A stretch of 49,659 nt of DNA from Patescibacteria group bacterium (lineage in GTDB: Bacteria > Patescibacteriota > Minisyncoccia > Phycocordibacterales > UBA918): positions 1 to 49,659 of the forward strand of contig JAIEOU010000002.1 in NCBI GenBank assembly GCA_019750255.1, read 5' to 3'. The notes under the pieces are model-generated. The model saw only the letters and a program-made list of their open reading frames with translations, ran no database searches and was not told where the DNA came from. The number at the start of each line of letters is the position of its first letter. Within the stretch, counting starts at the first letter, position 1. Below are positions 1-49,659 of this stretch, one piece after another. Made by a program: the position numbers and the translations under genes.

Positions 1-154
1 AATCTGTTCACGTTCGCTAGGCGATAGTTGCTGGTACATGGTTGTATCTTAACGTGCGGTTGGGGGTTGAGAGTGGCCTATTACCTAGTTGTCTCACGTA
101 TCGTCTTGTTGTAGAGTGAGCGTTGCTTTGACGTGTTTCAGGGAGAATCGCGTG

Positions 155-301
155 ATGATAGTCCAAAGTATTTTGAGTAGTCTAGGTGTGTCGCCGGAGG
201 CATACTCCAAGGATTGGTGGGCGCTTGTGCGCCTAGGAGAGATATTCGCAATAGTGCCCGTATGTTCGCTTCTGCTCCTCCTGCTCGGCTTTATTTCCTA
301 A
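155..301 (+). CDS. small membrane peptide, hypothetical
   Basis: C-terminal part of ORF 89..301 starting at an ATG after GGGAG; hydrophobic tail VPVCSLLLLLLGFIS; terminator follows. Confidence 0.45.
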   Translation: MIVQSILSSLGVSPEAYSKDWWALVRLGEIFAIVPVCSLLLLLLGFIS

Positions 302-317
302 GCGGAGAAGACATAAT

Positions 318-357
318 GGGGACCGCTGAGCAGTGCTTAGCGGTCCCCGTTCCTTTA
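318..357 (+). terminator. intrinsic terminator
   Basis: GGGGACCGCT...AGCGGTCCCC hairpin followed by T-rich sequence. Confidence 0.7.
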
Positions 358-420
358 TACCTTGTCTCATAAAATGTTTTGTAGTACCCTGCGGTTTGCA
401 TAGTACAAGGAAGCAACATT

Positions 421-666
421 GTGGATGAAGTCACCACAGAGCGCACCCTCATTCTTCCGTCTGCAGTAAAATTTCACGGCTTCGGTTGTGCGGCAGCACA
501 AATCGTAACTGGAATGTTTGCCTGGCATTTTCTGCCATGGTGGGGTGCGGTCCTTGCCGGTTGGATTGGAGGTTCGGTCTTGTACGTCGCGGGACTGTGC
601 TTAATATGTTTGTGTCTGCCAATGGCAGAACGAGGTGTCGACAAAGACACCACCGACGTTAATTAG
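421..666 (+). CDS. small membrane protein, hypothetical
   Basis: 81-aa ORF with two hydrophobic segments, GTG start, GC-rich hairpin after the stop. Confidence 0.6.
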   Translation: MDEVTTERTLILPSAVKFHGFGCAAAQIVTGMFAWHFLPWWGAVLAGWIGGSVLYVAGLCLICLCLPMAERGVDKDTTDVN

Positions 667-717
667 GGCCGGACTGCATAAAGCAGCCCGGCCCAATGTT
701 ATGTCCTGCTGTGGTCG

Positions 718-1293
718 TTATGCCTTGCTCACGCGTTCTGTATAGAGCCCAGTGTCGGTATTGATCGCCACCACATCACCTTCATTGATAAACATTGGTA
801 CCATAAGCGTCGCGCCCGTTTCAAGGGTTACCTCCTTCTGTGCCCCTGATGAAGTATTACCCTTTACCGCTTCCATGGCTTCTTTTACTTTGAGCTCCAC
901 CTTGATAGGGAACTTGAGACCGATGATTTCTTCATCGTATACCACCGCGCTGTAGTCATTGCGCTCCTTCATAAATTTCCCCTGATCACCAATCAAATCG
1001 TCGGTCAGGGCAAAACGGTCGCCTGGCTGTCCGGTTGTATGAAACCAGTATTCATTTGATTTTCGATAAATAAACGTTACGGTTTTGGCTTCGAGGTCTG
1101 CTTCCTCAGCTACTTCGTTAACGTGGAAGGTGTTTTCGATAACGCGGCCAGACTTAAGTCCTTTGAGTTTGGTGATATTCACGGGCTTGCGCTGTTGCTT
1201 ACGAAAGACATGGTAGGAGAGCACGAGACATGGCTCATCGTTAAAGATGATGACTTTTTTCGGAGTAATTTCGTTATAGGAAAGGATGGCCAT
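718..1293 (-). CDS. efp: elongation factor P-like protein
   Basis: MAILSYNEITPKKVIIFNDEPCLVLSYHV...GRVIENTFHVNEVAEEADLE...YWFHTTG matches EF-P KOW/OB architecture; start trimmed from the longer ORF. Confidence 0.88.
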   Translation of the reverse strand: MAILSYNEITPKKVIIFNDEPCLVLSYHVFRKQQRKPVNITKLKGLKSGRVIENTFHVNEVAEEADLEAKTVTFIYRKSNEYWFHTTGQPGDRFALTDDLIGDQGKFMKERNDYSAVVYDEEIIGLKFPIKVELKVKEAMEAVKGNTSSGAQKEVTLETGATLMVPMFINEGDVVAINTDTGLYTERVSKA

Positions 1294-1340
1294 AAATTGT
1301 GCTATGATGGGCTGATAACGCGTTCCCGATACTACCATAT

Positions 1341-1928
1341 ATGTTCGGTCTTTCAACTGATAATCCGAATGAACTAGGCGATGAGGTCCTCTTGGCCCGC
1401 TCCCGGGTCGAGCCATGGCTGTTTACATTTATTGTTGAGCGCTACGAAGCGCCGTTTGTACGCAAAGTGCGCGGCATTATCCGCGACGAGCGTGATGTCG
1501 AGGAGGTAGTGCAGGACTGTTTTGTAAAGATTTATGTAAAGGCTGATACCTTTGTTCCGCAAGCGGGTGCGACGTTTTCTTCCTGGGCGTACCGCATTTT
1601 GCTCAATACCGCCTTTACCCGCTACCAAAAACTCCGCAAGGAAGGGGAGCGCTTCCTCGCTACCGACCCCGAGTTCATGGAATTCATTGCGGTCGAGGAG
1701 CAGCTGCAGGTAATCAATATCGACAGGGACGCTATCGAGCGCGTGCTCGCGCGCTTACCGGGCGCACTGGCGCACGTGTTGCGGCTTCATTACCTCGAGC
1801 GCTGGTCGCACCGGGATATTGGTGAGTCGCTGGGGGAAAACGAAGGAACGATTAAAGCCAGAATCCACCGGGCTAAGGCGGCTTTTCGCAAGGCGGTGGG
1901 TAAGAAGGAGGCCGAGTCGCTTTTATAA
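1341..1928 (+). CDS. RNA polymerase sigma factor, sigma-70/ECF family
   Basis: Sigma-2 region (RDERDVEEVVQDCFVKIYVKADTF...FSSWAYRILLNTAFTRYQK) and sigma-4 HTH (LHYLERWSHRDIGESLGENEGTIKARIHRAKAAFRKAV). Confidence 0.92.
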   Translation: MFGLSTDNPNELGDEVLLARSRVEPWLFTFIVERYEAPFVRKVRGIIRDERDVEEVVQDCFVKIYVKADTFVPQAGATFSSWAYRILLNTAFTRYQKLRKEGERFLATDPEFMEFIAVEEQLQVINIDRDAIERVLARLPGALAHVLRLHYLERWSHRDIGESLGENEGTIKARIHRAKAAFRKAVGKKEAESLL

Positions 1929-1973
1929 CCACTCACGTAACTTTAGGAATAGCGTCATCGTTATACTTGGTAT

Positions 1974-2321
1974 ATGGCAACCATCACAACAAAAAGCCTC
2001 AAGCGTCGCATTATGTACCGTGTGTATATGAGTTTTGTGATTTCAATTGCCGAGCATCGTTATTTCTGGCAGGGTTTCTTGTTTGGTGGGTGTCTCGCGC
2101 TCTTTGGACGCCTCGTGCACGTGGCCGCTGTGGCTGACAATGTCCTTTCAACGCCACTGCGCCAGTTACCCAGCTACACCGCCAATGTGTTTGAACATGC
2201 CTTTACGAGCGGGGAGTTTCTCACCATCTTGGCTACCCTGGTTATGCTGACTGTCGGAGTATCGTTTATACGCGCATTTTTGCGCCTTACGGTACTCGAC
2301 CGGACCGGGCGGATGGCGTAG
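1974..2321 (+). CDS. membrane protein, hypothetical
   Basis: 115-aa ORF with two hydrophobic segments directly downstream of the sigma gene. Confidence 0.65.
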   Translation: MATITTKSLKRRIMYRVYMSFVISIAEHRYFWQGFLFGGCLALFGRLVHVAAVADNVLSTPLRQLPSYTANVFEHAFTSGEFLTILATLVMLTVGVSFIRAFLRLTVLDRTGRMA

Positions 2322-2346
2322 ATTGGGGGTGAGCTCAAAGAAAACA

Positions 2347-2380
2347 GCGGGCGGCCCCATTGGGGCCGCCCGCTATTTTC
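2347..2380. terminator. intrinsic terminator between convergent genes
   Basis: GCGGGCGGCCCCATTGGGGCCGCCCGC hairpin. Confidence 0.75.
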
Positions 2381-2389
2381 TTTGCCTAT

Positions 2390-3532
2390 TTAATCCTCGG
2401 CCGGCGCCTCACCATCATCCTCAGGGGCGCTGCGAGGCTTACTTGCTACAACCGACGCATCACTTTTAAGGGCTTTGCGGATGTGTGCGAGGAGTTCAGT
2501 CGAGAGCTTTGGGTTCTCTCGCAAGAAGGTGCGCGATGCGTCATAACCGCGACCAAGCTTAACCTCGGCACTGTCGTCACCCCCAGGAGGGAGGTAGCTG
2601 TATGACGAGCCTGACTTGCGCACAAACTTATATTTCTCCCCAAGTGCCAATAATTCACCCTCACTTGAAATACCTTCACCGTAAATAAGGTCAAACTCAG
2701 TAGTGCGGAATGGGGAAGCGACCTTATTCTTGACCACTTTCACCCGGTGGCGACCTCCGACTACCTCCTCGCCCTTTTTAATCTGGGCGATGCGGCGAAT
2801 ATCAAGACGGACAGACGTGTAAAACTTAAGCGCCTTTCCGCCCGGGGTAGTCTCTGGGTTACCAAACATTACTCCCACCTGCATACGGATTTGGTTAATA
2901 AAGATAACCACTGTCTTGCTCTTGGCTACTATACCAGTGAGCTTGCGCAGCGCCTGGCTCATAAGACGCGCCTGCTTACCCACGTGGTGAGCACCCATGG
3001 CGCCCTCGATTTCATCCTTTGGGGTAAGGGCGGCGACTGAGTCGATTACAATCACATCAAGCTTGCCCGAGCGGACGAGCGATTCAACAATTTCGAGTGC
3101 CTGTTCGCCATTATCTGGCTGTGAAATAAGCAGCTCTTCAAGCTTTACTCCGAGATTCTCGGCGTATTCGGGGTCCATGGCGTGCTCGGCGTCGATAAAG
3201 GCACAGATACCACCAAGCTTTTGCGCCTCGGCAATTGCATGCAGTGAAAGCGTGGTCTTGCCCGATGATTCAGGGCCAAAGATTTCGAGAATACGACCAC
3301 GAGGGTAGCCGCCGATGCCGAGCGCGTCATCAAGCCCTACCGAACCAGAGGGAATGGCATCGATATCGACCTTCTTGCTCTCGTCGAGCGTCATGATGGA
3401 GTCATCACCAAATTTGGTTTTGATGGAGCGGAGTGTTTCCGCAATTGAGGCGATACCGCCGGCGTGCTTGCTGGCAACATCCTTCGCTGCTCCCGTTGCC
3501 TTCAGTGGTTTGTCAGCTTTTTTCTTTACCAT
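2390..3532 (-). CDS. recA: recombinase RecA
   Basis: Full-length RecA with GPESSGKTT Walker [60 protein letters not shown]. Confidence 0.98.
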
Positions 3533-3552
3533 AGGTTAACCGTGAACAAAGA

Positions 3553-3924
3553 TTATTTATATAAAGTGCCCGGCATGAACACGAACTCGCGTTCGAGGCT
3601 GGTCTTCCGACCATAGCGATCCTCGGCGGTGAGGGTAGCTATAGTATAGCCGTTTTCGAGCACGAGCGCCTCTTTGAAATGGCCATCGCGGTCGGTATAG
3701 ATGAGGCGATCATTGAGCCACAGGCGAGTAATATTTTGGGCATTACCGACTAGGGTGACAACTGGTTGGTTGTGTCGGCCCGGATGGGTAGGATCAAGGG
3801 TAATCTGGGGCCCGAGGATGAGAAAACGGGCTTGGAAGACGACATATAAGAACACAAGACAGAGGCCAAAAAGACTCAGAGAGAAGCCAAGGAGCGTGCG
3901 TAGGGTGATGGTGGTGCGGAGCAT
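3553..3924 (-). CDS. membrane-anchored hypothetical protein with Ig-like/PEGA-like fold
   Basis: N-terminal TM helix followed by beta-rich LVGNAQNITRLWLNDRLIYTDRDGHFKEALVLENGY...ATLTAEDRYGRKTS. Confidence 0.75.
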   Translation of the reverse strand: MLRTTITLRTLLGFSLSLFGLCLVFLYVVFQARFLILGPQITLDPTHPGRHNQPVVTLVGNAQNITRLWLNDRLIYTDRDGHFKEALVLENGYTIATLTAEDRYGRKTSLEREFVFMPGTLYK

Positions 3925-3947
3925 GGGGAAACAGAGTAGATGCTTAT

Positions 3948-6149
3948 TTAGAAGCGCTCAAGACCATCAGGAGCATCATCTTGTACACGTTCCGTGCGGC
4001 CACTAATGATTTCGCGACCTTTTGAGCCATTTTCCGGTCCAATCACTCCGTTCTCTTCGAGTAGGTCAACCAGGCGAGCGGCGCGAGAGTAGCCAATGCG
4101 CAACTTGCGCTGCAAGTACGAGGTCGAAGCCTTACCCGCCTCCATCACCGCTGCCTTGGCGTCATCGTAGAGCTCATCGTCCTCGCCGCTATCGTCCCCA
4201 ATGAGTGACTTGATAAAGGCATCGCCTGAGCCGCCATCTTTCTCGTCAAGGTTAATGGTATCGAGACTGTGAACGGCTTGGTCCTTAAGATAGGCCACTA
4301 CAGCCTTGATTTCCTCCTCTGGTACGAAGGCTGACTGGAGACGGAGAGGTTTTGGTGAATCACTCGAGAGGTAGAGCATGTCACCCTTTCCAAGAAGTTT
4401 ATCAGCACCCACCTGGTCGAGAATGGTGCGAGAGTCAATTTGTGAGGCGACGTTAAGCGCAATACGGGTAGGGATGTTGGCCTTAATGGTACCGGTGATG
4501 ACGTTTACCGATGGTCGCTGGGTAGCGAGGATGAGGTGGATGCCCACCGCGCGACTCATCTGGGCCAAGCGCACAATCAGTGCCTCAAGCTCCCGTGGGT
4601 AGGCAAGCATCAGGTCAGCGAGCTCATCCATAATAATGACTATATATGGTAGCGGCTCAGGCAGGCTCGATTGGTCTTCTTCAAGTGACCCGTTCTTCTC
4701 CCAGACCTTCTTGGCTGGTTGGTAGACCTTTTCGTGGTACGAATCGATATTCTGAATCTTTTCCGACTGGAGAATGTCATAGCGTCGTTCCATTTCCTTC
4801 ACCGCCCACTTGAGCATGAGGAGGGTTTTTTTAGCCTCGGTGATGACTGGGGTAAGGAGGTGGGGAATGCCTTCATAGAGGGTGAGTTCCACCCGCTTCG
4901 GGTCAACCATGAGAAAGCGTAGTTGGTCGGGTGAATTGCGGAAGAGGAGAGAAAGGATGAGGTTGTGGATGAGGGCGGACTTTCCCGAACCAGTGGTACC
5001 GGCAATGAGAGCGTGCGGCATCCGGGCAACGTTCGCAAAGTGCACCGCTCCAGCTACATCCTTCCCGAGCGCCACGAGGAGTGGACGGGGTGAGTCGGTG
5101 TATTCCGGGTTCGCCAGCAGGGAAGCGAGACCGATGGTTGAGCGTACGGCATTTGGCACCTCAATACCCACGAGTGCCTTCCCGGGAATTGGGGCCTCGA
5201 CGCGGATGGAGCTCGCGCGCAGGGCGAGCTGGAGCTCTTGCTGCAGTGCCACGATGCGTGAGATGCGGACACCTTGAGCGGGCTTGAGGGCGTAGCGAGT
5301 GATGGTCGGACCACTCTCAACGGCATCCATTTCAATACTGATACCGAAGTCCCGAAGCGTGCGCTTAATAATGAGTGAGTTGCTCTTCACGTCACCGGCT
5401 TGCGGCTTCCCTTTGTCCTTCCCAAGAATGGAAAGGGAGGGTGGTACATAGTGTCCACTAAAGTGTTTTATAACGATGTCGCCTTTGAGCGAACCAAAGC
5501 TGTCAGCCATCTTCTTCAGGGTCCCCGGCTTGTCTTCCTTCTCCTCCTCTTCATCGAATTCTTCTGGCTGCGCACCCGCTTTCGAGTTGGCGATTGGTGG
5601 GAGGTTTAGCTCATCAAGGAAATCATCTCCAAGCTCATCGTCCTCTAGGTCAGCCTTGGCCCCAAAGCGGGGGAAGCTGAGTCCGGTATTGAGTAACAGG
5701 AAGGTGCCGATAAGACTAATGGCTCCGATAACCACACCAGCAACCGCTGTCCCAAACAGCATCACAAACGGCCAGTTGATAGAGAAGGCGACCATCCCGC
5801 CGAGTCCGGCACTATAGAGCTCAAGTCCGCAGAGGATAGAGAAAAAGAGGAGCGCAATTCCTACCATCTTGGCAGCGCTTATCCGCTTGTCCTCCCGTGG
5901 GCGTAGAAGCACCACCACATATAAGAAGGAAGCAACCGGGGCGAGCCACGCCCCCGTTCCAAAGAGATAGCGGAGTGCAAGCGCGCTATAGGTTCCCGCC
6001 ATCCCGGCGTACGAGAGAAGTGACAGGAGAAAGAATATACCAACGACACCAACCAAGACCGCCGCAATGGCCTGCCGTGCGCCCGACGAAAGATCGTCAA
6101 ACATCGGTTGGCGCTCCTTTACCTCAGGAAGTTTTCGTTTTCGAGACAT
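3948..6149 (-). CDS. ftsK: DNA translocase FtsK/SpoIIIE
   Basis: N-terminal TM helices; GTTGSGKSALIHNLILSLL; C-terminal gamma domain winged helix (TSYLQRKLRIGYSRAARLVDLLEENGVIGP). Confidence 0.96.
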   Translation of the reverse strand: MSRKRKLPEVKERQPMFDDLSSGARQAIAAVLVGVVGIFFLLSLLSYAGMAGTYSALALRYLFGTGAWLAPVASFLYVVVLLRPREDKRISAAKMVGIALLFFSILCGLELYSAGLGGMVAFSINWPFVMLFGTAVAGVVIGAISLIGTFLLLNTGLSFPRFGAKADLEDDELGDDFLDELNLPPIANSKAGAQPEEFDEEEEKEDKPGTLKKMADSFGSLKGDIVIKHFSGHYVPPSLSILGKDKGKPQAGDVKSNSLIIKRTLRDFGISIEMDAVESGPTITRYALKPAQGVRISRIVALQQELQLALRASSIRVEAPIPGKALVGIEVPNAVRSTIGLASLLANPEYTDSPRPLLVALGKDVAGAVHFANVARMPHALIAGTTGSGKSALIHNLILSLLFRNSPDQLRFLMVDPKRVELTLYEGIPHLLTPVITEAKKTLLMLKWAVKEMERRYDILQSEKIQNIDSYHEKVYQPAKKVWEKNGSLEEDQSSLPEPLPYIVIIMDELADLMLAYPRELEALIVRLAQMSRAVGIHLILATQRPSVNVITGTIKANIPTRIALNVASQIDSRTILDQVGADKLLGKGDMLYLSSDSPKPLRLQSAFVPEEEIKAVVAYLKDQAVHSLDTINLDEKDGGSGDAFIKSLIGDDSGEDDELYDDAKAAVMEAGKASTSYLQRKLRIGYSRAARLVDLLEENGVIGPENGSKGREIISGRTERVQDDAPDGLERF

Positions 6150-6359
6150 ACAGAAAATTAGTACCTATGCGCCACCCATGAGCGCACCAGATACCGGACA
6201 TAATACCACGGTACTTTAAGCCTCGTTTATACAGATGCACGGTATCCTTCGTGATAAAGGCAGGGGTTGCAAAAGACGAAGATGTCCTTATAGTAGAAGG
6301 ACAAACGTAGTGTCCGCGACAAACCTCACTGACTTTTATACATCAAAGACTATAAGGAC

Positions 6360-7097
6360 ATGCCACCCCACACAGTAAAGGACAGCTATCTTAATATCAA
6401 AAAACTGTCTCATAGTAATGAGTACTATAACAGCGTCTTTAAAAAGACAGAAAGGCTAATATCAGTCATGTTCTATGTCTTGTCCTATGTTGAGGACACG
6501 CCTCGCTCTAAAGTACACGTCGATAAGCTCACCGAGCGGGGAATGGCGCTCTATGAGACAGCCCTGTCTTCTTTGTCGTGGACCGAGCCCTCAGCCGCCG
6601 AACGCCTGGAGGTCTTGCAACAGTCGGTAGTCGCGCTTGAGGGTGCCTTGCGTATCGCTGCCGGTGCGCGCGTGCTTACGGATGAACTCCTCGCCGTCCT
6701 GCTCGAATCGACCGACACTATCACCCGGTACATCAAACACCACTACTTTGAATCCACCACGACTCGGCAACCGGCTGCTGACATAGGACGGGCCGACCGA
6801 CCGGCAGCCGTCGTACGGCCAATCGCCCGTAGCCCTCGAGTGCAAACGCGCGTCGCAATTCCTGCTGGGGACATTAGCTCTGACGCCCATCTCGTCTATA
6901 GCCAGTTAACCGATCGTGGCGAGCGCATAAAGACAGTCCTTGAGGCAAAACCCGAAGCGACAATCAAAGACATAGCCGAGATTATTACGGACGTTAGTGA
7001 AAAAACTATCCAACGCGAGCTCACGAGTCTTATAGAAAAAGGACAAGTAATAAGACAAGGCGAACGTCGCTGGTCGAAGTACTCAGTTGCTAAGTAA
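6360..7097 (+). CDS. winged-helix DNA-binding protein, hypothetical
   Basis: C-terminal HTH TIKDIAEIITDVSEKTIQRELTSLIEKGQVIRQGERRWSKY. Confidence 0.75.
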   Translation: MPPHTVKDSYLNIKKLSHSNEYYNSVFKKTERLISVMFYVLSYVEDTPRSKVHVDKLTERGMALYETALSSLSWTEPSAAERLEVLQQSVVALEGALRIAAGARVLTDELLAVLLESTDTITRYIKHHYFESTTTRQPAADIGRADRPAAVVRPIARSPRVQTRVAIPAGDISSDAHLVYSQLTDRGERIKTVLEAKPEATIKDIAEIITDVSEKTIQRELTSLIEKGQVIRQGERRWSKYSVAK

Positions 7098-7993
7098 TTG
7101 AAGGTAAAGGACTATGATGAGGTGTCGCTTAAGAGAATAAAAAAGACCTTTGGTGGTTGAAGGTGGGGAGTGGGTGGAAGTTCCTTCTTGACCTTTATGG
7201 TTCTCTGTCCATGATAAAAACTGGGGTGATTGCGAACAGAAAACGCTTGTTTGCCGTCGGGGCGTTTGTGTTACCTAATACACCATGCCGAGTAAGAAAG
7301 GGTCTAATAGGTCGTCATAACCATCAGATACCGCTTGGGTTTTGTTGACTAGGGGTACGCTCTAGCGTATCGTAGCAACGTTTTCTGCTAGGAAGCCGTG
7401 AGTGTTGTAAGGCAAATTTTCTGCTCTACAATACTCTGGTATCCACATCAGAAAGACCTAACCGCGCACGGAATTGCTATACTGCATTCCATGCGCTCAT
7501 GCGCTGTTTTTAAAAAGATGTGTCCGCGCCGTATCGACTACGGTTCCGCACCATCGTAAGCAAAAACAGCCATGAGGTGTGAATGTTCTTTGTTAGATCT
7601 TCGACTGGAACGTAGTGCCTTCTTATATAGAGAAGTCACCACACCCATAGAAGAGTCGTCGCTACAGGGTAGTTTCGATCTCATATCTTACTCACGTGCA
7701 GTGTCCGCACGGTTGCCTTTTATGTATTCATATATATGAAGCGCAGCACAGTGACACATCCCCGCTTTCCTTTTCCTGTTCGCTAACCGCACGACAGACA
7801 CGCAGTCTTCTCTTAAAGCTAACCTCCACATTCTTTCCTTTACGGGGAAGGGTTGGGAGTTAGTGAATATGCGTCAGTGGCGTGATAACCCACTGGCAAA
7901 TATGAATTAATTCGTATTATCAAATCTTATCAAGGTAAAAGTCTCTTTAACCAAAGAGCATCGCGTGTTAATCCCACGCACAAAAATACTTAT

Positions 7994-10027
7994 ATGACTA
8001 TTGCTAAAAGTGTTGTAGACAAGGCCGTTGTTGGCGTTGTTGCAGCTGCGATGGTTTTCAGTATGTTTGCTCCTGCAGCGCAGGCACAATCTACTGCTGA
8101 CCTCCAGAAAATGATCGATGACCTCATGAAGCAGGTTTCTGCTCTCCAGGGTCAGGGCGGAACTAGTAGTTCACCAGCTTCAGGCGTGTGCCCATTTGCA
8201 TGGACACGCGACATGCGCATCGGTGCTACTGGTGCAGATGTGATGAAGCTCCAGCAGTTCCTCAACGCTAATGCAGATACTCGCGTATCAGCATCAGGCG
8301 CAGGTTCTGTAGGCATGGAAACACAGACCTTCGGACCAGCTACTGCAGCAGCAGTATCAAAGTTCCAGGTTATGCACCGTGCTGACATCCTTACTCCAGC
8401 AGGCCTCGTGAATCCAACTGGATTCTTCGGTCCTTCTACTCGTGCTAAGGTCAACTCACTTTGTACTTCAGCTCCAGCACCAGTTCCTGGTGATGAAGAC
8501 GAAGACGAAGACGAGTCTGAAGACGAGGATATGGAACTCTCAGGTGAGGCTTCACTCGATTCATTCGAATCAGACGATGCTGACGAAACTGAGGTACAAG
8601 AAGGAGAGGCTGACGTAGTTATCGGTGAATTCAAAGTTGAATTCACAGATGGTGACGCAGAAATCTCACGTCTTGACGTTGCTCTTACTCACGCTACTGG
8701 TTCACCATGGGATGCTTTCGAAACTATCTCCCTCTGGGTAGATGGCGAGAAGATCGCAGAAATGGAGGCTGGTGATGAAGATGACTACCTAGACGAAGAC
8801 GCTGGTTCACTCCGCTTCTCAGATCTCCAGCTTGTAGCAATGGAAGACGAAGAGCTCACTATCTCGATTGGTGCTGAAGTCCAGAACAACCTTGATGCTG
8901 ACGAACTCGGCGATTGGGATCTTAACGCTCTCGCAATCCGATTCTTCGATGCTGACGGCGTTTCTGACACCGTTACGAGTGGTACTGGTTTCGACCTCGG
9001 CACTGGCGCAAGCAAAGCTGCTGAGTTTACTATCGAAGAGGCTGGTGAAGGAGAAGAACTCAAGTTCTCTCTCGCATCAGATAACCCAGATTCAACTGAC
9101 ATTATTGTTGATGAGGACAGTGTAACTAACGAAGTTACTATCCTTAAGTACAATATCGAGGCTGACGAAGGTGACATCGAACTTGATCGTTTGGTAGTTC
9201 GCGTCGAGACCGCAGGTGCATCTACTTCTAACGTAGTAAATGACATCACGCTCGTTGTAGACGGACAGACTTTCAGCGACGAATCACTTGGTACTCTTGC
9301 TACTGGCAAGTCAGAAGTTGATGGTAATGCCATCTGGTACCTCTTTGACATCGACGGTGATGTAACCATCGATGAAGACGAGGAAGTAGACGTAGAAGTA
9401 GTTGTCGACCTCAAGCGTCGCGCTGCTGGTACCTACGCTAACGGTCAAAGAATTACTGCATCTGTAGGCAATTCAGAGCGTGGTCAGACCAAGGCAGAGG
9501 GTGCTGAAGATTTGGTCTCTACTGACTTTAAGGGCACAGCTGTTGGTGAAAACCACACGCTCGTAGCTACAGGTATCGTAGTACCAGTTGATGGTTTCAC
9601 TGGAACAATCAAGACTCTCGGAACCAACTCAACTGTTGGCGAGTTTACTCTTGAGTTCGAAGTGACTGCTGTTGAAGGCGACTACTACATTGCTCAGGTA
9701 GCTTCAAGTGCTGCCCTCACAAGTGGTATTCGTTACGCGGTTGAGGGTACAGTAGGAACTGGATCAGTTTCTGCAAGTATCGACTCTTCTGCGGATGAAA
9801 CAGCAGACGTCTTCATTGTTCGTGAAGGTGAATCTGAAACCTTTACTCTTAAGGTTTCAATCGATCCTCAGAACACTGGCACCTTCAAAGTTGGTCTTAC
9901 TGGTGTAAACTGGTCAGCTGACACGAATGGTGTAAATGATGGTGCTGTAGGCGAAGATGATCTCTACGTCCCAACACCTGCACAGGACTTTGACACCGAT
10001 TCACAGACTATCCAGGGCGCTGCTTAA
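7994..10027 (+). CDS. secreted S-layer-like protein with peptidoglycan-binding domain
   Basis: Signal peptide (AAAMVFSMFAPAAQAQ), PG-binding-1-like domain (IGATGADVMKLQQFLNANADTRV...TFGPATAAAVSKFQ...GFFGPSTRAKVNSLC), Asp/Glu-rich linker, beta-rich acidic repeats. Confidence 0.85.
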   Translation: MTIAKSVVDKAVVGVVAAAMVFSMFAPAAQAQSTADLQKMIDDLMKQVSALQGQGGTSSSPASGVCPFAWTRDMRIGATGADVMKLQQFLNANADTRVSASGAGSVGMETQTFGPATAAAVSKFQVMHRADILTPAGLVNPTGFFGPSTRAKVNSLCTSAPAPVPGDEDEDEDESEDEDMELSGEASLDSFESDDADETEVQEGEADVVIGEFKVEFTDGDAEISRLDVALTHATGSPWDAFETISLWVDGEKIAEMEAGDEDDYLDEDAGSLRFSDLQLVAMEDEELTISIGAEVQNNLDADELGDWDLNALAIRFFDADGVSDTVTSGTGFDLGTGASKAAEFTIEEAGEGEELKFSLASDNPDSTDIIVDEDSVTNEVTILKYNIEADEGDIELDRLVVRVETAGASTSNVVNDITLVVDGQTFSDESLGTLATGKSEVDGNAIWYLFDIDGDVTIDEDEEVDVEVVVDLKRRAAGTYANGQRITASVGNSERGQTKAEGAEDLVSTDFKGTAVGENHTLVATGIVVPVDGFTGTIKTLGTNSTVGEFTLEFEVTAVEGDYYIAQVASSAALTSGIRYAVEGTVGTGSVSASIDSSADETADVFIVREGESETFTLKVSIDPQNTGTFKVGLTGVNWSADTNGVNDGAVGEDDLYVPTPAQDFDTDSQTIQGAA

Positions 10028-10083
10028 TCTCACTACGAGATTACATCGTTTGGACAGAACGTAATCGTTCAGTTCTAAACTAA

Positions 10084-10112
10084 ACAAAAGCCCCCGCAAG
10101 GGGGCTTTTGTT
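10084..10112 (+). terminator. intrinsic terminator
   Basis: ACAAAAGCCCCCGCAAGGGGGCTTTTGT. Confidence 0.85.
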
Positions 10113-10145
10113 GTACCCGCCCCCTTTCACCCCCCGCCTCCCCAA

Positions 10146-10168
10146 CTCCGGAGACCGGGACTCCGGGA
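10146..10168. repeat. REP-like palindrome (inverted relative to the 11.47-11.55 kb copies)
   Basis: CTCCGGAGACCGGGACTCCGGGA; reverse complement of the core of the downstream units. Confidence 0.75.
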
Positions 10169-10199
10169 AACCCATTAATCAGGTGATACACTAGAAGTA

Positions 10200-10877
10200 A
10201 TGCCGATACGAAAAGTATCGTTTAGTGAAGGAGAATACTACCACCTCTATAACCGTGGAAATTCACGGCAAACTATTTTCCGTACCACTGATGACTATAA
10301 TCGCTTTGTAGCATTACTCTATTTAGCTAATGGAACAAACGCCTTTGAGGTTCGTGACATAAAACCCGAAATCTTGTTTGCTCTAGATCGGGGTACACCC
10401 CAGGTGGCTATTGGCGCGTACTGTCTAATGCCGAATCATTTTCATATCCTCGTCACACCGCTTGTTCAGCAAGGGGTGACAACGTTTGCAAGAAAACTGA
10501 CAGTAGGATACTCAATGTACTTCAATAAGAAATATCATCGTACCGGGTCATTGTTCGAAGGTCGGTTCAAGTCAGAGCACGCTGAAGGTGATAGGTACCT
10601 CAAGTATTTATTTTCATATATTCACTTAAACCCAATAAAATTACTACAATCCGGTTGGCGGGAAGTGGGAATAAAAAACAAAGCAGAAGCACTGGCGTAC
10701 TTAAAGCAGTACCAGTACTCGAGTTATGTTGATGGGGAAGGGAGTCGCCCGGAAGCGGCCATATTAAACCTGAGCGTCTTTCCAGACTACTTCTCACACC
10801 AAGGCGGGCAGGATGATGAGTTACTTGAATGGTTATCGTACGGCCCGGCTAGTAATACTTTGCCGACACTGAAATAG
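10200..10877 (+). mobile_element. REP-associated tyrosine transposase (RAYT, IS200-like Y1 transposase)
   Basis: YHLYNRGNSRQTIF...YCLMPNHFHILVTP...FARKLTVGYSMYFNKKYHRTGSLFEGRFKSEHAEGDRYLKYLFSYIHLNPIK. Confidence 0.93.
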
Positions 10878-10901
10878 CGGGAAAGTAAGGCCTCTACTCG
10901 G

Positions 10902-10930
10902 TTGACGACTTGATATACATTGTATATCAT
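10902..10930 (+). promoter_or_regulatory. sigma-70 promoter with overlapping palindromic operator
   Basis: TTGACG-17-TATCAT; palindrome GATATACATTGTATATC at 10912-10928. Confidence 0.65.
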
Positions 10931-10936
10931 ACATAG

Positions 10937-11200
10937 GTGAAGTACTTTGACTGGGATGATGAGAAAAATGACTGGCTTATAGCTAACCGTGGTATTTCAT
11001 TTGAAACAATTAAAGAATGTCTTGAGACAGGCGGCTTGCTCGCGATTGAAGAAAATCACCCACCGTACCAGCATCAAAAGATATTGATTGTGCAGATTGA
11101 TGACTACGTCTACGAAGTACCCTATGTACGAGACGAAGAAAAGGTCTTTTTTAAAACCATCTACCCCTCACGCCGAGCAACTAAGAAATATCTACAATAA
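10937..11200 (+). CDS. BrnT-like toxin
   Basis: MKYFDWDDEKNDWLIANRGISFETIKECLE...KVFFKTIYPSRRATKKYL, BrnT/DUF497-like; GTG start. Confidence 0.75.
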   Translation: MKYFDWDDEKNDWLIANRGISFETIKECLETGGLLAIEENHPPYQHQKILIVQIDDYVYEVPYVRDEEKVFFKTIYPSRRATKKYLQ

Positions 11201-11202
11201 TT

Positions 11203-11466
11203 ATGAAAAAAATAAAACCAGCATTCAAACTCACAAAAGAAGAAAAAGCGATGGAAGCGGCGGTGAACTGGAGTAGTGTACGCCCTGCAACTGAAAAAGA
11301 AAAAAAAGAATGGGCAGCTATGGCTCGAAATACCACAGCCAAAAACAAGATAATTACCGTTCGTCTACCCGAACGAAACCTCATCAAAATTAAGGCTGCC
11401 GCAGCGCGTGAGGGTCTTCCGTACCAGACCTACATCACCTCACTCCTCCACAAGCACGTTCGCTAA
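11203..11466 (+). CDS. BrnA/CopG-like antitoxin
   Basis: NKIITVRLPERNLIKIKAAAAREGLPYQTYITSLLHKHV ribbon-helix-helix-like; 2-nt gap from toxin ORF. Confidence 0.75.
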   Translation: MKKIKPAFKLTKEEKAMEAAVNWSSVRPATEKEKKEWAAMARNTTAKNKIITVRLPERNLIKIKAAAAREGLPYQTYITSLLHKHVR

Positions 11467-11472
11467 CCAAGA

Positions 11473-11550
11473 CAATTACCCGGAGTCCCGGCCTCCGGGA
11501 AGCTAACATAGCCAATCACCCGGAGTCCCGGTCTCCGGGAAGCTAAGATT
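11473..11550. repeat. two direct REP-like units
   Basis: CAATTACCCGGAGTCCCGGCCTCCGGGAAGCTAACAT and CAATCACCCGGAGTCCCGGTCTCCGGGAAGCTAAGAT; degenerate third CCCGG...CCGGG at 11556-11579. Confidence 0.8.
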
Positions 11551-11666
11551 GCGATACCCGGCATCATGTGATTCCGGGGCCTACCCTCTGTGAAGTGTAT
11601 ACTTGACAGGGGTGTGTATAACCCGTCTAGACATATTAAAAAGCGCTATCATTAGAGTACAACTTT

Positions 11667-14378
11667 ATGAGAGCCTGGCGTTTACTCGCGGTCCTCGTAA
11701 CCCTCCTTATCCCGGGCGCATTTTCATTCGCCCAAACTGAATCGTGTGGCACTATCACTGGCCCGGTTTTCAGTGACAGCTACCGCGATACGATAGTCGT
11801 GGTAGCTTACGAAAACTGTGCGGATCCGTTCCAGGCCACCACTCCTGAAGAATCACCGTTTACATTTTCTATTAAAGGTAATCAAATCGAGCAGGGAGAG
11901 ACAGTTACAGTGGAAAGTGGCGGAACTGATGACTACTCGTTTATGAAAAGATTTTTTGACCCAATAGAGGATGCTGTGCGGTCAGCAGAACCATTCCTAT
12001 ATAAAAAAACTGGTAATTATTATTCATTTATTAATACCCCTTCGGTTCCTGGAGAAAGCGATTACCGCCAATTAGCGGAGGAATTCTTTGGTGATGGTGT
12101 TGACTATGAGCAGTACATAACCGCAATTATGTACCGTGATGGGTTTTATGAGTTTGCTACTGAGGAAGAAGATAACCTTTTTTATGAATACCAGGAATAT
12201 GTGCGCGGGAACTTTGTTCCGGTCTTTCCAAAATTAACGGCGGGGGAGTATACGCTGGTCTGGCCAGAGTTTATTTTTGGTCTGAGCTACCGTCCGTCAT
12301 GGAAGCGTTTGCTGGATGTATTTATTCAGACTGCCTACGCACAGTCAAACCCACCAACAAATATTTTTGTAACACCCTTCACCGTTGAAGAAGAGGTAGT
12401 GACACCAGCCGGGGCTTCTAGTGTGCTCTTCTTGCCTGGGATTCAGGCGAGTCGGTTGTATAAAGATGGGCTTTTGGGAACAGAGGATCAGCTGTGGGAG
12501 CCAAACTTTGATCAGGATGTACGTCAGTTAGCGTTAACTACCTCAGGTTCAAGTATCAACGACATCTATACACGCGATGTTGTAGATGAGGTAGTGCTGC
12601 CAAAGATTGGAGGGAATATATATAAGGGATTCCTGTCGTATTTGGGGGATTTAAAAAGTACCAATTTGATTAAAGACTTCCGACCCTTTGCCTATGACTG
12701 GCGGTTTTCAGTTACTGATATTGTGTTTAGTGGTACTCGCTATAAAAATGAGATCAAGGGCGTGATTGATGAGCTTGAAGACCTAGCTGAAAGTTCCTTT
12801 AGTGGAAAAGTAACTATCGTTGCCCATTCAAATGGGGGGTTGTTGGCTAAGGCTATGATTATTGAACTCGAAAGACTTGGAAAAGAAGATCTCGTTGATA
12901 ATGTGATATTTATTGGTACGCCCCATTTAGGAACTCCGAAGGCACTGGGTACCATACTGCATGGATATGATCAGCAGAAACTTGGAGGAGCGGTGATTGA
13001 TGACAAGACAGCTCGTGAAATAATCAATAATATGCCGGGAGCATATGCTCTATTGCCAAGTGAAAAATATGTTCAAATCTCCACTAAACCAGTAATAACC
13101 ATCACTGACTCGTCTGTAACAGCAGCTATGCGGTCCCGCTATGGAGCTACTATTGACTCACTAACTGAGTACTCTGATTTTCTTAATGGTGCAGAAGGTC
13201 GCACTAGTGTTTACGATAATATCAGTGCTCCTTATGTCACTAATCAGGCGCTTCTAAGTGATGCTTTGGCGAGCCATCGTGAACGACTCGATAACTGGGT
13301 ACCACCAGCAAATATTTCGGTACACAATATCGTCGGAGTCGGCTTAAAAACAGTAAACGCCCTTGAATATCGAGAATTTATAGAGCGCACAGAGTGTAGT
13401 ACAAATTTTTTCGGCCAAACTACCTGTAATGATCCCGAGCGATATATACGTCCCTACGCTCATTTTACACAGTATGGTGATGAGACGGTAACAAGTCTTT
13501 CGGCTGAGGGAGTGGCGGGGACGACGTATTATTTTAATCTAGATAGCTATAATAGGGATTTACTTAATCCATTAGCTTCATATGACCACGCCGACTTTAT
13601 AGAAATTGAGCAAATCCAAGAATTAGTCCGTGATATTGTGGCGAGTACAACTGATCCGATTGACTATATCTCCGCAAAGCGTCCGACCTTCACCCAAGAA
13701 TACACGGTTACTACTATTGATTCACCGGTGCGCCTAGTCGCTACCGATAGTACGGGTAAACGGACTGGAGTGATAATAGTAAATGGTCAGGCTGAAGTTG
13801 TTAAAGAAATACCAGGTAGCGAATACATTGAATTTGCTGGTGCAAAGTACTTGATTACTCCAAGGTCCAGCATCATTACGACTTCTTTGTTCGGCGAAGC
13901 CTATGGAAGTTACACACTTACAACGGCTACTCTGAAGGAAAATGACACCCAGGTGGTTGATACACGCTTGAGTGACGCCACTACCACTCCGCAGATGGAG
14001 GCACAGTTTACGAGCCAAAATGGTAGCAGTAGTAGTTTAAAAACCGATTTAAATGGCGATGGTACCATTGATACTGAGACAACTTTAAGTGGAGTAGTGA
14101 TACAAAAACCAGTAGTAACATTTGCTACCTTACGGCAGGAAATACAATCTTTAAAGTTGGCAAAATTACGCGAGGCCCCTTTACTCCTTTTGGTAAGTGT
14201 GGCGGAGGCGTCAGTGCAGAAGACGACCAATAGAAAATTGTTTGTAGCATTAGCCCGTGAGACATTACTGAGTCTGAGCCGGCTGGTGGCACAATATGAA
14301 AAACAACGATGGATTAGTTCAGCTCAATCACAGGCGCTGCAAAATACTATGACTTTGCTACGTGCTACTATTAAATAA
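11667..14378 (+). CDS. secreted LCAT/PGAP1-like alpha/beta hydrolase (lipase family)
   Basis: Signal peptide; VLFLPGIQASRLYKD; FAYDWRFSV; VTIVAHSNGGLLAKAMI nucleophile elbow; VIFIGTPHLGTPKAL. Confidence 0.8.
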   Translation: MRAWRLLAVLVTLLIPGAFSFAQTESCGTITGPVFSDSYRDTIVVVAYENCADPFQATTPEESPFTFSIKGNQIEQGETVTVESGGTDDYSFMKRFFDPIEDAVRSAEPFLYKKTGNYYSFINTPSVPGESDYRQLAEEFFGDGVDYEQYITAIMYRDGFYEFATEEEDNLFYEYQEYVRGNFVPVFPKLTAGEYTLVWPEFIFGLSYRPSWKRLLDVFIQTAYAQSNPPTNIFVTPFTVEEEVVTPAGASSVLFLPGIQASRLYKDGLLGTEDQLWEPNFDQDVRQLALTTSGSSINDIYTRDVVDEVVLPKIGGNIYKGFLSYLGDLKSTNLIKDFRPFAYDWRFSVTDIVFSGTRYKNEIKGVIDELEDLAESSFSGKVTIVAHSNGGLLAKAMIIELERLGKEDLVDNVIFIGTPHLGTPKALGTILHGYDQQKLGGAVIDDKTAREIINNMPGAYALLPSEKYVQISTKPVITITDSSVTAAMRSRYGATIDSLTEYSDFLNGAEGRTSVYDNISAPYVTNQALLSDALASHRERLDNWVPPANISVHNIVGVGLKTVNALEYREFIERTECSTNFFGQTTCNDPERYIRPYAHFTQYGDETVTSLSAEGVAGTTYYFNLDSYNRDLLNPLASYDHADFIEIEQIQELVRDIVASTTDPIDYISAKRPTFTQEYTVTTIDSPVRLVATDSTGKRTGVIIVNGQAEVVKEIPGSEYIEFAGAKYLITPRSSIITTSLFGEAYGSYTLTTATLKENDTQVVDTRLSDATTTPQMEAQFTSQNGSSSSLKTDLNGDGTIDTETTLSGVVIQKPVVTFATLRQEIQSLKLAKLREAPLLLLVSVAEASVQKTTNRKLFVALARETLLSLSRLVAQYEKQRWISSAQSQALQNTMTLLRATIK

Positions 14379-14388
14379 CTTATCTTAT

Positions 14389-14796
14389 ATGGAATTTTTC
14401 CGGAAAAAAAAGTATACCTTAGTGTCATTAGTTTTCTCAGCATTACTACTATCCTTATATTTACTTTTGATGACAAGTTTAAATAGTAGATTAACTCTGG
14501 AATTAATTATTGGAGTTGTGAAACCTTTAGGTGTGGCCTCCGTCGGGGGAATAGTTTTTGCCCTGCTTTTTCTTTTCTTCCACGAAAGCATTTTTAAATC
14601 TTGGCTTAAGCACGTTGCGTGGTGGTACGGACTAGGACTTTTCTTTGTTACGATTACAACCCCTGTATACTCATCAAACATCCTATCGCTAGACCGAAGT
14701 CAGGTAGTGTTTGGTGGAGTTGTTCTGCTGGCGCTTATAACAGTACCGTATATTTTGCTTAGGCGGCATAAAATATCAGTGGCTTTCGAAAGTTAG
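14389..14796 (+). CDS. multi-pass membrane protein, hypothetical
   Basis: Hydrophobic ORF, start trimmed to MEFFRKKKYTL. Confidence 0.65.
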   Translation: MEFFRKKKYTLVSLVFSALLLSLYLLLMTSLNSRLTLELIIGVVKPLGVASVGGIVFALLFLFFHESIFKSWLKHVAWWYGLGLFFVTITTPVYSSNILSLDRSQVVFGGVVLLALITVPYILLRRHKISVAFES

Positions 14797-14812
14797 GCCT
14801 ACCGGAACTTGT

Positions 14813-15688
14813 ATGCGCAAAAAAATTAAATTGATATTTTTTCTCCAGGCTGTGGTGGTCGCGACAACTTTATTATCAACAAATTTTGTTTATGCGGCTC
14901 CAGTAACAACTAAATCTAATGGTAAAACTGAGCTTAAGTCAGCCTACGCCTCTAGTACAGATAAGTTGCGAATAACTCTAGCAAAACAGCTAATTGAGGG
15001 TAGTCTGACTCTTGATGAGCTAAAGAAAATGAATGTAAAAATTGAAAGCAAAGATTTTGCTACGGCCCTTGGCGTATCACAGAAACCCCTCAAGATGAAA
15101 GCTGGTTTAAAAGCATCAGCATTCAGTAAGAACTTTACAGGGATGGGGATGATCGTTGAGGTAATGAGCGATAATGCGTCAATTTACGCTTTTGATACGC
15201 AGGGTCGATTTGCCGGAGAGGTATTGTTTCGCCAAAAGGACAAGTCAAAATTTGGTATCTTGGTTGAGGATATACCCGATGTCTCGGTCGGAAGCTTAAG
15301 TGGTGATCCGGCGGTAACAGTCTTTGGTCCGCGTACAGATATAGTCACCTTATTTATAAGTACAACTAAACCAGAAATTGTAAACATTAGCTCTTTTGGT
15401 GTTAATCAGAGTAATCAAATGGAACACTTAGCGTTACCAATGTCACCCCGCTCACGTGCTTCAATAACTATTCAACGTTCTGGTGATAGTTTTATCATTT
15501 ATGCAATGAACTTTGACCTTGATAACAATGGAAAAACAGATGTTTCTGTGAGTCTTGATAAAGGTTTTACTTTAAAGGATTATGAAACTATCTTTAAGAC
15601 GATCAAGAGCGATAAGAAACTACCGGCAGCCGACAGAAAATTAATTACTTCTTGGAAAAAGCCTTTTATCGAAGCTGTAAGTAAATAG
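14813..15688 (+). CDS. secreted hypothetical protein
   Basis: Signal peptide MRKKIKLIFFLQAVVVATTLLSTNFVYAAP. Confidence 0.7.
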   Translation: MRKKIKLIFFLQAVVVATTLLSTNFVYAAPVTTKSNGKTELKSAYASSTDKLRITLAKQLIEGSLTLDELKKMNVKIESKDFATALGVSQKPLKMKAGLKASAFSKNFTGMGMIVEVMSDNASIYAFDTQGRFAGEVLFRQKDKSKFGILVEDIPDVSVGSLSGDPAVTVFGPRTDIVTLFISTTKPEIVNISSFGVNQSNQMEHLALPMSPRSRASITIQRSGDSFIIYAMNFDLDNNGKTDVSVSLDKGFTLKDYETIFKTIKSDKKLPAADRKLITSWKKPFIEAVSK

Positions 15689-15749
15689 CCGTAAATGATT
15701 CTCTATTTACTTCTAGAGTGAAATTACTCTAAGTGGTATACTTTTCCTA

Positions 15750-15854
15750 ATGTTCAACAGCACGTTCTATAAATTCCTTTTTAGCTTTGTGGCGGTGGTG
15801 GCGGGGGCGCTTGCGCTTGTGCTTATTCTTGGAGTGGGAGTTGGTAACGCATAA
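15750..15854 (+). CDS. 34-aa single-TM small protein
   Basis: My translation: MFNSTFYKFLFSFVAVVAGALALVLILGVGVGNA; below the ORF-track length cutoff. Confidence 0.45.
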   Translation: MFNSTFYKFLFSFVAVVAGALALVLILGVGVGNA

Positions 15855-15862
15855 TGTAGTGT

Positions 15863-16342
15863 ATGTTTCGTATTACCGAACAGTACATTTGGCAGGCCGT
15901 GTTCAGTATTTTTTTTATGCTGCTCGTCTTTATGGGTGTAGTTATCCTTGATACTGAGTCACGCATTGCCTTTACTGACCTAACCCTCATTGACTACGCA
16001 CTTATTACCCTCGCGTCCTGGCGTCTGATCCGACTGTTTGTTTACGACACCATTACGAAGTTTGTCCGGGAACAATTTTTTGATGTAGTGGAAGGGCCTC
16101 GGGGGTATGTACTTGAAAAGCCGCGGTCTGGTCCGCGCCGAACATTGAACGAACTTATGGGCTGCCCGTGGTGTTTTGGCGTGTGGGCGTCTGCTACCGT
16201 TACCTTTTTCTATCTCCTTACACCGCTCGCGTTTTATCCAGTGATGTTCCTTGCGCTATCGGCCGTTGCTTCATTCTTGCAATTGCTCTCAAACCTTGTT
16301 GGCTGGCAAGCGGAAAAGATTAAGAAAGAAGTGGAGGGGTAG
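15863..16342 (+). CDS. DUF1360-like membrane protein
   Basis: LASWRLIRLFVYDTITKFVREQFF...ELMGCPWCFGVWASATVTFFYLL. Confidence 0.75.
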   Translation: MFRITEQYIWQAVFSIFFMLLVFMGVVILDTESRIAFTDLTLIDYALITLASWRLIRLFVYDTITKFVREQFFDVVEGPRGYVLEKPRSGPRRTLNELMGCPWCFGVWASATVTFFYLLTPLAFYPVMFLALSAVASFLQLLSNLVGWQAEKIKKEVEG

Positions 16343-16350
16343 GAAAGGAT

Positions 16351-16385
16351 ATGAAAAGCCCGGACAGAGTGTCCGGGCTTTTCAT
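16351..16385. terminator. bidirectional intrinsic terminator
   Basis: ATGAAAAGCCCGGACAGAGTGTCCGGGCTTTTCAT. Confidence 0.85.
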
Positions 16386-16404
16386 GTGTCGGTAAAAAAC
16401 TGAG

Positions 16405-16603
16405 TCGGGATAGCCGGAATCGAACCGACACCGCACCCCTTACGGGCCGCAGATGTCTCCCAGACATCTGGAGAAACTCTTAGTCGGGCTGCCGAGAATC
16501 GAACTCGGACCGTACCCACCCCATGGGCACACACTACCACTATGCTACAGCCCGACCAAAAGTTTCTCCCCCATGCGCAACACTACAACTCAGCTATACC
16601 CCG
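16405..16603 (-). tRNA. tRNA-Pro-like gene interrupted in the anticodon loop by an insert carrying another tRNA-Pro
   Basis: Minus strand 5' half CGGGGTATAGCTGAGTTGTAGTGTTGCGCATGGGG and 3' half GTGCGGTGTCGGTTCGATTCCGGCTATCCCGA; acceptor CGGGGTA/TATCCCG, C1-G72, A73, T-arm GTCGGTTCGATTCCGGC; D loop degenerate. Confidence 0.6.
16484..16554 (-). tRNA. tRNA-Pro(GGG)
   Basis: CGGGCTGTAGCATAGTGGTAGTGTGTGCCCATGGGGTGGGTACGGTCCGAGTTCGATTCTCGGCAGCCCGA folds as canonical cloverleaf; anticodon loop ATGGGGT, C1-G72, A73. Confidence 0.88.
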
Positions 16604-16618
16604 ACTCAATTTTTTACC

Positions 16619-16655
16619 CCGCACGGGCACACACTACCACTCTGCTTACAGCCCA
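16619..16655 (-). pseudogene. tRNA-Pro 5' half remnant (outermost layer)
   Basis: TGGGCTGTAAGCAGAGTGGTAGTGTGTGCCCGTGCGG; shares AGTGGTAGTGTGTGCCC with the inner tRNA-Pro; no T-arm partner found. Confidence 0.6.
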
Positions 16656-16760
16656 TAATCTCTTTCCTTTCCTCGGCAAAAGTATACCCGAACAATGAAG
16701 GTTTTCAATTTCCTAGAGTCTGGTATGGTGGTAGCCAGTTCTTTCAACCCTTAGGGAGTC

Positions 16761-17342
16761 TTGCTCATGAAGAGACTGTATAGGTCGTGGAGTCTCACGA
16801 TTCCAAATCTGATTACCCTGGGTCGGCCGCTCGCCCTCATACCATTCGCGTACTTCTGGTTTGGCGGAGATCAGGTAATCGCTTTTGTGGTGTTTATCCT
16901 GGCGGCCCTATCGGACGTGCTGGATGGTTGGCTCGCGCGCCTGCTTGGGCACGATAGTGCCTGGGGCAAAGCTATGGATCCTGTCGCAGACAAGTTGTTT
17001 GTGTACGGCACCGTCCTACTGCTGATACCCGAGCTGTGGCTGTTTGCACTGGCGCTCGTGGCCCTGATTTTCGTACGAGACTGGAATGTCGAGACTCTGC
17101 GTCTTGACTACCCGTATCGGGCGCCGTTAGTACCGACGCTCTTTTCAGCCAAGGTAAAAACCGTACTCTTTATGGTGGGGCTCGCGTGTGTCATTGCTGC
17201 TGGAAGCCCGCTCGACCGGCTCTTCGTGTCAGCTATGACTCTGGCCAACCTGGTACTCTTTGCCGCGCTCGTCTCTGCCCTTTATTCCTGGTGGCTCTAT
17301 ATCGAGGAGTTTCGGGTGGACGAGGCCAATAGTCGTTTCTGA
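16761..17342 (+). CDS. pgsA: CDP-alcohol phosphatidyltransferase (PgsA-like)
   Basis: SDVLDGWLARLLGHDSAWGKAMDPVADK matches D-x2-DG-x2-AR-x8-G-x3-D-x3-D. Confidence 0.88.
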   Translation: MLMKRLYRSWSLTIPNLITLGRPLALIPFAYFWFGGDQVIAFVVFILAALSDVLDGWLARLLGHDSAWGKAMDPVADKLFVYGTVLLLIPELWLFALALVALIFVRDWNVETLRLDYPYRAPLVPTLFSAKVKTVLFMVGLACVIAAGSPLDRLFVSAMTLANLVLFAALVSALYSWWLYIEEFRVDEANSRF

Positions 17343-17424
17343 AAAGGCGGGGAGCGTTGCATAAGAGTGCGGTAGGGAAACCTGCTGCGCTCTTTTCTTT
17401 TCTCGTCTTTCTGGTATAGTGTCC

Positions 17425-17595
17425 GGCATCAGGCTCATGACAGCTGGTGGGGTGGCGAAAAGGTCACCCTCTAATGCACCGATTGGTGCGCCCGCCGAGG
17501 TCCATTCTATTTTTTAGTGTGGGGTCGAAGCCTAGGGTACACAGAGTTCGCTCTTTGTGCCGTGGGCCTGAAACATTAACCCGTAAAGATACATT
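17425..17595 (+). promoter_or_regulatory. probable ribosomal protein L10 leader
   Basis: ~170-nt structured leader immediately upstream of rplJ-rplL; position-based, not folded. Confidence 0.5.
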
Positions 17596-17599
17596 TACC

Positions 17600-18082
17600 G
17601 TGGCAATTACTAAAGCAAAGAAGGAAACTATTCTGTCGAAGCTCGAAGGCGTTCGTGCCGATTCTGCCTCAATCGTATTTGTGCACTACAAGGGTCTCAC
17701 TCTTGGTCACACAACGGCGATGCGAAAGGCGCTCCGCGAGAAGGGTGTCGGTTACTTTGTAGCCAAGAAGACCCTCATGAAGCGTGCGTTTGGTGATACC
17801 TTCACCGGAACCATGCCAACCCTCGACGGTGAAATCGCTGTGGCGTACAGCCAAGACGCGATTGCTCCCGCTCAGAGCGTGAAGGAATTTTCGGACAAGT
17901 TTAAGGACAACATTGCGATTGTGGGTGGCGTGTTTGAAGGTGTCTACAAGAACCGTGAGGAAATGGTTCTGATTGCCTCAATCCCACCACTCCAGGTCCT
18001 TCGTGGCATGTTTGCGCAGCTCATCAATTCACCGCGCCAGCGCTTTGCTGTCGTACTCTCGAAAGTAGCAGAAACAAAATAG
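17600..18082 (+). CDS. rplJ: 50S ribosomal protein L10
   Basis: VAITKAKKETILSKLEGVRADSASIVFVHYKGLTLGHTTAMRKALREKGVGYFVAKKTLMKRAF; GTG start. Confidence 0.93.
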   Translation: MAITKAKKETILSKLEGVRADSASIVFVHYKGLTLGHTTAMRKALREKGVGYFVAKKTLMKRAFGDTFTGTMPTLDGEIAVAYSQDAIAPAQSVKEFSDKFKDNIAIVGGVFEGVYKNREEMVLIASIPPLQVLRGMFAQLINSPRQRFAVVLSKVAETK

Positions 18083-18109
18083 GCCTCATTATTTTTCCAA
18101 TCAATTACT

Positions 18110-18466
18110 ATGACAAACGAACAAATTATCGAAGCGGTAGAGAAGATGACTGTGCTCGAGCTCAATACGCTCGTAAAGACGATTGAAGAGAAGTGGGGTG
18201 TTTCTGCAGCTGCTGTTGCAGTTGCTGGTCCTGCTGCCGCTGCGGCTGAAGAGCAGAGCGACTTTAAGGTTGAGCTTACCGAAGCTGGTGCCCAGAAGAT
18301 TGCGGTCATCAAGGTAGTGAAGGAAGTACTTGGTCTTGGTCTCAAGGAGGCGAAGGATCTCGTAGACGCTGCCCCAGCCGTACTTAAGGAAGGCGTAAAG
18401 AAGGAAGACGCTGAAGCCCTCAAGGCAAAGCTCGAGGAGGCTGGTGCTAAAGTCACCCTCAAATAA
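18110..18466 (+). CDS. rplL: 50S ribosomal protein L7/L12
   Basis: [13 protein letters not shown]-like C-terminal domain: [67 protein letters not shown]. Confidence 0.97.
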
Positions 18467-18485
18467 TTCCTTCAGAATTATTTGG

Positions 18486-18512
18486 AAAAAACCGGCTAAT
18501 GCCGGTTTTTTC
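18486..18512 (+). terminator. intrinsic terminator
   Basis: AAAAAACCGGCTAATGCCGGTTTTTTC. Confidence 0.85.
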
Positions 18513-18711
18513 TTTGGGTGACTTTTGCGCCAGAGGCGGAGCGATGTGAGGAGTGCCTTCAAAGCACGACGAACCAGCGAGCCGTGTCGACAAGTACTTA
18601 GTGCTCGCAATGAGCGAAGCTCATGAGAACACTTAGGTAAAACTGTCTGGGAGACAGTTTTACAGCGAGGAGCAAAGGTTACTCTTAAGTAATTTAAGAA
18701 GTTTAACGCAA

Positions 18712-18743
18712 ACAAAAACCACCCCATAAGGGGTGGTTTTTGT
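18712..18743. terminator. intrinsic terminator
   Basis: ACAAAAACCACCCCATAAGGGGTGGTTTTTGT. Confidence 0.75.
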
Positions 18744-18778
18744 ATATAGAGCAGAAGGCATCGCGATAATATTAATTA

Positions 18779-19603
18779 ATGTTTGAAAGTGGTAATGCAG
18801 AAGGGCCTCCACCTGCTCCGCTCGAGGTACTTCAGACCCGCGTGGCTGAAGTTGATAACTTTCCGGATTTTGTGAAGGTTATTAAACAGTTGGGGCGTAT
18901 TGAAGCAATGGACGGAGAAAATAAAATTATTATTACAGCCAGTGGGCTATTAACTTCGGTCGATCGTTTTTGTAGAGGGGTAAAGTGGGAGGGTAGCTAT
19001 TTAGCTGAGCTAGGATTGTTAGATAAAGTTACACAGCTACTGGCTGCCTATAGAGAAAATGAACGAGCAGTCGCGGCTGCTAAATCGACCAAAGACCCGC
19101 AAAATGAAACTGTAAATAAGGTTAACGAGTCACTCGCGGCGGTATTTGAGGAAACTAAAAGTATGGTTGAGTCATTGTGCCAGAGCGATTTGGGCCGATT
19201 ACGAGCCGTACTAAGCGACCGCGAACAAAATAAATACACACCGATTTTTAACGAAAGTGCTGCCAGTCGGTTACGTGGTGTAATTCCTATGTTACTTGAG
19301 GCCGCCAGCAGGAAAGACCCCGAAAAATTAGCATTAGCACTACGAGTAATTACGAATACATTTAATAACGTATCGATAAGTAATCGGGGGATGTTACGTG
19401 ATGACTCTGATAATTTAGCTAGGTTGAAAAATACATTAAGGATTGTTTCTGAAAAACTTTCCTCTTTAGGCGCTCAGTTTTTAAGTCATCAAGACATACA
19501 GGAGCTTCAGCGGGTGGGATACGAAGCTAAAGCGGCAGCGAGCGCTTGTGAGGAGGCGGCACTTACCGTCGGGAGATTTTCTGGCAGGTTACAGCAACGT
19601 TAG
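18779..19603 (+). CDS. hypothetical helical protein
   Basis: 274-aa ORF, no recognisable domain. Confidence 0.65.
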   Translation: MFESGNAEGPPPAPLEVLQTRVAEVDNFPDFVKVIKQLGRIEAMDGENKIIITASGLLTSVDRFCRGVKWEGSYLAELGLLDKVTQLLAAYRENERAVAAAKSTKDPQNETVNKVNESLAAVFEETKSMVESLCQSDLGRLRAVLSDREQNKYTPIFNESAASRLRGVIPMLLEAASRKDPEKLALALRVITNTFNNVSISNRGMLRDDSDNLARLKNTLRIVSEKLSSLGAQFLSHQDIQELQRVGYEAKAAASACEEAALTVGRFSGRLQQR

Positions 19604-19623
19604 TCACTAATTATTTAAATTTT

Positions 19624-19722
19624 GTGAAACTTACACCACAAGAATGGCTGTTACTAGGACGCCAGCTGCGGGCAATAATCCGTGATGAAATAAGCGCGAC
19701 ATCAAAAGAAAATTTTCGGTAA
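19624..19722 (+). CDS. 32-aa small ORF
   Basis: My translation MKLTPQEWLLLGRQLRAIIRDEISATSKENFR from GTG; tight spacing with neighbours. Confidence 0.35.
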   Translation: MKLTPQEWLLLGRQLRAIIRDEISATSKENFR

Positions 19723-19737
19723 GTATATGCAAATTTT

Positions 19738-19953
19738 GTGATTATGTATGAATTCTTTCGGTTAGTAAGAGGGGAGTCGTTTCGGTCGAGTCGACCTGAG
19801 GACTACGATCAGTTTCAGAGTGAGATAAACGTAATGGAGTCCGAAATTTTAAAATTGCTACAACAGGTAGAGTCTCAATTAGATCGCTCTGATCCTTATG
19901 TTGAGCATTATTTAGAAATAATGAGAAAAAGCTTTACTTTGTCACCAATGTAA
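19738..19953 (+). CDS. small hypothetical protein
   Basis: 71-aa ORF. Confidence 0.5.
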   Translation: MIMYEFFRLVRGESFRSSRPEDYDQFQSEINVMESEILKLLQQVESQLDRSDPYVEHYLEIMRKSFTLSPM

Positions 19954-20130
19954 CGTGAGTCCCGGTAACAAGAGTGATGGTATACGCGTGCTAAAGCTGA
20001 AAAACCCGGACCTGGTGTGCTGGTTTTTCCGTGCGTTTAGTGTGGGTGTGCGATTAGAAACCACCCTGCCCGGGATGTCCAGAGGCAGGGGAGAGGGCTT
20101 GTGCTATCATGCCGGCACCGATAACTCAGT

Positions 20131-20766
20131 ATGGCAGACCCTCTTGCAATTTTGTTCGGAAGTCCGTCGCGCGTAAAGCTGTTACGCTTCTTCCTCTTCA
20201 ACCCCTCCAAAGAATTCACCTTTGATGACATGTGTCGACGGGCTCGGCTCGTGCGCCGCACTGCTCAGGTTGAAATCAGTGCTCTTGAAAAAGCAGGGGT
20301 GATTGTTCGTCGTTCACTCCAGGTCACTATTCCCGGTAAGGCAAAAAAAATGAAAGCGCTTGGCTTTGCTCTTAATAAGAACTTCCAGCAGCTGCAGTCC
20401 TTACAAACGTTTCTTTTTGAAACAGCTCCGATTAATGGTAAAGAACTGATTGACCACTTGCGTAAGGCGGGGACACTCGACTTTGTGGCAATCGCTGGCG
20501 TCTTCGTGAGGGAATTTGAACAGCGACTTGATGTGCTCCTCGCTATGAAGAAACTCTCGCAGGGCAAAGTTGAGGCGGCCATCCGATCACTTGAATCGGA
20601 GATTGGTATTGAGATTCGCTTTGCCGCCATGACGTCCGAAGATCTGCTCTATCGTGTGGGAATGTATGACAAATTGACCCGTGACCTCTTTGACTACAAG
20701 CATCAGATTTTGATTGACCGCATTGGGGTGCGGGATGAACTGCATCGGGGTTCGTATCGAGCTTAA
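20131..20766 (+). CDS. winged-helix regulator fused to nucleotidyltransferase-like domain
   Basis: MADPLAILFGSPSRVKLLRFFLFNPSKEFTFDDMCRRARLVRRTAQVEISALEKAGVIVRR followed by MNT-like C-terminal region. Confidence 0.65.
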   Translation: MADPLAILFGSPSRVKLLRFFLFNPSKEFTFDDMCRRARLVRRTAQVEISALEKAGVIVRRSLQVTIPGKAKKMKALGFALNKNFQQLQSLQTFLFETAPINGKELIDHLRKAGTLDFVAIAGVFVREFEQRLDVLLAMKKLSQGKVEAAIRSLESEIGIEIRFAAMTSEDLLYRVGMYDKLTRDLFDYKHQILIDRIGVRDELHRGSYRA

Positions 20767-20923
20767 GCGTCTGAGCAGTAGAGCTGGTTGGTAATGTAAG
20801 GCCGTTTCGAGCGGCTTTTGTGTTTACAGGCATTTCGCATAGGTCTAAGGTCGTTACTAAGATAACGGTGCTAGTTTTAATAGGGCACACTACTTACACA
20901 ATCACATATATAGATACTCGTTT

Positions 20924-21607
20924 ATGAATTCAAACACACTCTACTACTCAGTTGAACAGACTTTTGCCTTGCTGTGGGGTCGTATCGTTCTTTCATTACC
21001 TGACATACTAACTGCTTTAGCGGTAATCATAATCGGGTGGATTATTGCAAGCTCACTTAAGGCATTAGTAATAGCGGTATTTGCGCGCTTACGCGTCAAT
21101 GAATTGTTAGATTCAGCTGGAGTAGATGAACTTACCAAGCGTGCCGGTTATAAACTCGACGCGGGTCATTTTGTTGGGACGGTAGTTAAATGGTTTGTGC
21201 TGACGGTCGCCTTTGTGGTAGCGCTTGATGTTCTTAATTTGGAACAAGTCAGTGCCTTTCTGCAAACGGTAGTGCTGCAATATCTGCCAAATGTGATTGT
21301 GGCAATGCTTATCCTATTTGTAGCGATGATAGTAGCTAAGGTCGCCAAGGAGGCCGTGGCGGCTGCTACCCAGGCAAGCGGGATGAACCTGCCACCGTTC
21401 CTGCCCCGACTTACCTACGTAGCAATTATTTTCTTTGCCGTTCTGGCCGCACTTAACCAGCTAAAGATTGCTCCAGAATTAATCCAAATTCTTTTTTCCG
21501 GTATGGTGTTTGCTGCATCGCTTGGACTCGGCTTGGCTTTTGGTCTTGGAGGGAAGGATGCAGCCGGACGGCTCATTGACGATTCGGGCCGGAGCGTTCG
21601 GGGTTAA
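20924..21607 (+). CDS. mechanosensitive-channel-like conserved TM helix protein
   Basis: LPDILTALAVIIIGWIIASSLK...LQYLPNVIVAMLILFVAMIVAK...LGLGLAFGLGGKDAAGRLIDD. Confidence 0.8.
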   Translation: MNSNTLYYSVEQTFALLWGRIVLSLPDILTALAVIIIGWIIASSLKALVIAVFARLRVNELLDSAGVDELTKRAGYKLDAGHFVGTVVKWFVLTVAFVVALDVLNLEQVSAFLQTVVLQYLPNVIVAMLILFVAMIVAKVAKEAVAAATQASGMNLPPFLPRLTYVAIIFFAVLAALNQLKIAPELIQILFSGMVFAASLGLGLAFGLGGKDAAGRLIDDSGRSVRG

Positions 21608-21667
21608 TGACTACATTGACAGATTTAAGAAGCAGGGTAGAGTGTCCGTTGATGTAGCATACGGGGA

Positions 21668-22171
21668 ATGGATGAAATGAATAACGAACTTGAAGCATTG
21701 AGGGCGGTTCGTGAGCTCGCGCAGGGCTTGCGAAAGCAGGTGGTCGCGCGACCGCCTCGGGTGGCGGAGAACGTCACGGTGTCAGTGTATGAGCAGTGTC
21801 AGCGAGACGTTGGAGAGAGTGAATTCTTCACGGCGCTGGACAATGCTGTGGCGTTGGTCGTAGCGATGAGATGCACTCTCATTGAGCGTAATTTCAAGCC
21901 AGCCAAGCTGATGGACTATGTTCCAAACACTGAGCAGGCAGAGGCCGGCTCGGCGGCGCTGGGGAGTTTCCGCTTCATGCAAGAGGTGGCTCGGCGGGAT
22001 TATGGATTCTACCAGGTCCATCATGCGCTCCATACGGCCTTCAGCAACCTCGCCTTGGCAGCAAAAGAGCCAGAGCATTACAACGACTTGTCACGAAGAG
22101 CAGAAGCCCTGTGCGAATTCGCCGATGGGGCCTACGTATTCTACGAAAACAACCTTTTAAAGGCCTCCTAG
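21668..22171 (+). CDS. hypothetical protein
   Basis: 167-aa ORF followed by terminator. Confidence 0.65.
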   Translation: MDEMNNELEALRAVRELAQGLRKQVVARPPRVAENVTVSVYEQCQRDVGESEFFTALDNAVALVVAMRCTLIERNFKPAKLMDYVPNTEQAEAGSAALGSFRFMQEVARRDYGFYQVHHALHTAFSNLALAAKEPEHYNDLSRRAEALCEFADGAYVFYENNLLKAS

Positions 22172-22196
22172 GGCCTCATAAAAGGAGAAAAAAATT

Positions 22197-22229
22197 GGCC
22201 CCGGACATCTGTTCGGGGCCTTTTCTTTT
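22197..22229 (+). terminator. intrinsic terminator
   Basis: GGCCCCGGACATCTGTTCGGGGCCTTTTCTTTT. Confidence 0.85.
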
Positions 22230-22268
22230 GGAGATCTCGAAACCAGCCATTTTGACCCCAGATACCGC

Positions 22269-22296
22269 TTGACTTTATTTTTGCTTCCTATAAGAT
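22269..22296 (+). promoter_or_regulatory. probable rRNA promoter
   Basis: TTGACT-16-TAAGAT followed by a long structured leader into 23S. Confidence 0.55.
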
Positions 22297-23067
22297 AGCG
22301 GGCACTACTCATGACTTCTCCCAGAAAAAACGCCCCGCGCTAGAGCATCGCATTTGCGATTTTCTGCCGCGGACACGCGGCTTTTTCTTTAAGAAATCAA
22401 CGAGGGTAGGTGATCGTTTACAAATCTCATCAGCGAGCGTCGTGCAAACACGATAGTGTTTGCGATGGATTGCGAAGCGTGACCAACACCTAGTGTTGGT
22501 CACGGTGACGCAAGACAACGCAAAAAGCACCGTAGTGCTTTGCATGACCGAGCGCCAATCATTTGTATGGTTTCCATACAAATCCTTTGCGTGGTTTGCT
22601 TGATGGGAGTCGTAGTGGCAGGGCCACACGATCACATATCCTAAGAGGGCGGATTTTGATAAGAGTCCGCCCTTCAAAATTCCTCGCGTGTTCGACGCAC
22701 GCGGGGTACATGCACATAGTTGCGCGAGTGATTATGTGCACGTAGGTAAATGATGCGTTGGGTTAGACAATTGAGTCACATGACTCGGGTCTTTTCGTCC
22801 CCAACACATCAACAACAAAACACACAAAAATGTACAGCGGTGTACAGCGTTCCTTGCAGGAACGCAAGGGTGTATGGTGGATGCCTAGGCTTCAAGAAGC
22901 GATGAAGGACGTAGTATGGCTGCGATAAGTTTCGGCGAGGTGCCAAACAACCTTTGACCCGGAAATTTCCGAATGGGGAAACCCTCCTATCTACGATAGG
23001 AATCTGTGTATGCAGATGCGCACCCAGGGAAGTAAAACATTCTAGTACCTGGAGGAATAGAAAGCAA

Positions 23068-23172
23068 TAAAGGGAACTTTCTTTCTGAACGGACGCTTTA
23101 TGCGTTTCGGTCAGGGAGTAATTCCTGAGCGGGGCGTAAAAAGCCCATTACGTTCAGGAAGAAGGTTCTTGC
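23068..23172 (+). other. helical expansion/IVS in 23S domain I
   Basis: GGAACTTTCTTTCTGAACG pairs with CGTTCAGGAAGAAGGTTCT, enclosing further hairpins; absent from the E. coli sequence at this position as I recall it. Confidence 0.65.
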
Positions 23173-23440
23173 GATTCCCTTAGTAGCGGCGAGCGAAACG
23201 GGAATAGCCCAAACCAGTCGTGTTTACATGGCTGGGGTTGTAGGGCAAAGACTGCATTTAGTTGCAGAGAGTCAAAAAATGTACATATAGGAAAATGCGC
23301 TGGAAAGCGCGACCCCAGAAGGTAATAGTCCTGTATTCGAAATATGTATATCTCTCCTGTCTTTGATCCTGAGTAGTTCGGGACACGAATAGCCCGAATG
23401 AATCTACCGGAACTAACCGGTAAGGCTAAATATTCTTGGA

Positions 23441-23486
<46 letters not shown>

Positions 23487-24051
23487 GGAGAGGGGAGTGA
23501 AATAGATCTGAAACCATACACCTACAAGGAGTCGGAGCCTCAATTTATTGGGGTGACGGCGTGCCTATTGAAGAATGAGCCGGCGAGTGTACCTTTGTCC
23601 TTCGTCTAAGTGGTAACCCCACGTAGGCACAGTGAAAGCGAGCGTGAATAGCGCGTTTAGGGCAGGGGTACGACCCGAAGCGGGATGAGCTTGCCATGAG
23701 CAGGGTGAAGCGACTGTAATAGGTCGTGGAGGCCCGAACCGGTTGGCCGTACAAAACCATCGGATGACTTGTGGTAAGGAGTGAAAAGCTTATCGAATTC
23801 CGTAATAGCTGGTTCTCTCCGAAACAGCTTTTGGGTTGGCGTCGCGTGTTCCCTCTGGGGGTAGAGCACTGGAAAGAGTAAACAGGGAGAAATCTCGTTA
23901 CTCTTATCAAACTCCGAATACCAGTAGATTACAGCGCGGCAGTTAGACGGTGGGGGCGAAGCTCCACTCGTCAAAAGGGAAACAGCCCAGATCGCCAAAT
24001 AAGGTCCCTAAATACATGCTCAGTGCAAAATGAGGAGGTGAGGATTCACAA

Positions 24052-24086
<35 letters not shown>

Positions 24087-24926
24087 TAAAGAAAGCGTAA
24101 CAGCTCACTGGTCAAGAGTCCTTGCGCCGAAGATGATCGGGGCTCAAGCATGTTACCGAATTTGCGGATTTGTATCGCAAGATACAAGTGGTAGGAGAGC
24201 GTCCTTCATGCAGTGAATCCAAGGCGAGAGCCGCGGTGGAGCGTGGAGGAGTGAGAATGCCGGCACAAGTAACCGCAAGACGGGTGAGAACCCCGTCCGC
24301 CGAAATACCAAGGTTTCCTTTGCGATGGTGATCAGCGAAGGGTTAGTCGGTCCTAAGGGAATCCCGAACGGGGGACCCGATGGATAGCAGGTTAATATTC
24401 CTGCACATTGTTATGTTCCTATGGAGGGACGGAGTGTTGTACCCACCGCCCCTTATTGGATTGGGGTAGGGGCTATGAGGACGTCTGTTAGGCAAATCCG
24501 GCAGATATAATCCGAGTAGTAGCTAAAAGTGCGGCTTCGGCCAAGCTGATGGTGGAGAGCACACTTCCGAGAAAAACTTCGTTTGGGTTAAACATAATGA
24601 TTCCGTACCGCAAACCGACACAGGTGGTAGAGTCGAGAAGACTAAGGCGAACAAGTGAGAGGTCCTCAAGGAACTCGGCAAAATAGCGGCCGTAACTTAG
24701 GGATAAGGCCTGCCCTCGCCGCAAGGTGTGGGGCCGCAGCGAAAGATTTCCTGCCGACTGTTTAACAAAAACACAGCTCTCTGCGAAGACGTAAGTCAAT
24801 GTATAGAGGGTGACGCCTGACCTATGCTGGAAGGTCAAGTACGGGGGGTGGTATGGTCTTCGGATTGTACTGCTGGACTGTATAAGCCCCAGTAAATGTC
24901 AGCGATAACTATAATCGTTCTAAGGT

Positions 24927-25152
24927 AGAGCGTGTTTCCGCGCAAGCGCGAAGTACGCTCTACGGATTAGAACGGTTATAGGTTAAACAGCCTAGCCACA
25001 GTTACCTTACCTATCGAAAGATAGCGTAATCCAAATCTAGCCAACAAGAGACCAAATGCTAGACACCCAAGTGTTCGCAAGAATAACGGGTGAAGATAGA
25101 GTCCTATTGGTGCACTGACACGTAAGGCGTGTCGTTTAAGAAGGAAAAATAG
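24927..25152 (+). other. group I intron in 23S (E. coli L1931 equivalent), ORF-less, 226 nt
   Basis: Exons ...TTCTAAGGT | AGCGTATTTCCTTGTCGGG...; U before 5' site, terminal G; GAGACCAAATGCTAGAC...GAAGATAGAGTCC P7/P3/P8 core-like. Confidence 0.85.
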
Positions 25153-25812
25153 AGCGTATTTCCTTGTCGGGTAAGTTCCGACGTGCACGAATGGCGTAAC
25201 GAGTGGGAAACTGTCTCGAGGACCTGCTTGGTGAAAATACAATACCGGTAAAGATGCCGGTTACCTGCAGATAGACGAAAAGACCCCAGGAGCTTTACTG
25301 TAGCTTCGTATTGGGACTATTGAATTAATGTGTAGTATAGGTGTGAGACTATGAAGCGGGCTTTCGGGTACCGTGGAGTCGCCAGTGAAATAGCACCCTT
25401 TAATTTGGTAGTTTCTAACCAGCACGAAAAAATCGTGTTGAGACAGTGCGTGGCAGGCAGTTTTAGTGGGGCGCTACCCTCCCAAAAAATAACGGAGGGG
25501 TCTCAAGGTAGGTTAGGCGCGAATGGAAACCGTGCCGATAGTGTAATGGCATAAACCTGCTTGACTGTAAGAGGTAGATCTCGAACAGACGCGAAAGCGG
25601 AGCATAGTGAACCGATGGTACGCGTTAGATGCGGCCGGAGATTACCCGATAAAAGTTACCCTGGGGATAACAGGCTAGTTGTGCCCAAGCGTCCATAGCG
25701 ACGGCACAGTTCGGCACCTCGATGTCGGCTCATCTTATCCTGGGGCTGGAGCAGGTCCCAAGGGTTTGGCTGTTCGCCAATTAAAAAGATACGCGAGCTG
25801 GGTTTAGACCGT

Positions 25813-26097
25813 TCTGGTACTAATAGTTATATTAGTACCAGAACCAATCTAAACCCGAGGAGAAAGGATTCAACCCCCTTTCAAAAAGACATCATCACGG
25901 CGGCAAAGCATAGCGATATGTTTTGAGAAGCTGACTTATATCGGTAGAACCCGACGTTACGTTTAAGAATGCGTAACAGGGCAATACCGAGGGAAGTGTG
26001 TACTCAGTACATCACACCCGTAGAGACTACACGTCAGACATCTCGTAAGAGATGAAGCTATAGTCCGATCCTCCACGAGAGTGGAGCAAACAAGATG
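25813..26097 (+). other. group I intron in 23S (E. coli L2593 equivalent), ORF-less, 285 nt
   Basis: Exons ...GGGTTTAGACCGT | CGTGAGACAGGTTGG...; U before, terminal G; AGACTACACGTCAGACATCTCGTAAGAGATGAAGCTATAGTCCGATCC (P7-P3-P8-P7') and CTCCACGAGAGTGGAG (P9). Confidence 0.9.
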
Positions 26098-26239
26098 CGT
26101 GAGACAGGTTGGTCTCCTATCTACTGCAGGCGTCGATTCTTGAGGAGAGTTGTCCCTAGTACGAGAGGACCGGGATGAACGAACCTCTGGTCTGTCGGCT
26201 GTCACGCCCGTGGCACTGCCGAGTAGCTATGTTCGGAAT

Positions 26240-26272
<33 letters not shown>

Positions 26273-26644
26273 AACTCCAAGATTAGGAATCATTAAGTCC
26301 CCTGAGAGATGATCAGGTTGATAGGCACTAGGTGTACATACAGCAATGTATTGAGCCGAGGTGTACTAATTGGACGTAGTTTCCTGCAAGGAACGCTGCA
26401 CGTCGCTGTTACATTTTTGTGTTGTTACGATTAATTTACCTACGTCGAATTCTTCTGTAGTGAGGAGGCCCCCCACTGCTCCCCCGCAGTCCTCCATCGG
26501 TGCGGTCGCTTCTCCCCCGGAGTGGCCGCACCGACACTGTTCTTGACTACTGGAAACTCGTTTCCAGTCTTCCTCATTGCAGAAGAAGCAATAATTTTTG
26601 AAGATCTCTTAGGATATGCACAGCGTCATAGTTCGCGAAGTGTG

Positions 26645-26718
26645 CGGGGTGTAGCTCAGTCTGGTAGAGCATTGCCTCAGGGAGGCGAAGGTCGGAGGTT
26701 CAAATCCTTCCATTCCGA
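26645..26718 (+). tRNA. tRNA-Pro, predicted anticodon AGG
   Basis: CGGGGTGTAGCTCAGTCTGGTAGAGCATTGCCTCAGGGAGGCGAAGGTCGGAGGTTCAAATCCTTCCATTCCGA; C1-G72, A73; loop TCAGGGA; CCA not encoded. Confidence 0.85.
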
Positions 26719-26779
26719 AACACACTCCCAAGCAGTTGCTTGGGTTCACTTCACGGATTATGACCAGTTGAAAATTTAA

Positions 26780-26892
26780 TGTTGGTGATTAAGCAGCGGG
26801 GGTACACCCGTTCTCATTCCGAACACGGAAGTTAAGCCTGCGTGCGCCGATGGTACTCCTTTATTGGGGAAGAGTAGGTAGTCGCCAACATT
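26780..26892 (+). rRNA. rrf: 5S rRNA
   Basis: TTGGTGATTAAGCAGCGGGGGTACACCCGTTCTCATTCCGAACACGGAAGTTAAGC...GAAGAGTAGGTAGTCGCCAAC. Confidence 0.95.
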
Positions 26893-26904
26893 AAGTTTTT
26901 AACG

Positions 26905-26946
26905 TTAACAAAAACATCTAGACAATTGTCTAGATGTTTTTGTTAA
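26905..26946. terminator. rRNA operon terminator, perfect palindrome
   Basis: TTAACAAAAACATCTAGACAA/TTGTCTAGATGTTTTTGTTAA. Confidence 0.8.
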
Positions 26947-27230
26947 TGCAAACTGACGTTTGCGACACCATGAAAGAGTAGGGTAGTCGTCAGTAAGTTG
27001 CTACCACTGGTTTTCTCGCTTTGAGGCTCAAAACCAATGAAGCGATTGAATAAGGAAAACATAGTCGGCACTTTGTACCTCCTTGTTTCTCCTTAACATT
27101 AAGCATTCAACTCAAAAAACTTAGCGTAAGCTGAGTTTTTTTTGTTTTACATAACCGGATCCAGTTCGTTTCGCAGCTCACCACCATTACTTTTTTTACA
27201 AACACTACCAGCATATTCTCCTTACTCACC

Positions 27231-27305
27231 GTCTTTGCGAGCCACAGTGAAGCAATCCAGGGTTATGTATGAGCACTCTGGACTGCTTCGTACCCTCGCA
27301 GAGAC
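27231..27305. repeat. MITE-like inverted repeat
   Basis: GTCTTTGCGAGCCACAGTGAAGCAATCCAG ... CTGGACTGCTTCGTACCCTCGCAGAGAC. Confidence 0.75.
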
Positions 27306-27404
27306 GAAGGTTGTCTATGGCACTGAGCATTTCGCACAGCGGGCTATTTCGTAGGGGTTTTTCTTGGGGAAGCCACGGAGACCTTGGTGGTACAATACTG
27401 GCAC

Positions 27405-28847
27405 ATGAAGATAGGGAATTTTAGAATGTGGGCGTTCTGGCGACGATTACAGTATGGTGCTGGGTTTTCCATGATGGTCGCTCTCGTCACTACCGGCATG
27501 TACTTTGGGTATTTCTACCAACCTCCGCAGTGTTTTGATGGTGTAAAAAATGGAAATGAAAACGGCATAGACTGTGGAGGTGCCTGTCTACGTATTTGTG
27601 CATTCGAAGTCATGCAGCCGCAGGTAGTGTGGGCGAAGAGTTTCAAAATCGTTGACGGTCAGTTTAATGCTGTGGCGTACGTAGAAAATCGTAATGTATC
27701 AGCCGCCTCACCGATGGTTGAGTACACCTTTAAGCTAATGGATGGGGCCATACTACTTGCAGAAAAAAGTGGTAGAACCATTCTTCCTCCGGGAAGTACG
27801 TACCCAGTCTTTGAAGGACGAATTTCTGTGCCACCTGGTAAGGTACCCACGCACACTACCTTGGTGATTAAGCCGGTAGAAGTATGGGTCCCGGCTGTAA
27901 CGGGACGTCAGCAATTTAGCACTACTGATATTGCGCTCAGTGGAGCTGATGCTTCTCCTCGACTACGGGCGGTTGTTCAAAATTCTGACATTACGAGCGC
28001 ACGCAATGTTGAGGTGGTTGCTACTATTTTTAATGCGGAGGGTGAACCGGTGACTGCGTCACAAACGGTGGTTGATGAATTGCCGGGGCAAGAGGGAAGA
28101 GAGGTCTATTTCACCTGGCCGCAACCAATCGCCAAGACGGTACGAAGTTGTGAGGTTCCTTCCGATATTATGCTCGTGCTTGATCGGTCTGGATCAATGG
28201 CGGCCGATGGCGGTACTCCACCAGAGCCGCTTGAAAGTGCTAAGCGTGCCGCTCAGTCATTTATAACACTTCTGCAACCGCGAGATATCTTCGGTGTCGT
28301 TTCATACGCCACCACTCCATCATCTCCGATCGAACAGGTATTAACCGCCGACCGTTCGGCTATGAGTGCTGCGATTACGAAGGTAGAAATGGGAAAGGGG
28401 GGAACACAGTACACGAATATGGGGGATGCGTTTACTGTTGCCCTGAAAGAGCTGATCAGTGAACGGCACCGTGAAGATGCGCGCAAAGTTATTGTATTTT
28501 TAACCGATGGTGACGTCACTCGTCCGGTAAACCCGGAGACAGGTAAGGCTGATCGTGAGTATGCTGCTCAGTACGCCAAAGCTGCCGCATCAGAAGCCAT
28601 CGCGAAAGATGTAGTGATTTATTCCATTGGATTTGGTGACTTTCTTAACGCCCCGAGCTCAGAGGTTGCAAGGGATACTGACTTGATTAAAGCGCTTGCT
28701 TCAAGTCCCGAAAACTACTTTGAAGCACCGACCGTAGCTGACCTGGAGGCAGTATACAAAAAAATTGCCTCAGCTATTTGTGAAGTGGGGCCGGCTCGGA
28801 TTGAGGTCATTCCCAAGTCTGACACCGGATTTTTGCCGCTTCAGTAG
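27405..28847 (+). CDS. membrane-anchored von Willebrand factor A domain protein
   Basis: IMLVLDRSGSMAADGG MIDAS (DxSxS), GTQYTNMGDAF, KVIVFLTDGDV; N-terminal TM; C-rich PQCFDGVKNGNENGIDCGGACLRIC. Confidence 0.88.
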   Translation: MKIGNFRMWAFWRRLQYGAGFSMMVALVTTGMYFGYFYQPPQCFDGVKNGNENGIDCGGACLRICAFEVMQPQVVWAKSFKIVDGQFNAVAYVENRNVSAASPMVEYTFKLMDGAILLAEKSGRTILPPGSTYPVFEGRISVPPGKVPTHTTLVIKPVEVWVPAVTGRQQFSTTDIALSGADASPRLRAVVQNSDITSARNVEVVATIFNAEGEPVTASQTVVDELPGQEGREVYFTWPQPIAKTVRSCEVPSDIMLVLDRSGSMAADGGTPPEPLESAKRAAQSFITLLQPRDIFGVVSYATTPSSPIEQVLTADRSAMSAAITKVEMGKGGTQYTNMGDAFTVALKELISERHREDARKVIVFLTDGDVTRPVNPETGKADREYAAQYAKAAASEAIAKDVVIYSIGFGDFLNAPSSEVARDTDLIKALASSPENYFEAPTVADLEAVYKKIASAICEVGPARIEVIPKSDTGFLPLQ

Positions 28848-28853
28848 CTAAAA

Positions 28854-30053
28854 TTGGCCTTGATTAGGGCGTCCTCGCGCGACGTCCGCGGGACTGTTAT
28901 GATGCACCCATCTATGCAGTTAGTGCGGTCACTCTTTAAAGGTTTTGATGGGTTGTTGTGTTTATGTGTGCTCGCACTTTCAATTATGGGGCTTGTGACA
29001 ATGTATTCGCACACAGGGGAGAATAACTTCTTCGATCGACAGATCATCTGGATTGGACTGGCGCTCCTAGGAATGATGATTGCCTTAATACCCGACTACC
29101 GATTTCTGCGCTCGGGAAATATTGCTCTGGTTGGCTATATGGTTATTGTTGCCGCGCTGCTCCTCGTGCTTGTGATTGGTTCCATAACACTCGGTGCGCA
29201 AAGCCGCTTTGACCTAGGGCTATTCTCCATTCAACCTGCGGACCCAGCGAAGCTGATGCTTATTATCGTGCTCGCAAAATATTTTGCAAAACGCCACGAG
29301 TTCATTGGAGATTTCAAACACATTTTGGTGTCGGGTATCTATGCCGGTCTTGTTTGTGGACTGGTCCTGATTCAGCCCGACTTCGGCTCGGCACTGATAA
29401 TTATAAGTATTTGGCTTGGCATGGTGATAGTGGCCGGTATCCGTCTTCGGCACCTCCTCACTGTTTTCGGACTGGGAGCCGCCGCCTTTATTGCACTCTG
29501 GCAGTTTGCGCTCTACGAATACCAAAAGTTGCGTATCCTTACCTTCCTCGATCCACTCTCGGATATTCAGGGGGCGGGATACAACGCCTATCAATCTACG
29601 ATTGCCGTCGGGTCGGGGGAGCTGCTTGGAAAAGGAATTGGTTACGGCACCCAATCAAAGCTATTATTTTTACCTGAGTTTCAAACCGACTTCATCTTTG
29701 CGGCCTTTGCGGAAGAGTGGGGGTTTGTGGGTGTGCTGCTTCTATTTACGTTGTTTGCGGTCGTGATGTGGCGGTTGGTGTTTGTGGCGGCGGATGGCGC
29801 TACTAACTTCGAAAAACTATTTACGGCCGGGGTGGCCCTCATGATCATGAGTCACTTTTTCGTGCACATCGGCATGAACGTTGGTCTGCTTCCGGTAACT
29901 GGCCTCACGATTCCGTTTTTAAGTTATGGTGGCTCACACCTCCTTACCACATATGTGGCGCTCGGTATGGTTATGGCGATGCGGCGTTACGCCCCGCTGC
30001 GCATCACTAGCGATGATATGTACCTAGAAAAAGCTGTTGGTCGGTCAACTTAG
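28854..30053 (+). CDS. rodA: SEDS family peptidoglycan glycosyltransferase RodA/FtsW
   Basis: SIQPADPAKLMLIIVLAKYF, LIQPDFGSALIII, GYNAYQSTIAVGSGELLGKG, FLPEFQTDFIFAAFAEEWGF, TGLTIPFLSYGGS; true start may be internal. Confidence 0.93.
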   Translation: MALIRASSRDVRGTVMMHPSMQLVRSLFKGFDGLLCLCVLALSIMGLVTMYSHTGENNFFDRQIIWIGLALLGMMIALIPDYRFLRSGNIALVGYMVIVAALLLVLVIGSITLGAQSRFDLGLFSIQPADPAKLMLIIVLAKYFAKRHEFIGDFKHILVSGIYAGLVCGLVLIQPDFGSALIIISIWLGMVIVAGIRLRHLLTVFGLGAAAFIALWQFALYEYQKLRILTFLDPLSDIQGAGYNAYQSTIAVGSGELLGKGIGYGTQSKLLFLPEFQTDFIFAAFAEEWGFVGVLLLFTLFAVVMWRLVFVAADGATNFEKLFTAGVALMIMSHFFVHIGMNVGLLPVTGLTIPFLSYGGSHLLTTYVALGMVMAMRRYAPLRITSDDMYLEKAVGRST

Positions 30054-30235
30054 AAGAAGTTGAGGTAGATTATTAAGATAATGCAGATGACAGTGAGTAC
30101 TATGAGGTAGAGGTTGGCTTGGGCTTCGGTTTTAGCAATGCCCTTTCTCACGAGGAAGCCTATGATACCACCTGAGCGTCTTTGACCAGGCACGCGCCGG
30201 GCGTCTTCTTCAACAAAATTAAAATCTTTTGACAT
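30050..30235 (-). CDS. small single-TM protein (paralog of 31836..32075)
   Basis: FNFVEEDARRVPGQRRSGGIIGFLVRKGIAKTEAQANLYLIVLTVICIILIIYL. Confidence 0.7.
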   Translation of the reverse strand: MSKDFNFVEEDARRVPGQRRSGGIIGFLVRKGIAKTEAQANLYLIVLTVICIILIIYLNFF

Positions 30236-30364
30236 ATAGTACTAGTAGAATAGGTGAAGGCTACAACTAACACCCATTCTACTATAGTTCGTGGTTTTTT
30301 AGAGCAGAAATATATAGGCATAACTAGTCAGAAGAATGTAGGCTGTGGTGAGTATAATATCTAT

Positions 30365-30853
30365 ATGTTTAATTTCTACACTAATAAAACTCGGGGCTTC
30401 ACCCTGGTCGAGCTGCTGGTGGTAATTGCGATTATCGGGGTGCTGGCTTCGACAGTGCTGGCGGCTTTGAGGGATGCTAGGGTAGCGGCTCAGGATAGTC
30501 GTAGAATCAGTGATGTTAAGCAGCTTAAGACTGCGATGGAGATTTATTATACAAAAAATGGTGGTAGGTATCCTCAGATGATAAGCCCGGGACCTACGCC
30601 GGTCGCGGGTACTGTAATTGGTGACGGATCTGGGCACAGCGTTTCCTGGTTAACAACACCCATGGTGGGAATATTAGATACTATACCCAGTGATCCTACC
30701 AGGGGTTTTGGTGCCGGATCCTATCTGTATGTGCGCGGAACCGCAGGAAAGGGTTATGGTATTCGGGTTACTATGGCAGGTGGCGTTAGCTGTGTTACCG
30801 GGATGAACGTCTCTCCATCGTGGTGGGGTGCTCCGCCTGCTTGTCCGTTTTGA
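30365..30853 (+). CDS. type IV pseudopilin-like protein
   Basis: TRGFTLVELLVVIAIIGVLASTVLAALRDAR prepilin signal; start trimmed. Confidence 0.88.
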   Translation: MFNFYTNKTRGFTLVELLVVIAIIGVLASTVLAALRDARVAAQDSRRISDVKQLKTAMEIYYTKNGGRYPQMISPGPTPVAGTVIGDGSGHSVSWLTTPMVGILDTIPSDPTRGFGAGSYLYVRGTAGKGYGIRVTMAGGVSCVTGMNVSPSWWGAPPACPF

Positions 30854-30855
30854 GA

Positions 30856-31749
30856 TTAGTACAAAAAGCTGGTTTTTGTGACGAGGGATTTTAGATCACG
30901 AGCGGAGAGTTTTTTGTGTAGAGAACCAGCATGGAGGGTGGCGAAGGTCGGGTTATCTAGGTACCTAGAGATAGCGGCTGCTAGAGCTGGCGCGTCCTCG
31001 GGTGGTACTAGTGTGCCAGTTTCGCCGTCTTCAACAATATCAGGCATGCCGCCGACGTTGGTCGCCACTACTGGTATTTCCGCTAGGCCAGCTTCGTGGA
31101 GGACATAGCCATAGGATTCAGATTTTGAGGCAAGAGCTAGCAAGTCAAAGGCTTTGAGGAAACGGGCTGCTTCAGGCACGGTACCGATGAGAAATATCGA
31201 AGCTTCAAGATTGTGGGTGGCGATTATGGCCTGTAGCCGGCTATGCTCGCTGCCGTCGCCAATACAGATGAGACGAGCTTTTGGGTGGGTACGTAGCACC
31301 TCGATAAAGGCGCGAATGAGAACTTCGTGGCGTTTGATTGGGTGAAGCTCCGCGACGCAGACTAGCCAAGGATCGGGCTGGTGGGTGGCGAGGCGCGGGA
31401 AAAAATCGCAGATTTTTTCCCGCGCCTCGTCCTTGCTATACATCACACCAATTGTCCGGCCTGGATTTATTACTTTCATTTTACGCCAGGCACCCGGCCA
31501 GCGCATCTCATTTAAGACGCCGGTTGAAACCGCGATCGTGCGGTGTGATAACAGAACGGTCAGCCAATGCAATAGTTTGATAAGGATTTTTTGCCACCAG
31601 GGACGGTCTTCGTTGAAAGCCCAGCCGTGGCTAGTGAAAATAATATTGGGAACACGTGCGAGTCGACCGGCGAGCGCTGGGGATGGTGATGGCAATGCGC
31701 CGGTATTCGCCGGTGCGTATACCAACCGATGACATTTTCTTACCATCAA
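30856..31749 (-). pseudogene. GT4-type glycosyltransferase, N-terminally truncated
   Basis: LARVPNIIFTSHGWAFNEDRPWWQK... aligns with residues from ~108 onward of 32728..33870; N-terminal Rossmann half missing. Confidence 0.65.
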
Positions 31750-31835
31750 AATCGACTCAATAAATACCCGCCCCGCTTTGCCGCAACCGATAGCGTGGCG
31801 GATTTTTACTAACAGAGTGCGGTCGTGGCTGTTTA

Positions 31836-32075
31836 TTAAAGAATGACAGCCGAATCCTCATCTACCACCGGACTACTAAAAGTATTGATATTAATATAGA
31901 CAATTGCTCCGGCCATTATGAGCGCCAGAATCACCATAAGTATATTAGCCTGGCGTTCGCTCTTGACAAGACCCTTACGGATAAGAAATGCTGCAAATGA
32001 AGATTTTGGACCACTTACTCGGGCTTTGCGGGGAAGTCCGCGGTTGTCGTCTTCGATGAAGCGTAGTTCAGACAT
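31836..32075 (-). CDS. small single-TM protein (paralog of 30050..30235)
   Basis: LRFIEDDNRGLPRKARVSGPKSSFAAFLIRKGLVKSERQANILMVILALIMAGAIVYI. Confidence 0.7.
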   Translation of the reverse strand: MSELRFIEDDNRGLPRKARVSGPKSSFAAFLIRKGLVKSERQANILMVILALIMAGAIVYININTFSSPVVDEDSAVIL

Positions 32076-32179
32076 ACTCGTATTGTACTGCACTCAGTGC
32101 GGTACGGACACTATTTCCACAGCCGGGGAGAGACGGAAAAAGCTGTAATGTAAACATAATAATTGGTATACTGTAGATA

Positions 32180-32629
32180 ATGAGTAAGTTTAAGCTAATG
32201 AGTTCCAAAGGCTTTACCATCATTGAGCTGCTGATAGTGGTGACCATTATTGGGTTACTCGCCTCGGTCATTATAGCGTCTGTGCAAGATGCTCGCCGGG
32301 CTTCTCGCGATGCGCGTATGATCAGTGATTTAAAGCAAGTGCAGAATGCTCTTGAGTTATTTAGGAATGCCAATAATGGCTTGTATCCTTGTATCCCCCC
32401 GGCAACACCAGGTGGTCCTACAAACCCCCGAATAGTAACCATGACGAGTGGGTGTTCAGACCTTACGCCATACATGGCAACTTTACCAACGAGCTTAAAT
32501 CCAGCACACACTGGTACCACAACGACTATCTGTATAGAACCAGATCTGCCGGTGACAGAAGCACGTACACTATACTCGTACGTCTCTACAGGAACACTAG
32601 CTGGTGCAGCATCAACCACGGCGGTTTAG
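32180..32629 (+). CDS. type IV pseudopilin-like protein
   Basis: KGFTIIELLIVVTIIGLLASVIIASVQDARRASRDARMISDLKQVQNALELF. Confidence 0.88.
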   Translation: MSKFKLMSSKGFTIIELLIVVTIIGLLASVIIASVQDARRASRDARMISDLKQVQNALELFRNANNGLYPCIPPATPGGPTNPRIVTMTSGCSDLTPYMATLPTSLNPAHTGTTTTICIEPDLPVTEARTLYSYVSTGTLAGAASTTAV

Positions 32630-32727
32630 GGCATGCGTCGTGGAATGGATTAAATGAGACTACCGGGGCGCCTGATGGTTCAAACTACACACCTTGCTTC
32701 TAGTTTAAGAAACTGATGATTTAGCCG

Positions 32728-33870
32728 TCAAGATACATAGAGGTATTCTGTAGTTCGAGTCATGTGCTCCACTGAACGATACTGCATTTTTATTTTTAGG
32801 GTATCGGCATATCGTGTGGCTTCGTCAGGGTGACGGAGGAGGTGGATAATGTCTAATGCTAGAGCTGCAACATCGTCTGGAGGCACCAGTAGCCCTGATT
32901 CCTTGTGGTCAACAATATTAGGAATACCCCCAACGTTTGTGGCTACCACCGGAACCCGGGCGAGACCTGCTTCGTGCAGGACATACCCATACGACTCTGA
33001 CTTTGAGGCGAGGGTGAGGAGATCAAAGGCTTTTAAGAAGCGCGCTGCTTCGGTGAGGGAACCCAGTAGAAATACGTGTTCGCTAAGGTTATCTTTTTCA
33101 ATCTGTGCTGCGAGTTTGTCGCGAAGCGAGCCATCACCAATACATATAAGTCGCGCGGTCGGGTGTGTTTTAACAACTTCAGCAAAAGCCGAAAAAAGTA
33201 TGGTGTGGCGTTTGATGGGGTGGAGTTCGGCGAGACAAACAACCCAGGGATCAGAGAGGTGGGGGCGTAGAAAAGCGTAAAAGTCGGCGATTTTTTCGCG
33301 GGCCTCGTCGCGCTCATACATAGCACCAATCGTGCGGCCTGGATTGATTACTTTCATTTTTGCCCAGGCGCCAGGCCAACGCATTTCCTTGAGTAATCCA
33401 TTTGAAACGGCGATAGTGCGATGTGAGAGAAGAACGGTTAGCCAGTGGGCAATTTTGATAATGTATTTCTGTGCGGACGATCGGTCTTCATTAAAGGCCC
33501 AGCCGTGGGCAGTAAAGATAATTTTTGGCACTCGTGCCAGGCGTCCAGCTATGGTCCCAACGAGTCCGGCTAAAGAGCTATTTACATGGAATATATCAGG
33601 CTTCTCGGTCTTGAGTAGTCGGTATAACTCCTTAGTTGCAGCGAGGGTACGGGCGGGATGCATGGAGTTTTGCATGGCATAGAGGGGAATGGTGCGTATT
33701 CCGGCATTGTCGAGCATCGTGACTAGGGTCCCGTTGCCGCCAAGGGCGACGACCGGTTCAAACTGTTCGGTATCAAGCGTGGTTGCAAGGTCGTAGACGT
33801 AGCGCTGGGCGCCACCCCAGTTTGATTTTGTTATAAGGTATAGAACCTTTTTTCTAGTTTTAATTTCCAT
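32728..33870 (-). CDS. GT4-family glycosyltransferase
   Basis: KVLYLITKSNWGGAQRYVYDLAT...INPGRTIGAMYERDEAREKIADF...FLKAFDLLTLASKSESYGYVLHEAGLARVPVVATNVGGIPNIV. Confidence 0.92.
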   Translation of the reverse strand: MEIKTRKKVLYLITKSNWGGAQRYVYDLATTLDTEQFEPVVALGGNGTLVTMLDNAGIRTIPLYAMQNSMHPARTLAATKELYRLLKTEKPDIFHVNSSLAGLVGTIAGRLARVPKIIFTAHGWAFNEDRSSAQKYIIKIAHWLTVLLSHRTIAVSNGLLKEMRWPGAWAKMKVINPGRTIGAMYERDEAREKIADFYAFLRPHLSDPWVVCLAELHPIKRHTILFSAFAEVVKTHPTARLICIGDGSLRDKLAAQIEKDNLSEHVFLLGSLTEAARFLKAFDLLTLASKSESYGYVLHEAGLARVPVVATNVGGIPNIVDHKESGLLVPPDDVAALALDIIHLLRHPDEATRYADTLKIKMQYRSVEHMTRTTEYLYVS

Positions 33871-34017
33871 GACGAATACAACCTAAGTGTGGGGTGGCTT
33901 TGCCCCGTCTTACTTTTACAAACGAGATTCGTATTTGGATGCTTGCATAAAAATATCGAACGAGTGCAGTAAAAGAAAACTTGTTTACAGACGCTGTCCT
34001 TCTTACAGAAGCAGTAC

Positions 34018-34198
34018 AGGTTGTCGCTATTTTTAGCAAAATAGCTGGCAACCACCTGAAACAGAATATTGAATTCTGTTTCAGCTCGCTCACTATTTTG
34101 CTCCAAGTATTCGCAAAATAGCTGGGCGAGTCTTGCGAAATGGGTTCTTACAGAACCTGTATAGGTTGTCGCTATTTTTATCAAAATAGCTGACAACC
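34018..34198. repeat. pair of ~36-nt direct hairpin repeats in multi-hairpin intergenic region
   Basis: AGGTTGTCGCTATTTTTAGCAAAATAGCTGGCAACC (34018-34053) and AGGTTGTCGCTATTTTTATCAAAATAGCTGACAACC (34163-34198). Confidence 0.8.
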
Positions 34199-34465
34199 TC
34201 TTGCGAAGTGACATTGAGTCACTTCTCACCCACCCATTCTCACCCCAATTGACTTTGCGATCAGAAACAAAACTTTCTTTCGTGAAGTAACGGGAGTCAT
34301 GGGTGTATACAGTATAAACGACAAAGCTGGCAGTAGGGTTTCTAGTCGTCAGGCACTTTGTGTGGTCAATTTAGAGCTTCCTCTCACAGAGCCTATCCAA
34401 GCTTATTTTTCATCGTATTTTCTTGCTATTTTCACAGTCTTTCCGTAGGATTAGCCGTATCAGCT

Positions 34466-35863
34466 ATGGGCGAACGAACCCGCGAACTCTCACTACTTAT
34501 TTTTGGCGACATTTTTTTCTTTGTTGCGGCTTTGTGGTTGACGCTTCTTGTGCGGTATCTCGACATTCCAAGCTATGAGCTCTTTGTAGACCATCTTGGA
34601 CCATTTCTGGTACTTTCAACCGCCTGGCTCTTCATTTTTTACATTGCCGGACTCTACGACAAACACACGATTTTTCTCAAGAGCCTGTTGTTTAGTCGCA
34701 TCATTAATACGTGGGTTGTTAATGTGGTAATCGCGGCCCTACTCTTTTTGATTATTCCTTTTGGCATTGCTCCGAAAACCAATCTAGTTATCTACTTATT
34801 TATTTCGATAGCGCTTTTTGCTTGGTGGCGCATGTCACTATTCAATCGCATCTCACCAAAGACGCAGCATCGCGCGATCCTTCTCGCTGATGGCCCAGAG
34901 GCGATTGAGCTTGTCGATGAGATAAATAATAATGATCGTTACAGTTATTTTTTTGTACGACTCGTCGATGCACAAACTGCAGCTACCACACCAGATTTTG
35001 AACAGAAGCTCCTTACGCTGATTGAGCGTGAGCGTATCGATATTATTGTTGCCAATCCAAACAGTGCGTACTTAGATACAGTACTCCCAAAACTATTTGA
35101 CTTAGCCTTTTTGCGCTTCGAGCTTACCTTCCTCGATTTTTATAAGGTCTACGAAGACACCTTTGATAGGGTGCCGTTGTCGGCTCTACGGTATGAGTGG
35201 TTTATTACGCATGTGTCACACTCAAAGAGTCTGGTGTATGACACAGCAAAGCGAGTGATTGATGTTGTGGGTAGTCTTATTCTCGCCTTGCTATTGTGTC
35301 TATGTATTCCCTTGATTGCTCTTGCGATGTTCATCGAGGAGCGACGACTCCATAACTTCTTTATTTCACAAGAGCGAATTGGTCGTTTTAACCGATTAGT
35401 GACTGTGCATAAAATTCGCACGATGACCGAGAATCGCTCCGCTAGCGCTACGTGGACCACTGAAGATGCGAAAGAGGGAAATCGTATCACCAAGGTAGGC
35501 GCGGTACTGCGCCAGCTTTCGGTTGATGAATTACCGCAGATATGGGCAATTCTTAAGGGTGATATGTCCCTCATAGGGCCTCGTAATGATATTCGAGGCC
35601 TCGGTGAGCGATTGGCGGCAGAAATCCCGTATTACAATATTCGGAACTTTGTGAAGCCGGGGGTGACCGGTTGGGCGCAGACACACCAGCACTACATGGC
35701 GGGAAATATCAGCCCCCAGTCACTTGAAGAGTCAAAAGTGCGTTTGTCGTATGATTTGTACTACGTTAAGAACCGCTCGCTATTGCTCGATGTAGAGATT
35801 GCGCTTCGTACCTTAAAGACACTCTTGTCGCGCTTCGGCATCAGTATACAACTTCCGCGCTAG
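34466..35863 (+). CDS. polyprenyl-phosphate sugar phosphotransferase (WbaP/WcaJ-like)
   Basis: KRVIDVVGSLILALLLC...FISQERIGRFNRLVTVHKIRTM...RQLSVDELPQIWAILKGDMSLIGPRND...VKPGVTGWAQ. Confidence 0.92.
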   Translation: MGERTRELSLLIFGDIFFFVAALWLTLLVRYLDIPSYELFVDHLGPFLVLSTAWLFIFYIAGLYDKHTIFLKSLLFSRIINTWVVNVVIAALLFLIIPFGIAPKTNLVIYLFISIALFAWWRMSLFNRISPKTQHRAILLADGPEAIELVDEINNNDRYSYFFVRLVDAQTAATTPDFEQKLLTLIERERIDIIVANPNSAYLDTVLPKLFDLAFLRFELTFLDFYKVYEDTFDRVPLSALRYEWFITHVSHSKSLVYDTAKRVIDVVGSLILALLLCLCIPLIALAMFIEERRLHNFFISQERIGRFNRLVTVHKIRTMTENRSASATWTTEDAKEGNRITKVGAVLRQLSVDELPQIWAILKGDMSLIGPRNDIRGLGERLAAEIPYYNIRNFVKPGVTGWAQTHQHYMAGNISPQSLEESKVRLSYDLYYVKNRSLLLDVEIALRTLKTLLSRFGISIQLPR

Positions 35864-35885
35864 CTGTACTGTTATACTAGGCGAC

Positions 35886-36956
35886 ATGGAAAAACAGACG
35901 ATACTAATTACGGGGGCAGCGGGATACGTTGGGGAGATGCTCTGCAGGGAAGCGCTTGCGCATCCCTCAGTAGGTAGTGTAATTGCCATTGATAAAGAGC
36001 CTATCACCGACTTCCTGCGTGTCCTACCGGGGCTGATATACGTACAGCACAATCTGGCTGACGATGGGTGGCAAGAACAAGTTGCAGCCCACGCACCAAC
36101 CGTCGTGGTGCATGCCGCGTGGCAAATACGCTCGCTCTATGGCCGTGAGCGCGAACAGTGGCGTTGGAATATCGAAGGGAGCGATAAGGTTTTCGCGTTT
36201 GCCTGCAAAGCGCCGAGTGTGAAAACGCTGATACATTTTTCTACCGCCGCTTCGTATAGTGCGCGGGCAGATAATACGTTTGAGCATTTCTTTAGTGAGA
36301 CAGACGTCCAGCGACCTGATGAGTATCCCTATGCCTATGAAAAGCGAGTCTCGGAAGAGCACTTGCAGGCTGCGTACGAAAATGTTTCCGGGCGAGAGCT
36401 GGGGGTAGTGGTAGTGCGCCCGGCTGCCATTACTGGCCCGCGCGGTCGCTATATAAAAACTCGTTTTGGTTTACAGTCTGCTGTGGAGGGGAATTTGCGT
36501 GGTGGATTTTTAGCTCGGCTCGTGACTTTCCTTACGGCGTTCATGCCGGCCACTGCAGGTTTCGCTCGCCAGTTTGTTCATGAGGATGATGTGGTAGATA
36601 CTGTTCTCCATTTTGCTACCACCACCCCTGCGGGCTTTGAAGTGTACAACCTCACGCCCACTGGTCCATTTTTGCGAGCACAGGATATGGCAACTGCGGT
36701 GGGGAAGCGTGTACTTAAGCTACCGCCATTTCTCGTACGTGTGGCGTTCGCATTTTTTTGGCACGGCACTCGCGGTCGTATTCCCACAGCCCCTGGAAGC
36801 TGGCGATTTTATGCCTACCCGATCCTCATGAGTGGCGAAAAGCTCGCTAAGGAACGACCGTGCCGTTATGATTCGCGGACTGCCTTTGTTTCAACGGCTG
36901 GCCGCTACGAAAAAGACATAAGCGAAGTGTTTCGTCGACCCATCACCGATATCTAG
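35886..36956 (+). CDS. NAD-dependent epimerase/dehydratase
   Basis: ILITGAAGYVGEMLCREAL; YPYAYEKRVSEEHL. Confidence 0.9.
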   Translation: MEKQTILITGAAGYVGEMLCREALAHPSVGSVIAIDKEPITDFLRVLPGLIYVQHNLADDGWQEQVAAHAPTVVVHAAWQIRSLYGREREQWRWNIEGSDKVFAFACKAPSVKTLIHFSTAASYSARADNTFEHFFSETDVQRPDEYPYAYEKRVSEEHLQAAYENVSGRELGVVVVRPAAITGPRGRYIKTRFGLQSAVEGNLRGGFLARLVTFLTAFMPATAGFARQFVHEDDVVDTVLHFATTTPAGFEVYNLTPTGPFLRAQDMATAVGKRVLKLPPFLVRVAFAFFWHGTRGRIPTAPGSWRFYAYPILMSGEKLAKERPCRYDSRTAFVSTAGRYEKDISEVFRRPITDI

Positions 36957-36980
36957 GTTTTCTGTTATACTGCGACTACT

Positions 36981-37799
36981 ATGGTTGTGGACGGAAAGGC
37001 CCTGGCGGCCGAGATGTTAGTGGAAACCAAGAAGCGAGCTGAGGCTCTGGTTAGTTTTGGTGTCCCAACATTGGCAATAATTACCTGTGAACCTAATTTT
37101 GAGACGAGAAAATATTTAGCTCTTAAAGAGCGAAAAGCGGCGGCGGCGGGAGTGATCGTAGTTGTACACGAAATGTCGTCTGCTGCCACAACGGCAGAAC
37201 TTATTGCAGCCGTTGACGCTGCGGTTTCTACCGCGCATGGAATTGTGGTACAGCTACCACTGCCCGCACATATTGATCGTGAAGCGGTACTGGCCGCTGT
37301 GCCGCCCACTCATGACCCTGACGGGTTTGCCTATGGAAAGAATGATACGGCATGCGAGTCCCCGGTGGTGCTCGCAATAGCGACCATATTTGCGCATCAT
37401 GAGATTGATGTAGTCGGCCGGCGCGTGGTGGTGGTCGGCGAGGGTCGGCTCGTTGGGGCGCCGGCGGCGCACTACTTCAAAGAGGCTGGAGCCGAGGTGG
37501 TGGTGGTAACAAGCACCACTCACGATGTAGCCAGCGTTACTCGTACGGCAGATGTCCTTGTGACCGGGGCGGGGCGACCGGGGCTGATAACGCCCGAGAT
37601 GGTGAAGGTCGGGGTCGTCGTACTTGATGCCGGTACTTCTGAAGACGGTGGGGTGCTCGTTGGTGACGTACATCCGAGTGTGGCTGAAAAAGCCTCGCTT
37701 TTCACCCCGGTTCCTGGGGGTATTGGGCCACTTACGGTTGCGGCCTTGCTGGCAAATACAGTAACCCTGGCTGGGCGTTCGTGGCAAAAACGGGGCTAA
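36981..37799 (+). CDS. folD: bifunctional methylenetetrahydrofolate dehydrogenase/cyclohydrolase
   Basis: GIVVQLPLPAHIDREAVLAAVPPTHDPDGF; VVGEGRLVGAPAAHYF; PVPGGIGPLTVAALLANTV. Confidence 0.93.
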   Translation: MVVDGKALAAEMLVETKKRAEALVSFGVPTLAIITCEPNFETRKYLALKERKAAAAGVIVVVHEMSSAATTAELIAAVDAAVSTAHGIVVQLPLPAHIDREAVLAAVPPTHDPDGFAYGKNDTACESPVVLAIATIFAHHEIDVVGRRVVVVGEGRLVGAPAAHYFKEAGAEVVVVTSTTHDVASVTRTADVLVTGAGRPGLITPEMVKVGVVVLDAGTSEDGGVLVGDVHPSVAEKASLFTPVPGGIGPLTVAALLANTVTLAGRSWQKRG

Positions 37800-37834
37800 T
37801 GTGCTTTAATTCCCGTTATTATTTTCGTATTAGT

Positions 37835-39274
37835 ATGGCTGAACCCTCCACAACGTCCCCTGGCACCGAAACGTTCCTCCGTCTTTTTCGGGCATCGATG
37901 ATCATTGGTACCCTTATCTATCTCGTATACTACATCTATACCAGTGCCTTTGCGCCAAATCCTGCAAAACCATTTAAGCTTGGTCTTGATTTGGCTGGTG
38001 GATCTCACTTGGTATACGTGGCTGATGTGTCACAGATACGACCCGAAGAGGTGAAGCCACTGATGGACACGTTGCGTGAAGTGATTGAGCGACGCGTTAA
38101 CGTTTTTGGTGTGTCAGAGCCAGTGGTGTACGTAGAGAGTAGCAGCTTTGTGGCCGATACACCGAGTGAGCGTTTGGTGGTAGAGCTCCCGGGAGTGACG
38201 GACGTGAGTGAAGCTATAAAAGAAATTGGCCGCACACCGGAACTCGAATTCAAGCTGGTTGATTTGGATAAGGCGGCCGCTATTGAAAACGCTGAAAATC
38301 TGGTTGCAAATGCCACCACTGGCGCTGTCGTAAGCAATGTAAAGTTTAATGGTGAGTCGGTAGCGGATATGGATCCTTATACGGAAACCGGGCTTACGGG
38401 ACGCTATCTCAAAAGTGCCATGCTCGAATTTACCGGCGGTCAAAGTGGCCAGCTCGCTAACGAACCAGTCGTTTCAATTACATTTGACGCCGAAGGGGCA
38501 GAGCTCTTTGCCGACATTACCCGCGCCAACGTGGGCGAATCCCTCGCGATTTTCCTTGATGGAGAAATGATTTCCGCACCGACCATTAATGAGGCAATCG
38601 TAGGTGGTACCGCCATCATTTCGGGTGTAGGCACCGCGGTTGAGGCGCGTCAGTTGGCAGAAAACCTTAACCTCGGTGCCCTTCCGATTCCAATCGACCT
38701 CGTGAGTACGCAAACCATTGATGCGACCCTCGGCGTTGGGGTAATGCGTGATAGTGTTTCTGCCGGGGTAGCAGGCCTTGCCTTTGTTGGATTTTTTATG
38801 CTCGCCTGGTACCGGTTGCCAGGATTAGTGGCCGTTATTGCCCTCGTTATGTACGTGCTGATTACCATGCTCGCGTTCTTGCTGATCCCGGTGACGCTTA
38901 CAGCGGCCGGCCTCGCTGGGTTTGTGCTCTCGCTGGGTATGGCGGTGGACGGTAATATTCTCGTGTTTGAACGCATGAAGGAAGAATATCGAGCAGGGAA
39001 GAGTAGTCGTGAGGCGGCCATTGTCGGCTTCAGTCGTGCGTGGTCGGCCATTCGTGACGGTAATGTAACGGCGCTGCTGTCAGCAGTCATTCTCTTTTGG
39101 TTTGGTACGCCACTCATCAAGGGTTTTGCACTCGTGCTTGGAATCGGTACCATTATCTCAATGCTCTCAGCGATTACCCTTACCCGCACGCTGCTCATAG
39201 CTTTGCCCGATGTACGCCGAGATAGTCCTGGTATCCTGTCGTACCTCTTTGGAACTGGCCTTATGAAGAAATAA
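37835..39274 (+). CDS. secD: protein translocase subunit SecD
   Basis: KLGLDLAGGSHLVYVAD; RVNVFGVSEPVV; GMAVDGNILVFERMKEEYRAGKSSREA. Confidence 0.95.
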   Translation: MAEPSTTSPGTETFLRLFRASMIIGTLIYLVYYIYTSAFAPNPAKPFKLGLDLAGGSHLVYVADVSQIRPEEVKPLMDTLREVIERRVNVFGVSEPVVYVESSSFVADTPSERLVVELPGVTDVSEAIKEIGRTPELEFKLVDLDKAAAIENAENLVANATTGAVVSNVKFNGESVADMDPYTETGLTGRYLKSAMLEFTGGQSGQLANEPVVSITFDAEGAELFADITRANVGESLAIFLDGEMISAPTINEAIVGGTAIISGVGTAVEARQLAENLNLGALPIPIDLVSTQTIDATLGVGVMRDSVSAGVAGLAFVGFFMLAWYRLPGLVAVIALVMYVLITMLAFLLIPVTLTAAGLAGFVLSLGMAVDGNILVFERMKEEYRAGKSSREAAIVGFSRAWSAIRDGNVTALLSAVILFWFGTPLIKGFALVLGIGTIISMLSAITLTRTLLIALPDVRRDSPGILSYLFGTGLMKK

Positions 39275-39284
39275 TTATCTGTCT

Positions 39285-40271
39285 ATGAATATCATTAAGC
39301 ATAAGTATCTTTTCATAATCACCGGCCTTGCAATTGTATTTGTATCGCTCGCCATCACATTGATCTTTGGTCTTCGCCCGGGCATAGATTTTACTGGTGG
39401 CGCACTCACAGAGGTCCGGTTCGAAACGCTTCCGGAAAAGACGGATGTCGAAGGCGCGGTGTCTGCTGTTATTTCCGAACAGTTTTCGGTTCGCCAATCA
39501 ACCAGTGATGAGGGTAATGGGTACCTCATCAGTACGCGAGATTTATCATCAGAAGAATCTCAGGCACTCTCTGAGGCGGTTCTTGGGCTGGGAGAGGGAG
39601 CTGAGATTGTGCGCTATACGTCGGTCGGTCCAGTGATTGGTGCCGAGCTTGCCGACAAGGCGGTGTGGGCAATCGGGGCAGTTCTTATTTTAATTATTGT
39701 GTATGTAGCCTTTGCCTTTGCTGGTATCGGGAAGCCTGTCAGTTCTTGGATCTATGGCTTTATGACCATTGTGGTGCTTGGTCACGACATCCTCGTTCCG
39801 ATTGCAGCGATGTCGCTCCTTGGGTACTTCATTGGAGCGGAAGCGGATATATTGTTCGTGACCGCCCTTCTCACAATCCTTGGTTTCTCAGTCAATGACA
39901 CGATCGTCATCTTTGACCGTGTGCGTGAAAAATTAAAGGAGAATCGCACCGAACAGAAACATACTGTGAAAGTGGTGGGAGGGATGGATCGGGTCGAGAC
40001 GACCTATACCCTAACCCGTCCATTCGGCACATTGGTTGAAGAGGCTATTAATGAAACAATGGCCCGTTCAATCAATACGTCGCTCACGGTGCTCTTTGCC
40101 CTCGGCGCTCTCTACTTATTTGGTGGAGAAGTCACCGAGACGTTCGTGCTCGTGCTTATTGTAGGTGTGGTTGCGGGAGCTTACTCTTCAATCTTTATTG
40201 CATCACCACTCCTCGTGGTTTATCAAGAGTGGCAGGCTAAGCGAGCAACTACTACCGTCGCCAAAAAATAA
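39285..40271 (+). CDS. secF: protein translocase subunit SecF
   Basis: RPGIDFTGGALTEVRF; LTILGFSVNDTIVIFDRVREKLKENR; NETMARSINTSLTVLFALGALYLFGGE. Confidence 0.95.
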   Translation: MNIIKHKYLFIITGLAIVFVSLAITLIFGLRPGIDFTGGALTEVRFETLPEKTDVEGAVSAVISEQFSVRQSTSDEGNGYLISTRDLSSEESQALSEAVLGLGEGAEIVRYTSVGPVIGAELADKAVWAIGAVLILIIVYVAFAFAGIGKPVSSWIYGFMTIVVLGHDILVPIAAMSLLGYFIGAEADILFVTALLTILGFSVNDTIVIFDRVREKLKENRTEQKHTVKVVGGMDRVETTYTLTRPFGTLVEEAINETMARSINTSLTVLFALGALYLFGGEVTETFVLVLIVGVVAGAYSSIFIASPLLVVYQEWQAKRATTTVAKK

Positions 40272-40274
40272 ACT

Positions 40275-40433
40275 ATGCTAATCGGAATCACCGGTACTGA
40301 TGGAGCCGGCAAAGGTGAGAAATGGGCTGGGACCCATTTCGCAAGACCTTTTGAGAAATTTCTGGAGCTGGCGAACAGAAATGTCCAAAAGGTGTACTGC
40401 GCCTGTAAGGCGCCCGTGCCCCAACTAAGTTAA
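40275..40433 (+). pseudogene. truncated P-loop kinase fragment running into a hairpin element
   Basis: MLIGITGTDGAGKG identical to the N-terminus of 40459..41019, then unrelated EKWAGTHFARPFEK...PVPQLS*. Confidence 0.65.
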
Positions 40434-40458
40434 ATTTAGTCACCTAGCGCTATTTAGT

Positions 40459-41019
40459 ATGCTCATTGGAATCACTGGAACAGACGGCGCGGGGAAGGGC
40501 ACGGTCGTCGAATACCTCGTAAAACAAAAAGGCTATCTTCACTTCGCCAGTCGTGGCTATCTTACCCGCGAGTTAAATCGACGAGGCCTTTACGGCAGTC
40601 GCGCCAATTTACGTGAAGTGGCCAATGAACTCAGGGCGCACAATGGTGATGGGCATCTCGTCACTGTGGCTTTGCGTCAAGTGCACGAAGAAGCCTGGCC
40701 ATATCTCATCATTGAATCTATCCGGGCCGTGGCCGAGGTGGAAGCTCTTCATGCTGCTGGTGGAGTGCTGCTTGCTGTTGATGCGCCGGTAGCGGTACGG
40801 TACGAGCGAATCGTGGGCCGGGGGTCGGCTTCTGATCACGTGAGCTTTGAAGAATTTGTCGCGCAGGAGACTCTAGAAATGAATGATCCTGATCCACACG
40901 GTATGCAAAAGGCCCGGGTGCTCGCTATGGCTGACTACACCATCATCAATGCCGGTTTATATAGTGACTTAGAAGCAGCAACAGAAATCGCTTTGGCTGC
41001 GCTCGAACAGATGAGCTAG
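40459..41019 (+). CDS. P-loop NMP/deoxynucleoside-monophosphate kinase-like protein
   Basis: MLIGITGTDGAGKGTVVEYLVKQKGYLHFASRGYL; VNLR-type helical lid; RYERIVGRG. Confidence 0.8.
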   Translation: MLIGITGTDGAGKGTVVEYLVKQKGYLHFASRGYLTRELNRRGLYGSRANLREVANELRAHNGDGHLVTVALRQVHEEAWPYLIIESIRAVAEVEALHAAGGVLLAVDAPVAVRYERIVGRGSASDHVSFEEFVAQETLEMNDPDPHGMQKARVLAMADYTIINAGLYSDLEAATEIALAALEQMS

Positions 41020-41056
41020 TGGTACACTAATGGTGTAGTTATTTTTAAAGTTATAT

Positions 41057-41527
41057 ATGCACTGGTTTCTCGATCCGATTGTTCACCACTATGCCGACTT
41101 TAAAGGCCGAGCGTCTCGTAAAGGATACTGGATGTTTATTTTGTGGTATTTCTTGGTCTTGTTCGGGTCAGTCTTTGGCGTTGGTCTCCTTCAGATTGTG
41201 TTTATGGGTGCGGATGCTCAAGCTGGTAGTAACATAATAATCCCATTACTGTTCGGTGTGCTTTTCCTTGGTCTGCTCCTTGGTCTTTTGGTGCCTGTAA
41301 TTGCGCTGCACGTGCGTCGTCTCCACGATATTGGGTATTCGGGGTGGTGGTATCTCCTGAGCTTTATTCCTTATCTGGGAGGTCTCATTGTTCTTGTGCT
41401 GATGTGTCTCCCAAGTCAGGAAGGCACAAATAAGTATGGTCCCCATCCTTATGCTGCTTCAGAGCCTTTGCCCCCTGAACCGCTGCCGGTACCACTGCCA
41501 CCTCCACGTGCGTCTACGGTTGCGTAG
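41057..41527 (+). CDS. DUF805 family membrane protein
   Basis: YADFKGRASRKGYWMFILWY...VPVIALHVRRLHDIGYSGWWYLL...LMCLPSQEGTNKYGPHP. Confidence 0.9.
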   Translation: MHWFLDPIVHHYADFKGRASRKGYWMFILWYFLVLFGSVFGVGLLQIVFMGADAQAGSNIIIPLLFGVLFLGLLLGLLVPVIALHVRRLHDIGYSGWWYLLSFIPYLGGLIVLVLMCLPSQEGTNKYGPHPYAASEPLPPEPLPVPLPPPRASTVA

Positions 41528-41543
41528 AGTAGGTAAGTCATAT

Positions 41544-41579
41544 AAAAAGCCGCACGAGCAAAGCTCGTGCGGCTTTTTA
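41544..41579. terminator. intrinsic terminator
   Basis: AAAAAGCCGCACGAGCAAAGCTCGTGCGGCTTTTTA. Confidence 0.85.
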
Positions 41580-41587
41580 GCACCTGC

Positions 41588-42277
41588 CTACGGATGAATT
41601 CTCGTCCCTATAAACGGCTGTCCCTCAAGATAGGCGGTGAGGGCTTGCAGTTGAGTGCCATTAATATGAGCGACCTCAACACCAAGCTTTTCGGCTTCTT
41701 TGGCCGCGATTGGATCAAAAGGGGAGGAGAGCCCTGGGTCCCAATTTTCGGGGATGAGCTTTCTAAACTCTGTCCATGTGATCGTTTCAATTTTTTCTGC
41801 GGCTGGATTGGTGTTGGGATTGTCCGTGTAGACGTAGTCGGTATTGGAAAGGTTGACCACATGCTTGGCTCCAATCCGCTGTGCTATTTGTATGGCGCGT
41901 AGGTCGGTAGAGCACCCGGGGCGGTAACCGGCGGCCACGATGACTTTTTCGTGGTGGGGAACATCAATGACTTCGTCGGGGTTCGTAATCATCACGCGGT
42001 AAGCGCTGTCTCGGAAAATAGTACGAAGCAGGTGGCCATTAAGCCGGGTGGCATGAATGCCCATCCAATCGAGGTCGTCGCTTGTGAGGGAGGCTACTTC
42101 TTTGGCCGCGTCTTGGTAACGCCTGGCCGTCTTGCCTCCACCGGCAATAATAATAAAACGACGCCCTTTAGCCGTGTGGGTGTCGATGAGGATTTTAAGG
42201 TTATTAAGAAAATTAGTATCAATGGCGTCGGGAACGATGAGTGATCCGCCGACGGAAATGACTGTGATATCTGACAT
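41588..42277 (-). CDS. UMP kinase-like amino acid kinase family protein
   Basis: MSDITVISVGGSLIVPD...FIIIAGGGKTARRYQDAAK...RIGAKHVVNLSNTDYVYTDNPNTNPAAEKIETITW. Confidence 0.85.
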   Translation of the reverse strand: MSDITVISVGGSLIVPDAIDTNFLNNLKILIDTHTAKGRRFIIIAGGGKTARRYQDAAKEVASLTSDDLDWMGIHATRLNGHLLRTIFRDSAYRVMITNPDEVIDVPHHEKVIVAAGYRPGCSTDLRAIQIAQRIGAKHVVNLSNTDYVYTDNPNTNPAAEKIETITWTEFRKLIPENWDPGLSSPFDPIAAKEAEKLGVEVAHINGTQLQALTAYLEGQPFIGTRIHP

Positions 42278-42508
42278 TGCAGAAGAGTGTAGCACGGGCA
42301 CTATTGCCGCTCCACTCGTTTCTGGTAGGCTTACGACTTGGAGGGGTCGATGCTGTACGTTGAAAAGGATGGCACGGTGTGAACCTGTAGACGAAACAGC
42401 CATGACCACATAGCATAACCGGTGACACGGTGCTCCGGCGCATATCGCCGTTGCGGTTGGAGATGTCTGCTTAGGCCTCCTGACCGAAGGTCATTCCCTC
42501 GCTCGTCC

Positions 42509-42551
42509 GGGCGGCGCGCTCTGCTTTGGGTGCGCCGCCCAATATTTTTAT
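42509..42551 (+). terminator. intrinsic terminator
   Basis: GGGCGGCGCGCTCTGCTTTGGGTGCGCCGCCCAATATTTTTA. Confidence 0.7.
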
Positions 42552-42603
42552 ATAAACTGAATGCGGACCCATACTTGTGAACAATGTGGCCACTGTGTCG
42601 CAG

Positions 42604-42632
42604 TTGACACCTGTGCCACTCGGGTATACTTT
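42604..42632 (+). promoter_or_regulatory. sigma-70-like promoter
   Basis: TTGACA-17-TACTTT (or overlapping TATACT). Confidence 0.5.
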
Positions 42633-42723
42633 TTATCTATGAGTCAGCGAGCAGTAATTGTCAGTAAGTACATCCTCCGCAAGTGGGGCCTCTGCCGTCG
42701 GTGATATATATCCCACCAACGTC

Positions 42724-42758
42724 ACATGGCCCCGCTCCCGCAGGGGCCGTATTTGTTT
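42724..42758 (+). terminator. leader terminator (candidate attenuator)
   Basis: TGGCCCCGCTCCCGCAGGGGCCGTATTTGTTT between promoter and first ORF. Confidence 0.5.
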
Positions 42759-42867
42759 CGGGTGTTGTCTGGATGAAATCATAAATGGTCTCATCCACCC
42801 CAGCACCTGAAGGTTCAGTCGAACAGAAGGGAGATGGTGGGGTTTGTTCATAAAAGAAAGACGTCCA

Positions 42868-43065
42868 ATGGATGAAAAGGAAACAGGTCCGCAACAATCG
42901 GATCAACGGATACCACAGAATGCCGCCAATCAGGGTCCGGTGACGGAACCGAGGACGGAGGTTCTCGAAGCTCCTCCCGACAAGGCTGCGCATCTGGTGG
43001 CGCAAGCGCATGAGAAAGGGGACGATCATCCCCGGTATCTTCTCATCCAGGATCGTATGGGCTAA
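42868..43065 (+). CDS. small disordered hypothetical protein
   Basis: MDEKETGPQQSDQRIPQNAANQGPVTEPRTEVLEAPPDKAAHLVAQAHEKGDDHPRYLLIQDRMG. Confidence 0.5.
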   Translation: MDEKETGPQQSDQRIPQNAANQGPVTEPRTEVLEAPPDKAAHLVAQAHEKGDDHPRYLLIQDRMG

Positions 43066-43257
43066 GAGTTCAGCGGATTACCCCGGACCGCAGTGTGCCC
43101 CCTTGGCATGCTGCGGCCCGGGATTCGTATTTTAAGTATTCATTTAAGGGAGCTAGGAATGAGGAGTCGGTGTGAGGGCAACTTGTGTGCCTTTACACCG
43201 GCGCCTGAATCCATACGGATAAGGTCGGGTCGGAAATGGTTCCAAAGGAGATTGATT

Positions 43258-43494
43258 ATGAATGATGAGCGGAAAAAAGAGCAACTGGGTGATCTTATAA
43301 TTTTTGGGCAGCGTGCCGACGTGTCCGGTCCTGTTGGCGAGTCGGCGGCCACAGAGTCTGTGACGCTGGCTGAAGCTGGGGTGGAGTCGCAGGAGCCTCA
43401 CCTCTATATGCTCCCTGGTCCGGCGGTCCCCGATGGCCTCGATTCCGGCTTCTTGTCGGACCGTGAAGGCATTTGCGGTGGTCCCGACGACTGA
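43258..43494 (+). CDS. small acidic hypothetical protein
   Basis: AAAGGAG RBS 7 nt before ATG; MNDERKKEQLGDLIIFGQRADV...; terminator after stop. Confidence 0.6.
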   Translation: MNDERKKEQLGDLIIFGQRADVSGPVGESAATESVTLAEAGVESQEPHLYMLPGPAVPDGLDSGFLSDREGICGGPDD

Positions 43495-43509
43495 ATCGTT
43501 CAAAAAGAA

Positions 43510-43543
43510 GGCGCGCTCTGGCTATCAGTCAGGCGCGCCCTTT
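43510..43543 (+). terminator. intrinsic terminator
   Basis: GGCGCGCTCTGGCTATCAGTCAGGCGCGCCCTTTA. Confidence 0.7.
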
Positions 43544-43599
43544 ACGATTTGGTATGGCATAGTTCATTCCATTGCGCTATCAGTTTTCACGCACCACGG

Positions 43600-43628
43600 T
43601 TGACACGGTTTTCGTAATCGCCTACGAT
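43600..43628 (+). promoter_or_regulatory. sigma-70-like promoter
   Basis: TTGACA-17-TACGAT. Confidence 0.55.
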
Positions 43629-43735
43629 GGGGGAATGGAACGAACGACTTCATACGGTTTCTATAGTATCGCTTGGTTTAGTAAGCGAGCGGGGGCCTTG
43701 TTGGTGTTGTAAGTTTCATTACACGCGCCGGAACC

Positions 43736-43762
43736 AAGAGCCCCAGACCGGGGTCTTTTTAG
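43736..43762 (+). terminator. leader terminator (candidate attenuator)
   Basis: AAGAGCCCCAGACCGGGGTCTTTTTAG between promoter and first ORF. Confidence 0.6.
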
Positions 43763-43785
43763 TTTCGGCGAAGGTGTGGTTCATC

Positions 43786-43989
43786 ATGATCCTAGAGGAG
43801 CAGCGACCAGTGGAAGACAGTAACGCCGGTAAGGGTGGGGAAGAGACGAAATCAGTGCCGACAGAGGCACAGAGCGGCCGGTCGGATGTGGGACATGTAG
43901 CACCCCCTCCCGCAGTTCTGTGCGATGCGGACATCCCCGCACCACCTCCAAGCGAAAGGAGGGTTCAGAGTTTCCCAATTGGAATCTAG
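43786..43989 (+). CDS. small Pro-rich hypothetical protein
   Basis: MILEEQRPVEDSNAGKGGEETKSVPTEAQSGRSDVGHVAPPPAVLCDADIPAPPPSERRVQSFPIGI. Confidence 0.45.
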   Translation: MILEEQRPVEDSNAGKGGEETKSVPTEAQSGRSDVGHVAPPPAVLCDADIPAPPPSERRVQSFPIGI

Positions 43990-44020
43990 AAAGTCCGACC
44001 ATTATGACAGGGAGAGTACC

Positions 44021-44218
44021 ATGACGGTTTGTTTTGCTGGAAAGCGAGCGCTTGCACCGCCTGCCACTCTGGTGCCGCCAAAGCCCGTACCAAAAGACGA
44101 TGCTGAGGCTGCGATATTTCCTCGTCCGCAGGTCGAGGGAGGGGTTCGAGACACCGGACCTACTCCAACAAGAAAAGAGTGGAGGGATAATCCAGCGGCC
44201 CGATGGGAGTATATCTGA
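44021..44218 (+). CDS. small Pro-rich hypothetical protein
   Basis: GGGAGAGTACC-ATG; MTVCFAGKRALAPPATLVPPKPVPKDDAEAAIFPRPQ... Confidence 0.5.
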   Translation: MTVCFAGKRALAPPATLVPPKPVPKDDAEAAIFPRPQVEGGVRDTGPTPTRKEWRDNPAARWEYI

Positions 44219-44433
44219 TGGGCTGGAACCGGAACCCTAGTCGCGGTGAACCAGGTCATCCGGTAGGCTGGGGTGCGCCCGCGACCACTCGACCAGCAGA
44301 TGGCGTGTTTCCCAAGTCTCCGCCGCAGGCTCCAGATCCGAAAAGCGACAGCAATGTTACTCCGGAGACGACCGAAGACTCGAGTACGTCACCTGCTCGT
44401 GGTGGATGGTGGGACGAAGCGGTCAACGGATAG
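44218..44433 (+). CDS. small Pro/Gly-rich hypothetical protein, translationally coupled
   Basis: TGATG overlap with previous stop; MGWNRNPSRGEPGHPVGWGAPATTRPADGVFPKSPPQ... Confidence 0.5.
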   Translation: MGWNRNPSRGEPGHPVGWGAPATTRPADGVFPKSPPQAPDPKSDSNVTPETTEDSSTSPARGGWWDEAVNG

Positions 44434-44456
44434 TTCTTGACTGAGGAAGGCAGCAG

Positions 44457-44496
44457 AAAAAAGGCGGAGCCTCATACGCTCCGCCTTTATTTTTAT
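44457..44496. terminator. bidirectional intrinsic terminator
   Basis: AAAAAAGGCGGAGCCTCATACGCTCCGCCTTTATTTTT. Confidence 0.8.
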
Positions 44497-45074
44497 TCGT
44501 CTTTGGTGCGTAAGCCCCAGTGGTTTGATAAGTGGGCAATACGATAGGTGCTCGCCGTTTTAATCTGCAGTAGACCAAAGCCCGTAATCGCGAGTACTTT
44601 GATAAAGCGGAAATCAAACCAGGCTTCGGGAGTAAGCATAATGCGGACAAGCTCGTTTGCGGCCCCGGCTAAGATGAAAATGGTAACCCAGCGCCAGGCG
44701 AGCACGTCCCAGCCCTCATCGGTCATGGCAAAGGTGTGATCAAAGAAGTACTTGAGTACGTTAAAGCGGAGCGATAGACCGCCGGCTACCACTCCCGCGA
44801 GAAGGAAATAGTAAAGGGAGTCAGCGATTATAAGTGCCTCTGGACTATGTTCGCGAAGGGTAATCCCGCCGGAGATGAGCACGAAGATGGTAGAGACGAC
44901 TGGCAGTACAGGCATCCGTCCGGCACACCAGAGTCCAATAATGAGCGCGGCGACGGTCGTGGTAATAAGAACGATGGTGGCCGCATCGAGCGATAAAAAA
45001 TTACCCGCTAAAAAGAAAGCGACCACGGGCACGAATTCGGTCGTAAGGTGGAGAATGGCACGCCGCGCAGGCAT
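44493..45074 (-). CDS. intracellular septation protein A/YciB-like membrane protein
   Basis: LTTEFVPVVAFFLAGNFLSLDAATIVLITTTVAALIIGLW...VVSTIFVLISGGITLREHSP...WRWVTIFILAGAANELVRI. Confidence 0.75.
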   Translation of the reverse strand: MPARRAILHLTTEFVPVVAFFLAGNFLSLDAATIVLITTTVAALIIGLWCAGRMPVLPVVSTIFVLISGGITLREHSPEALIIADSLYYFLLAGVVAGGLSLRFNVLKYFFDHTFAMTDEGWDVLAWRWVTIFILAGAANELVRIMLTPEAWFDFRFIKVLAITGFGLLQIKTASTYRIAHLSNHWGLRTKDE

Positions 45075-45226
45075 AGAGAGAAAGTCGCGTTGATTGTAAC
45101 ACGTTATGGAGTTACAGGCTCCAGCCATGCTCTTTTGTTCATAAAGCTTGTCAGTAATCGTTTTTAGTGCTGAGCACAGCGCTGAGCGTGGGTAAAATAC
45201 CTTTGTAGAAAGGAGAGGAGGGGGTA

Positions 45227-45254
45227 TTGACAATTTTTTTAAACCATGTATACT
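45227..45254 (+). promoter_or_regulatory. sigma-70 promoter, extended -10
   Basis: TTGACA-16-TATACT with upstream TG. Confidence 0.65.
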
Positions 45255-45376
45255 CCTGATTAGTTCCGTTTGGAGTGGCTTGCTACATGCCTGTCACAGG
45301 AAGCCGCATCAAGCGGAGCCCTGTTGGCTGCACAGTTTGCAACCATTCCACCTCCCACACATTCGGAGTCAGTTCC

Positions 45377-45844
45377 ATGATCAAGATCCTTCGCTCGCTC
45401 TCCTTCCTGGCCCTGCTCGCCTTCGGCTTCGGCCTTGGCAATCCGGCCTCGGCCAATTGCAATCCGTGCTTCGATGGCGGCACAACGACCGGCACCACGA
45501 CCACCCCCAGCTGGAACACCACTTCCTTCGGCATCACGGGTCTCTCCTTCGGGCAGAGCGCGGGTGTCGGTCTGGGAGAGATCCGTTCCGGTACCGGCAC
45601 CACCTATAGTGGGACCGAAGGTCTCTCCTTCGGGACTGTCACGGGCGGGGTCGCCGGTACGACCAACTTCTGCCCCAGCGGAAGCTGTGCCGGCCTCACT
45701 GGTGATGTGACGGCACGCTTCGGCGCGCAGCAAAATTCGAATGCTGGCGCCTTTGCTACCAGCCCGACACTCAGCCACGCACAGGGCGGCACCAACACGA
45801 TGGCCCTCGGCGGCGCCACCATGAGCATTCTGCGCGGACAGTAA
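45377..45844 (+). CDS. secreted Gly/Thr-rich protein with Cys pairs
   Basis: MIKILRSLSFLALLAFGFGLGNPASA signal; CNPC, CPSGSC; GLSFGTVTGGVAGTT repeats. Confidence 0.7.
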   Translation: MIKILRSLSFLALLAFGFGLGNPASANCNPCFDGGTTTGTTTTPSWNTTSFGITGLSFGQSAGVGLGEIRSGTGTTYSGTEGLSFGTVTGGVAGTTNFCPSGSCAGLTGDVTARFGAQQNSNAGAFATSPTLSHAQGGTNTMALGGATMSILRGQ

Positions 45845-45889
45845 TTCCGCAACGGCAGAGCGGGGTCATCCTTGACCCAGCTCTGCCAC

Positions 45890-45934
45890 CACCCCTCTAT
45901 CTGTGTGCTTCGGCACGCTAATAGAGGGGTTTTT
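45890..45934 (+). terminator. intrinsic terminator
   Basis: ACCCCTCTAT...ATAGAGGGGTTTTTC. Confidence 0.8.
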
Positions 45935-46051
45935 CGTAGCTCATGTATCTTTCTCTGCATCCTTAGCATGAATGAGCAGAGGGCTTGCTTTTTCTATAAA
46001 AGTGTGATATTGTTATGGAAGGAGAATCTTGACATAAAGGAATAAAAACCA

Positions 46052-46423
46052 ATGAAGTGCACCAATTGCGGCCCGGGCCAATGGCTTCGAGTGCTGCTTG
46101 GCACGACGGCGCTTGTCGCTGTTGTGCTTATGACCACAACCCCGGCTTCGGCTGGTGGTAACCGCGGTCCTCGCAACGAGGTCCGCACTACGCTCGCTCC
46201 GGCACCTTCACCGGCGCCGCCGGCGGGAGGTTGGGAGGTCGTGCAGGGTCCGGTCCAAATGATACCGGGCATGTCGTTTGGGGTTGGCGCTCTGGCCTTC
46301 ACCAACTGCTGCTGCGGCACCACCATCCTTGGCGGTGCTGGCTTCACCCTGCAACCGCAGGTGACCCAATCGGTCATTATGCGGTTCAATCCCCATCAAT
46401 CCACCATCGGCTTTGGCCGGTAA
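46052..46423 (+). CDS. secreted hypothetical protein with CCC motif
   Basis: MKCTNCGPGQWLRVLLGTTALVAVVLMTTTPASAGG; FTNCCCGTTILGGAGFTLQP. Confidence 0.65.
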   Translation: MKCTNCGPGQWLRVLLGTTALVAVVLMTTTPASAGGNRGPRNEVRTTLAPAPSPAPPAGGWEVVQGPVQMIPGMSFGVGALAFTNCCCGTTILGGAGFTLQPQVTQSVIMRFNPHQSTIGFGR

Positions 46424-46439
46424 GCCCAAGGAGGGCACC

Positions 46440-46898
46440 ATGATCTCTCACTTCCTCCGCCGGTTCATGCCGGTTCTTGCCTTGTGCGCTCTGTCGCTTT
46501 TCGCGACGGCGTGCACCAGTCGCACCGACACTCGTTCCTCGGACGGTTCCGTCCGGGTGCAAATGGTTTCGGGTGATACCGCGCTCGGTGCGGCGGCGAC
46601 CGTCATGGTCGTCGATGCCCGAGCCATCAATCCGCAAACCGGTGAACCCGAAGGGCCTTACGCCCGTAACGTGCAGGTGCTTCAGGCACCGTCCCTTGCC
46701 ACGGTTGCGACGGGAGCCATCCTTGGCTCCATCGTTCCGGCAGCGACGCAGGGTGTGTTCGGTCTCGCTATTGCCCGCAACAATCCCTGTGCTCGTGGAA
46801 ACTGCGGCGGCGGTGGCAGTACCGCCATCGCCATCTCGGGCTCGTCTTCGCAAGCCGGCGGCTATGCCGGCATCACCTTCGGCGGCCAAGGCCACTGA
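46440..46898 (+). CDS. lipoprotein, hypothetical, Gly-rich C-terminus
   Basis: MISHFLRRFMPVLALCALSLFATAC lipobox; CARGNCGGGGSTAIAISGSSSQAGGYAGITFGGQGH. Confidence 0.7.
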   Translation: MISHFLRRFMPVLALCALSLFATACTSRTDTRSSDGSVRVQMVSGDTALGAAATVMVVDARAINPQTGEPEGPYARNVQVLQAPSLATVATGAILGSIVPAATQGVFGLAIARNNPCARGNCGGGGSTAIAISGSSSQAGGYAGITFGGQGH

Positions 46899-46909
46899 TA
46901 AGAAAGGAT

Positions 46910-47947
46910 ATGACCATGCGTCTTTCCATCATCGGTGGCTTGTGCATCCTCGGGCTCGCGTTTGCAAGCACGGGGTACGCCCAGACCACCCCGAGGCAGT
47001 CGGCCGCCGCGTCAGCTGCACCGGCTCAAACGTTCGACGGCTGGCATCTGGTCTCGGGATTCACCGAGACGGGTCCTGACCTGCAGGTTCAGTCGCTGGT
47101 GGCTGGTTTGTATCAAAGTGTCCAGAGTCGTCCGGCAGTCATGTCGGCGCTCCGCGGCACTCTGAACGACGCGGCCCTCAACAACTACGCGACGCCGGCA
47201 CTCTTCGAACAGCTCTTCCGGACTGCCTACGGGCTTGATGGTCGAAACACCATCACCCGTCGGGAATTCAAGAGCTTTCTCGTCCCTCGCGGTAACCAGG
47301 AGGGGATCATTCTCCCCGGCTTCGCGAATGGACGAGACCAAGCCCGACTCGCCAGCCTTCGTCAGCGACAGCAGACGGTGGCTGCACGGGTAACTCGGGA
47401 ACAGGACCGCGTGGCCATTGCGGCACCGCCGGGGACATCTCCGGTGGTGCAGCGTGAAGCCGCGGCTCTCGCCTCGCTCGCCACGCAGCTCGCCACCTTT
47501 GGTGGCAGGCTCACGGCGGCTGAACGCGAGCTCCGCAGTGGTCGTTTCGACGCTGTCGCCTTCAATCATTTCCTTGATGGTGTGCACAGTGGCCTTGGTT
47601 ATGTCGACCAGCGAGTGAGTGAGATTGACCAGCGTCTTTCTGCTCTCACGACGCGAGTCGGCGCTGTCGAAAGTAAGGTGGACGGTTTCCAAGGTCAGAT
47701 CAATTGGCTCTGGGGAACGTTCGCTGTCGGGGTGCTCATCCTGGGCATCGTCTTCTGTATCTTCGGTTGGCGCCAGCAAAAGACGTCCCGCACTGTCGCC
47801 GGTCACGCTGAACAGCTCGGTGCCGTCGACACACGGCTCGCCGAAGCAACGGAAGCGGTCGCCGCCCTCGCTCCGCGAGTGGCTGCGGTCGAAAAAGCCG
47901 ATTCTGAAGTTCGACAGGGGACACCGTCCTTATCGGTCGTAGCCTGA
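46910..47947 (+). CDS. secreted/membrane coiled-coil protein
   Basis: Signal peptide, long helical region, TM INWLWGTFAVGVLILGIVFCIFGW, cytosolic coiled coil. Confidence 0.75.
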   Translation: MTMRLSIIGGLCILGLAFASTGYAQTTPRQSAAASAAPAQTFDGWHLVSGFTETGPDLQVQSLVAGLYQSVQSRPAVMSALRGTLNDAALNNYATPALFEQLFRTAYGLDGRNTITRREFKSFLVPRGNQEGIILPGFANGRDQARLASLRQRQQTVAARVTREQDRVAIAAPPGTSPVVQREAAALASLATQLATFGGRLTAAERELRSGRFDAVAFNHFLDGVHSGLGYVDQRVSEIDQRLSALTTRVGAVESKVDGFQGQINWLWGTFAVGVLILGIVFCIFGWRQQKTSRTVAGHAEQLGAVDTRLAEATEAVAALAPRVAAVEKADSEVRQGTPSLSVVA

Positions 47948-48059
47948 CGGAACTGGCACCCCGGTGCACCATGCACTGGGGTGCCACTCCACCTTTCCTC
48001 TCTGTTAAGTTTGTACCTTACGTTCTTCAAGTACACCCTGTACCTAAACTCTGACCACC

Positions 48060-48098
48060 AAGGCCCTTGCATTCAAGCAGGGCCTTTTGACTTTTTTA
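48060..48098 (+). terminator. intrinsic terminator
   Basis: AAGGCCCTTGCATTCAAGCAGGGCCTTTTGACTTTTTT. Confidence 0.7.
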
Positions 48099-48151
48099 AG
48101 AATTAGTGACATAATATAAAGCGAATCAGTTCATCACAAGGATCCTCCAGC

Positions 48152-48940
48152 ATGATGCGTTATCTTGGGTTACTCGCTCTGGCTGTACTTGCCGCGTGCG
48201 GGGAAGTCACGACTGATCGTTTTGCCGGCGCTCCAGTTACGGGTGCAGCAAGGGTGTCTGCGAACACTATGCAGATTACTTTCGGTGGCCCCGCCGCGCA
48301 GTTGGCAAGGCAAGCCCAGTCGGGAAGCTACCGCTACGGTCGCTTCACCGTCCGTCGCGAGGCCGATGGGGGGCAGGTGATTGAAGGCGGCGTATTTACG
48401 CCACCCGAAGCACCGCCACTGTGGGCTGTCGAGCAGCTTCGTAATCGCCCCGTCCGCAATCTCATCTTGGTGGATTTTATCAAGAAGGAGCTTCACTTGT
48501 ATCAACGCGCGGGTGCAGACTGGGTCGCAACAATTGGCTATGCGGTCGTCGCGCCACAGGCGAATAGCTTACCGCGCGACGTTGTGGAGGGGAACTTGTC
48601 GCGCATCGACCTCGCGCCGGTGTGGGGTGTGCCCGCCAGTATTCGCCGGGACTACGCGGCGGCGGGTCAACCTCTTCCAGCCCAGGTGCCGTTTGGTGAT
48701 CCTCGCAATATGCTCGGTGCCGCTCGGCTTGAGGTTGCTTGGAACACCCCGAACTGGAACCTGGTACGCCTCCATGGCGCTCGCGGATATCCCGCAGAAC
48801 CGCTCGGTGAGGTCGATACCTACGGCTGCGTTTCGCTTCTCGATGAGTCACTACTCGGTCTTATCAATCAGATTGGTGGACCGGCTGGAGCAGTGAGAGA
48901 CGGTACCGTAATTATGTTCCATCGTCGTGGTGTGCGCTAA
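48152..48940 (+). CDS. L,D-transpeptidase (YkuD) lipoprotein
   Basis: MMRYLGLLALAVLAACGEV lipobox; NLILVDFIKKELHLYQ; RLHGARGYPAEPLGEVDTYGCVSLLDE (HG...GCVS catalytic motif). Confidence 0.85.
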   Translation: MMRYLGLLALAVLAACGEVTTDRFAGAPVTGAARVSANTMQITFGGPAAQLARQAQSGSYRYGRFTVRREADGGQVIEGGVFTPPEAPPLWAVEQLRNRPVRNLILVDFIKKELHLYQRAGADWVATIGYAVVAPQANSLPRDVVEGNLSRIDLAPVWGVPASIRRDYAAAGQPLPAQVPFGDPRNMLGAARLEVAWNTPNWNLVRLHGARGYPAEPLGEVDTYGCVSLLDESLLGLINQIGGPAGAVRDGTVIMFHRRGVR

Positions 48941-49138
48941 GTGCACCACGACTAACTGCTCCTGCTTTTCAGGCATGAGCGGTTTTCTTTTTAATGTGCT
49001 GAAAGGATCGTAGACTGTATTCACGTAAGGTGTGCTCTTTATAGCCTGTTTGCCAGTAGTGATTTCAGTACTATGTTTAGCCGGGGTGACTGCCACGCCA
49101 CTGACTTTGAGTAAAAAGGCGAGTCCACAAATAACGCT

Positions 49139-49166
49139 TGACAGATTTTTTATTACGTGTATATTA
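49139..49166 (+). promoter_or_regulatory. sigma-70 promoter, extended -10
   Basis: TTGACA-16-TATATT with upstream TG, resembling 45227-45254 (approximate coordinates). Confidence 0.55.
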
Positions 49167-49266
49167 GTCCGGTACACAGAAGTTTGGACACACATTCGTG
49201 CATTGTTCAAGTGACTGTTGCGACCTGCCGGGGGTTTATCCGGTATTCATCGAAAGGACTTCCTTC

Positions 49267-49659
49267 ATGATTCGCTCTTTCCAGACCAAGGGTCTCCTGG
49301 CCCTCTCCGCCCTCGCCCTCACCGCCGCCGTCGGCCTCGCCAATCCGGCCTCCGCCACCTGCGTCGGCGGGAGCATGTGCGGGAACAACGGCCAGATGAC
49401 CCGGACGATCGAGGTCGAGACCGGTGGCTGGGCCAATCGCGACGGCGGCAACTTCCAGGGCGCCGCCGCCGCCGGCAATCACACGCGCACGCGTTCGTGG
49501 GGTTCGCAGGAAGGCGTGACCGGCTCGCTCTCCGGCGCCGCCCTCGGTACGGCCACCAACGGCTGCCCCGGCAACGTCTGCGGCTCGACCGTCGGCCTCA
49601 TGGGCTCGGCGGCCGGTGCGATGCAGACCGAGATGGGTGGCTCCTCGGCGATGGCTCGC
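49267..49659 (+). CDS. secreted Gly/Ala-rich Cys-pair protein (truncated by window end)
   Basis: Open to window end: MIRSFQTKGLLALSALALTAAVGLANPASATCVGGSMC...GALGTATNGCPGNVCGSTVG. Confidence 0.7.
   Translation, partial: MIRSFQTKGLLALSALALTAAVGLANPASATCVGGSMCGNNGQMTRTIEVETGGWANRDGGNFQGAAAAGNHTRTRSWGSQEGVTGSLSGAALGTATNGCPGNVCGSTVGLMGSAAGAMQTEMGGSSAMAR

Follow-up and report, generated by a model that had tools for sequence, protein, structure and literature searches.

Nested tRNA-Pro genes in Parcubacteria suggest an undescribed type of insertion that both breaks a tRNA and provides a fresh copy of it

Few genes are known to be as constrained as those for tRNAs. Integrative elements use tRNA genes as attachment sites and restore them, and bacterial 23S rRNA can carry an IVS, a hairpin inserted in a loop of the RNA that needs no ligation. 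Several other systems come close to the arrangement reported here. The cited passages describe the tRNA introns of Archaea and their movement from one tRNA gene to another, together with the disruption of a Caldiarchaeum tRNA-Thr gene (PMC10714607, citing Fujishima 2010; PMC3293823), split and permuted tRNA genes in Archaea and algae (PMC3218864, PMC3978253), and the repetitive hairpin elements of mitochondria, which are short mobile palindromic repeats (PMC2800124). The nested locus analyzed here appears partly like an archaeal intron (in its site and spread), a 23S IVS and a palindromic mobile repeat, and it fails or leaves open one defining feature of each of the three alike. Literature searches of open-licence papers found no nested tRNA of this kind, in agreement with an earlier sequence-only reading of the locus, which had known of no bacterial precedent.

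The window, that is, the whole stretch of DNA analyzed, comprises 49,659 nucleotides from a Patescibacteria group bacterium. The host genome (G000) is 0.95 Mb, 99.9% complete, and has 41 tRNA genes of 40 types. We identified the following parts of the nest and its flanks, given in 5' to 3' order of the minus strand with the basis for each in parentheses.

16681 to 16708, minus strand: promoter-like hexamers TTGAAA-16-TATACT, upstream of the nest (promoter scan)
16617 to 16654, minus strand: 5' half of an outermost (third) tRNA-Pro, a remnant (sequence; similar start in G004)
16605 to 16618, minus strand: outer clamp, 5' strand GGTAAAAAATTGAG (fold)
16570 to 16603, minus strand: 5' half of the outer tRNA-Pro, positions 1-36, with a degenerate D-arm and the D-loop GG lost
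16556 to 16569, minus strand: inner clamp P1, 5' strand GGAGAAACTTTTGG, running unbroken into the inner acceptor stem (fold)
16484 to 16554, minus strand: inner tRNA-Pro(GGG), with no second Pro(GGG) gene found in the genome (ARAGORN, Rfam)
16470 to 16483, minus strand: inner clamp P1, 3' strand CTAAGAGTTTCTCC (fold and covariance model)
16451 to 16469, minus strand: hairpin P2 AGATGTCTGGGAGACATCT (covariation among relatives)
16447 to 16450, minus strand: linker GCGG (GYGG in most relatives)
16437 to 16446, minus strand: hairpin P3 CCCGTAAGGG (covariation among relatives)
16405 to 16436, minus strand: 3' half of the outer tRNA-Pro, positions 41-73 (alignment of layers)
16391 to 16404, minus strand: outer clamp, 3' strand CTCAGTTTTTTACC (fold; same 14 letters at the syntenic G009 locus, L011)
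16351 to 16385, minus strand: GC-rich hairpin followed by a T run, a probable terminator (fold)

The inner gene was called by both ARAGORN and Rfam (RF00005, 54.8 bits) and has a canonical cloverleaf and a valid anticodon, as the sequence-only reading had described. Two other features of that reading, a 22-bp helix extending the inner acceptor without a break and an outer acceptor helix extended to about 22 bp, are both present in the minimum-energy fold, and the two outer tRNA halves are in place. This fold has an energy of -128.5 kcal/mol (z -9.5), and none of 200 shuffled sequences was as stable; the whole unit, taken as the predicted transcript, gave a z of -10.2. Chance pairing of the helices was ruled out by these statistics and by the clamp scores against controls described below. 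In the window, all three of the pairs 27-29 x 41-43 form, two of them as wobbles. The two hairpins and the GYGG linker (16437-16469) separate the inner element from the outer 3' half. Rfam searches of the region found no group I or group II intron, that is, no catalytic core, as had been claimed, and no family for P1-P2-P3; a match to the SpF41 sRNA was below its cut-off and overlapped the tRNA.

Outside the nest there is an older, third 5' half, which makes the array three layers deep on its 5' side. The first two G of the outer clamp overlap the end of this half, and a matching 3' half was not found at the window locus. The 5' flank with the promoter-like hexamers can be aligned to the G004 locus, which carries a single tRNA. 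One transcript probably covers the whole nest, because the hexamers precede it and the GC-rich hairpin and T run follow it; a terminator scan gave no score to that hairpin and T run. As a separate observation, a leader starting GGGNTGTAAGCA, together with hairpins, lies upstream of many tRNA-Pro genes of the genus (L011, L012, L013, L125, L130). The leader is also present in the window at 16641-16654, and it resembles a tRNA 5' end broken in the D-arm.

Relatives of the nest were located by DNA and pattern searches and then with a covariance model of clamp-tRNA-clamp-P2. We found the nested architecture in at least 18 genomes from 12 family-level groups of Parcubacteria, which are small uncultured bacteria. 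The order of parts from 5' to 3' is outer tRNA 1-36, P1, inner tRNA-Pro, P1', P2, GYGG, P3 and outer tRNA 41-73, and the junction 36|41 is fixed across the 20 curated layers (18 genomes, 12 families) that we aligned. The clamp P1, which extends the inner acceptor stem, is usually 12-14 bp and reaches about 30; P2 is about 19 nt; and the inner tRNA-Pro has a GGG, UGG or CGG anticodon. The outer 3' half, counted from position 41, has its expected length to within one base in all layers without a further insert. Three-shell nests were also found (L039, L065). The recurrence and the clamp covariation that the sequence-only reading had proposed as checks were thus both observed. An assembly artefact would not account for one and the same layout in many independent genomes from different families, and was rejected. 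Decay of a tandem tRNA array, for which that reading had proposed lack of conservation in relatives as the sign, was rejected as the full story: the arrangement is conserved, and the halves lie in nested order with fixed junctions.

Approximately 26 loci scored above 100 bits with the covariance model among 397 genomes of the order, some of them no longer with both outer halves. Matches outside the order were rare in a 380-genome sample of the phylum, where L145, L143 and L137 are related nested forms. The 3' side (P2-GYGG-P3-3' half) was modelled separately, and in 297 genomes all the strong matches inspected lay in tRNA-Pro nests; since this model includes the outer T-arm of Pro sequences, it tests other tRNA types only weakly. 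Covariation was strong. In clamp-tRNA-clamp-P2, 26 pairs had two-sided changes, compared to 14.0 expected from shuffles, and covariation in P2, P3 and the T-stem was found at 16 of 17 pairs; both results were above all shuffles. For this reason the clamp, P2 and P3, judged from the alignments, are not drifting spacers.

Several variant forms were seen. In L124 and L140 a clamped tRNA-Pro lies within the T-loop of another, and in L051, L109, L114 and L145 the extra hairpin is placed 5' or is absent. The outer shells of L043, L072, L078, L082 and L083 have further inserts in their D- or T-loops, including hairpins whose core is CYTTACAGRG and palindromes rich in GCTCGCTCGG, which are possibly more families of short mobile hairpins.

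The insertion is in the anticodon loop, as the sequence-only reading had proposed. The clean junction at about 37/38 that it had suggested did not hold up, because the outer exons stop at 36 and resume at 41. In the alignment of all layers, the outer tRNA is without positions 37/38-40, and the pairs 30-31 x 39-40 are lost. The pairs 27-29 x 41-43 are retained in 14 of the 20 layers, a tally in which the window row is one base out of register at 27-31. With the insert removed, the window's outer copy does not form a complete cloverleaf (37/38-40 missing, D-arm broken), and the outer exons do not join into an intact tRNA, as those of a protein-spliced intron would.

Inner copies are more intact than outer copies. 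Among 13 inner/outer pairs, the inner tRNAs were free of defects except for a T6/T67 mismatch, whereas most outer tRNAs had broken stems or a broken D-arm. Outer copies range from an identical copy to a wreck that has lost acceptor pairs, the D-arm or an entire half. L153 is a fresh case in which inner and outer tRNA match at every retained position, and its outer copy, like those of L157 and L079, is whole apart from the junction. L069 is self-nested, and its two layers agree exactly in clamp, P2 and P3.

Related species differ at two conserved chromosomal sites, with either a single plain tRNA or the nested form. The GGG locus, which adjoins DUF1360 and rplJ, is nested or carries a remnant in G000, G021, G008 and G009, and has a plain single tRNA in G004, G011, G017, G024, G031 and G032. 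At the UGG locus, which adjoins yraN, nested and single states alternate. A yraN tree of 45 loci required 13 state changes, at least five of them forced by well-supported branches. The number of changes is close to that for random labels, and the tree shows lability, not frequency, because the sample favours nested loci. The nested G294 and the single G091 are orthologous upstream as far as position 31 of the outer tRNA. Presence and absence at orthologous sites, as found here, is expected of a mobile palindromic element. Some nests within the genus look inherited, because the window's outer 3' clamp recurs letter for letter in G009. Nests are limited to a small minority of genomes, and shells are lost or decayed in sister species.

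Extended clamps (score of at least 8) were found on 42% of Pro genes in a set enriched for nested loci, compared to 3.8% of other tRNA genes and 0.7% of mispaired controls. They also occur on many non-nested tRNA-Pro genes, where either earlier cycles may have left them behind or the clamp may be of use in itself. In two tRNA-Pro nests (L169, L143) and in a tRNA-Ala within a tRNA-Ala (L092), the clamp arms are the CCCGTTAGA/TCTAACGGG arms of a dispersed palindromic repeat. This repeat is present in 20 of 197 genomes of the order at up to 25 copies per genome, and a reversed-pattern control gave zero. Its copies, in G176 and other genomes, have constant arms and a covarying inner stem. These loci provide the best evidence that such nests may be elements built as a hairpin tipped by a tRNA.

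Free dispersed copies with conserved arms were therefore found for the CCCGTTAGA form and not for the window's P1-P2-GYGG-P3 form: a search of 327 genomes detected no free copies of the P1'-P2-GYGG motif outside nested tRNA-Pro. Hence we infer mobility of the main form from its labile distribution, fixed junctions and self-nesting. No transposase or recombinase was linked to the nests; Y1 transposases are common in the order and have no clear association with them. Mobility by reverse transcriptase as a general cause was rejected on the lack of an RVT_1 match in G000, and several nested genomes are not among the positives listed. Carriage by phage or plasmid was also rejected, since the nest had no match in phage, plasmid and viral collections, the viral scan being for an exact pattern and so weak.

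Other unusual tRNA genes were observed. In G000, single genes for tRNA-Thr, Ile and Leu have long clamps on either side (L002, L001, L196); after the tRNA-Thr gene comes another copy of it, which hairpin inserts have broken up, and a tRNA-Gln pair (L120) has the same clamp type. In L054, L116, L130 and L131, an inverted copy of a tRNA 3' end, split by a GCAAGCAA-type hairpin, lies past the tRNA-Pro terminator hairpin. In the window, a tRNA-like gene between 23S and 5S rRNA (26645-26718) was called Pro(AGG); it has C at position 33 and a loop able to pair internally, and its decoding role is doubtful. The 23S rRNA gene (22854-26391) exceeds the Rfam consensus in length by about 600 nt, and alignment shows at least one insert of about 100 nt.

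Compared to the archaeal tRNA introns of the cited passages, the nest is alike in inserting into tRNA genes, in its probable spread among them and in having heterogeneous states at one locus, and with those introns and the Caldiarchaeum tRNA-Thr disruption it shares tRNA fragments, in the nest left behind by a putative mobile event. It differs from them in that it is bacterial, its insert is a tRNA, target bases 37/38-40 are lost, and bulge-helix-bulge splicing is not in evidence, with RtcB absent. Like the 23S IVS, it is a hairpin inserted in a loop, with an extended stem that would suit RNase III and no need for ligation; its target, however, is a tRNA, which is intolerant of fragmentation unlike rRNA, and the insert brings a replacement gene. 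Its conserved arms and variable, covarying inner stem are like those of REP/MITE-like repeats and of mitochondrial hairpin repeats as described in the source cited above, as are the dispersed copies of the CCCGTTAGA form. Unlike such repeats, the nest has a complete tRNA at its tip and targets tRNA loops only, and its main form is without free copies. Integrative elements that target tRNA genes also bring a replacement tRNA sequence, but the nest is a whole tRNA inside its target, has no element genes, and shows a 3-4 nt loss where such elements would have a duplicated att core. Split and permuted genes, as the cited passages present them, likewise have the tRNA gene in halves; in the nest the halves lie in cis around an intact tRNA, and rejoining is not indicated.

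We think it fairly probable that these loci are best explained by repeated insertion of a tRNA-tipped hairpin into the anticodon loops of tRNA-Pro genes, with the inner copy taking over and the outer decaying. A resident tRNA-Pro gene would take up, in its anticodon loop, a hairpin element with a complete tRNA-Pro at its tip. Every such insertion would destroy the resident tRNA, with loss of 37/38-40, and would bring a working copy inside, so that the cell would survive the loss. The inner copy would become the functional gene, driven by the old promoter, the outer copy would decay, and the cycle could recur to give two or three shells. The clamp helix would hold the fold of the inner tRNA apart from the outer halves. 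The clamp and acceptor stem, about 22 bp, form a plausible RNase III substrate, and the host genome has an RNase III gene; a cut in this double-stranded RNA would most likely open the precursor, and RNase P and 3' trimming would finish the inner tRNA, which would be the only copy to mature. This scheme does not account for the loss of 37/38-40, and the strong covariation of P2 and P3 could alternatively reflect a function for the outer RNA.

That covariation also bears on two unlikely alternatives. If the insert were a true tRNA intron carrying a tRNA, the precursor would be cut and joined and both tRNAs would mature. The analogy, which the sequence-only reading had implied, draws on an anticodon-loop position close to the intron site of Archaea and Eukarya, on the pairing constraint on P2 and P3, and on the outer copies that are whole except at the junction (L153, L157, L079). 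Our analysis did not support it. With 37/38-40 missing and P3 bases giving no matching 39-40, exact joining would leave the outer anticodon stem unrestored, and RtcB ligase (PF01139) is absent from the 99.9% complete host genome (a control was positive in 9 of 14 genomes); for both reasons an intron is improbable. In addition, inner copies are intact, while in many outer copies an acceptor or D stem is broken or one half is missing. We likewise doubt that the whole nest is a conserved structured RNA, such as a regulator, decoy or processing scaffold, whose outer shell has its own function. Covariation of clamp, P2 and P3, a 27-29 x 41-43 stem that 14 of 20 layers retain and the frequency of clamps on tRNA-Pro even without nests would fit such an RNA, but nests occur in a small minority of genomes, are labile on the tree, and have shells that sister species lose or show in decay.

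The abundance of half tRNA copies, inverted tRNA ends past terminators and D- and T-loop inserts in these genomes, together with inner and outer copies that are frequently near-identical, could instead mean that the nests are products of repair. Replication template switching at a palindrome-flanked tRNA-Pro would paste a neighbouring or paralogous tRNA copy into the hairpin loop, with no mobile element required; we regard this as very unlikely, since a junction at 36|41 and a P2-GYGG-P3 module common to 12 families are too regular for an unguided process. Duplicated tRNA ends, which are common in these genomes, and the standing of tRNA genes as classical integrase targets would also suit a scar reading, in which a larger integrative element attached at the anticodon loop, carried a restoring tRNA copy and was later reduced by deletion. 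Such integration restores part of a tRNA and not a whole nested copy, the insert is short with a constant layout across families even in the youngest case (outer identical to inner), and phage, plasmid and viral collections had no match, all of which make a scar extremely unlikely.

Our preferred explanation, repeated insertion of a tRNA-tipped hairpin, suggests an undescribed type of insertion, one that breaks a tRNA and brings along a fresh copy of it. More tentatively, and with somewhat less than even confidence, we suggest a new class of mobile element, in which a tRNA-bearing hairpin homes to a tRNA anticodon loop and replaces the gene it destroys, so that nested self-insertion renews tRNA genes. 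Recurrent breakage of the anticodon loop, in which the break itself receives the replacement, amounts to a new gene architecture, and through nested insertion a selfish element would probably have a new strategy of survival. This breakage helps to account for the abundant half tRNA copies in these genomes. The nested precursors offer a testable case of RNA processing, and the nests extend to Bacteria the question of how tRNA genes come to be disrupted.
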